Of a stretch of DNA of 33,283 nt, positions 1-33,283 are shown piece after piece. This DNA is from a virus. The stretch lies in the IMG/VR virus record IMGVR_UViG_3300044641_004686, positions 1 to 33,283 of that record. One strand, written 5' to 3'. The notes beneath the pieces were generated by a model. That model searched no databases. It saw only the letters and a list, made by a program, of their open reading frames with translations, and had not been told where the DNA came from. Numbering within the stretch: the first letter of the stretch is position 1; the number at the start of each line of letters is the position of its first letter. The translations under genes were made by a program, and so were the position numbers.

Positions 1-2
1 CA

Positions 3-485
3 ATGTTTGTGCAAAAACAGCTCGAACGAGCACTGATTGAAGACGCGAACTTTTTAAACAATTATTTCAATATTCTAAACATTGATTTTTCGAAACCAAT
101 TCTGTTAGCTGAAGGTCAATTCGATTCGATGTTAATTAATAACTGTATTGCCACGTCTGGCGTAAGCAAAGCAAAATCAATTCTGACTAATCTTGGTTCA
201 AAGGCCGGCACTCGGATAATCTTTGATAGAGATAAAGCTGGCAAGACTCAGATGATGTCCCTGATTAAGCAGGGTTACTCAATATTTCTTTGGAATAAAG
301 CACTAGATACAATCAAAAAGAGTCATCCAGAGAGTGACTCGTTAATCTCTCTGCAACAGGTCAAAGATATTAATGATCTATTCTCTTTCCTAGTCAAACG
401 AGATTCGGATCTAACAGTTGATCGCTTTTCAAATTTCATCAATGGTTACTTTAGTGAGACTGTCCTCGATATGGTCTACCTATAA
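3..485 (+). CDS. TOPRIM-domain DNA primase-like protein (probably 5'-truncated by the window edge)
   Basis: The visible 160 residues carry a TOPRIM fold signature: KPILLAEGQFDS with the conserved Glu at about 37 and Asp at 41, then the second acidic motif FDRDKAGK at 74-81. This is the metal-binding centre of DnaG-type and T4 gp61-type primases, and the domain order fits the C-terminal half of a phage primase. The ATG at position 3 has no room for an upstream signal and the family is longer, so the real start is probably before the window. The stop is followed at once by a late promoter and the head-completion gene. The alternative is another TOPRIM nuclease or topoisomerase-like protein. The domain is clear; the exact protein is inferred. 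Confidence 0.7.
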   Translation: MFVQKQLERALIEDANFLNNYFNILNIDFSKPILLAEGQFDSMLINNCIATSGVSKAKSILTNLGSKAGTRIIFDRDKAGKTQMMSLIKQGYSIFLWNKALDTIKKSHPESDSLISLQQVKDINDLFSFLVKRDSDLTVDRFSNFINGYFSETVLDMVYL

Positions 486-488
486 ATA
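481..488 (+). promoter_or_regulatory. T4-type late promoter octamer TATAAATA
   Basis: This is an exact match to the T4 late -10 element. It overlaps the stop codon of the preceding gene and ends 5 nt before the ATG at 494. If transcription starts about 6 nt after the octamer, as in T4, the mRNA begins at or next to the start codon. Confidence 0.75.
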
Positions 489-493
489 ACCAT

Positions 494-1000
494 ATGAAGC
501 CAGTTCAAAAGAACAACATAAAAACCTTTTTAAAGCCTCGTCAGGGTCAAATTCAACAGGGCTACTTTAGGCCATCCAATCCAGACAAATACATTGGCGA
601 TCCAAATCAAATAATATTTAGGAGTTCTTGGGAATTTAAGTTTCTAAAATGGTGTGACGCAAGCCCAACAATTATAAAATATTCGTCAGAGCCAGTTGGT
701 ATTCCATATTACAGCCCGTTAGATAAACGTGGTCACATTTACTATGTCGACTTTTATATTGTGACTAAGGATAATGAAGGCAACGAAAAGTCTTGGTTAA
801 TTGAAGTAAAACCAAACAAATACACCAAACCGCCAGTTGCACCAAAGAGAATGACCGACAAGCAGACTGCTAACTATGTGTATGCAGCCAAGCAGTTCAT
901 TCTCAATCAGGCTAAGTTTGAAGCAGCAAAAGCCTTTGCCGCAACTCGAGGCCTGCAGTTTGGCATTATAACTGAAAACTTTTTGTTCAAATCAATATAA
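494..1000 (+). CDS. Head completion nuclease, T4 gp4/gp50-like (TnsA/PD-(D/E)XK fold)
   Basis: The 168 aa product has the layout of T4 gp4 (gp50), which finishes filled heads before tail joining. It shows the PD-(D/E)XK / TnsA-like nuclease pattern: an N-terminal Glu in FRSSWEFKFLKW (E47), Asp in YYVDFYI (D86), and LIEVKP giving E104-x-K106. Residues 107-168 form a helical tail. Length is close to the family norm of about 150 aa. It lies two genes upstream of the portal gene, which supports a head role. The start is chosen because the late promoter ends 5 nt upstream. The family is fairly sure; the nuclease activity is inferred from the motif. Confidence 0.85.
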   Translation: MKPVQKNNIKTFLKPRQGQIQQGYFRPSNPDKYIGDPNQIIFRSSWEFKFLKWCDASPTIIKYSSEPVGIPYYSPLDKRGHIYYVDFYIVTKDNEGNEKSWLIEVKPNKYTKPPVAPKRMTDKQTANYVYAAKQFILNQAKFEAAKAFAATRGLQFGIITENFLFKSI

Positions 1001-1009
1001 AATATAGTA

Positions 1010-1657
1010 ATGGCATACATTGACTTAGATTCGTATATTACTGACGGCATTGTTGCTGAGACGTCAAACTATGCTAATTATTATTTTCAGCAAGAAGGAA
1101 TCGCATACTCAAGATTTAGATTAATTCCAGGTCATTTCTATTCATTTAACGTGGTGAATGCATTACCAAATGATGTTGTCCCAAACTTATCTGAAACGAT
1201 GAGCCAAAATGATCTAAAGCAGTACTCAATTAAACGACCGTATTATGATAATGCGCCAGTTTGCTTAAGCCTTGGTGGCCAGGATGGAGAAATCATCCTA
1301 AATCTTAAAATGATTCCACCAAAGTTAAGGTCAGTTATAATTAGAAGGTACTTGGGAGCAGTTAGAGAACGTCTCAAACTGTTCTATGACGATTCCGATA
1401 ACTTAATGCCATTTGAGAGTAGACTAGCTGATCGATTAATCGGCCCATTCTTAACAGTCAATCCGGCATTCATGTCAAAGCTCACTGGAATTAACTTGAG
1501 CTTTGCGCTAAATAAATATCAAAGAGAGAATATGGCAAACATAGCTCTAATTGATTGGGAAGATGTTTCAAAAATCGAACAAATTGATTATCGAAACGAT
1601 CCGACCATCTCAGTTAAGACTCCAGTTGCCGTCCTTCTATCAGAATTTGGAAAATAA
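1010..1657 (+). CDS. Unknown protein, probable virion component
   Basis: I do not recognise this 215 aa protein. It has no signal peptide or transmembrane segment. The sequence is mixed alpha/beta, with a basic stretch around 105-120 (KLRSVIIRRYLGAVRERL) and a C-terminal strand-rich part. It sits between the head completion nuclease and the portal gene with gaps of only 9 nt on each side, so it is almost certainly co-transcribed with them. That context suggests a neck, tail-terminator or other morphogenesis role, but no T4 protein matches by eye. Confidence 0.75.
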   Translation: MAYIDLDSYITDGIVAETSNYANYYFQQEGIAYSRFRLIPGHFYSFNVVNALPNDVVPNLSETMSQNDLKQYSIKRPYYDNAPVCLSLGGQDGEIILNLKMIPPKLRSVIIRRYLGAVRERLKLFYDDSDNLMPFESRLADRLIGPFLTVNPAFMSKLTGINLSFALNKYQRENMANIALIDWEDVSKIEQIDYRNDPTISVKTPVAVLLSEFGK

Positions 1658-1666
1658 CGCCCATAA

Positions 1667-3349
1667 ATGGCAGGCTTTTTAGATAGTAATCCACTTAGCG
1701 GTATCAGATCAAGACTAACTGACCTGAGCCGATTTGGAATGAAATACGACGACCTTTTGGTCAAAAATTCACAAGCGATCGGCTTTATTGAAGGTCAATT
1801 GAGTGGCATGCAGGGCGGACTGCTTGGAGACGATTTGATGAAAGCTACTCTTGCTTTATCAGACACAACTTCAAGCCTAAGATCCAAATCAATCGCATTC
1901 TTTCAATTAGATTACGTCTCAAAGAGAGAACGACTTCGTGATATTGCATCAAACGGTGAAATTGAATTTATTCTTGAAACAATAACTGATGATGCAATCG
2001 TTTATGATGACGATAATCGTTTCTGTTATCCAAATGACCTAATCGGAGAAATCCGTTATAAAGGTCGTAGCAAAGAAGCACGTTTACAGTATCAAGAAAA
2101 AATTGTTCAGCGTTATCAAGAAAATTTCCAAAAGATCTATTCATCTTGGGGATTCGGCACAGGTATCGCAGCTTGGCAATATTTCTATCAGTGGTTGATT
2201 GAAGGCCATCTTGCCTTTGAAATCATCTATGACGATCCAATGAATCCTAAAAACATCATTGGTTTTAAAGAACTTGATCCAGCAACCCTATTTCCACAAG
2301 TTAAAAAAGACTTTGCTGGTAAAATCTATCTTGAATGGGCCCAAAAAGATCCAAAGGGTGCAAAGATTAGAACTCTGACTGATTCTCAAGTAATTTACAT
2401 TTCTTATTCAAACCAGTTTAGAACTAAACGAGTATCCTTCGTTGAGAGAATGGTTCGCTCGTTTAATCTACTTAGAATCATAGAACATTCTAAAGTTATT
2501 TGGCATACAATGAATGCGCCGATTCGCTTGACAACAACTGTTCCAGTTGGTACAAAGTCAATGCAAAAGGCCAAGGAAGACATTCGCGAATTTACAAATA
2601 CTCTAAAAGAAGATATTTCATTTGATGGAGAATCTGGCGAATTAAAAGTTGACGGTAAGCCTAACATTCTTTTCTATAAGAACTATGTTTTACCAGTTAA
2701 CGATCGTAATGAACAGATTAAAATTGAGCCACTAGAATACGCTGGTCCAAATCTATCAGGTTCAGAGTTATTAAAGTATTTCCATGATAAGTTAAAGCTT
2801 GATTCAAAAATTCCAGAATCTCGTTTTGGTGACGGTATGGGAACATACACCATGAATTCTGAAGGAATTTCTCGTGAAGAAATTCGTTACAATAAATTTA
2901 TCTCTAGGCTACGTTCAGCCTTTAAAGAGATAATCACAAAGCCTCTTTATATCCAAATGTGTCTGGATTTTAAAGAGTTAAAAGACGATCCTAAATTCTC
3001 AAATGCAATAGGTCTACAATTCTATGATGACAACGTATTTGAAGAAATCAAACAACAGGATCTGCTTAACAAGCGCCTTGCTACTCTTAATGCTCTTAAA
3101 GCAGTAGTCGACGACAGCGGTCAACCTTACTTCTCAACTGAATACTTAATTAAGGAATACCTTAAGATGAGCGATGAGGATATTGATAAGAACCGTGACT
3201 ATTTAGCTGCATATGGTAAAGCCCTAGAAGTTAGTGCTGATGCTGGAGCAGTACCGCCGCCTCCAGCCGGAGCGCCAGCCGCGCCAGCCGCTGAGACTCC
3301 ACCGACTGGTGAAACTTCAAAAGAAGTCGGCGAACCAGGTTCCCTATAA
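1667..3349 (+). CDS. Portal vertex protein, T4 gp20-like
   Basis: The 560 aa product matches T4 gp20 (524 aa) in length and landmarks. The early segment EFILETITDDAIVYDDD parallels EIVSDAIVYEDD of gp20. The later segment SEGISREEIRYNKFISRL parallels the gp20 stretch around TSITRDELTFAKFIREL, followed by the helical crown region ending KMSDEDID. The portal dodecamer sits at one head vertex, starts capsid assembly and passes DNA in and out. The C-terminal 30 residues are a Pro/Ala-rich tail (about 531-548) absent from T4 gp20. It is the last gene of the + strand cluster. Unlike T4, it is not followed by prohead core and protease genes. Confidence 0.95.
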   Translation: MAGFLDSNPLSGIRSRLTDLSRFGMKYDDLLVKNSQAIGFIEGQLSGMQGGLLGDDLMKATLALSDTTSSLRSKSIAFFQLDYVSKRERLRDIASNGEIEFILETITDDAIVYDDDNRFCYPNDLIGEIRYKGRSKEARLQYQEKIVQRYQENFQKIYSSWGFGTGIAAWQYFYQWLIEGHLAFEIIYDDPMNPKNIIGFKELDPATLFPQVKKDFAGKIYLEWAQKDPKGAKIRTLTDSQVIYISYSNQFRTKRVSFVERMVRSFNLLRIIEHSKVIWHTMNAPIRLTTTVPVGTKSMQKAKEDIREFTNTLKEDISFDGESGELKVDGKPNILFYKNYVLPVNDRNEQIKIEPLEYAGPNLSGSELLKYFHDKLKLDSKIPESRFGDGMGTYTMNSEGISREEIRYNKFISRLRSAFKEIITKPLYIQMCLDFKELKDDPKFSNAIGLQFYDDNVFEEIKQQDLLNKRLATLNALKAVVDDSGQPYFSTEYLIKEYLKMSDEDIDKNRDYLAAYGKALEVSADAGAVPPPPAGAPAAPAAETPPTGETSKEVGEPGSL

Positions 3350-3358
3350 TTATCACAT

Positions 3359-3389
3359 AAAAAAGGAGACAGGTAGCGAATCTGTCTCC
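3359..3389 (-). terminator. Rho-independent terminator for the minus-strand baseplate operon
   Basis: A perfect 8-bp stem (GGAGACAG at 3365-3372 with CTGTCTCC at 3382-3389) is followed, on the - strand, by a run of six T (3359-3364). It ends transcription coming from the gene at 3444-3881. Confidence 0.75.
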
Positions 3390-3416
3390 AATGTCCGTGA
3401 ACTAGTCCCGGTCCTA

Positions 3417-3446
3417 AGTGGGGTCTTCAAACCCCGACTCTCTTTA
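3417..3446 (+). terminator. Possible terminator for the portal transcript
   Basis: The hairpin AGTGGGGT / ACCCC(G)ACT at 3417-3439 has one bulged G and is followed by CTCTTTA on the + strand. The T tract is weak, so this is a tentative terminator for the + strand cluster converging with the - strand operon. Confidence 0.4.
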
Positions 3447-3881
3447 TGAAAATGGATCTAAGTCTGGATTAGGAATCATACTCCAAGCTTTTTCAGCATT
3501 GATTCCAGTGCCTCTTGCAATTTGTGTTTCGAGAGCAACTTCTTTTAATAGAGCTAGAGCCTCAGTGTATTCTCCATCAGTCAACATACTTTCGATTTGG
3601 TCAGCGTCTTCCTGATTTAGTTTAACTCGATATACGACTGCATGTCTTTGTGAATTGGCACGAGCTCTCATTTGCAGCATGCCTACTTGGTTTGACCAGC
3701 CTTTTCTAAGTTTATTACCTGCGCCAGGTTCGTCTAACCCAAGTTCAGCGAGGCGATCTGCGTCGTCTGCATCTGACATATCTGGTTCTTTAATAAATGA
3801 TTCAATGCCGTTGCAATCTGCAAGGCCAACCCACCAAGTTGGCGTTGAATACGTTTCAAATAAGGGTACATATTTTCTCAT
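3444..3881 (-). CDS. Unknown protein with N-terminal capsid-targeting-like peptide
   Basis: This 145 aa protein begins MRKYVPLFETYS, a variant of the tag described in the findings, with LFE as a possible (I/L)xE processing site. Residues 36-51 include DADRLAELGLDEPG, a motif resembling ones in other tagged proteins (5015-5551, 17543-18109). The rest is helical and charged, with no recognised domain and no membrane segment. Its start overlaps the stop of the gp25 gene by 4 nt, so the two are translationally coupled, and it is the last gene before the terminator. Late expression and presence in the virion are inferred from the tag and context. Confidence 0.75.
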   Translation of the reverse strand: MRKYVPLFETYSTPTWWVGLADCNGIESFIKEPDMSDADDADRLAELGLDEPGAGNKLRKGWSNQVGMLQMRARANSQRHAVVYRVKLNQEDADQIESMLTDGEYTEALALLKEVALETQIARGTGINAEKAWSMIPNPDLDPFS

Positions 3882-4258
3882 ACATCAAATAATGCGGCAA
3901 ACACAGATGTGGTGCCATCTATTTTTATATCAAGGGCAAGCGTTGATTTGAAAGGATCGTCTGCGCTGTCTAAATAAGCAACCGACGATTTAATATTATA
4001 CTTTCTGGAATTCAACACATAGTCTTGAATTAATTGATTAACTTCCTGTTCCATTGGTGCAACACTCAGCGTATCAAATTCAAACAGGTACTTCTCCATA
4101 CCGAATCCAAAATCCGGTTCTCCAAGAACTTCTCCTTTCTTTGTTAAAATAGTCATCCTAACTTGCTGAATAGTATTTTCAATATCATCCTTAACTTCGT
4201 AGAGGTTAGGCTGATAGTTAGGATCCTCTGAATTTCTAAAATATAGATCTACTGCCAT
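3878..4258 (-). CDS. Baseplate wedge protein, T4 gp25 / GPW family
   Basis: The 126 aa product belongs to the gp25-like (GPW_gp25) family, whose usual length is about 110-135 aa. The family core is visible as KKGEVLGEPDFGFGMEKYLFEF at about 39-60, the segment that in T4 reads like PGERVMRPEFGS in other members, followed by the helix EQEVNQLIQDYVL and C-terminal strands. In contractile tails gp25 sits in the baseplate wedge and helps nucleate the sheath. Despite its old lysozyme label, the family is structural. It is the second-last gene of a short late operon starting at 5551. Confidence 0.9.
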   Translation of the reverse strand: MAVDLYFRNSEDPNYQPNLYEVKDDIENTIQQVRMTILTKKGEVLGEPDFGFGMEKYLFEFDTLSVAPMEQEVNQLIQDYVLNSRKYNIKSSVAYLDSADDPFKSTLALDIKIDGTTSVFAALFDV

Positions 4259-4262
4259 TGTC

Positions 4263-5000
4263 TTATTGTCTTATTAGGAACATCCAATCTGCTGTGTTCT
4301 CGCCCTTCATCATTTCCATAACTTGAGTTAATTCATTCTCTGCACGAGTTACCAGATTTGTATAATTTACCTTAACTCCACCAGGTAGGTTGTAATCGAA
4401 GCTAGTTAAGAGTTCGCCGAGTCTAAGTTTTGCTTTTGCTCTAACGTATCTCTGGAAAAGTTCATCATTGTATAAATCTTCCAGTTCAATCTTCTTAGCT
4501 ACTTCTAATACCATACCATTAGCGATCGGGCTTCGGCCCATGATGATTAAATCACGAGTATTACGATTATAATTATAGGCAAATGTATCTAGTACAAAGC
4601 CCTTAGTTAAATCCAAGAAAGAGAACAGGATTGTTCTGTACATGATAGATTCACCAATAAATGGTGTTAAAAAGATCTCCGAACCAACAAACTTATTTTC
4701 AGAAAAATCTCGGTCAATTGACCCAAAGATTGAAGCGCCTCTAGGCTCTCTACACTGATGCACAAATTGTACACAATCGGGTAGTCTGATTGCTCTTTCC
4801 TTTTTAAATCGATCGTTTTTGAAAACGTCCTGTGGAATAGCTAAATATCTGGGCTCAACTGCATGGCGCCAGTTATCATAGAAATAACCTTCAGCGATCT
4901 TAATGATTCTCGCGATCTCCTTTTCTGGAATTACATACGGTAATGCTTTGGAAAAGGTTAATTCTTCTTGAATATCTGCTATTAATTCAGCTTGCGTCAT
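4263..5000 (-). CDS. Probable neck/tail structural protein, unknown family
   Basis: The 245 aa protein starts with a helical segment (ELIADIQEELTFSKALPYVIPEKEIARIIKIAEGYFYD), a pattern often seen at the start of phage neck or tail accessory proteins. It continues as mixed alpha/beta without catalytic motifs. It lies 4 nt upstream of gp25 and downstream of a tagged protein, so it is probably part of the virion. I cannot match it to a named T4 gene; gp13/gp14-type neck protein or a wedge subunit are possibilities. Confidence 0.75.
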   Translation of the reverse strand: MTQAELIADIQEELTFSKALPYVIPEKEIARIIKIAEGYFYDNWRHAVEPRYLAIPQDVFKNDRFKKERAIRLPDCVQFVHQCREPRGASIFGSIDRDFSENKFVGSEIFLTPFIGESIMYRTILFSFLDLTKGFVLDTFAYNYNRNTRDLIIMGRSPIANGMVLEVAKKIELEDLYNDELFQRYVRAKAKLRLGELLTSFDYNLPGGVKVNYTNLVTRAENELTQVMEMMKGENTADWMFLIRQ

Positions 5001-5014
5001 TTAATTAAGCTTTT

Positions 5015-5551
5015 TTATGCAGCTGGGGTTTCTACAACCTTTAAGGCTGCAACTTCTGCTCTCTTTTTAGCTAGATCTGCTTTTCTAACTTCTAAAGCTG
5101 CACGGTCTGCGGCCAATGTTGCTTTTTGAGTCATTGAATTTGGATCTAGTGGTTTAATATTAGCTTCTCTCGCTTCAATATCAGCTTCAGCCTTTGTAAT
5201 TTCCGCGTCTTCTGCTTCAATTTGGGCTTTTTTCTGTGCAACCTCAACATCAGTTGCTTCAAATACGTCGTCTTCCTCGTTTTCGTAATCTGTTTCGCCG
5301 TCTTGTGCCATCATAGCAGCTTCATCGAATAGCTGAGAAGATAATTCGTAACCTGCCTGTTTTGCCTCCATTTTAGCGCTTTCGTAACTATCAGGTAGTG
5401 AACCGCCAAAGAAGTCTAAAACTGAAAATGCATCTCTGAATTTCTTTGCTGAATCAAGACCAACGTCTTGCATTCTTTCTCTTTCATGTCTATCAAATGA
5501 CTCCTTCAAATTAGAGTTAAAGTCATCGAATTTTAAAATTGTTGATCCCAT
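5015..5551 (-). CDS. Coiled-coil protein with N-terminal capsid-targeting-like peptide
   Basis: This 178 aa protein starts MGSTILKFDDFNSNLKES, a tag of the ILKFDDF type, with LKE as a possible processing site. It is followed by RHERERMQDVGLDSA, resembling the RMxxLGL motif of other tagged proteins. From about residue 100 to 172 it is a long Ala/Glu/Lys/Asp-rich helix (repeats such as AEDAEITKAEADIEAREANI), most likely a coiled coil. A late promoter variant ends 21 nt upstream. Charged helical composition recalls T4 prohead core or internal proteins, so a core/scaffold role is possible but not shown. Confidence 0.8.
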   Translation of the reverse strand: MGSTILKFDDFNSNLKESFDRHERERMQDVGLDSAKKFRDAFSVLDFFGGSLPDSYESAKMEAKQAGYELSSQLFDEAAMMAQDGETDYENEEDDVFEATDVEVAQKKAQIEAEDAEITKAEADIEAREANIKPLDPNSMTQKATLAADRAALEVRKADLAKKRAEVAALKVVETPAA

Positions 5552-5572
5552 CGTATGGTCTGACCTTTTGGT

Positions 5573-5580
5573 TATTTATC
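5573..5580 (-). promoter_or_regulatory. Late promoter variant GATAAATA
   Basis: The octamer differs by one base from TATAAATA and lies 21 nt upstream of the ATG at 5551. It probably drives the 5551-3444 structural operon. Confidence 0.65.
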
Positions 5581-5614
5581 AGTCATCCATTCTAGATTAT
5601 ATTTCTACCTAAAC

Positions 5615-5638
5615 TAAAAAAGGGCGCTGAAGCGCCCT
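5615..5638 (-). terminator. Rho-independent terminator after the DUF2589 gene
   Basis: An 8-bp stem AGGGCGCT (5621-5628) pairs with AGCGCCCT (5631-5638) and is followed on the - strand by a T tract. It separates the DUF2589 gene from the late promoter of the next operon. Confidence 0.85.
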
Positions 5639-5662
5639 TATCTAGTGTATCAAAGTAGTCTA

Positions 5663-6259
5663 TTACTTGCTAGGATCAGCAGTTAATGGAATCAATGAAG
5701 GTTCTAACATTTGAGTCAAATAATCAGATAGTTTCATCATACCTTCAGTCGCAGGTAGTTGCTCAGCGTGTACTTTAACTTCGTACTTAGCTGAATTATC
5801 GGTGCTTCTAGTATTTTCTTTGTGTGTTGCTACTTTACCAGCAACAGTTGCAGAGAATTTCATTCCCCACCAGCTAGCGCTTGCGCTTGCAGAGTATGAA
5901 GTTTCGCTGTCTGAACTTTCTTTTGTTGTTTCAGAAGTTTTAACTTCCATCGTGAATGCAATATCAGCTGAAGTAATTGCCAAAGATGGTAGTGGAACCA
6001 ATGGTAACATTGGAACTTTGTTGTATAGTTTCTGGATTTCCTGTTCGCCAGTTTCTCCATTTGTAACAACACGGTTCATCTCAACATCTAGCGATCTAGC
6101 TGTAGCGTTACCGTCTTTGTCTTTTTCAAAAGCTACTTCAGAGATGTATCTCCAAGTTACTTCATTTAATTTAGCTTGACCTTTTGCCATACCGACAATA
6201 GGCGAAACAATTAGATCTTCGATTGGAAGCCCTGCAAAGTTGTCTGCGATTCCTGCCAT
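5663..6259 (-). CDS. DUF2589 family protein
   Basis: The 198 aa sequence fits the DUF2589 pattern. It has an N-terminal helix with LPIEDLIVSPIVGMAKGQAKL, a segment RSLDVEMNR, then VPMLPLVPLPSLAITSADIAFTMEV, the characteristic VPlLxiVpiPsL core, followed by a Ser/Thr-rich linker and a strand KYEVKVHAEQLPATEGMMKL near the C-terminus. The function of the family is not established; genes are found in bacteria and some phages. A late promoter variant lies 19 nt upstream and a strong terminator follows, so this is a single-gene late unit. A virion or assembly role is inferred only from timing. Confidence 0.8.
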   Translation of the reverse strand: MAGIADNFAGLPIEDLIVSPIVGMAKGQAKLNEVTWRYISEVAFEKDKDGNATARSLDVEMNRVVTNGETGEQEIQKLYNKVPMLPLVPLPSLAITSADIAFTMEVKTSETTKESSDSETSYSASASASWWGMKFSATVAGKVATHKENTRSTDNSAKYEVKVHAEQLPATEGMMKLSDYLTQMLEPSLIPLTADPSK

Positions 6260-6278
6260 AAAATTGTGAATTTTTTGT

Positions 6279-6286
6279 TATTTATC
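6279..6286 (-). promoter_or_regulatory. Late promoter variant GATAAATA
   Basis: The octamer differs by one base from the T4 late box and sits 19 nt upstream of the DUF2589 ATG at 6259. Confidence 0.65.
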
Positions 6287-6312
6287 TTTTCTGGGTAGTC
6301 AAATCCAGGAGG

Positions 6313-6516
6313 TTACCCAAATTTAACCTGGCCTTTATATTGCTTTTTAATATCATCAATCTCCTTTAGGACTTTAGTAAATGATTCTTTAATTTCATCG
6401 TTTACTGTAAAATCCAAAATTGTGCGACAGTGTGGGCACGCCGAAACTGGATTTTTGATGATAAATTCTAGAGTTAAGCCTAACGGCTTTCTACACATTG
6501 GACAGGGTAATGCCAT
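6313..6516 (-). CDS. Small zinc-ribbon protein
   Basis: This 67 aa protein has two CxxC knuckles, CPMC at residues 5-8 and CPHC at about 32-35, forming a typical zinc ribbon of about 30 residues. The tail is helical and charged. It follows the 6522-7004 gene by 5 nt and was probably transcribed with it. Function is unknown; such ribbons often bind nucleic acid or protein partners. Confidence 0.8.
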   Translation of the reverse strand: MALPCPMCRKPLGLTLEFIIKNPVSACPHCRTILDFTVNDEIKESFTKVLKEIDDIKKQYKGQVKFG

Positions 6517-6521
6517 CTAAA

Positions 6522-7004
6522 TTAATTCTTTTTAATCGTCGGATCGTTTAGAGTTTGAATATACGAATCGACTAGTCGGCTGACCGCTTCAGGCTTGTCG
6601 TCAGCTTTGAATTTGACTTTGATTTTTGCCATGCCGTTATTATCCTCGTTTTTGCCAGAGTCAACTGTGATCGGTGGCAAATTGTGCACATAGCCCTTCT
6701 TTTTGAAGAGACCTAGCAGTGCTTTCTTTATTTTAGAGACATCATCTACATTGGTGCCAAATATCAATCTAGCCTCAAATTCGATTTCAAGTTCATCTAA
6801 GCCAATTGATGAATGATCTGCTAGAATATAGAGAGGAAAATCAACAGGTTTGTCGCCAATAATGAATCGCTTCATAATCGGAGTACCGTCGTCGTTGAAA
6901 TAGTTACGAATTGAATTTATGTGCTGTTTCTCACTAATTCCCTGAGCGACCATTGCTGCTTCCAGCAAGCCACCAACTAATTCTTCAATATTTAACTTAC
7001 TCAT
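6522..7004 (-). CDS. Unknown protein, possibly a divergent DUF2589-like partner
   Basis: The 160 aa protein begins with a helix (NIEELVGGLLEAAMVAQGISEKQ) and then has FPLYILADHSSIGLDELEIEFEARLIF. This parallels the layout of DUF2589, where a Pro-rich strand is followed by an LxIxxxxIxF strand. The C-terminal half is Lys-rich with a further strand MAKIKVKFKA. The resemblance is by layout rather than clear sequence identity, so the relation to the neighbouring DUF2589 gene is an inference. It lies 3 nt downstream of the small membrane protein gene and 5 nt upstream of the zinc ribbon gene. Confidence 0.7.
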   Translation of the reverse strand: MSKLNIEELVGGLLEAAMVAQGISEKQHINSIRNYFNDDGTPIMKRFIIGDKPVDFPLYILADHSSIGLDELEIEFEARLIFGTNVDDVSKIKKALLGLFKKKGYVHNLPPITVDSGKNEDNNGMAKIKVKFKADDKPEAVSRLVDSYIQTLNDPTIKKN

Positions 7005-7007
7005 AAA

Positions 7008-7286
7008 TTATCGGCGATCGTTTAATAGATCTTGTACATACGAATCACGCTGTTGGTTTAAATAAGCCTCACGTTCAGTAGATTTCTTAATGATCATATC
7101 AGTTAGTTGATCGATTTTAGCATCCTTTTGATCAAGTAGTTTTTCACATCTAGCTAGCTCAGCTTCAAATAGCTGATTCTGGTAGACTAGAATACCGACC
7201 ATTAAAATAATCGTAAACGATTGCTCCTTTAGCTTATTGAAAAAAATATCAACAAAGCCAGTTTGTGTAGCTTTTTGGTTTTCCAT
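7008..7286 (-). CDS. Small membrane protein with coiled-coil tail
   Basis: The start is taken at MENQKATQ (7286), because the longer reading would overlap the upstream gene. That gives 92 aa, with one transmembrane helix (FTIILMVGILVYQ, about residues 20-38) and then a charged heptad-like helix (AELARCEKLLDQKDAKIDQL). The topology resembles an inner-membrane spanin (Rz type), but there is no partner lipoprotein next to it, so spanin is only one option. It starts 4 nt after the stop of the HAD-nucleotidyltransferase gene. Confidence 0.7.
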   Translation of the reverse strand: MENQKATQTGFVDIFFNKLKEQSFTIILMVGILVYQNQLFEAELARCEKLLDQKDAKIDQLTDMIIKKSTEREAYLNQQRDSYVQDLLNDRR

Positions 7287-7290
7287 ATAA

Positions 7291-8538
7291 TTATTCTTTA
7301 GTAAAGTCCTTAAAGCGTAAGACCTTACTCTCATTCATAAATCCATCTCTATACGTTGGGTGTTGAACTAAACGTTGAGTTGGCACTGGATTAATATCTT
7401 GCCTAGAGACCTTTTTGTTTAGGGTAAATGCACTGGCTGGCACAGTGTACTCGCCAGTTTCATTTGTTTTAAGCATTTTCCAAATGGCCTTTGGGTTAAC
7501 TTGATCTGGGATGCCCTGTTTGAAAGACTCAAAATCATCAATCTTTAAAAATCGGCGCAAATCCTTACCATATAGATCCTTTTTGCCATCGCTAAATTTT
7601 GCTCGGCCAGTATTAACCTTTTTGACGTTTTTAATCTTACCTGAATATTGGTGTACTTTATCGAATCTAGACATATCATCTGGCGCAGCATACAACGTAA
7701 TTGCATGGTTTGGTGCATCCGGTGTTTCGCCAAGTGCATAGATGAATCGATATGCGCTACGAACTGGTGAAATGCTAGTTTTTTCGATTATGACATTAGG
7801 CTCTTTGCCCAAGTACTTCTTTAGAATCTTAATTGCAATATCTGCGTCAATACCTCCTTCTGGCTTGTCAGATACGTAGATTCTAACTTGATCATTGTCC
7901 GCTAGTGCCTGCTTAATGATCTCATAGTGACCCTTGTGAGGTGGCTTAAATTTACCTGTGAAAATTCCGATTTTCTTCATTGTAATCTCTGGCAACTGGT
8001 CTGGCTTGATATGCTCAGTCCTAATTTTAATAGGATATTGCTTCTCAAGCAGTTTTGCGTGCTTTAGATTATTTATGTCGTCGTCAAAGAAAATAAATTG
8101 CGAATAGCCTTTCTCAATCAATTTTTTAAAGGCCTGTTGCTTCTTTTCCGCATTATTGCCTGTAAATTCAGTGCCAGGTTCATTTACTGCAAAAACTAGA
8201 TCCGGATGTATATCTACTCCGTGACTTAACATAAATTCTCTGACTAGTTGGGCATCGCCGCGTGCAGTGATAATGCCGACTGCACCCTCTTTTGCATAGA
8301 CCTCTTTCATAATATCAAGAGTCCACTCAACAATTGTGCCTGCTCGTAAAATATCTGGATCGTCAAATTGTGAAAAGTCAATCGCGTGATTGGCCTTTCT
8401 TTCATATTCATTGAATTCCTTTGGCGACAGGTAAAATTTTTCGCCAGACCACGAGTCAGTGACCTCGATCTGAGCATTAGTTACTACTAACGTATCGTCA
8501 AGGTCAAAAATAGCAATAGTGTGTCCTCGAATGGCCAT
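7291..8538 (-). CDS. HAD phosphatase / HxGH nucleotidyltransferase fusion with C-terminal capsid-targeting-like peptide
   Basis: With the start at MAIRGHT (8538, 6 nt after a TATAAT box) the product is 415 aa. Residues 1-175 are a HAD-type hydrolase: nucleophile motif FDLDDT (11-16), TARG at 91-94, and acidic motif FFDDD at 150-154. From about 188 a nucleotidyltransferase of the cytidylyltransferase/NadR superfamily follows, with GIFTGKFKPPHKGH carrying HxGH at 201-204. The usual C-terminal ISxTxxR is replaced by a segment around KDLYGKDLRRFL. A nucleotide, NAD or cofactor role is likely but the substrate is unknown. The last residues, MNESKVLRFKDFTKE, match the tag seen at the N-terminus of other proteins. 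Confidence 0.85.
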   Translation of the reverse strand: MAIRGHTIAIFDLDDTLVVTNAQIEVTDSWSGEKFYLSPKEFNEYERKANHAIDFSQFDDPDILRAGTIVEWTLDIMKEVYAKEGAVGIITARGDAQLVREFMLSHGVDIHPDLVFAVNEPGTEFTGNNAEKKQQAFKKLIEKGYSQFIFFDDDINNLKHAKLLEKQYPIKIRTEHIKPDQLPEITMKKIGIFTGKFKPPHKGHYEIIKQALADNDQVRIYVSDKPEGGIDADIAIKILKKYLGKEPNVIIEKTSISPVRSAYRFIYALGETPDAPNHAITLYAAPDDMSRFDKVHQYSGKIKNVKKVNTGRAKFSDGKKDLYGKDLRRFLKIDDFESFKQGIPDQVNPKAIWKMLKTNETGEYTVPASAFTLNKKVSRQDINPVPTQRLVQHPTYRDGFMNESKVLRFKDFTKE

Positions 8539-8544
8539 ATAGTT

Positions 8545-8550
8545 ATTATA
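8545..8550 (-). promoter_or_regulatory. TATAAT -10 box, early-type promoter
   Basis: A GTATAATA element ends 6 nt before the ATG at 8538. No good -35 box is seen at the usual distance. The spacing implies a leaderless or nearly leaderless transcript and supports the shorter start. Confidence 0.55.
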
Positions 8551-8560
8551 CTCAACAAAT

Positions 8561-8585
8561 AAAAAATGGGACCGAAGCCCCATTT
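8561..8585 (-). terminator. Rho-independent terminator with UUCG loop
   Basis: A 7-bp stem AAATGGG (8564-8570) / CCCATTT (8579-8585) encloses, on the - strand, GC-TTCG-GT, a stable UUCG tetraloop. A T-rich tract follows. It ends the 8605-9384 gene just upstream of the promoter of the next gene. Confidence 0.85.
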
Positions 8586-8604
8586 AATATATTGTAAAGT
8601 TAGA

Positions 8605-9384
8605 TTATCTCCAACCCTCTTTCATCATGCATTCCTTTAAGTATTCCATACATGCTTGAACATAACCTTCATAAGTATGAGCATCATCTTCGTCTTCATG
8701 ATAGCCTACTGCTTCTTTAACTAGGTGATCATTACACATAGACTCAATTACCATCTTAGCATTATCTGAGCAGCCTGCGCCTTCATTCATAGGTTCATGT
8801 GGAAAAAATGGAGAATCATCGTCATCATCAGTTTCCATCGGCTCAGTGTGTTCTTTGCAATCTGAACAGATTCCACCCATTAGAATTGGAGCTCCACAGC
8901 ATTCTGACTCACCACCTTCATATGCGTCAGTTACGTCCCAGCTTTCAGAAATAAATTGACCGAATCTCATTACTCGAGCCTCATTCATTTGTTCAGAATC
9001 GTCATCCATTTCTGGAGCATTCATATCTGCTGTAACATCGCCAATTTTAATGTCATAATCACCATCACCAGCTTCTTCGATTTCGCAGTTGATCGTATAA
9101 ACTACATCATTGTGTTCAGCTGATAGAGTGCCTTTGTAGACTCCCTCTTCATCGGTTTCTTCTTTTTCATCATCCATTTTAAAGTCTAGCGCGACTTCTT
9201 CACCCTCAACTGTTTTAACTGTGATTGTAATAAAGTCACCACCATCCGCATCACCAAGAGAAATGATCTCTGGCTCTGAATGACCCTCTTGTAATTCGTG
9301 GATAGTTGCCGAATCTTCGCCGATTGGCATATCATTTTCGTCTTTCATAAACTTAGGTATGCTTTTGTTTCCAAATTTTCCCAT
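8605..9384 (-). CDS. Acidic zinc-ribbon protein with internal capsid-targeting-like peptide
   Basis: The 259 aa protein has three parts. Residues 1-130 are very acidic and strand-rich. Residues 133-148 read MNEARVMRFGQFISES, matching the tag found at the start of other proteins, with ISE as a possible cleavage site. Residues 150-259 include a four-Cys ribbon (CCGAPILMGGICSDC) and a helical tail with more Cys and His. Cleavage after ISE would separate the acidic and zinc parts. The internal Met at 133 could also be a second start. A late promoter variant lies 23 nt upstream, inside the end of the ClpC-like gene. No family is recognised. Confidence 0.8.
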   Translation of the reverse strand: MGKFGNKSIPKFMKDENDMPIGEDSATIHELQEGHSEPEIISLGDADGGDFITITVKTVEGEEVALDFKMDDEKEETDEEGVYKGTLSAEHNDVVYTINCEIEEAGDGDYDIKIGDVTADMNAPEMDDDSEQMNEARVMRFGQFISESWDVTDAYEGGESECCGAPILMGGICSDCKEHTEPMETDDDDDSPFFPHEPMNEGAGCSDNAKMVIESMCNDHLVKEAVGYHEDEDDAHTYEGYVQACMEYLKECMMKEGWR

Positions 9385-9396
9385 TTTAATATGTTC

Positions 9397-11409
9397 TTAT
9401 TTTGAGTTATTTATTTGGGAAGAATCGTCATTAATTATCTTTAGTTCATCTGCTCCGGTCTCATGCGTGATGACCAGATGATCTCCATCCTGGATCTTAT
9501 TGTCAATATAGGCCTCGGCTAAAAGATCCTCTATGTGTGACTGGATCATTCTGCGAAGCGGACGAGCTCCATACTTCTCATCGTATCCCTTATCTACAAT
9601 AAAATCTTTGGCTTCTTGTGTTAATTCCACAGTGTAGCCGTTTTCGTTAGTTCTTTCGTATAAATCGGTCAATTCAGCTTCAATGATCTTTTGGATATCA
9701 GCCTTTTTAAGACTGTCAAATACAATAATATCGTCAATGCGATTGAGAAATTCTGGTGCAAACTGCGCGCTAAGTGCATTTTGTAAAACCGAGGTAGCTA
9801 ATTCCTTTTGTTTTTCAAGCGAATTTGCTGTTGCGAAACCAATCCCAGTTCCAAAATCCTGTAACTTTCGGGCACCGACGTTTGATGTCATAATAATCAC
9901 AGTATTCTTAAAGTCGATTTTACGACCCAACCCGTCAGTCATATGACCCTCATCCAGTACTTGCAGCAGAGTATTAAAGATGTCGGGATGGGCCTTTTCG
10001 ATTTCGTCAAGCAGCACGACCGAATATGGCTTACGCTTAACTTTCTCAGTTAGTTGACCTCCCTTTTCATAACCGACATAGCCTGGAGGGGCTCCTGCGA
10101 GTTTACTACTGGTAAACTTTTCTCCAAATTCAGACATGTCAACTCGAATAAGAGCATCTTCTGAATCAAACATGAATTTAGCAAGCTGTTTCGCTAGCTC
10201 AGTCTTACCGACACCAGTCGGACCCAAAAAGATAAATGTGCCGATTGGCTTTTTCTTAGACTTCAGACCTGCTCTTGCTCTGTGAATTGCTCGAGTTATC
10301 TTTTTGACTGCATGGTCTTGTCCAATTACTCTTGAAGTCAACCATTCCTGCATACCAGCAAGTCTCTCCTTTTCGGAACCCCTTAGTCGACTAACACTAA
10401 TGCCGGTAATGTTTGCAACAACATTGGCAATATCGTCGTCATTAACACCAAGTCTATTACTCTTTAGAGTCTCTTCCCAATCTCGTTTAGCCGCTTCAAT
10501 TTCATCAATAACTCGGCGTTCCTCGTCTCGTAGCCGAGCAGCAGCTTCGTATTGCTGAGCTTCAACTGATTGTTTCTTTTGTTCGCCGACAACTATCAAC
10601 TGAGCTTCGAGTTCTTTAATGTTGTCTGGCACCACGACGCCAGCGATGTGCACGTTCGCGCCAGCTTCATCCATTAAATCGATTGCTTTGTCAGGCAAAA
10701 ATCTGTCCTGAATATATCGATTGCTGTAAGTAACACAGGCATCTAGCGCCTCCTCCGAATATCGAACCATGTGATGGTCTTCATATTTCTGTCGGATGTT
10801 TTGTAGGATCTGTCGAGTCTCTTCAGCAGTTGATGGATCAACTGTAACTTGCTGAAAACGACGACTTAGTGCGCCATCCTTTTCTATTGATTCTCGATAT
10901 TCATTAATCGTTGTTGCACCAATACATTGAATTTCTCCTCGAGCTAGCGCAGGCTTCAGGATGTTAGCTGCATCTAGTGAACCACTTGCGGAGCCAGCAC
11001 CAATCAGTGTGTGAATCTCATCAATGAATAAGATTATATTTGGATTAGCTGCAACTTCTTGAATCACATTTTCCATGCGCTCCTCAAACTGGCCACGATA
11101 TTTTGTACCAGCGACTAGGGTTGAGAGTTCAAGAGCAATAATCTTTTTATCGAACAGCACTCTTGGGCAAGTTCTTTCGATTATCATCTTGGCTAAACCT
11201 TCAACGATGGCAGTTTTACCGACACCAGGTTCTCCAATCAGAATTGGATTATTCTTTTTTCTGCGAGCTAGTATTTGGCTGCATCTTTTAATTTCCTTTT
11301 CACGGCCAACGACTGGATCAAGACGACCCTCTGCCGCCAGTTGAGTTAAGTCTTTTCCGAAATTATCAAGTACCGGTGTTTTGCTTTGATTTGATTGCTG
11401 TTTTGCCAT
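9397..11409 (-). CDS. ClpC-like double AAA+ unfoldase lacking the N-terminal domain
   Basis: The 670 aa protein is a HSP100/Clp ATPase. AAA1 has Walker A GEPGVGKT (59-66) and Walker B ILFIDEIH (126-133). A short middle region at 283-299 carries a UVR-like helix (AQQYEAAARLRDEE), as in ClpC/ClpA-type proteins and unlike the long ClpB coiled coil. AAA2 has Walker A GPTGVGKT (396-403), LLDEIEKAH at 466-474 and the arginine region PLRR near the end. Residues 523-525 are IGF, the position of the ClpP-docking tripeptide. The double Clp N-domain that binds adaptors is missing (bacterial ClpC is about 810 aa). Use of host ClpP or a phage protease is inferred. Confidence 0.95.
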   Translation of the reverse strand: MAKQQSNQSKTPVLDNFGKDLTQLAAEGRLDPVVGREKEIKRCSQILARRKKNNPILIGEPGVGKTAIVEGLAKMIIERTCPRVLFDKKIIALELSTLVAGTKYRGQFEERMENVIQEVAANPNIILFIDEIHTLIGAGSASGSLDAANILKPALARGEIQCIGATTINEYRESIEKDGALSRRFQQVTVDPSTAEETRQILQNIRQKYEDHHMVRYSEEALDACVTYSNRYIQDRFLPDKAIDLMDEAGANVHIAGVVVPDNIKELEAQLIVVGEQKKQSVEAQQYEAAARLRDEERRVIDEIEAAKRDWEETLKSNRLGVNDDDIANVVANITGISVSRLRGSEKERLAGMQEWLTSRVIGQDHAVKKITRAIHRARAGLKSKKKPIGTFIFLGPTGVGKTELAKQLAKFMFDSEDALIRVDMSEFGEKFTSSKLAGAPPGYVGYEKGGQLTEKVKRKPYSVVLLDEIEKAHPDIFNTLLQVLDEGHMTDGLGRKIDFKNTVIIMTSNVGARKLQDFGTGIGFATANSLEKQKELATSVLQNALSAQFAPEFLNRIDDIIVFDSLKKADIQKIIEAELTDLYERTNENGYTVELTQEAKDFIVDKGYDEKYGARPLRRMIQSHIEDLLAEAYIDNKIQDGDHLVITHETGADELKIINDDSSQINNSK
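9408..9415 (-). promoter_or_regulatory. Late promoter variant AATAAATA
   Basis: The octamer differs by one base from the T4 late box. It lies inside the 3' end of the ClpC-like gene, 23 nt upstream of the ATG at 9384, so the downstream gene can be expressed separately. Confidence 0.55.
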
Positions 11410-11425
11410 TAAATAAAATCGATTT

Positions 11426-11722
11426 TTATGCCTCTATTACATATTCAGAATTTTCTGTTCTGAACCTAACTAAATAGAGTAATCCGTCCTCGGTCCATTT
11501 TTCTTCGAGGACTTCTGTTACCTTTGTTGTTAGCCAATAGTCTTGATCAGAATACGATCTAGCAGTAATTGACCCAACTAGCATTGAACAGCCAATAGTC
11601 GGCGCTGATCCAACGACTTCTTTAAAGGTGCCATCTTCATTCCAAGCGATTGACTCAATTCGACCGCCTTGCTCCTTAAGTTCGCGGCGACCGTCTGGGT
11701 GTATTTTAATTAGTTTAGCCAT
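11426..11722 (-). CDS. Unknown small protein
   Basis: The 98 aa protein is strand-rich (ITARSYSDQDYWLTTKVTEVL, LYLVRFRTENSEYVIEA) with no catalytic motif, signal or membrane segment. It lies 16 nt upstream of the ClpC-like gene and 23 nt after the next upstream gene, so it is probably co-transcribed with both. I do not recognise the family; the end of the sequence looks like a small beta-barrel. Confidence 0.75.
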   Translation of the reverse strand: MAKLIKIHPDGRRELKEQGGRIESIAWNEDGTFKEVVGSAPTIGCSMLVGSITARSYSDQDYWLTTKVTEVLEEKWTEDGLLYLVRFRTENSEYVIEA

Positions 11723-11745
11723 ATTGCAAAATTAATATTTTTAGG

Positions 11746-12411
11746 TTAATCCCACCAGCCCTTCATACCGCTGCCGTCAAACCACTCATTCCATAGATCG
11801 CGATCATCGCGCATCCCGGCTTTTCTGGCCTTTCTAAATAAACTATTGTACTTTCGATAATCTTGACCTTCTAGTATTGTAAACAACTCTTTCCACTCAA
11901 GTTCTTCAATTTCACGGGCTCTATCGAAAACTTTACGGTTATGTTTTCTCTCAGCAGCCGTTGCATTATCTACCATCCTATACAATTTTTCTCCATTTTT
12001 GCCAAGTGGATTATCGGTGGTTTCGCCAGTTTCTTCAAATTCCCATTGATGATCAATAACTTGGCCTAATTCAGCTTCGGCCATTTCAATATAATTGCTT
12101 TGATTATAATTTTTTATAATCTCAACGGCTCGTCGCATTTTGGCAACTTTCTTTAATCTAGACTCATTTACTTCCAAGCCATTCTTTTCTAAATTATCTG
12201 ACATGTGAGTCAGCCCTATTTCCAAAAACATTAACGTCCCGTGATGATCCCACCAATAATGATTCCAAAGAGCTTTTCTAAAACACCAAATATTTTTGAA
12301 AAAACGTGGCAGATCATCTCTAAAGAAAGACCAAGTTTTCCAATACCACTTATTACGGCTAATCATTCTATCTAAACTCTCAGCAAATGTGTCTGCAAAT
12401 TTTACTTCCAT
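11746..12411 (-). CDS. Conserved phage protein of unknown function, Trp-rich
   Basis: The 221 aa protein has a strikingly aromatic N-terminal third (RNKWYWKTWSFFRDDLPRFF, then NIWCFRKALWNHYWW), followed by a helical segment VAKMRRAVEIIKNY. I recall this arrangement from uncharacterised proteins in other large phages, but no function is known to me. Despite the Trp content there is no clean transmembrane helix. It begins 5 nt after a TATAAC box and right after the terminator of the preceding operon, so it starts a new, probably early, transcription unit. Confidence 0.75.
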   Translation of the reverse strand: MEVKFADTFAESLDRMISRNKWYWKTWSFFRDDLPRFFKNIWCFRKALWNHYWWDHHGTLMFLEIGLTHMSDNLEKNGLEVNESRLKKVAKMRRAVEIIKNYNQSNYIEMAEAELGQVIDHQWEFEETGETTDNPLGKNGEKLYRMVDNATAAERKHNRKVFDRAREIEELEWKELFTILEGQDYRKYNSLFRKARKAGMRDDRDLWNEWFDGSGMKGWWD

Positions 12412-12416
12412 ATTCT

Positions 12417-12422
12417 GTTATA
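12417..12422 (-). promoter_or_regulatory. TATAAC -10 box, early-type promoter
   Basis: The AGTATAAC element ends 5 nt before the ATG at 12411 and follows a terminator directly. It matches the TAGTATAAT pattern upstream of other non-late genes. Confidence 0.5.
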
Positions 12423-12424
12423 CT

Positions 12425-12450
12425 AAAAAAGGGGACTTAGGTCAGTCCCC
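12425..12450 (-). terminator. Rho-independent terminator overlapping a stop codon
   Basis: A 7-bp stem GGGGACT (12431-12437) / AGTCCCC (12444-12450) is followed on the - strand by six T. The stem includes the stop region of the gene ending at 12442. Confidence 0.8.
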
Positions 12451-12957
12451 GATTATTATTTCCAAAGTTTTTCCGATTATTTTCGGTCGATATTTAATAT
12501 CGTCGGGTCCATATCGAACTTTCGTTATTAGGGAACCTTCTATTTTTCGAAGATGTTCAAATTGCATTTCGGAAACGACTGCGGCTTTGCGATTAGCTCG
12601 GCGATCAGTTGCTCTATCAAATATTGAAACAATATACTCAGCAGTTTCGGCCGTCGTAAAAAATACAGTTATCATCTCTGAGTCAAAGAATTTAACTTCG
12701 TTGCCTCTAACTTGAATAGTAACTCCGACTCTAGTATTAGATACAATTCGACCAATATCAGTTCGATAGCCATAATCAAATTCTGAATCAGGTAGCAGAC
12801 AAACTCGCCGTAATACCATTAGAAACTTCTTTTCAAACGAGGTCAGTGAATCAAGTCTTCGTCTTTTTTTAGACAGGGCCCACTTACAATAAGTTCTCTT
12901 AATCTTATTTTGAAAATAGGCAAAAATTAAATTAGTCAATCGGCTCATCGGTTTCAT
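12442..12957 (-). CDS. Unknown basic protein
   Basis: The 171 aa protein starts with a Lys/Arg-rich helical region (NKIKRTYCKWALSKKRRRL) and then has an alpha/beta body. No catalytic motif is evident. It overlaps the upstream gene by 26 nt, so the start may be the second Met at 12948, though overlap remains with either choice. It is the last gene before the terminator. The basic N-terminus could bind nucleic acid, but this is only a guess from composition. Confidence 0.7.
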   Translation of the reverse strand: MKPMSRLTNLIFAYFQNKIKRTYCKWALSKKRRRLDSLTSFEKKFLMVLRRVCLLPDSEFDYGYRTDIGRIVSNTRVGVTIQVRGNEVKFFDSEMITVFFTTAETAEYIVSIFDRATDRRANRKAAVVSEMQFEHLRKIEGSLITKVRYGPDDIKYRPKIIGKTLEIIIGD

Positions 12958-13348
12958 CTATGGGTTTGGTAAATAAGTTCGTTATCTTTTCTATAAGTTC
13001 TTCATTACTGAACTCTTTATATTTAGGTAGAGAATACTCCTCAAATTTATCAGACAATCTAATCTCTTCAACAACTTGCCATAGACTTTCGACTGTGTGA
13101 CAAATTTCATTACCGTCTTTATCCCAGGCTTGATTAGTCTTGCCGCTTAAACTATCGCGTTCATACATAAACCATTCAATCCATTCGCTTGCTTCTTTGC
13201 CATAGTGGGCTCGAATGGCCAACCAGGTTGCGTGTGAGAATGGCGTGTCGTACTCAACTAAGTCAATTCCTAACTTGTGCGCAGCAAAACTATTTTCTTC
13301 ACACTTTTTTAGAGTCGCAATAAGCTCCTCAAATACTTCAAATTTCAT
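12932..13348 (-). CDS. Conserved phage protein of unknown function
   Basis: The 138 aa acidic protein has a pattern seen in many phage genomes: an N-terminal helix, LGIDLVEYDTPF, then HYGKEASEWIEWFMYERD, then an Asn/Asp-rich turn AWDKDGNEICHTVESLWQ. I recognise the family layout but not a function. It lies 6 nt downstream of the 13355-13543 gene and overlaps the next gene, indicating a compact operon. Confidence 0.75.
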   Translation of the reverse strand: MKFEVFEELIATLKKCEENSFAAHKLGIDLVEYDTPFSHATWLAIRAHYGKEASEWIEWFMYERDSLSGKTNQAWDKDGNEICHTVESLWQVVEEIRLSDKFEEYSLPKYKEFSNEELIEKITNLFTKPIDETDEPID

Positions 13349-13354
13349 ATTTGG

Positions 13355-13543
13355 TTAATTGTGACCTTCTAAATTGAGTAATAATTGGTCAAGTGCTTCG
13401 CGGATGCCCGCTCTAATTAATAATTCAAGGTCTTGCTGATCATTGATCAGTCCCATATCTTGGGCAACTGAAATTGCTCCAATTGTTGCGGTAGCTCCTT
13501 CCTCTGCAATTTTTTCTAGGTCAACAGTTTCTATAGGTTTCAT
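13355..13543 (-). CDS. Small unknown helical protein
   Basis: The 62 aa product is mostly helical and acidic (VDLEKIAEEGATATIGAISV, then DLELLIRAGIREALDQLLL). No domain is recognised. It is preceded by a TATAAT box 6 nt upstream of its ATG and followed 6 nt later by the next gene, which supports it as a real gene at the head of an operon. Confidence 0.65.
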   Translation of the reverse strand: MKPIETVDLEKIAEEGATATIGAISVAQDMGLINDQQDLELLIRAGIREALDQLLLNLEGHN

Positions 13544-13549
13544 ACAGTT

Positions 13550-13555
13550 ATTATA
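13550..13555 (-). promoter_or_regulatory. TATAAT -10 box, early-type promoter
   Basis: A GGTATAATA element ends 6 nt before the ATG at 13543, nearly identical in layout to the box before 8538. The spacing again implies little or no 5' leader. Confidence 0.55.
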
Positions 13556-14135
13556 CCAAAAAATTCAAAATTTTATCCTTAATACCACTTTGTTTTATGC
13601 CTTGATTTGACAGCGGCGTCAGCACAAAATTAGTTAAACCCCAGTCTCGGTCCATCATGCCCCAGTCTGGGTCCTTATAATTAATCCCCATATTTAGATC
13701 GTCAATTGAAACCCAATGAGTTATCTCTGGATGATCATGTAAGTATTGTTTTATCTCAATTGATCGAGTTTGTTCTAAATCCCATTTTCGAGACCATATA
13801 AAAACTTCACCTTGCACAGTACATGTATTAAGGTCTGGCGTAAAAGCAATAGGCTTTTTCATAATTCCCTGGTTTTCATAGTACTCTCCAAGTTCTTCAA
13901 CGGTTGCCCATCTTTTCCAATCTGATGATACTACAATTTCTGCACCAGTTTTTTCTAAGATTTCGTTGAGTACTGCAATTGCCTTTTTATTGAAATTATC
14001 AAATCGTGCATCGACTGGTAACGACAATACAGACTGAGACAGTTTACGACCGATCTTTGTTTGTTTTTTGAAGCGCCCTCCCCATTCGGTTGACAAACAG
14101 ATTACGCCATCATGATCTAAAAATATAACTTTCAT
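13551..14135 (-). CDS. HAD-superfamily protein of the RNA-repair-associated (SAK) type
   Basis: The 194 aa protein starts MKVIFLDHDGVICLS, the HAD nucleophile motif with DxD as D7 and D9. IVVSSDWKRW is motif II and VSIDDLNMG is motif IV. The SSDWK form and short cap match HAD domains linked to phage and bacterial RNA repair proteins. A phosphatase acting on nucleic acid ends or nucleotides is likely. Its start overlaps the previous gene by 4 nt (ATGA). The window also holds an RNA ligase and a P-loop kinase, which could form a repair set with it, although they lie about 17 kb away. Confidence 0.75.
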   Translation of the reverse strand: MKVIFLDHDGVICLSTEWGGRFKKQTKIGRKLSQSVLSLPVDARFDNFNKKAIAVLNEILEKTGAEIVVSSDWKRWATVEELGEYYENQGIMKKPIAFTPDLNTCTVQGEVFIWSRKWDLEQTRSIEIKQYLHDHPEITHWVSIDDLNMGINYKDPDWGMMDRDWGLTNFVLTPLSNQGIKQSGIKDKILNFLV

Positions 14136-14485
14136 ACTTTATAATATATTACCTTTGGGTAGTCTCCAAATACAAATGTAGTGACATCACATAGCCACAG
14201 TTTTAAATTAAAATCTAGTCCCATATATTCTCTAGCAACATACCAAGCACCTCTACCGTATTCGAAGCCTTCGATTAATCCCAAGCTAATAAGATCAAGT
14301 CGCTCTGCTCCATCAAATGGCTCGTCAGAGATTGTCATCCAAACGTCCCATTCTCCTTGACATAAAATGTCTAACCAATTATCGGCACCGGCTACCATTT
14401 CAAGTTCATCGCGTGGGCCAGTCCATTCAGGTAGCACGGCATACCAGCCATAGCGGTCCTTTTCAAATTGTATTCTACGTTTCAT
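14132..14485 (-). CDS. Conserved unknown protein (DUF6717-like)
   Basis: The 117 aa protein shows WYAVLPEWTGPRDELEMV followed by AGADNWLDILCQG, a pattern I associate with the uncharacterised DUF6717 family, in which a WYxxLPEWxG motif is followed by L(E)MVxGAD. The rest is strand-rich with many Trp and Tyr. It overlaps the next gene by 4 nt and follows the SLOG gene by 1 nt. No function is known; the family call rests on memory of the motif. Confidence 0.7.
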   Translation of the reverse strand: MKRRIQFEKDRYGWYAVLPEWTGPRDELEMVAGADNWLDILCQGEWDVWMTISDEPFDGAERLDLISLGLIEGFEYGRGAWYVAREYMGLDFNLKLWLCDVTTFVFGDYPKVIYYKV

Positions 14486-14486
14486 T

Positions 14487-14834
14487 TTAATATTTAATCA
14501 CGTGTATTTTAAGACCTCTCTCAGTCGCGATATCAATCATGTGTTTGGTACCTCGACTCCGCTCATCCCAAAACGCGATTAACCAATCGGCGTAGCCGGC
14601 CATCTCTTCGTTTCTTAAATATCCTGCTCGCTTGCCAAATTTATCCCAATCGGGTTGGAATCTACGTATTGATAAATTTCTTTCCATTGCATAGAATTCG
14701 CCAAGTCGATCTGCACCTCTTGCTGTACCTGAGACAATTTCAAAATCTGTGCCAACTAGCAGTTGATCACAAGTTGTTTTAAGTAAATCTTCATTAGTGA
14801 AATCTCGACCACCTGCGATAATTACCTTTATCAT
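14487..14834 (-). CDS. SLOG-fold protein, YspA/DUF2493 type
   Basis: The 115 aa protein has the motifs of the YspA-like SLOG family, a Rossmann-type nucleotide-binding fold: IIAGGRDFTN (6-15), IVSGTARGADRLGE and RNEEMAGYADWLIAFWD, then RGTKHMIDIA. SLOG proteins bind nucleotide-derived ligands and are common in phage and defence contexts. Whether this one is a sensor, an enzyme or a sponge for signal nucleotides cannot be decided. Its ATG shares one base with the stop codon of the 2H phosphoesterase gene, so the two are coupled, which may link them functionally. Confidence 0.85.
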   Translation of the reverse strand: MIKVIIAGGRDFTNEDLLKTTCDQLLVGTDFEIVSGTARGADRLGEFYAMERNLSIRRFQPDWDKFGKRAGYLRNEEMAGYADWLIAFWDERSRGTKHMIDIATERGLKIHVIKY

Positions 14835-15376
14835 TAATTCGTTTTAATCTCAATGCGATCCTTTTCGCCAGACGGTTTTGAATAAATTGCGTGGGTTGGT
14901 TTTACTTTAAATCGATGACCATCTAACATATTTGCCCAGCGCTTACCTTTGCCGGGTTTGAGATAGGCAATCGTCATGTGTGGATGATAATCTGGGAAAT
15001 CTGAAGTAAATGGGTGTTGCTTTAAATCAGCATTAGCCTCATGTAAATTCTTACCAGCAATATCAAATTTCAATACGTCATACTTTTCATTTTCAAATAA
15101 TGACGCATTGTGTGCATCAAGCAAATCATATTTGTACTTATCAAGAATTGCTTGTACTTCTTCAGTCGTTACGCCTTCATGTAAACCATATAGCAGAGTA
15201 CAGTGAGGCTCCGTTTCGTAACCGTATGACTGATCATCATCTTCAGTATAAACATCAATTGGATCAATTGCATCATGTATTTTGTTCATTTCTGTAAAAT
15301 CAAAATACAGCATTACACAACCATAATCATAGGTTTGTTTTTTCTCGTTAACGAATTCAGTAAATTTCTTAATCAT
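14834..15376 (-). CDS. 2H phosphoesterase-like protein with N-terminal capsid-targeting-like peptide
   Basis: The start is set at MIKKFTEFVNEKKQ (15376), 5 nt after a late promoter box, giving 180 aa. The two HxT motifs of the 2H family are present: HCT at 58-60 (PHCTLLYGL) and HMT at 133-135 (HPHMTIAYL). 2H enzymes cleave 2'-5' or cyclic phosphodiesters, and T4 Acb1 of this superfamily degrades the cyclic nucleotides of CBASS immunity. The N-terminus KKFTEFVNE fits the tag shared by virion-linked proteins here. Packaging and early counter-defence are inferences. The stop overlaps the start of the SLOG gene. Confidence 0.85.
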   Translation of the reverse strand: MIKKFTEFVNEKKQTYDYGCVMLYFDFTEMNKIHDAIDPIDVYTEDDDQSYGYETEPHCTLLYGLHEGVTTEEVQAILDKYKYDLLDAHNASLFENEKYDVLKFDIAGKNLHEANADLKQHPFTSDFPDYHPHMTIAYLKPGKGKRWANMLDGHRFKVKPTHAIYSKPSGEKDRIEIKTN

Positions 15377-15380
15377 TTTA

Positions 15381-15602
15381 TTATTTATTTGATCTGAGGC
15401 AGATCTCAACATGATACTTTTTTAATAAGTCTAGTCTGGTCGTGCAGCCAGTAGTTTTGCTCAAGTCGATACTAAATGAAAATGATCTAATCCATCTGTA
15501 CGATTTAGCATCTCGACCTCTATTTATGGCATACCAACTAAATTTCCATTTTTTAAATACTCGACGTGTTCCGGTTTTTGCTAGGGTAGTTTTTGAATTC
15601 AT
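15381..15602 (-). CDS. Small basic protein, unknown
   Basis: This 73 aa frame fills the space between the lipoprotein-like gene (2 nt upstream) and the 2H gene (4 nt downstream). It is basic and aromatic (TRRVFKKWKFSWYAINRG). No family is recognised. An opposite-strand frame also exists here, but the spacing and strand favour this one. It should be treated as probable rather than certain. Confidence 0.5.
   Translation of the reverse strand: MNSKTTLAKTGTRRVFKKWKFSWYAINRGRDAKSYRWIRSFSFSIDLSKTTGCTTRLDLLKKYHVEICLRSNK
15382..15389 (-). promoter_or_regulatory. Late promoter variant AATAAATA
   Basis: The octamer ends 5 nt before the ATG at 15376, the same spacing as at 481-488 and 18115-18122. This supports the short start of the 2H gene. 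Confidence 0.65.
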
Positions 15603-15604
15603 AT

Positions 15605-15901
15605 CTATTTTGAATAATATCGATACGTAATGGTGTCTCCGATTGCGGGCGGTCTCTGTAAAGTTACCGTATGACTATCTGATAGCGTAACTTTCCACTT
15701 CACTTCATATTCCTGTAGAGTGTTAGGTTCGCGATATTTAACAACTTTTACAACGGTAACCTTTTTAATAAAGGTCGGTTCCGTTGGTTCGGAGCAGCCA
15801 GTCAATAGACTTAGCGCTAGCAGTGTGCTGATTACGCCCAATAAAAATGCAGGCAGGGTTACTCCTATAAATTTGTTGAATGAGAACTTTTCGTCGTCCA
15901 T
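15605..15901 (-). CDS. Membrane-anchored or lipoprotein-like small protein
   Basis: The 98 aa protein has a hydrophobic segment at about 14-35 ending in LLTGC (Cys36), a lipobox-like sequence suited to signal peptidase II. The soluble part is strand-rich (FIKKVTVVKVVKYREP, then YEVKWKVTLSDSHTVTL). The N-region before the hydrophobic core is long for a classical lipoprotein, so a plain membrane anchor is also possible. An outer spanin is a further option. It overlaps the upstream gene by 37 nt. Confidence 0.7.
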   Translation of the reverse strand: MDDEKFSFNKFIGVTLPAFLLGVISTLLALSLLTGCSEPTEPTFIKKVTVVKVVKYREPNTLQEYEVKWKVTLSDSHTVTLQRPPAIGDTITYRYYSK

Positions 15902-16320
15902 AATAATGAATTTGCTTTTTCTTTGTAGAGTTTATACAGTTCCATCGGGCCTCCTGAGCAGACATCAGTTAATTCATCCCAAAAATCATAACCGAAAGTC
16001 TTGTTAAGATCAGTTCTTAGTGAATTTAGCTTAGATTCTTCGTCTGCTTGTGCTTTAGTTAATAGCCTCTGAACTTTAACAAAGTTTTCACGACGGTAAA
16101 CTACAATTAAGTCTTCCCAATCTCGGTCAGAGCCGTTAAATGTTGATCGCAATTCAGCTTCTAGTTTTTCAAATTCCTTCTTTGTTCGATTGGCTAAAAC
16201 CTGGTAGAATGATAAGTTATAATCGCCATTTCGGATTTTAGCTAACATTGTAGCATCCTCAGCCAGCGGGGCGCGCTCATAACCTCGACTATTCCAATAG
16301 CGATTAGAATTACTAGACAT
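15865..16320 (-). CDS. Unknown charged helical protein
   Basis: The 151 aa product is rich in Lys, Glu and Arg, with long predicted helices (RTKKEFEKLEAELRST, then FVKVQRLLTKAQADEESKL). No motif is recognised. It overlaps the upstream gene by 8 nt and the downstream gene by 37 nt, typical of the dense operon here. Confidence 0.7.
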   Translation of the reverse strand: MSSNSNRYWNSRGYERAPLAEDATMLAKIRNGDYNLSFYQVLANRTKKEFEKLEAELRSTFNGSDRDWEDLIVVYRRENFVKVQRLLTKAQADEESKLNSLRTDLNKTFGYDFWDELTDVCSGGPMELYKLYKEKANSLLWTTKSSHSTNL

Positions 16321-16603
16321 ATGATTCTTGAGTTATCGCTAAGATTCTAGCGATTTGAGATTGAGTTAATAAATTTCGAGTTCGCCACAGTTCAGTTAAA
16401 GCTTTGGCAAGTTCCTGCTCAGTATAGCTTTCTGCATTTGAAAAATAGGCTTCACCTGAACCTGGATCATCTGGGAAAAATCCATTTTCTGCTAAAATGT
16501 TAGCTAATTTCGTGCATTCTTTTTCAGAACATGCATCAAAAATTTCTTGTGGGGACGCGGTAATTTCAGCGTCTACTTCGATCCAATCACTAAATGTCGC
16601 CAT
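16313..16603 (-). CDS. Small acidic unknown protein
   Basis: The 96 aa product is acidic and helical, with no recognised motif. The segment NAESYTEQELAKALTELW suggests a helical bundle. It begins after an inverted repeat that contains a TATAAT box, so it may start a transcription unit. Confidence 0.7.
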   Translation of the reverse strand: MATFSDWIEVDAEITASPQEIFDACSEKECTKLANILAENGFFPDDPGSGEAYFSNAESYTEQELAKALTELWRTRNLLTQSQIARILAITQESYV

Positions 16604-16604
16604 G

Positions 16605-16630
16605 GTATAATAACGTTTAGGCTATTATAC
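16605..16630 (-). promoter_or_regulatory. TATAAT promoter element within an inverted repeat
   Basis: GTATAATA at 16605-16612 and TATTATAC at 16623-16630 form a perfect 8-bp inverted repeat around a 10-nt centre. On the - strand the TATAAT at 16624-16629 lies 20 nt before the ATG at 16603. No T tract follows, so it is more likely promoter or operator than terminator. Confidence 0.45.
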
Positions 16631-16824
16631 TAAGATTTCGTTTTTCGGGTTCTGGGTTTTCGCCAAACTTCTCCAGTAACTCCTTTCTTTTCCATACAGG
16701 GCTTACATGAAAAGTAATAGTGATCTACTTTGAAAACTGTGTAGATTTCAGTAGGTTCAAACCGCTCAATGCAGTTTTGACAAATTACAAATTTGGATTT
16801 TTCTTTGGAATTTTGCGGAGCCAT
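16630..16824 (-). CDS. Small zinc-finger protein
   Basis: The 64 aa protein has two CxxC pairs (CQNC near residue 15 and CKPC near 39) spaced as in a zinc ribbon, with a basic tail WRKPRTRKTKS. It probably binds nucleic acid or a protein partner; function is unknown. Its ATG shares one base with the stop codon of the coiled-coil membrane protein gene upstream. Confidence 0.75.
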   Translation of the reverse strand: MAPQNSKEKSKFVICQNCIERFEPTEIYTVFKVDHYYFSCKPCMEKKGVTGEVWRKPRTRKTKS

Positions 16825-17225
16825 TATTTGGTGAAATCAAAAAACATTTTGGCTAATATACCCGCGACTGCAGTAAATAGGATCCAAAGTGCTTTAGAAA
16901 CTCCATTTTTCCAACTAATTAATTCTTTGTGTTCTTGAATAATGTTGTCGTAATAATCTTCGTCGTCTTCTTTTTTAAGACGATATTCAGTATTCTTATT
17001 GACTCTAACAACTAGGCCGTCTTCTGGATCAAGCAGCTGCTTTTTAATTGTGCGCAACTCTTCCTTGAGATCAAGTTGAGATGTCTCAATTGTTCTGATT
17101 CGTTGCTGAATGTCCTTTAATTCTCCATTTGGCATGTGCTCACGAATGTGATCTAATGCCTGTAGAATGTCAGTCATCATTGAATCAACGCTATTATCTT
17201 TCCTACTATTTCTAGGAGTTGCCAT
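16824..17225 (-). CDS. Coiled-coil protein with C-terminal transmembrane helix
   Basis: The 133 aa protein has a long charged coiled coil (about 38-67, IQQRIRTIETSQLDLKEEL) and a C-terminal membrane helix (WILFTAVAGILAKMFF). This layout resembles XhlA-type or other holin-associated phage proteins, but membrane tethers of other kinds look the same. It lies 23 nt after a tagged low-complexity protein gene. Confidence 0.75.
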   Translation of the reverse strand: MATPRNSRKDNSVDSMMTDILQALDHIREHMPNGELKDIQQRIRTIETSQLDLKEELRTIKKQLLDPEDGLVVRVNKNTEYRLKKEDDEDYYDNIIQEHKELISWKNGVSKALWILFTAVAGILAKMFFDFTK

Positions 17226-17248
17226 TCAATGCGAAGTATGTTTTTAAA

Positions 17249-17500
17249 TTATTGAGCGTCTTCTTGAGACTCTTCTCCAGCTGGTGCTTCAGGAGCTTCT
17301 GGCATTTCCGGTGCAGCACCATCAACTAACTCAACATCGCTTACTACTGGCATATCGCCAGCTGGATCGCCGTCAGCTGCTGGAATTTCTGCAGGAACCT
17401 CTGCTACTTGACCAGCATCATCTCCCATCTGCGGCATCTCAGCTGTGCCTTGATTTAAAAACTCCTCAAATGAAAGAATTTTGCTTGAAGTATTTTCCAT
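17249..17500 (-). CDS. Acidic Pro/Ala-rich protein with N-terminal capsid-targeting-like peptide
   Basis: The 83 aa protein starts MENTSSKILSFEEFLNQG, a tag of the ILSFEEF type with Gln in place of the terminal Glu. The rest is low-complexity Ala/Pro/Glu/Asp (AEVPAEIPAADGDPAGDMPV), with no predicted fold. A late promoter variant lies 21 nt upstream. Composition and timing suit an internal head or core peptide that is processed, as T4 core proteins are; this is inferred. Confidence 0.7.
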   Translation of the reverse strand: MENTSSKILSFEEFLNQGTAEMPQMGDDAGQVAEVPAEIPAADGDPAGDMPVVSDVELVDGAAPEMPEAPEAPAGEESQEDAQ

Positions 17501-17521
17501 TTTTCTTAAAAAATTTAAAGT

Positions 17522-17529
17522 TATTTATC
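17522..17529 (-). promoter_or_regulatory. Late promoter variant GATAAATA
   Basis: The octamer lies 21 nt upstream of the ATG at 17500, the same distance as the box before 5551. Confidence 0.6.
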
Positions 17530-17542
17530 TGCATCCCAAGAT

Positions 17543-18109
17543 TTAAACTCGTCCCGGGCTTCTCTTCTTTGTATAGTATTTCCAAGTTGTAGGTTCCGGA
17601 TTGCGCTTCGCGTGTTCGAAATCAATATTGTCTGCTGCCCAATTCATTGCTTGATCAAAGAATTCAATGTCTGATAAATTGCTTGATAATCGTTTGATTT
17701 TAAAATCCATCGAACCCTTTCTATCTTTTCTACCCCAAATACCAAGATCGATGCCTTTTGGCATCATACGTCTAATCAATTTGGGTCCAGCAAAGAAGCC
17801 AATACCCCAACCATTAGCCGGAGAATAACTGGGATCTAACGAAAATATGATATTACCATTGATTAATTGAGTTCTACTAGACACCATATGTAAACCTAGA
17901 GCAGTTAATCGCTTTGCTCCTTCTGTTTCAAGAGCAGCTTTAATGTCATCGAGGCCCATCGCGCCGCTCTGCATATAATCCTCACGGCGTTTTGCTCTTT
18001 TATGACCTTCATATTCATCTGGATCAACTAATCCAAGATCTCTCATTCGATCTAATTCGTCGAACTCATATGATTCATTAATGAATTGGGAAAAACTGTA
18101 TATCCGCAT
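17543..18109 (-). CDS. Unknown protein with N-terminal capsid-targeting-like peptide
   Basis: The 188 aa protein begins MRIYSFSQFINESYEF, one of the clearest tags, with INE as an (I/L)xE site. DELDRMRDLGLVDPDEYEG follows, and a second copy of the RxxxLGL theme is at about 76-82 (KRLTALGL). The C-terminal half is an alpha/beta domain with Gly-rich turns and basic patches. No family is recognised. A perfect TATAAATA box ends 5 nt before the start codon. It is a strong candidate for a packaged late protein. Confidence 0.8.
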   Translation of the reverse strand: MRIYSFSQFINESYEFDELDRMRDLGLVDPDEYEGHKRAKRREDYMQSGAMGLDDIKAALETEGAKRLTALGLHMVSSRTQLINGNIIFSLDPSYSPANGWGIGFFAGPKLIRRMMPKGIDLGIWGRKDRKGSMDFKIKRLSSNLSDIEFFDQAMNWAADNIDFEHAKRNPEPTTWKYYTKKRSPGRV

Positions 18110-18114
18110 ACAGT

Positions 18115-18122
18115 TATTTATA
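18115..18122 (-). promoter_or_regulatory. T4-type late promoter TATAAATA
   Basis: An exact octamer lies 5 nt upstream of the ATG at 18109, the same spacing as at 481-488. It directly follows a terminator T tract. Confidence 0.75.
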
Positions 18123-18124
18123 CG

Positions 18125-18174
18125 AAAAAAAAAAGGACTAAGAGCCTCGCTCTAAGATGCTAGTTTAGTCCTTT
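18125..18174 (-). terminator. Terminator with nested hairpin
   Basis: A 10-bp outer stem, AAAGGACTAA (18132-18141) with TTAGTCCTTT (18165-18174), is followed on the - strand by about ten T. Inside it lies a second hairpin, AGAGC-CTC-GCTCT (18141-18153). The outer stem overlaps the stop codon of the gene ending at 18165. Confidence 0.75.
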
Positions 18175-18935
18175 AAGTTCTCTCCGCAGGTTGGACAGAA
18201 TTTCCAGCTAGCTTTTTTAATTCTGGTTTGACAGTTAGTACAATACTGTCTAATTTCACCAACTTGAATAGGTTTCTGTGAAACTGGATTTATTTTCCAA
18301 ACTACTTGTGTTTCAATATAATTTGAAAATTCTCCAAACGTTTCAACCAATTGTTGATTTGAAGATTCACCGACTTCAACTCTACCAGTTTCAAGAGACC
18401 CAGCAACATTCATTGAAATGTTGTTGACTGTGGTACCGCCAAACGAAGTATTTGTGTAGTAGCCAGTGCCATTCGTTGTTGTAAAATTGATGTTTGCATC
18501 ATTATACACCGTGAATGTATTTGACGAGCCGCTATTACCAGTATACCATCGATAAGGGTTAATAGACGTCGCCAATTTTTGTGGATAAAATTCAATAATG
18601 ACTTCTCCGTTTTGCGCAATTGCAGCCAAGACTTCAGCTGAATCGCCATCAACATGGTAAGTTTCAAATTTGAATTTTTTCTGAATATCAATGAATCTCT
18701 CCAAGAAAACTCTTTCGCCTGGTTTAATAATTATCCCAGCTTGAGAAATGTACGAGCCATTGATTTTGATTTTTGCAAGATGCGTTTGGTTTGAAGGATT
18801 GTAGAGTTCAACTTCAAAATTTGAGCCGTCTTGCAAATAGACGGTCGACCCATAAGCCTTGAGTCGACTTTTGTTTACAGTGATGTGAGCTGTTGGCTTT
18901 AGCTTAGAAGCCAGCTCCCAATTAATTATTGACAT
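18165..18935 (-). CDS. Beta-rich protein with C-terminal zinc ribbon
   Basis: The 256 aa protein has an N-terminal beta-sandwich-like region (SRLKAYGSTVYLQDGSNFEV, then GIIIKPGERVFLERFID), a Gly/Asn/Thr-rich middle (about 130-180) and a C-terminal zinc ribbon with CTNC and CPTC. The LKPGxRxxLxR pattern occurs in uncharacterised large-phage proteins; function is unknown. The Asn/Thr-rich middle resembles surface or fibre proteins, while the ribbon points to binding or regulation. The same palindrome (AGAGCnnnGCTCT) flanks the gene on both sides. Confidence 0.75.
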   Translation of the reverse strand: MSIINWELASKLKPTAHITVNKSRLKAYGSTVYLQDGSNFEVELYNPSNQTHLAKIKINGSYISQAGIIIKPGERVFLERFIDIQKKFKFETYHVDGDSAEVLAAIAQNGEVIIEFYPQKLATSINPYRWYTGNSGSSNTFTVYNDANINFTTTNGTGYYTNTSFGGTTVNNISMNVAGSLETGRVEVGESSNQQLVETFGEFSNYIETQVVWKINPVSQKPIQVGEIRQYCTNCQTRIKKASWKFCPTCGENLKD

Positions 18936-19011
18936 AGATATTTGATTTTTTTGCGTGTCTCTTTGCAGCTATTGCTAACTACTCTAAGGCCATTGCTGAC
19001 CCGAGACTAAC

Positions 19012-19024
19012 AGAGCGAGGCTCT
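19012..19024. repeat. Palindrome AGAGC-GAG-GCTCT, inverted copy of the one at 18141-18153
   Basis: The 13-nt hairpin sequence is the reverse complement of the one inside the terminator at 18141-18153. Flanking bases are also partly shared (GGAC on the distal side). The surrounding 18936-19062 gap has no gene. It also holds two near-identical 9-mers, ATTGCTAAC (18971-18979) and ATTGCTGAC (18992-19000). Role unknown. Confidence 0.5.
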
Positions 19025-19062
19025 ATGTCCAATATTATTTAACTAAAGATACTGAAAAGGTT

Positions 19063-20133
19063 TTAGCTCCAATAGCCTTTATCTCCATTTGCATGGATGA
19101 TTCGGCCCCAATCGGCTGGGACATCAAAACCTGGATTATCAAAGACTAGCCAAAGAGTCTTTTTGCCCCAGTTTTTAGGAGCAGGCGGCAAGGCATTTGT
19201 CAAATAACCATCTGTCATAATGACAACGAAATCAACATTACCTTTTAAATTCTTATCGACCCAGCTAATTACGTCCGGAATAGCTTCAGTACCTCCGCCG
19301 GTTCTAACCTTTGCAAAATCATCTGGTGTTGGCTTTTTGAAACCTTTAACCTGGAAAGGATCGACTACTGTATTTGCAAACGGCAATACTGAAACCGTCT
19401 TGATCTTTTTAGCTTTAACGATACCGACTACTTCTGCTGCTAATTCTGGAAAAGCTGCGGCGATTGAACCACTAACGTCCATTGCGACAACTGCATTGTC
19501 TAGTGCATTATCTGTATCTTCTAGACCATATCGGTATTGGCCAGCCGAAACGTGACGACGGTTAGGTAATTTAAATGAGCTAGATGAAGCAAGTCTTCCA
19601 ATAAATCTTCTGAGTTCTTGTCTCCAGTTAACCTTTGGTTCTGACAGCTCCATGATTCTCTGATAGATCGCGCCTTTACCTGCGCCAGCGGACTTTGATC
19701 TTGGATTAAGATGAGTTTGTGCAAGTTTGCGACCTAAATCTTTCCAATCTTGCTCTGACATGTCACGGCTACCTTCAGCATCAGTTGCTCCCTCTTCGCC
19801 AGCAATTTGGCGGCCTTGGGCCTTAGTGATTACTTCGCCAGTCATAGGACCTCTAACGACAGTAACTGTTTCAATGTCATCGTCTGAGAAGTCGCCGCTT
19901 TTTACCATTGGTCCTTCGCCGGATTTAGATTTACCGCCTTGACCATTTTGACCTTGGCCGGATTGACCGCCAGCTTGATCTCCATCTTGAGATTGGCCGT
20001 CACCGTCTTGGCCTTCGCCAGATTCAGTATCACCAAGTGAATCGGTCTTTTGTTGGCTCGGCTGAGATGAGCCAGATCCACCACCCTGTCCAGGCTTGTT
20101 AATCTTTACTATTTCATCTAAACTCGCTCGCAT
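19063..20133 (-). CDS. VWA-domain protein of a MoxR/metallopeptidase operon (DUF2201 C-terminal type)
   Basis: The 356 aa protein has a Gly/Gln/Ser/Asp-rich disordered N-terminus (about 14-75) and a C-terminal von Willebrand A-like domain. The metal-ion adhesion site is visible as DVSGS (219-223), TGGGTE (278-283) and MTDG (306-309). VWA partners of MoxR ATPases usually bind substrates or link the ATPase to its target. Together with the HExxH gene upstream it corresponds to a DUF2201 protein split into two genes. The start overlaps the preceding stop by one base (TAATG). No tag is visible in this member. Confidence 0.85.
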   Translation of the reverse strand: MRASLDEIVKINKPGQGGGSGSSQPSQQKTDSLGDTESGEGQDGDGQSQDGDQAGGQSGQGQNGQGGKSKSGEGPMVKSGDFSDDDIETVTVVRGPMTGEVITKAQGRQIAGEEGATDAEGSRDMSEQDWKDLGRKLAQTHLNPRSKSAGAGKGAIYQRIMELSEPKVNWRQELRRFIGRLASSSSFKLPNRRHVSAGQYRYGLEDTDNALDNAVVAMDVSGSIAAAFPELAAEVVGIVKAKKIKTVSVLPFANTVVDPFQVKGFKKPTPDDFAKVRTGGGTEAIPDVISWVDKNLKGNVDFVVIMTDGYLTNALPPAPKNWGKKTLWLVFDNPGFDVPADWGRIIHANGDKGYWS

Positions 20134-20846
20134 TATCCGTTTACTATTTTAATTGCTTCTTCTTTTGAGATTGGATCATAATCGACTTCGCCAGTTTCTT
20201 CATTAATCCCAGTAACAACTCCATATCCACCAGTTCGTTCATTTCTAACGACATCACCGACAGACAGAGGTTGATCTGGTCCACCGTCTCCTTGGCTTTT
20301 TTGCTGTTGTTTTTGTTGCTGCGGCCTAGGTGCAGATTCTACTTCGCCATAGATTTGTTCAGCATTCATGCCCTTATACTTATCGTCGATCAAACCCCTA
20401 AGGTCATTTGCGATTTCAGATTTTGAAATAATTCCATCATCCGCGAGCATCAAGTTAATTTCATAATCGCCAGCAATATTCCACTTTTCTGCATCTCTAC
20501 CCTCCATTCTAGCAAAGTGCAATAGCGCACAGTGTAAAACTTCGTGGCATAGAATAAACACTATCTGTTTCTCAGTTAGCGGAGCAAAGAAATCGGGATT
20601 AATGAATAAGTGAGTTCCGTCAACTGCTGCGGTTGGAATTTGTGGATGCCTAGTGTAAATGATCTTTAGCTTATAGGCAAGTTCCGCAAAGAATCTATAT
20701 CTACCAGTTAGGATTTGAAAAGCATACGATACCTTGATTCTAGTAATTTTAGAATTTGGATCATCTGCTTGATTCTCTAAAACCAGGTTAGATTCAGCAA
20801 ATTGACTGTAACGATTAAAACTATTCCAATCTAGGAGTCTTTTCAT
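20133..20846 (-). CDS. HExxH metallopeptidase-like protein (DUF2201 N-terminal type) with capsid-targeting-like peptide
   Basis: The 237 aa protein carries HEVLH at 101-105 within FILCHEVLHCALLHFAR, then KWNIAGDYEINLML, the pattern of the putative metallopeptidase domain that normally precedes a VWA-like domain in DUF2201 proteins. A Gln-rich linker leads to a small C-terminal beta domain (VGDVVRNERTGGYGVVTGIN). The N-terminus (SFNRYSQFAESNLVLE) resembles the tag but is weaker. Start and stop each share one base with neighbours (TAATG), indicating translational coupling. Protease activity is inferred from the motif. Confidence 0.85.
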   Translation of the reverse strand: MKRLLDWNSFNRYSQFAESNLVLENQADDPNSKITRIKVSYAFQILTGRYRFFAELAYKLKIIYTRHPQIPTAAVDGTHLFINPDFFAPLTEKQIVFILCHEVLHCALLHFARMEGRDAEKWNIAGDYEINLMLADDGIISKSEIANDLRGLIDDKYKGMNAEQIYGEVESAPRPQQQKQQQKSQGDGGPDQPLSVGDVVRNERTGGYGVVTGINEETGEVDYDPISKEEAIKIVNG

Positions 20847-22411
20847 TATTGTCCAAGGTTTGCGGCTTGAATTTCTCTAGTTGAACCAGGATATGCAGCC
20901 AAGAATTTTTTAAGACCAGCTTGTGTTGCTGGATATGTGTTGGTTGCAACCTTTGTTTGAATCTCTCTAACTGCAGTTAGGATCTGAATCGCAACAGTTG
21001 GGTCGCCAACTCTAATAATATACTCAAATAGGTTCTCGATTTCCTGATCAGTTAATTCTCTATCTTTATATTCGTAAGCGATTGCTGATGCCAAGATATA
21101 AGCTGCATCGATTTCATAGTCTTCACGACCTCTAGCTTTAGGAGGTAGTGGCGCATTCATTGGATCAGAATACACCATCTTCATTTTATCTAGATCGATC
21201 TTTTGAGATAGCGTGTAGTAACCCATGAACATTTGAGCAGCTTCTTTACCAACGTTTGGTGCAATAGCTTCATCTTCAATAACTTCTGGAGTTAAAGTCG
21301 TACCTGATTCAGCTGCTTCTTTCTTTAGGTTTTTCCAAGCAACCGCGGCTGCTTCCCATGAACGTGGGCTTGGGAAAATCGTACCAGAGATATTTGGATC
21401 ATACTTGTGGAAGAATTCTTGGCCCTTAGTCCAGTTCAAGAATGAAATGATACGTGGATCGAAAATATCTTCACCTGCTGCAGATTTTGCAGAAAGTGCA
21501 AATTTGCTATAGTCCTTAATTGATGGTGAATAGTTTACTTGTTGGAAACGGTTACCGAGAGCTGAACCAAATTCTGATGTATTTGTTTCATCATCTTCCA
21601 TTCGGTTAGAGGCTGCAACAATTGTCCAATTGCTACCAAGTTTCCAACCGCCGTCCATCTCTCTATCTAGTACGAGTTTCAAACAGATGTTACGAATAGC
21701 TTCTTTAGCTCTTGATAATTCGTCCAAGAAGATGATTCCACCTTTACCGTCTGGGCCGTTTGCTGCATCATTACCAGCTTGGCCTTCAGATTCGTGATAA
21801 ACTGGTAACCATGCTTGTGGAACACGAGTTGCTCTACGTGAGAATCTGTCCTGTGCAACCGCCGAACCTTGTACTTCAGGTAGGAAGAAATCTTCTGGCG
21901 CATAGGTTGTCAACTGTACGTCGATCATACGACCGCCATATTGCTTTTGAATCATTTTAACAACTGATGTTTTACCAATACCTGGAGCTCCCCATATCAT
22001 TAGGGGACGTTCGTCCTTGTTCTTAAGGATTCTATTAAGAATGCTAAGAAGTCTCTCAGATCCCACATTTGGAATACCTGCTTGAGGATTTGGAAAATCC
22101 AATGGAACAACTGCTTCAGCAACTTCTTCTGAACCAGAATCACCTTCTCTGGTAATTTCTGGCATTTCGGTAATACCTAATGCTTTTGCATCTTCGGCAG
22201 ATGGAATAATGGTTACGCCGTATGGGATTGTGCCGTTAGCTCCATCTTTTGTGCGTTCTCCGCTCAACTGTGCTTTTAATGCGCTAAGGAAGTCTCCAGC
22301 TTTTCCAAGCAGACCCTTAACTGTGTCTGCAACCTTTTTACCAAACTTACCCAAGCCTTCGTTATTTAAATTCTCGGTGATAAAATCTGAGTACGATTTA
22401 ATGATTCGCAT
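20846..22411 (-). CDS. MoxR-type AAA+ ATPase with N-terminal capsid-targeting-like peptide
   Basis: The 521 aa protein begins MRIIKSYSDFITENLN, a near-perfect tag with ITE as a processing site. It has a linker of about 100 residues, then an AAA+ module: Walker A GAPGIGKT (141-148), Walker B IIFLDE (226-231), a sensor region VAASNRMEDD and an arginine-finger region LGNRFQQV. MoxR ATPases work with VWA and metallopeptidase partners in protein remodelling, and both partners are encoded directly downstream. Expression is from a late promoter variant 22 nt upstream. A role in head maturation or as an injected machine is inferred. Confidence 0.9.
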   Translation of the reverse strand: MRIIKSYSDFITENLNNEGLGKFGKKVADTVKGLLGKAGDFLSALKAQLSGERTKDGANGTIPYGVTIIPSAEDAKALGITEMPEITREGDSGSEEVAEAVVPLDFPNPQAGIPNVGSERLLSILNRILKNKDERPLMIWGAPGIGKTSVVKMIQKQYGGRMIDVQLTTYAPEDFFLPEVQGSAVAQDRFSRRATRVPQAWLPVYHESEGQAGNDAANGPDGKGGIIFLDELSRAKEAIRNICLKLVLDREMDGGWKLGSNWTIVAASNRMEDDETNTSEFGSALGNRFQQVNYSPSIKDYSKFALSAKSAAGEDIFDPRIISFLNWTKGQEFFHKYDPNISGTIFPSPRSWEAAAVAWKNLKKEAAESGTTLTPEVIEDEAIAPNVGKEAAQMFMGYYTLSQKIDLDKMKMVYSDPMNAPLPPKARGREDYEIDAAYILASAIAYEYKDRELTDQEIENLFEYIIRVGDPTVAIQILTAVREIQTKVATNTYPATQAGLKKFLAAYPGSTREIQAANLGQ

Positions 22412-22433
22412 TTCTAAGTAAAAACTTTTTTGT

Positions 22434-22441
22434 TATTTATC
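22434..22441 (-). promoter_or_regulatory. Late promoter variant GATAAATA
   Basis: The octamer lies 22 nt upstream of the MoxR gene ATG at 22411 and would drive the three-gene operon. Confidence 0.65.
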
Positions 22442-22464
22442 TAACGGGCTGAGCGATTTCCTAT

Positions 22465-22493
22465 AAAAAACAAAGGGGCCTTGTGGCCCCTTT
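22465..22493 (-). terminator. Rho-independent terminator after the HTH gene
   Basis: A 9-bp stem AAAGGGGCC (22472-22480) / GGCCCCTTT (22485-22493) has a 4-nt loop and is followed on the - strand by a G and then six T. It separates the 22535-22885 gene from the MoxR operon. Confidence 0.85.
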
Positions 22494-22534
22494 GCTTCAC
22501 CTAAATTGAACAGTTACAATCTAAAGGTCAGTGA

Positions 22535-22885
22535 TTAACCTTCAAATACGATTACAGTTGCTTTAACGCCATACTGCTTTGTCATCTTTGAAATTACTTC
22601 AGTAATTTCGCTGAACATTGCAGAACTAGTTGTTTGTACTGTAGCAGTCTCTGCAGCCGCTTTAGCTTTTGCTTTAGTGCGAACGCGGATTCCGCCGTTG
22701 ATACGAGTCTCCAAACCTAAGGTTCCCTTACGGGCCCAAACGGATGGAAGCGTACGGTCTAGCTTTTTAGCGATTTGCTTGCCGCTGAGACCTGCATTTA
22801 CTGAATCGATCAACATCTGATCTTCTGTGGCCGTCCAGCGTTGGCTGTGACGATCCGGAGCGTTGGAAATTTTCTTTCGTGCCAT
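22535..22885 (-). CDS. SANT/GcrA-like helix-turn-helix DNA-binding protein
   Basis: The 116 aa protein has a tri-helical DNA-binding module at about 15-58: RWTATEDQMLIDSVNAGLSG, then KQIAKKLDRTLPSVWARKGTL, a Myb/SANT or GcrA-like helix-turn-helix. A basic Ala/Lys linker and a C-terminal helix/strand follow. It probably regulates phage or host transcription. It is transcribed alone: a TATAAT box is 34 nt upstream and a terminator follows. Confidence 0.75.
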   Translation of the reverse strand: MARKKISNAPDRHSQRWTATEDQMLIDSVNAGLSGKQIAKKLDRTLPSVWARKGTLGLETRINGGIRVRTKAKAKAAAETATVQTTSSAMFSEITEVISKMTKQYGVKATVIVFEG

Positions 22886-22919
22886 GTGATAACTTTGTTT
22901 TTATTAGTTTATGTAGTAA

Positions 22920-22925
22920 TTATAC
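22920..22925 (-). promoter_or_regulatory. TATAAT -10 box, early-type promoter
   Basis: The TAGTATAAT element lies 34 nt upstream of the HTH gene ATG, longer than for the other boxes, leaving an AT-rich leader without a clear ribosome binding site. Confidence 0.5.
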
Positions 22926-22987
22926 TATGCAAATATAACAATTGGCCAGTTCAGTGTTATAAAGTTATAACTTTTGTTATATGTGCT

Positions 22988-23020
22988 AAAAAAGAAAAGG
23001 CCCAAACTAATGTTCGGGCC
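22988..23020 (-). terminator. Rho-independent terminator of the tagged three-gene operon
   Basis: A 9-bp stem (22999-23007 with 23012-23020, one G-T pair) with loop TAAT or ATTA is followed on the - strand by TTTTCTTTTTT. The terminator lies 136 nt after the last gene. The gap 23021-23155 holds no credible gene; I see nothing else in it. Confidence 0.8.
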
Positions 23021-23155
23021 TGTTCCAACCAAATAAAAACGCAGATTTGACTATAACTTAAATGAATTACGGGTAGTGTGATGCATCAAGCTACAAGTTA
23101 ACCACATTTTCATACAGCAAAAATAAATCTATTTTCTCTAATAGAAAAATTTTGG

Positions 23156-23437
23156 TTAATCTTTTTTCAATTTTCTTTTCACAGCTTCGCGAGTCTTTTC
23201 CATCTTCTTTGCATAACCTGGGTTACGCTTGCGATTAAAGACTATCTGTTGAGTTAGCGAACCACTAATCTTTTGCATATCGCCGCCTCTAGTTTTAATT
23301 AACCAATCAGCCAATGCGTTAATTCCAAGCTCTTTAAATTTACCATTCGCGTCTGGAGCATCAGAATCATGCCAGTCTGGAGCGCCCTTGGGCTTTTTCT
23401 TTTCAAAGATGAATTGCGAAAACTTTAAGACGTTCAT
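23156..23437 (-). CDS. Small basic protein with N-terminal capsid-targeting-like peptide
   Basis: The 93 aa protein begins MNVLKFSQFIFEKKK with IFE as a processing site, then DWHDSDAPDANGKFKELGIN and a basic helical C-terminus (FNRKRNPGYAKKMEKTREAV). Small, basic and tagged, it is similar in kind to T4 internal proteins IPI-IPIII that bind DNA and are injected. No T4 homologue is seen. It overlaps the upstream tagged gene by 4 nt. Confidence 0.8.
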   Translation of the reverse strand: MNVLKFSQFIFEKKKPKGAPDWHDSDAPDANGKFKELGINALADWLIKTRGGDMQKISGSLTQQIVFNRKRNPGYAKKMEKTREAVKRKLKKD

Positions 23438-23991
23438 TTTGACATTTCATAAAATTTATCCTGCACTGCAACTGCTCGACGCATTAAACTCGGATCAGCT
23501 TCGATAGCAATATCGACTAATAGTGCAACTCGAGTTACAATTTGATCAAATTCATTGTATGTTGCGGCATCTGGATCTTTCTTAATAATAGAAATAAGAT
23601 CAAGCAGCACTTCAGATTCAATATAATCGACAACACTTGCGGGATTGTTCATTCTTTCCTCTTCATCGTCCGGTGCTAGTGCTTGAATATAATCGTCTAG
23701 CGACTGGATCAAATCGTTCATGCGATCAATTGAATTACCATAGTCTTCACTATCGGGTTTACCGACTTTAGTTGCTGCAAATTTTGGCACTCTAACTAAA
23801 GAACCCTTTGAACCAGTTAATCTAACAACGTAAAAATCGTCTTCGATGTCATAGACTTGACCGATTCCTCTGTAAGATTTAGTCCAATCACCAATCTCAA
23901 TTTCTGGAGAATCGGGATTACCCATTTGAGAATTGGGATCATCTAGAAATTTATCTAGGTCAAATGCTTCAAATAACTTAATGTATTTCAT
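23434..23991 (-). CDS. Acidic protein with N-terminal capsid-targeting-like peptide
   Basis: The 185 aa protein begins MKYIKLFEAFDL with LFE as a possible processing site. A small beta-rich domain (about 32-76, GIGQVYDIEDDFYVVRLTG) is followed by helices. No family is recognised. It is the middle gene of a three-gene late operon in which every member carries the tag, overlapping its neighbours by 14 and 4 nt. Confidence 0.8.
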   Translation of the reverse strand: MKYIKLFEAFDLDKFLDDPNSQMGNPDSPEIEIGDWTKSYRGIGQVYDIEDDFYVVRLTGSKGSLVRVPKFAATKVGKPDSEDYGNSIDRMNDLIQSLDDYIQALAPDDEEERMNNPASVVDYIESEVLLDLISIIKKDPDAATYNEFDQIVTRVALLVDIAIEADPSLMRRAVAVQDKFYEMSK

Positions 23992-24322
23992 TGTACTTAA
24001 TTAATAGTTCGCCGAGAACCTCAATCTTACCAACAACCTTTTGAAATTGAGTTTGGGTCAATTTGTCCGCAGTAAGTTCCTCTAGCAATTTTTTGTATTC
24101 AGCTTCAGCCTCTTCTTTATTAAACTTGCCCTTTACTACTTTATTGTAATACGGCAATTTAACGATGAAGTGATGATATGTGAGCATTGCTGGGCCGCCC
24201 TTTTCTTTAGCAGCGGCTGCAATTTTGGATGCACCTGCAAGTCTAGCTGCTGCAAAAACCTCAAGTGCTTCGCCTTCTTTAGACTCGGTGATAAATTCAG
24301 AATAAGCTAATAAGAAATCCAT
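23978..24322 (-). CDS. Ala/Lys/Glu-rich helical protein with N-terminal capsid-targeting-like peptide
   Basis: The 114 aa protein begins MDFLLAYSEFITESKEG, with ITE as a processing site. The body is helical (ARLAGASKIAAAAKEKGG, then NKEEAEAEYKKLLEEL). No known domain is seen. A perfect late promoter ends 7 nt upstream of the start and overlaps the stop of the helicase gene. It is the first gene of the three-gene tagged operon. Confidence 0.8.
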   Translation of the reverse strand: MDFLLAYSEFITESKEGEALEVFAAARLAGASKIAAAAKEKGGPAMLTYHHFIVKLPYYNKVVKGKFNKEEAEAEYKKLLEELTADKLTQTQFQKVVGKIEVLGELLIKYNEIH

Positions 24323-24328
24323 ATAGGA

Positions 24329-26062
24329 TTATTTATATTCAACTACGAGTCTGCTCTTAAATTCTGGTGGAAATTGATCGCCGGCTGCTTTTAACAGATC
24401 GGCAAAGTTACCGTCTAATAAGTAGGTAACGGCCCAATCCTCTGGCGTTCTGATCGAGCGCCCTGCGCCCTGTAAAACTGAGATCGAAGTTTTCCAGTTG
24501 TACCATTTTTGACTGTCTTCCAATTTGGCCTTAACATATCGATCTCCCAAATGGGGATATGGTACCTTTAGGAAAATTTGGAATCGACTATCGTCATCAG
24601 CCAAGTTTAGACCTTCTAGTAGAGATGGCCCCATTAACACAGCACCTGGATTCTTTTTGTGCTTTTTAATAATCTTGTCCTTTTCTTCAGAGCCTCGATA
24701 AGTTAGGACCCGCTTTCTAATCTCTCTAGGCAATTTAGACCACACTCTTTCGCCAAGTTCATAAGAACCTGTGTGGATTATGCCCTTCTGATCCTGATGA
24801 GAGTTTAGCAGCTCGACAGTCTTTTCAATCGCCCACTCGATATTTTCTTCTAAGTATCTAGCTGACAACTTTTTACCTGGATAGAATATGATAGGCGATT
24901 TTTCCCAAGCAAAATGCGAATCCATCTTGAAATACTTGGCAGTTTTTAGGCCATGATTTCGCATAAAGTCTTTGGGGCTGCCCATCGTTGCAGTCATTAA
25001 GACTTTAAAACCAAACTTATTATAAAAGTGACGCTGTAACAGATAGTATTCGTCAATGCAGTTAAAGACGATGTGCTTATCTGCTGGATTCTTAATCATC
25101 TTTTGTACACCAACCTTATTTAGAATCGAGACATAGTCTTCGAACTTGCAGTGGCAGTCTTTACACCAATCAGTTAATCTAAATAATTGTTTTAGGTCAG
25201 CAGGCAAGTCGTTTTCACCAAACTCTTCAGCAACAACTTCTCTAGTTCTTTCGTTAGCTTTAACTATCAATGCAAGCTGATCAACTAATTTAGTTAAGTT
25301 GCCAAGTAGACTCACTTCGTTCTCATCGCTAAAAATAGACTTAACTAATTTATCGAATTTGAGTAAATCGATCTTTGGAGCAGGCAGTGAGTTTTCAATC
25401 ATTAGATCCAAGATCTTTTGGACTTTATTTTGAATATCGTCTGTGATGATTGGACTAAAATGGTTTTGGACAATATCTAATAGTTTATGAGCTTCATCGC
25501 AAATTACAAAATCCCTTTGTGGAAATGGTACACCTCGACCTGTGCCCTGCTGTTGTTGTTCAACATAATTTCTCTGAATAAGCGCATATGGATAAGTCAA
25601 TAGCGCCAGTGGAGATCTAATAGCCTTTTTTCTAGCTTGCAGATAACCACACTTTGCAAAGCACTCAAGCTTTTCAGCTTGTTCATATGACATGCCTCGA
25701 GAAGCACAGTGACCTACTGAAAACTTTTCGCCATTAACGTCACATTCGTAATTATCAATACCTTTAATATTGCCCCAATTCCAATTCTGTAATCGCCTAA
25801 AGTCTTTAACATATTGTTCATGCAGAGACAGATCAGATGCAAGCACATATCCACGTTGGCCGCGATGATTCATAAAATCAGAAAACATCATTGCGATGAT
25901 TGATTTACCTGAACCAGTTGGTGCATCCAATAAAAAGACTCCATTCGGATCTTCGTCATACGCTCGAATCATATCGAGAATTACTTCGCGTTGTTGAGGT
26001 CTAAACCCAAAAAGCGGATGTTTGCTCTGTACAAAGGAGTCAAATTGTTCTTCTAATGTCAT
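24329..26062 (-). CDS. DinG/XPD-like superfamily 2 helicase with iron-sulfur cysteines
   Basis: The 577 aa helicase has Walker A APTGSGKS (47-54), DEAH (189-192) in FVICDEAHKLLD, and C-terminal motifs LLEGLNLADDD and QGAGRSIR. Four cysteines at 107, 119, 134 and 138, between motif I and DEAH, match the 4Fe-4S cluster position of XPD and DinG. Such enzymes unwind DNA 5' to 3'. It is probably for phage replication, repair or R-loop removal. The gene follows the methylglyoxal synthase gene by 4 nt. Confidence 0.9.
   Translation of the reverse strand: MTLEEQFDSFVQSKHPLFGFRPQQREVILDMIRAYDEDPNGVFLLDAPTGSGKSIIAMMFSDFMNHRGQRGYVLASDLSLHEQYVKDFRRLQNWNWGNIKGIDNYECDVNGEKFSVGHCASRGMSYEQAEKLECFAKCGYLQARKKAIRSPLALLTYPYALIQRNYVEQQQQGTGRGVPFPQRDFVICDEAHKLLDIVQNHFSPIITDDIQNKVQKILDLMIENSLPAPKIDLLKFDKLVKSIFSDENEVSLLGNLTKLVDQLALIVKANERTREVVAEEFGENDLPADLKQLFRLTDWCKDCHCKFEDYVSILNKVGVQKMIKNPADKHIVFNCIDEYYLLQRHFYNKFGFKVLMTATMGSPKDFMRNHGLKTAKYFKMDSHFAWEKSPIIFYPGKKLSARYLEENIEWAIEKTVELLNSHQDQKGIIHTGSYELGERVWSKLPREIRKRVLTYRGSEEKDKIIKKHKKNPGAVLMGPSLLEGLNLADDDSRFQIFLKVPYPHLGDRYVKAKLEDSQKWYNWKTSISVLQGAGRSIRTPEDWAVTYLLDGNFADLLKAAGDQFPPEFKSRLVVEYK
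24330..24337 (-). promoter_or_regulatory. T4-type late promoter TATAAATA
   Basis: An exact octamer overlaps the stop codon of the helicase gene and ends 7 nt before the ATG at 24322. It starts late expression of the tagged operon. Confidence 0.75.
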
Positions 26063-26066
26063 TTGT

Positions 26067-26435
26067 CTATTTTAAGCTAGCCAGCTGATTGATGACTAGT
26101 TTAGCGGTTGCGTAATTCGTTGCAATCGGCACATCGTATACATTGCACAATCTCAGTACCATTTGGACATCGACTTCATGTGCATGAGAGGTCAATGGAT
26201 CAATAAAGAAAATCACCGCATCAATTTGACCGTCAACTAATCTTGCAGCAATTTGAGCATCTCCGCCCAAAGGCCCAGATTTCATAAGCCCAACTGTCAA
26301 ACCTGCATTCCTTACGTGTTTGCCAGTTGTCCCAGTTGCAAGTAGATCGACTCCTTTAAAGAAATCCAATCTTTTTAAAATGAAAGCGACTAGATCGGCT
26401 TTCTTATTGTCGTGAGCGATTAGTGCTATTTTCAT
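26067..26435 (-). CDS. mgsA: Methylglyoxal synthase
   Basis: The 122 aa protein aligns by eye with bacterial MgsA (E. coli 152 aa), which converts dihydroxyacetone phosphate to methylglyoxal and phosphate. The signature residues are kept: IALIAHD with His8, ATGTTGKH (33-40), SGPLGGD with the catalytic Asp59, IFFIDPL with Asp79, His86 and Asp89, and PIATNYATA. The E. coli N-terminal extension is absent, and E. coli's C-terminal tail is also shorter here. An active enzyme is likely. It overlaps the upstream gene by 32 nt and precedes the helicase by 4 nt. Confidence 0.93.
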   Translation of the reverse strand: MKIALIAHDNKKADLVAFILKRLDFFKGVDLLATGTTGKHVRNAGLTVGLMKSGPLGGDAQIAARLVDGQIDAVIFFIDPLTSHAHEVDVQMVLRLCNVYDVPIATNYATAKLVINQLASLK

Positions 26436-26757
26436 TTATGTAGTGTCTGACTTTGTTGCCAAGTTCCATGTCATTCGGACAGTCGTTGGCGAGTTGAACA
26501 ATCTTTTCAAATTTTGCTCGCTGCTCGTCAATCATACTAACTAGGGCTTGACCATTAAATCTAAGATCGTGAATGAATAGCTTAGCCGCTTCATCAAATG
26601 ACGAGCCTTCGGCTAGGATTCCTTTAACTTGATTTTTCTCGAAGTCAAAGGTCAGCCTAAATACTTCCGAGCCTTCGACTCCCATGTGAATTGCAATATA
26701 CTGCTCTTGATTATAAACTGGGATTAATTCTCCTAGTGAATCTTCTTGATCTTGCAT
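26404..26757 (-). CDS. Unknown acidic protein
   Basis: The 117 aa protein is alpha/beta (QYIAIHMGVEGSEVFRLTF, then NQVKGILAEGSSFDEAAKLF) and ends in a helical acidic tail. No family is recognised. It overlaps mgsA by 32 nt, so the two are coupled and may be functionally linked. Confidence 0.7.
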   Translation of the reverse strand: MQDQEDSLGELIPVYNQEQYIAIHMGVEGSEVFRLTFDFEKNQVKGILAEGSSFDEAAKLFIHDLRFNGQALVSMIDEQRAKFEKIVQLANDCPNDMELGNKVRHYINENSTNRSRQ

Positions 26758-26807
26758 ACAATTACCGTTTTAAGGTCTTGTACTACTTGGGTTAATTAGG
26801 GTTTGGC

Positions 26808-27803
26808 TTATTGTAGAGCCTTGAATTTGATATTGACTGGATTGACTCCGCGTTCGTCAATGATGTATGGCGGAGTAGCTACTTTGCACTTAATCATCTC
26901 ATCGTTTGTACCAATTGGCAAATAAATGATATCGTCAGGTCTAAAGGTTTTAATAGTCGGCAAGTCTTTACCCGTATCAAGTTTAACCTTAACTAGTTTT
27001 TCAGGACCTAACCATACAACTTTAGATTTCTTATCGCCATCTTTAACCGGCTTAACTACTGGTTCTATTAGCTCAACGATCTTGCCTTCAATAAAATCAT
27101 TAGTCAATTTTGAAAAGATCTTTAGCTTTCGACCAACTGAGATTGACCATTGTTGTTCAACTGTATAGTCAATGTTAGTATCAGTTCGCATATTCTTTTC
27201 TTTTACGACTCCGTCTACTATTTCAAGATTTAGCACATGAGACTCGTCGAATTGAATAACTCTAATCTTTTCGTTTTTATTCTTTCTAAGACCATGCTCC
27301 TCAAATGAATTTTCGATTTGAGCATCAGTCATACTCATTGGATACAGTACAAGAGTTTCAACGTAATCTCGTTGAATTGGCATATAGAACTTTTCGCCTG
27401 AATGAACACGCTCATCCGATTTAATTAGGTCACCGTTCTCATCTCTGAGGTATTTGCCAGTCTTGTCCTTTTTGTAAATGTTGGATTTAGTAAAGATCTT
27501 AATGTAATCTGAATTGTTGCCGACCCAAAGTTTAGCTGCGAGAACCGGTACGGCAAAGGTTAATTCTCCAAATGTTCGACTTAAGATTGTTTTTAATCGG
27601 TTATCAAGCTCGTCAACAATTAATTCAATGATCTGATCCTTAATCAGATTAAAGTTAATGCCCTCTGCTCGAAGGTCCTTTGCTAATTCTACTGAAATTC
27701 TAACGTCTCCAATATTACCAACTCTTTCGTCGTATCGAGCTCTAGAATAGTCACTCATGTACGCCTCTGTAATAAACGAAGAGTATGTCTTTATGTGTTG
27801 CAA
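26808..27803 (-). CDS. Unknown late protein with N-terminal capsid-targeting-like peptide
   Basis: The coding frame is open from 27824, but the late promoter at 27826-27833 would place the transcription start near 27820, so TTG at 27803 is preferred (about 331 aa). ATG at 27758 is another possible start. The protein begins QHIKTYSSFITEAYM, almost identical to the T4 tag MKTYQEFIAEA, with ITE as a processing site. The body is a mixed alpha/beta protein of unknown family with charged strands (KVVWLGPEKLVKVKLDTGKD). It is a good candidate for an internal or injected virion protein. Confidence 0.75.
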   Translation of the reverse strand: MQHIKTYSSFITEAYMSDYSRARYDERVGNIGDVRISVELAKDLRAEGINFNLIKDQIIELIVDELDNRLKTILSRTFGELTFAVPVLAAKLWVGNNSDYIKIFTKSNIYKKDKTGKYLRDENGDLIKSDERVHSGEKFYMPIQRDYVETLVLYPMSMTDAQIENSFEEHGLRKNKNEKIRVIQFDESHVLNLEIVDGVVKEKNMRTDTNIDYTVEQQWSISVGRKLKIFSKLTNDFIEGKIVELIEPVVKPVKDGDKKSKVVWLGPEKLVKVKLDTGKDLPTIKTFRPDDIIYLPIGTNDEMIKCKVATPPYIIDERGVNPVNIKFKALQ

Positions 27804-27825
27804 GATCTGGATAAATTCTTTCAAT

Positions 27826-27833
27826 TATTTATC
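27826..27833 (-). promoter_or_regulatory. Late promoter variant GATAAATA
   Basis: The octamer lies 1 nt upstream of the TTG at 27824, which makes that TTG an unlikely start. It follows the terminator of the tRNA-Leu transcript. Confidence 0.6.
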
Positions 27834-27836
27834 CAT

Positions 27837-27865
27837 AAAAAAAGGAGGCCGAAACCTCCTTTTTT
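27837..27865. terminator. Bidirectional terminator after tRNA-Leu
   Basis: A 9-bp stem AAAAGGAGG (27840-27848) / CCTCCTTTT (27855-27863) has a run of A before it and a run of T after it, so it can terminate in either direction. On the - strand it follows the tRNA-Leu gene. Confidence 0.85.
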
Positions 27866-27866
27866 G

Positions 27867-27944
27867 TACCCTCTGAGAGACTCGAACTCTCACCCGAAGA
27901 CTAGATCCTAAGTCTAGCGCGTCTACCAATTCCGCCAAGAGGGC
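27867..27944 (-). tRNA. tRNA-Leu (anticodon UAG)
   Basis: The - strand sequence folds as a class II tRNA. It has a 7-bp acceptor stem GCCCTCT/AGAGGGT (one G-U), anticodon arm CTAGA-CTTAGGA-TCTAG giving anticodon UAG, a short variable arm TCTTCGGGT and T-arm GAGAG-TTCGAGT-CTCTC. The 3' CCA is not encoded. The variable arm is shorter than usual for tRNA-Leu. Confidence 0.9.
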
Positions 27945-27949
27945 AGATA

Positions 27950-27980
27950 GTGGAGGTTGCTAGGTGCCAACAACCTCCAC
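27950..27980. other. Perfect 10-bp hairpin next to tRNA-Leu
   Basis: GTGGAGGTTG (27950-27959) and CAACCTCCAC (27971-27980) form a 10-bp stem with an 11-nt loop, between the small zinc-finger gene and the tRNA 5' end. No T tract follows, so it may be a processing or RNA-protective structure rather than a terminator. The rest of the gap to 28019 holds nothing clear. Confidence 0.55.
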
Positions 27981-28019
27981 CGATCCTAAATACCTTGATC
28001 TATGCACCTAATTTCCATA

Positions 28020-28169
28020 TCAATTTGCGATAAGTTCACAAAGTAATTTATTATACGCTTTTTGTGAGTTAAGTTTTGAAAGCTTTGCTCGACAAGTTGG
28101 CCCACATGTTTGTTTGTCTGCTCGGCCAATAAGTTGGCCTTTGCAAATTTTACATTTACGATCAACCAT
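28020..28169 (-). CDS. 49-residue zinc-ribbon protein
   Basis: Translation of this gap gives 49 aa: MVDRKCKICKGQL, then GRADKQTCGPTCRAKLSKLN and a helical end. Cysteines CxxC and CxxxC with GRADKxxC match the small DUF2116-like ribbon family. The start ATG shares one base with the stop of the upstream gene (TAATG), a coupling pattern seen elsewhere in this window. Function is unknown; nucleic acid binding is plausible. Confidence 0.75.
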   Translation of the reverse strand: MVDRKCKICKGQLIGRADKQTCGPTCRAKLSKLNSQKAYNKLLCELIAN

Positions 28170-28852
28170 TATGCTGCGATCTTAAGAGAAGTTAGATATT
28201 TGGTGAGCAGTGCTTTAAAAGGTTTCTCAAGAGTCCGATAACTATCGCTACTTTTAATTAACCGTTTCATATCACCAGTTGCAGTATATGCAACAAATTC
28301 GTCAACCAACACTGCTTTGTGATAACCCATCCGGCTTAGCGTACTTTTACCTTCTACTAACAATTCAGCAGGCACGTCTTTCAATAAGCTTGAAGCTTCT
28401 TTCTTAAAAGTTGGTTCTGTGTACCACAGTGCGTGGCTTAATTCGTGTCGAAGATTTTTATCAGTAATATCTTTTACTCCGACTAAATATGTGTCTTCTT
28501 CAGACACACAATATTGATTAAAGATTTGATGTAAAATCTCATCCATAAAGATGTCATATGGAGTATACTCTCCAGTAAAAACATCCAGACTCTTTACGAC
28601 TGTTTTAATTGGGATATTATATGCAGCCCAATCCATTGGGTAATCGAATGTGCCAGTTGCCATGTTTCTCTCAACCGAATACCACCTCAAATAATCCCAA
28701 ATATCAAAGTCCGTATTTTTGAAACGCGGTGAAGCTGATTCATAGAACTCTTGCGCTCGGAGAAAGACCATGGCCCGATCCCAATTGCTTGGAATTTCAA
28801 GAGCGAAAATCTTTTCGCTAACTTGTGTGAGCTTGTAGTTAAACGGTTTCAT
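28169..28852 (-). CDS. Unknown protein with metallopeptidase-like HExxH variant
   Basis: With ATG at 28852 (the TTG at 28858 is less likely) the product is about 227 aa. It contains LRHELSHALWYTEPTF (HELSH, an HExxH motif), then VDEFVAYTATGD, where the Glu may be a third ligand. No known peptidase family is matched otherwise. A role as a metal-dependent hydrolase or peptidase is inferred from the motif alone. A TATAAT box lies 9 nt upstream of the ATG, and the stop overlaps the start of the zinc-ribbon gene. Confidence 0.7.
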   Translation of the reverse strand: MKPFNYKLTQVSEKIFALEIPSNWDRAMVFLRAQEFYESASPRFKNTDFDIWDYLRWYSVERNMATGTFDYPMDWAAYNIPIKTVVKSLDVFTGEYTPYDIFMDEILHQIFNQYCVSEEDTYLVGVKDITDKNLRHELSHALWYTEPTFKKEASSLLKDVPAELLVEGKSTLSRMGYHKAVLVDEFVAYTATGDMKRLIKSSDSYRTLEKPFKALLTKYLTSLKIAA

Positions 28853-28861
28853 GGTCAAATT

Positions 28862-28867
28862 ATTATA
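28862..28867 (-). promoter_or_regulatory. TATAAT -10 box, early-type promoter
   Basis: The TTTAGTATAATA element lies 9 nt upstream of the ATG at 28852. The gap 28868-29090 holds no convincing gene (a TTG-started low-complexity frame was rejected) and no clear terminator. It is the longest stretch with no assigned feature in the window. Confidence 0.5.
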
Positions 28868-29090
28868 CTAAATAATGCCAGTCGGGGGCCAATCGTTTCA
28901 AGACTAATTATCTGGAATTTACGAGTTTTGCTTGTTGACGAGTGCAAGTTTGAATGAGATTGAGTGTTGAATGTTAATATCGCAATCTTGTTCAAAATTA
29001 TCAATAGCGGTTGCTTAGTAAAGATAAAAGAAAGTATCTCAAATGAGAACTCGTCTATCCACAATTGACTACCCCTTTGCTGGCAAGGTC

Positions 29091-29543
29091 TTATTCAGTC
29101 CAATCGATTTCAGTCGTTGCGTTCCAACGGTCCAAATCGTCTTGGATCATTTCGATTTCAGCCTCTAGTTTTTCAACTAGTTGATCTCTTTCGATGATTG
29201 ACACAATTGCGGTCATTACGATAGTTTCGCTTGGCGTACCATACCCACCACGTGAGTGAACCGTGCCGCTTTGACAATCGAGACGTTTAACTTGAGAAAT
29301 AACTGATTTTAGTTCAGCTAATCTAAAGATCTTGTCGTAGACTGGTGCATTTGCACGATGAACTGCCGTTTTAAGCGCAATCAACTGATTTGTCTTGCGA
29401 ATGTAGTTATCCATCGCCTGTTGTGGTTCATACACGCGTTCCATGCCTTCCACAACTGAATTGTACTTCTGTAATTTTTCAAACTCGCTTGAAATTTCTT
29501 TGACGAGCTTATTCTTGCGCTTTAGTGCTTGTTTGATATTCAT
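29091..29543 (-). CDS. DIP1984/DUF6847-like protein of unknown function
   Basis: The 150 aa protein opens MNIKQALKRKNKLVKEISSE and has LIALKTAVHRANAPVYDKIF, then LVEKLEAEIEMIQDDLDRWN. This layout, a helical N-terminus and a central RxNxxV-type helix, resembles the DIP1984/DUF6847 family. The family match is by pattern and has no known function. The long helices may form a coiled coil. It lies after the small membrane protein gene by 8 nt. Confidence 0.65.
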   Translation of the reverse strand: MNIKQALKRKNKLVKEISSEFEKLQKYNSVVEGMERVYEPQQAMDNYIRKTNQLIALKTAVHRANAPVYDKIFRLAELKSVISQVKRLDCQSGTVHSRGGYGTPSETIVMTAIVSIIERDQLVEKLEAEIEMIQDDLDRWNATTEIDWTE

Positions 29544-29551
29544 AGTCTTTG

Positions 29552-29713
29552 TTAATTTAATTGATGTACTAAGTTCATTATTGATACTGTCATTGCAATC
29601 ACAGAGACGATGATTGCTCCAACATAAACATATCTTCTTTTATTGAATGGGATTGACTCTCTAGATGCAATAAAGATTAGAAGCCAAGTTAATATAATAA
29701 GTAATACTACCAT
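29552..29713 (-). CDS. 53-residue two-helix membrane protein
   Basis: Translation gives 53 aa: MVVLLIILTWLLIFIASRE, a basic loop FNKRRYVY, then VGAIIVSVIAMTVSIM. Two hydrophobic helices with a positive loop suggest a small integral membrane protein. The gene lies directly between tRNA-Arg and the next gene, 8 nt from the latter. A holin-type or superinfection role is possible; function is unknown. Confidence 0.65.
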   Translation of the reverse strand: MVVLLIILTWLLIFIASRESIPFNKRRYVYVGAIIVSVIAMTVSIMNLVHQLN

Positions 29714-29730
29714 AATTGATTTTTTATTTT

Positions 29731-29807
29731 TGGTGATTCCGATTGGATTCGAACCAATGACCCACAGCTTAGAAGGCTGTTGCTCTATCCAGCTGAGCTA
29801 CGGAACC
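29731..29807 (-). tRNA. tRNA-Arg (anticodon UCU), CCA encoded
   Basis: The - strand folds as a class I tRNA. It has acceptor GGTTCCG/CGGAATC, D-arm GCTCAGCTGGATAGAGC, anticodon arm ACAGC-CTTCTAA-GCTGT giving UCU, T-arm ATTGG-TTCGAAT-CCAAT, discriminator A and an encoded CCA (29731-29733). Confidence 0.95.
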
Positions 29808-29829
29808 GTGCTAATAATATACTATTAAA

Positions 29830-29994
29830 TTACCAAAGGATTCCTCGAAACGTCGCTTCTAGTATATTAATTAGAGCTAGGCCCATTAGGATAACTGAAA
29901 TTATCCCGATTGATATGTTTGCAATCATATGGTTTGAATCAACTTGGTCTTTGCGACGACCTTGCCATTCTCTCGGATCAAACTTCTTTTTCAT
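29830..29994 (-). CDS. 54-residue single-helix membrane protein
   Basis: Translation gives 54 aa: MKKKFDPREWQGRRKDQVDS, then a hydrophobic segment IANISIGIISVILMGLALI and a short tail. The basic N-terminus with one helix suggests a type II membrane peptide. The ATG is 10 nt after the stop of the transglycosylase gene, so it may be part of the same lysis-related unit. Function is inferred only from position. Confidence 0.65.
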   Translation of the reverse strand: MKKKFDPREWQGRRKDQVDSNHMIANISIGIISVILMGLALINILEATFRGILW

Positions 29995-30004
29995 GTGGAT
30001 TAGG

Positions 30005-30520
30005 TTATTTTAGAGGATTACTTCTTCCGCTTGAAATACGAACCGCGTAATCATTAATGATCGGTCGACCGCTGTTATAGACACCCAATGCCACTTTCCA
30101 ACTGCCATACTTTTTTCTAAGTCTAGCAAGTAATTTCATGGAAATGTGGACATTGAGATCTAAATCGTTTAGTAACATTTTAGCCGTAACTCTCTCATCC
30201 CAATTGTCATTTGCGGTCGGGACTTGAATCTGCATTGCACCATATGCACTAGCGTATGATACTTGCTTTGGATCATAAGACCAATGAAATGGCCCAGTAT
30301 ATCCAGTCTCTTCGCGTGCAACACCAATTGCAATCTCAAAAGGAACGTCATACTGATCAGAGTATTTTTCCAATAGAGAATAGAGTTGAACACATGGCGG
30401 TGCATACTCGATGTTATCTGACGAGAAGTCAAGAGTTCGATCAGTGTCCTGTTTTAGAGTTGCAGCTCCAATAACAATAAAGACTGATGCGACAGCGACC
30501 AATGTTTTAAACGAAACCAT
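30005..30520 (-). CDS. Lytic transglycosylase / lysozyme-like cell wall hydrolase
   Basis: The 171 aa protein has a hydrophobic N-terminal helix (5-20) acting as signal or anchor, then an SLT-type lysozyme fold: GVAREETGY with catalytic Glu70 or Glu71, AYGAMQIQVPTA and the C-terminal ALGVYNSG. These motifs match bacterial and phage transglycosylases that cleave peptidoglycan glycan strands. A late promoter variant lies 6 nt upstream. The hydrophobic N-terminus could be a cleaved signal peptide or a SAR anchor. A lysis endolysin is likely; a virion-associated enzyme is the alternative. Confidence 0.85.
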   Translation of the reverse strand: MVSFKTLVAVASVFIVIGAATLKQDTDRTLDFSSDNIEYAPPCVQLYSLLEKYSDQYDVPFEIAIGVAREETGYTGPFHWSYDPKQVSYASAYGAMQIQVPTANDNWDERVTAKMLLNDLDLNVHISMKLLARLRKKYGSWKVALGVYNSGRPIINDYAVRISSGRSNPLK

Positions 30521-30525
30521 TTTTA

Positions 30526-30861
30526 CTATTTATTGATTAGTACACCATTTTGACGTAAGTACATCTTGTTGGCGTACATTCCAAAAATTGCAGTACCGAC
30601 TGAATCATCGTACATCGAATACTTGCCACTCTTTCGGTCAATGATCAATAACTCTCCACGTTCGTTGATCGCAACTGACGTTGCTTGAATTGTTCGAACG
30701 TCATCGATGTTAATAGAGTTCTTAGACTTGGAAAAGTGATGATAATAATAACCAATTACTCCGCCAGCAAATAGTGCAATTATGAGCACCAATAAGTTTC
30801 CTAGCTTTTTTGCAAAGACCTCAACTCGGTTAAGGATTCCTTTAAATTTTGCTTTATCCAT
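30526..30861 (-). CDS. Conserved phage membrane protein of unknown function
   Basis: The 111 aa protein has one transmembrane helix (LGNLLVLIIALFAGGVIGYYYHH, about 20-42) and a soluble part containing SVAINERGELLIIDRKSGKYSMY, then GTAIFGMYANKMYL. I recall this ERxELxIIDRxTGxY theme in other phages; no role is known. It precedes the transglycosylase gene by 5 nt. Confidence 0.75.
   Translation of the reverse strand: MDKAKFKGILNRVEVFAKKLGNLLVLIIALFAGGVIGYYYHHFSKSKNSINIDDVRTIQATSVAINERGELLIIDRKSGKYSMYDDSVGTAIFGMYANKMYLRQNGVLINK
30527..30534 (-). promoter_or_regulatory. Late promoter variant AATAAATA
   Basis: The octamer ends 6 nt before the ATG of the transglycosylase gene and overlaps the 3' end of the membrane protein gene. 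Confidence 0.6.
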
Positions 30862-30897
30862 CTTTGTTTTTATTTGTGTGGTTAAAGCTATTGTACT

Positions 30898-32016
30898 CTA
30901 TTCTTCGCCCAATAGGTCACTTTTGGTCCAAACCGGCTTGGCATAAGCGGGTTTAACTATCTTCCAAATGGTTGACTTATAATCCTTTTCATCCAGCATA
31001 TTAAATAGAATGCTTGGATGTTTATATTGTTTAGCTAATTCGGCAAACTCTTTCCTCTCTTTCGCCCCAGCCGATCTCAGGATGACATTGAATATCCAAT
31101 GATATTCATCTTCAATTGATTTAAATGCTTTCTCTAGTTCATCCCGAGTAGCCCTAATCCAATTATTGAATTCATCGGGTGTATTTGCTAGAATTTCGTC
31201 AAACGAGCCGTCAGTTGAGAGTGTTTCCCAAATCGTTGTTGTTGATACGCCAGTTACAATTCGATGTAGCCTGACGTATTCTTCAAATTTGATCTTCATT
31301 CTAAAATTGCCGGGCTGATATCTCAACACAAAGCCTTCGCTGTTTTCAGAATTTAGGTCCTTTAGTTTTCGATATAAGTCTTCTGAAAAATTAAAATGTT
31401 GTTCAGTCTTGACAATATCTTTTTGCTTGATGCCATTCGCTTTAAATATCGCATTAGCCGTAGTCCAATGCAATTCAGTATCATCACATGGATCCCATCT
31501 ATAGCCTTCATTTAGGACAGCTGACAAAAACACAACGCGTTCAGCTTTGCCATAATCGACAACGATTCGATTTTCTGGATAAATGATCTCGACTAGATAC
31601 GCATACTCCTTCATCCATGAATCTAGGAAATATTTCGATTTTACAATCTCAAGACCCTTTATTGCTTGGTCCGAAGTAAATGAACCACGAGTCGCCATCA
31701 CCCAACCATTGTAATAGAATAGGATGCCAAGCGAGCCGTCCATTTTCTCTTGAACATAGACATAATCTCCTTTTGTTGGAATCTGTTCTTTGCCAATTAG
31801 CTCCTCATAATTGAAAAACTTATTGAATGGTTGAATTAAGATCCTTTCAGTAATATCTTCAGTGATTAGACCTCTACATCTTAACGTGACCTCATCCCAC
31901 TTGCCTGCATACTGAGTCGCTGGAGAATAATTCCAAATAGTCAGTGGTAGAGTTGGATGAGACTGTTTAATTAACCAGCCCTCTTCGTGGTATTTATGTA
32001 GAGTTTCTAATTTCAT
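30898..32016 (-). CDS. rnlA: RNA ligase, T4 Rnl1 type
   Basis: The 372 aa protein equals T4 RNA ligase 1 (374 aa) in length and motifs. Motif I is EKMDGSLG with catalytic Lys91. LRCRGL at 45-50 parallels the ECRGI of Rnl1. ATRGSFTS, EIIYPENRIV, EGFVLRY and MKIKFEEY represent later nucleotidyltransferase motifs. It seals 5'-phosphate and 3'-hydroxyl RNA ends, in T4 repairing tRNA cut by host anticodon nucleases. It overlaps the upstream gene by 4 nt, and a P-loop kinase lies two genes upstream, so an RNA repair group is likely. Confidence 0.93.
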   Translation of the reverse strand: MKLETLHKYHEEGWLIKQSHPTLPLTIWNYSPATQYAGKWDEVTLRCRGLITEDITERILIQPFNKFFNYEELIGKEQIPTKGDYVYVQEKMDGSLGILFYYNGWVMATRGSFTSDQAIKGLEIVKSKYFLDSWMKEYAYLVEIIYPENRIVVDYGKAERVVFLSAVLNEGYRWDPCDDTELHWTTANAIFKANGIKQKDIVKTEQHFNFSEDLYRKLKDLNSENSEGFVLRYQPGNFRMKIKFEEYVRLHRIVTGVSTTTIWETLSTDGSFDEILANTPDEFNNWIRATRDELEKAFKSIEDEYHWIFNVILRSAGAKERKEFAELAKQYKHPSILFNMLDEKDYKSTIWKIVKPAYAKPVWTKSDLLGEE

Positions 32017-32636
32017 GCTAAACTATTCGGTAGATAGAGCAGTGTTGGATTTTTCTTTTGTACATCAATATCCGGATACCGCTCTCTAAATTTTGCTAAG
32101 TTAAATGGGGCAGTTATAATATGAATGCCTCCCCTAGTTTTGATAAATGTCATATGTAGATCTTGGCCGGCCTCTGTATGTAAATCGTCAATGAATGATC
32201 TTAACTTAATGTATTTCTCTGAATGCGCAAATGCATCAACTGAGACATTGTCAACATCAACTATCCAACGTTTCTCATAAGTCTTTAACTGGCCGACTAC
32301 TGAATCGAATAGATTTTTCTGATTATGCTGACCATTTCTAATTCTCTCAGCCAATGCAACCATCATGTTTAGAGATACGTCCTGCTGGTTCTGCTTTTGA
32401 ATATGAATGTAGGCTCTAGCCTTAAACATTTCACAAAGCTGTTTAATCTCAGCGTACCGAGTTTCAAGATACTCAATACTCTCAACGCAATACGTTTTGA
32501 TTGTACGAACAGATTGATGATTATCTCGCTCGCCTTCAAGTTGGTCTTTCTTACGTTTAAAAACATAGAGCATATAGAAGTCTCCAGGTTTTTCAAAGTT
32601 AAGAAGAGGCTTAACTGACTGAAAATTGTCTATCAT
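32013..32636 (-). CDS. Unknown protein with primase-like features, next to RNA ligase
   Basis: The 207 aa protein has a helical first half and a C-terminal region with RWIVDVDN (Asp127, Asp129) and TRGGIHIITAPFN (GGIH 169-172). A DxD pair followed by a Gly-Gly-x-His strand resembles motifs I and II of archaeo-eukaryotic primase (AEP) folds. The match is partial, so the call is tentative. It lies between the P-loop kinase and RNA ligase with 4-nt overlaps on both sides, which suggests a shared RNA or DNA end metabolism role. Confidence 0.6.
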   Translation of the reverse strand: MIDNFQSVKPLLNFEKPGDFYMLYVFKRKKDQLEGERDNHQSVRTIKTYCVESIEYLETRYAEIKQLCEMFKARAYIHIQKQNQQDVSLNMMVALAERIRNGQHNQKNLFDSVVGQLKTYEKRWIVDVDNVSVDAFAHSEKYIKLRSFIDDLHTEAGQDLHMTFIKTRGGIHIITAPFNLAKFRERYPDIDVQKKNPTLLYLPNSLA

Positions 32637-33013
32637 AACTTTATTTCAAAACGATCCTGCATTTCTTTGAGTTTGTCAGGTGGCACGCCATGCACGTTTT
32701 TACCACCATGACGATTTTCCACGACTACTGAAAAAACTGCATAACCGTATTTCTCAGCTAATTCGTAATAGGCTGACATTTCCCATTCTCTAGTAAAAGT
32801 ATTCGAAACAGTTACGTGACTGCCCATCTTCATCCACTCTTCAGCCTTTTCTTGACACCAAGCATGAGCATTCTTTAATTGAGCTGGGTCAAACTTATAT
32901 TCGCCTCCTCTCATAAAGAAATCGTCGGCCTCGACATATCGATGGCCTAAGGCTTTGGCAAAAGTAGTCTTACCGCTGCCTGGTAATCCTCGTACTAAAG
33001 TTAATATCTTCAT
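32633..33013 (-). CDS. P-loop kinase, polynucleotide kinase / N4BP2L-like
   Basis: The 126 aa protein has Walker A GLPGSGKTT (9-17), EADDFF at about 28-33, VSNTFTREWEM as a lid-like segment, and HGVPPDKLK. This is the short N4BP2/PNK-type P-loop kinase, which phosphorylates nucleic acid 5' ends or nucleotides. Proximity to an RNA ligase points to RNA repair, but substrate is unproven. It overlaps both neighbours by 4 nt. Confidence 0.8.
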   Translation of the reverse strand: MKILTLVRGLPGSGKTTFAKALGHRYVEADDFFMRGGEYKFDPAQLKNAHAWCQEKAEEWMKMGSHVTVSNTFTREWEMSAYYELAEKYGYAVFSVVVENRHGGKNVHGVPPDKLKEMQDRFEIKL

Positions 33014-33195
33014 ATCTTTTTTATTTCGTATGTATGGTCAGAATCTGAATTCTTTTGGAAGACCTTTTTCAAAGCTTCAGCTTCCTCATGAGTTTCAAAC
33101 TCCATGATTTCATTTTGGTCGTCGATGATGATCACCGGCAAAGCTTTACCCGTTATCGGGTTCTTGATGTGTTTTACAATAACGTATTTTCCCAT
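33010..33195 (-). CDS. Small unknown protein
   Basis: The 61 aa protein is strand-rich (YVIVKHIKNPITGKALPVII) followed by an acidic helix (FETHEEAEALKKVFQKN). The pattern is common among small phage orphans; no function is known. It starts 20 nt after the partial tRNA and overlaps the kinase gene by 4 nt. Confidence 0.7.
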   Translation of the reverse strand: MGKYVIVKHIKNPITGKALPVIIIDDQNEIMEFETHEEAEALKKVFQKNSDSDHTYEIKKI

Positions 33196-33215
33196 GGTTG
33201 CTAATTAATTTGGTG

Positions 33216-33283
33216 TGGACCTTGTAGGGCTTGAACCTACGACCTGCCGATTATGAGTCGGATGCTCTAACCAACTGAGCTAA
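33216..33283 (-). tRNA. tRNA with CAU anticodon (elongator Met or Ile2), cut by window edge
   Basis: The - strand shows D-arm GCTCAGTTGGTTAGAGC, anticodon loop CTCATAA giving CAU, T-arm GTAGG-TTCAAGC-CCTAC and acceptor 3' strand AAGGTCC with discriminator A. About six 5' bases lie beyond the window. The CAU anticodon cannot tell Met from lysidine-modified Ile2; the CCGA-CTCATAA-TCGG arm recalls Ile2-type tRNAs. CCA is not encoded. Confidence 0.85.

Follow-up and report, generated by a model that had tools for sequence, protein, structure and literature searches.

The window, a 33,283-nucleotide stretch of virus DNA, carries a MoxR ATPase and DUF2201 gene set that is of a known phage type and sits here in a T4-like phage. 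What is novel is its form: the ATPase is N-terminally extended and begins with a capsid-targeting-like peptide (the tag), and the DUF2201 protein is split into a putative metallopeptidase and a VWA protein. MoxR-DUF2201 pairs are among the commonest phage gene pairs without a tested function, and a probable head-address tag on the motor, common to a head-cluster protein, is the first sequence-based pointer to where such a machine works. The tagged clade makes the place of action testable by a T4 packaging assay. We tentatively favour, with somewhat less than even confidence, a late-made, head-addressed unfoldase/peptidase that would travel in the head and be ejected along with the DNA. The elements of the operon and its surroundings are listed below.

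22463..22494, minus strand: intrinsic-terminator-like hairpin followed by a T run (read from sequence)
22434..22441, minus strand: late-promoter-like GATAAATA, at -30 of the ATPase ATG
20846..22411, minus strand: MoxR-type AAA+ ATPase gene, 521 aa (PHROG 1297, 6.6e-51; Pfam AAA_5)
22370..22411, minus strand: capsid-targeting-like peptide MRIIKSYSDFITEN, ATPase residues 1-14 (motif, PSSM, conservation)
22355..22363, minus strand: N-E-G motif, ATPase residues 17-19 (alignment)
22061..22369, minus strand: remaining N-terminal extension, ATPase residues 15-117 (alignment)
21968..21991, minus strand: Walker A GAPGIGKT, ATPase residues 141-148 (alignment)
21719..21736, minus strand: Walker B IIFLDE, ATPase residues 226-231 (alignment)
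20133..20846, minus strand: DUF2201_N putative metallopeptidase gene, 237 aa (Pfam, AlphaFold)
20532..20546, minus strand: HEVLH motif, peptidase residues 101-105 (alignment)
19063..20133, minus strand: VWA (DUF2201) gene, 356 aa (Pfam)
19465..19479, minus strand: MIDAS DVSGS, VWA residues 219-223 (alignment)

Neighbouring genes of the operon have one base in common at each junction (ATPase/peptidase and peptidase/VWA), namely the A of a TAATG. An earlier sequence-only reading had described three TAATG-coupled genes for a MoxR ATPase, an HExxH protein and a VWA protein, and its coordinates and overlaps are correct. The hairpin sits 3′ of the gene at 22535-22885, between that gene and the operon, and is followed by GATAAATA, which bears out the late promoter variant that the same reading had assigned to the operon.

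The ATPase is filed on the CbbQ/NorQ-like side of the MoxR group because it scores above the cut-off of the dynein/midasin/CbbQ-type Pfam model AAA_5 (36.8 bits, 4.9e-9), whereas against the Pfam MoxR model AAA_3 (PF07726) it reaches 14.4 bits, below the cut-off of 27. Little or no variation is seen across 38 aligned homologues in the Walker A and B motifs, sensor 1, the Arg finger and sensor 2 (G141-K147, D230/E231, N269, R288 and R350). NorQ and CbbQ are the nearest MoxR proteins to the AlphaFold model (pLDDT 79) and stand among its top PDB matches (target TM about 0.6), with FtsH ranking first by E-value among the PDB neighbours; a profile match extends to midasin (E 1e-20). The bpMoxR model PF20030 matches along part of its length and scores exactly its cut-off of 27.0 bits, and no beta-propeller partner of the kind found in the bpMoxR-vWA-beta-propeller ternary conflict systems was recognised among the neighbours scanned, a subset of all. 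A defence system was considered and rejected, as PADLOC returned weak P-loop matches only.

The two downstream proteins together correspond to one DUF2201 protein. The peptidase matches DUF2201_N (E 2.6e-28), while the VWA protein matches DUF2201 (E 2.7e-11) and also the C-terminal part of DUF2201_N; the two domains (PF13203 and PF09967) score 99.8 and 44.1 bits against cut-offs of 23.2 and 26.4 and lie on two proteins. Along the 394 positions of the single model PHROG 1314, positions 17-162 are covered by the peptidase and then 172-391 by the VWA protein, so the earlier description of a DUF2201 protein split in two was literally right. The label of PHROG 1314, HNH endonuclease, can be discarded, since the domains are DUF2201_N and VWA. 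The best Foldseek matches of the peptidase model (pLDDT 84) are to selecase, a minigluzincin (E about 1e-3, probability 0.93-1.0), with a SPRTN-type protease as a lower-ranked PDB fold neighbour; an HExxH within a predicted zincin fold makes the protein a putative zincin metallopeptidase. A small beta domain lies at its C-terminus (about residues 196-236). A sequence search of the PDB with the VWA protein gave no match; its MIDAS (DxSxS..T..D) is intact, with D219, S221, S223, T282 and D308 invariant among seven homologues.

The ATPase-DUF2201 combination itself is common. Among 50,697 phage records, 716 match the ATPase, 516 the peptidase and 171 the VWA protein, all at less than 60% identity, and for the jumbo-phage MoxR-vWA pair a role in virion assembly and peptidolytic processing has been proposed (Iyer et al. 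2021, PMC7824862). The sequence-only reading was thus mistaken in taking the combination as undescribed in phages; its remark that no function is described stands with respect to the experiments found, but not with respect to this hypothesis, published in 2021. The group 2.2 jumbo phages of that study resemble the window in their ATPase family, DUF2201 domains, adjacent genes and T4-type heads, but have the peptidase and VWA parts fused where the window has them split. Neither an extension nor a capsid-targeting-like N-terminus is described in PMC7824862, and the words ‘capsid targeting’ are absent from its text. The pair with a fused DUF2201 protein is carried by N4 (gp24/gp25), S-TIM5, RaK2 and phAPEC6, and 121Q-like jumbo phages have the pair as well. 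N4 gp24/gp25 and their Schitoviridae homologues share with the window the succession of ATPase and DUF2201 protein and PHROGs 1297 and 1314; however, the N4 ATPase is 352 aa long without extension or tag, and the N4 DUF2201 protein is fused. In phAPEC6 (Asteriusvirus), gp265c/gp264c are a MoxR ATPase and an ‘N4 gp25-like’ protein, again like the window, with no extension, no tag and a fused DUF2201, unlike it.

ATPase residues 15-117 are missing from the N4, phAPEC6 and S-TIM5 proteins. In the window's clade, which comes from uncultured phages, the extension is ~115-165 residues long, and the AlphaFold model renders it as low-confidence helices. We sampled 85 distinct viral ATPases and called those extended whose AAA core is preceded by over 60 residues (n=33), leaving 52 un-extended. 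The strict capsid-targeting-like motif, [YFW]..[FYW][ILVMFAT].E within the first 30 residues, is present in 20/33 extended ATPases and in 0/52 un-extended ones; a looser form adds four more of the 33 and one of the 52. Each of the 22 loci where DUF2201 is split has an extended ATPase, and the split is seen at none of the 52 un-extended loci. In an AAA-core tree the extended ATPases form one side of a single branch (32 rows, SH-aLRT 100). This tree, obtained by a quick search and containing long branches, needs one change for the extension, two for the DUF2201 split and four for the tag, and it offers a single independent pair of extension and tag. Since the extension arose once, tag and extension amount to one evolutionary event. 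The searched collection held no cultured phage with the extended form, only LR756500, and Tenacibaculum phage PTm1 gave no match in the search for this form. The Lak-B4 ATPase was dropped as a candidate extended form because its N-terminal domain differs.

The ATPase peptide of the window, MRIIKSYSDFITE, has the strict motif, which occurs at five gene N-termini in the window against a mean of 0.8 and a maximum of 4 in 500 shuffles. The capsid-targeting-like peptide noticed earlier on the ATPase is therefore real and above chance, and the weak one claimed for the peptidase is indeed degenerate there; the VWA protein is untagged. Among extended-clade members the tag columns (residues 4-22) show a mean pairwise identity of 0.34-0.35, compared with 0.30-0.43 for the AAA core and 0.14-0.20 across the remaining extension; residues 4-14 equal the core in conservation. 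Because the tag and the N-E-G motif are conserved like the AAA core and the linker is not, the tag is under selection. Overall, the head-targeting-like ATPase N-terminus is conserved at about 25-30% identity. The N-E-G motif resembles the T4-type prohead protease site ([LI]xE) and is followed by a predicted amphipathic helix; E18 is found in 89% of the extended ATPases (27 members), and the protein may be cleaved at this motif.

The tag is also found beside head genes. An HMM of the first 50 ATPase residues matches 45 residues (MKKYSEFISESHMNEGFFKNL...) of the protein L266:11763-12611 of a relative, encoded two genes downstream of the major head protein (PHROG 138), at E 1.6e-8, with proteins in the equivalent position in L267 and L265 giving weak matches (E 0.014 and 0.11; best shuffled value 0.2). 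Small genes directly 3′ of the major head protein carry the tag, two of them in the 180 kb relative G001 and also in L264. In its N-terminal MKTYQEFIAEA-like peptide and [LI]xE cleavage-type site the window ATPase is like T4 IPI-III and Alt, although the T4 CTS cargo includes no AAA+ ATPase and no DUF2201 protein. When T4 was scored with a PSSM from 21 ATPase tags, ipII and ipIII, both known CTS proteins, were among the best N-terminal matches; against the ATPase N-terminal HMM ipII reaches E 1.3 only, too weak a match to show that the two tags are homologous. T4 clips such tags with its prohead protease, and an S77 (gp21-type) prohead protease is encoded by G001 and seven other extended-clade records; none was found in the window itself, which is a fragment. 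We rejected the idea that the tag is confined to phages with a gp21-type protease, since un-extended modules are also found alongside S77 proteases.

Upstream of the ATPase, NATAAATA is found in 8/8 members of the window's subclade, the window included; it also precedes 35 of the 219 G001 genes, as against 1.1% of background 60-mers. This late-type promoter precedes 6/14 tagged genes in G001 compared with 29/205 others (P 0.013), and 4/8 tagged genes in the window compared with 5/46 others (P 0.02). Four lines, namely T4 likeness, sharing with the head cluster, timing and the S77 protease, agree in suggesting that the tag is a head address. The earlier proposal of a head-linked machine stands in part: late expression, the head-targeting-like N-terminus of the ATPase and the occurrence of the N-terminal unit on a head-cluster protein speak for it.

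In the reading that we favour, core binding, packaging, clipping, ejection and the target are all inferred steps. A MoxR-type unfoldase and its DUF2201 partner, present as two proteins (metallopeptidase and VWA), would be made late in infection, and the untagged VWA protein would ride into the head bound to the ATPase and the peptidase. A gp21-type protease would cut the tag off during head maturation, between FITE and N or between NNE and G, and the machine would be stored in the head and then ejected with the DNA. In the new host the VWA protein would recognise a protein complex as its client through the MIDAS, the ATPase ring would pull on this client and the zincin peptidase would cut the exposed part. 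The bacterial NorQ-NorD and CbbQ-CbbO systems are like the window in their AAA+ fold and MIDAS-bearing VWA partner, and unlike it in having neither a metallopeptidase nor an N-terminal tag. They perform ATP-driven remodelling in which the client, a metabolic enzyme, is found by the VWA protein.

We consider ejection with the DNA more probable than action on the prohead, because T4 CTS cargo is largely dispensable for assembly and includes an injected counter-defence protein, because the un-extended N4 gp24/gp25 genes stand apart from the structural gene cluster and no homologue of either is in the protein list of N4-like LIT1 virions, and because an Acb1-like anti-CBASS enzyme encoded in the window bears a tag of the same kind. 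Action inside or on the prohead, the head-maturation version of the sequence-only reading, would mean that the tagged ATPase and peptidase unfold and cut scaffold or other head proteins alongside the gp21-type protease, making ejection unnecessary. We regard this as possible but rather unlikely. It has been published in general form for the jumbo-phage pair (Iyer et al. 2021, PMC7824862), and the late-type promoter, the tag common to the ATPase and a head-cluster gene, and the head completion gene a few genes from the pair in RaK2 and phAPEC6 are consistent with it. However, most phages with the module have no tag, the N4-like versions are outside both the structural cluster and the virion, gp21 alone suffices for T4 head maturation, and the loss of HExxH in two relatives indicates that proteolysis is not always needed.

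That the un-extended majority of the family is untagged would also suit a cytoplasmic machine as in N4-like and other phages, acting unpackaged on host or phage complexes, with the peptide serving another purpose, for example membrane or partner binding. The tag-like peptide is common, being present in 27/377 neighbouring genes of extended loci versus 0/587 in un-extended loci when counted with a PSSM whose training set was the extended ATPases themselves, and, unlike a classical CTS, it is sometimes internal or C-terminal; this frequency and placement suggest a possible role as a docking peptide of a more general kind. Nevertheless, the N-terminal unit in common with a head-cluster protein, the likeness of the tag to T4 internal proteins and the tagged small genes adjoining the major head protein make a purely cytoplasmic role improbable. 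Hardly credible is a MoxR system taken over from bacteria as an auxiliary gene for regulation or metabolism, with no tie to phage structure. The ATPase fold is near NorQ and CbbQ, DUF2201 also occurs in bacteria and the literature has classed cyanophage copies as auxiliary metabolic genes, but the pair is conserved across very different phages, the clade is phage-specific, the promoter is of late type and no metabolic gene partner lies alongside.

Packaging, as our favoured reading has it, can be set beside virion data from un-extended relatives. The phAPEC6 ATPase gp265c (201564-202889) was identified by virion mass spectrometry with 6 unique peptides and 19% coverage, which is suggestive, not proof, of its presence in virions, as the same list contains thymidylate synthase, RecA-like and SSB proteins and gp265c could thus be carry-over. 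Counting against packaging are the absence of gp264c from the phAPEC6 virion list and of the pair from LIT1 virions, the large size of hexameric ATPases as cargo and the untagged state of the VWA protein.

If packaged, the window's proteins would be a case of a phage particle delivering an AAA+ protease-like machine, and we know of no described example. It seems doubtful to us, though conceivable, that the T4-like clade packages and injects this unfoldase and its split metallopeptidase along with other tagged enzymes (an Acb1-like anti-CBASS phosphodiesterase among them), so that a ready-made set for counter-defence or take-over is at work before the first phage gene is expressed.

The module varies among relatives in active site and in gene order. 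HEVLH is kept in 25/27 aligned peptidase homologues and absent in L054 and L056; since the VWA protein and the ATPase are still present in these two, the core activity may be to remodel and not to cut. The order ATPase-peptidase-VWA is that of the window's group, and the order peptidase-VWA-ATPase is found in L007 and others.

Besides the ATPase of the MoxR-type operon, a further protein of the window probably begins with a peptide resembling the T4 capsid-targeting sequence. Its gene, together with those of two other proteins that share motifs or folds with the operon, is placed as follows.

14834-15412, minus strand: Acb1-type 2H phosphoesterase gene (Pfam Acb1, 28.7 bits; cut-off 27)
9397-11409, minus strand: second AAA+ protein, ClpA/ClpB-like, two ATPase modules, 670 aa
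28169-28858, minus strand: another HExxH-motif protein (RHELSHALW)

When begun at M13, the likely true start, the Acb1-type protein carries the capsid-targeting-like N-terminus MIKKFTEFVNEKKQT, which is kept in several relatives (loci L202, L204, L207 and L227) and absent in others. This protein is possibly a packaged anti-CBASS enzyme. Tag-like peptides also occur internally (MNEARVMRFGQFISES) and at the extreme C-terminus (NESKVLRFKDFTKE) of proteins encoded at 8605-9384 and 7291-8583 (minus strand), with similar ones at 61940-62605 and 87535-89088 of G001, a 180 kb relative. At L257 (Lak-B4), L068 and L080, ATPases of the kind encoded by the operon have another N-terminal domain ahead of the same NEG motif and helix element, and these three lack the tag.

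The DUF2201 and VWA partners also vary. At loci L054 and L056 (DUF2201 gene at 7166), NQGIIH replaces HExxH, the ATPase remaining intact beside a DUF2201 protein that has lost the catalytic motif. At L047 two VWA genes (3487-4470 and 4474-5481) adjoin within a single operon, an apparent duplication. Members of PHROG 1314 are DUF2201 metallopeptidase-VWA proteins despite its HNH endonuclease label, which has passed to many GenBank annotations. The HExxH protein of 28169-28858 has, as far as seen, no sequence kinship to the DUF2201 gene.

In T4 the prohead protease and scaffold genes are separate, whereas in several relatives one open frame (about 613-699 codons) appears to hold both a gp21-like S77 protease and a gp22-like scaffold.

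G001 66909-68921 (L016): apparent S77 protease/scaffold single frame; also at L265, L267, L269 and L264
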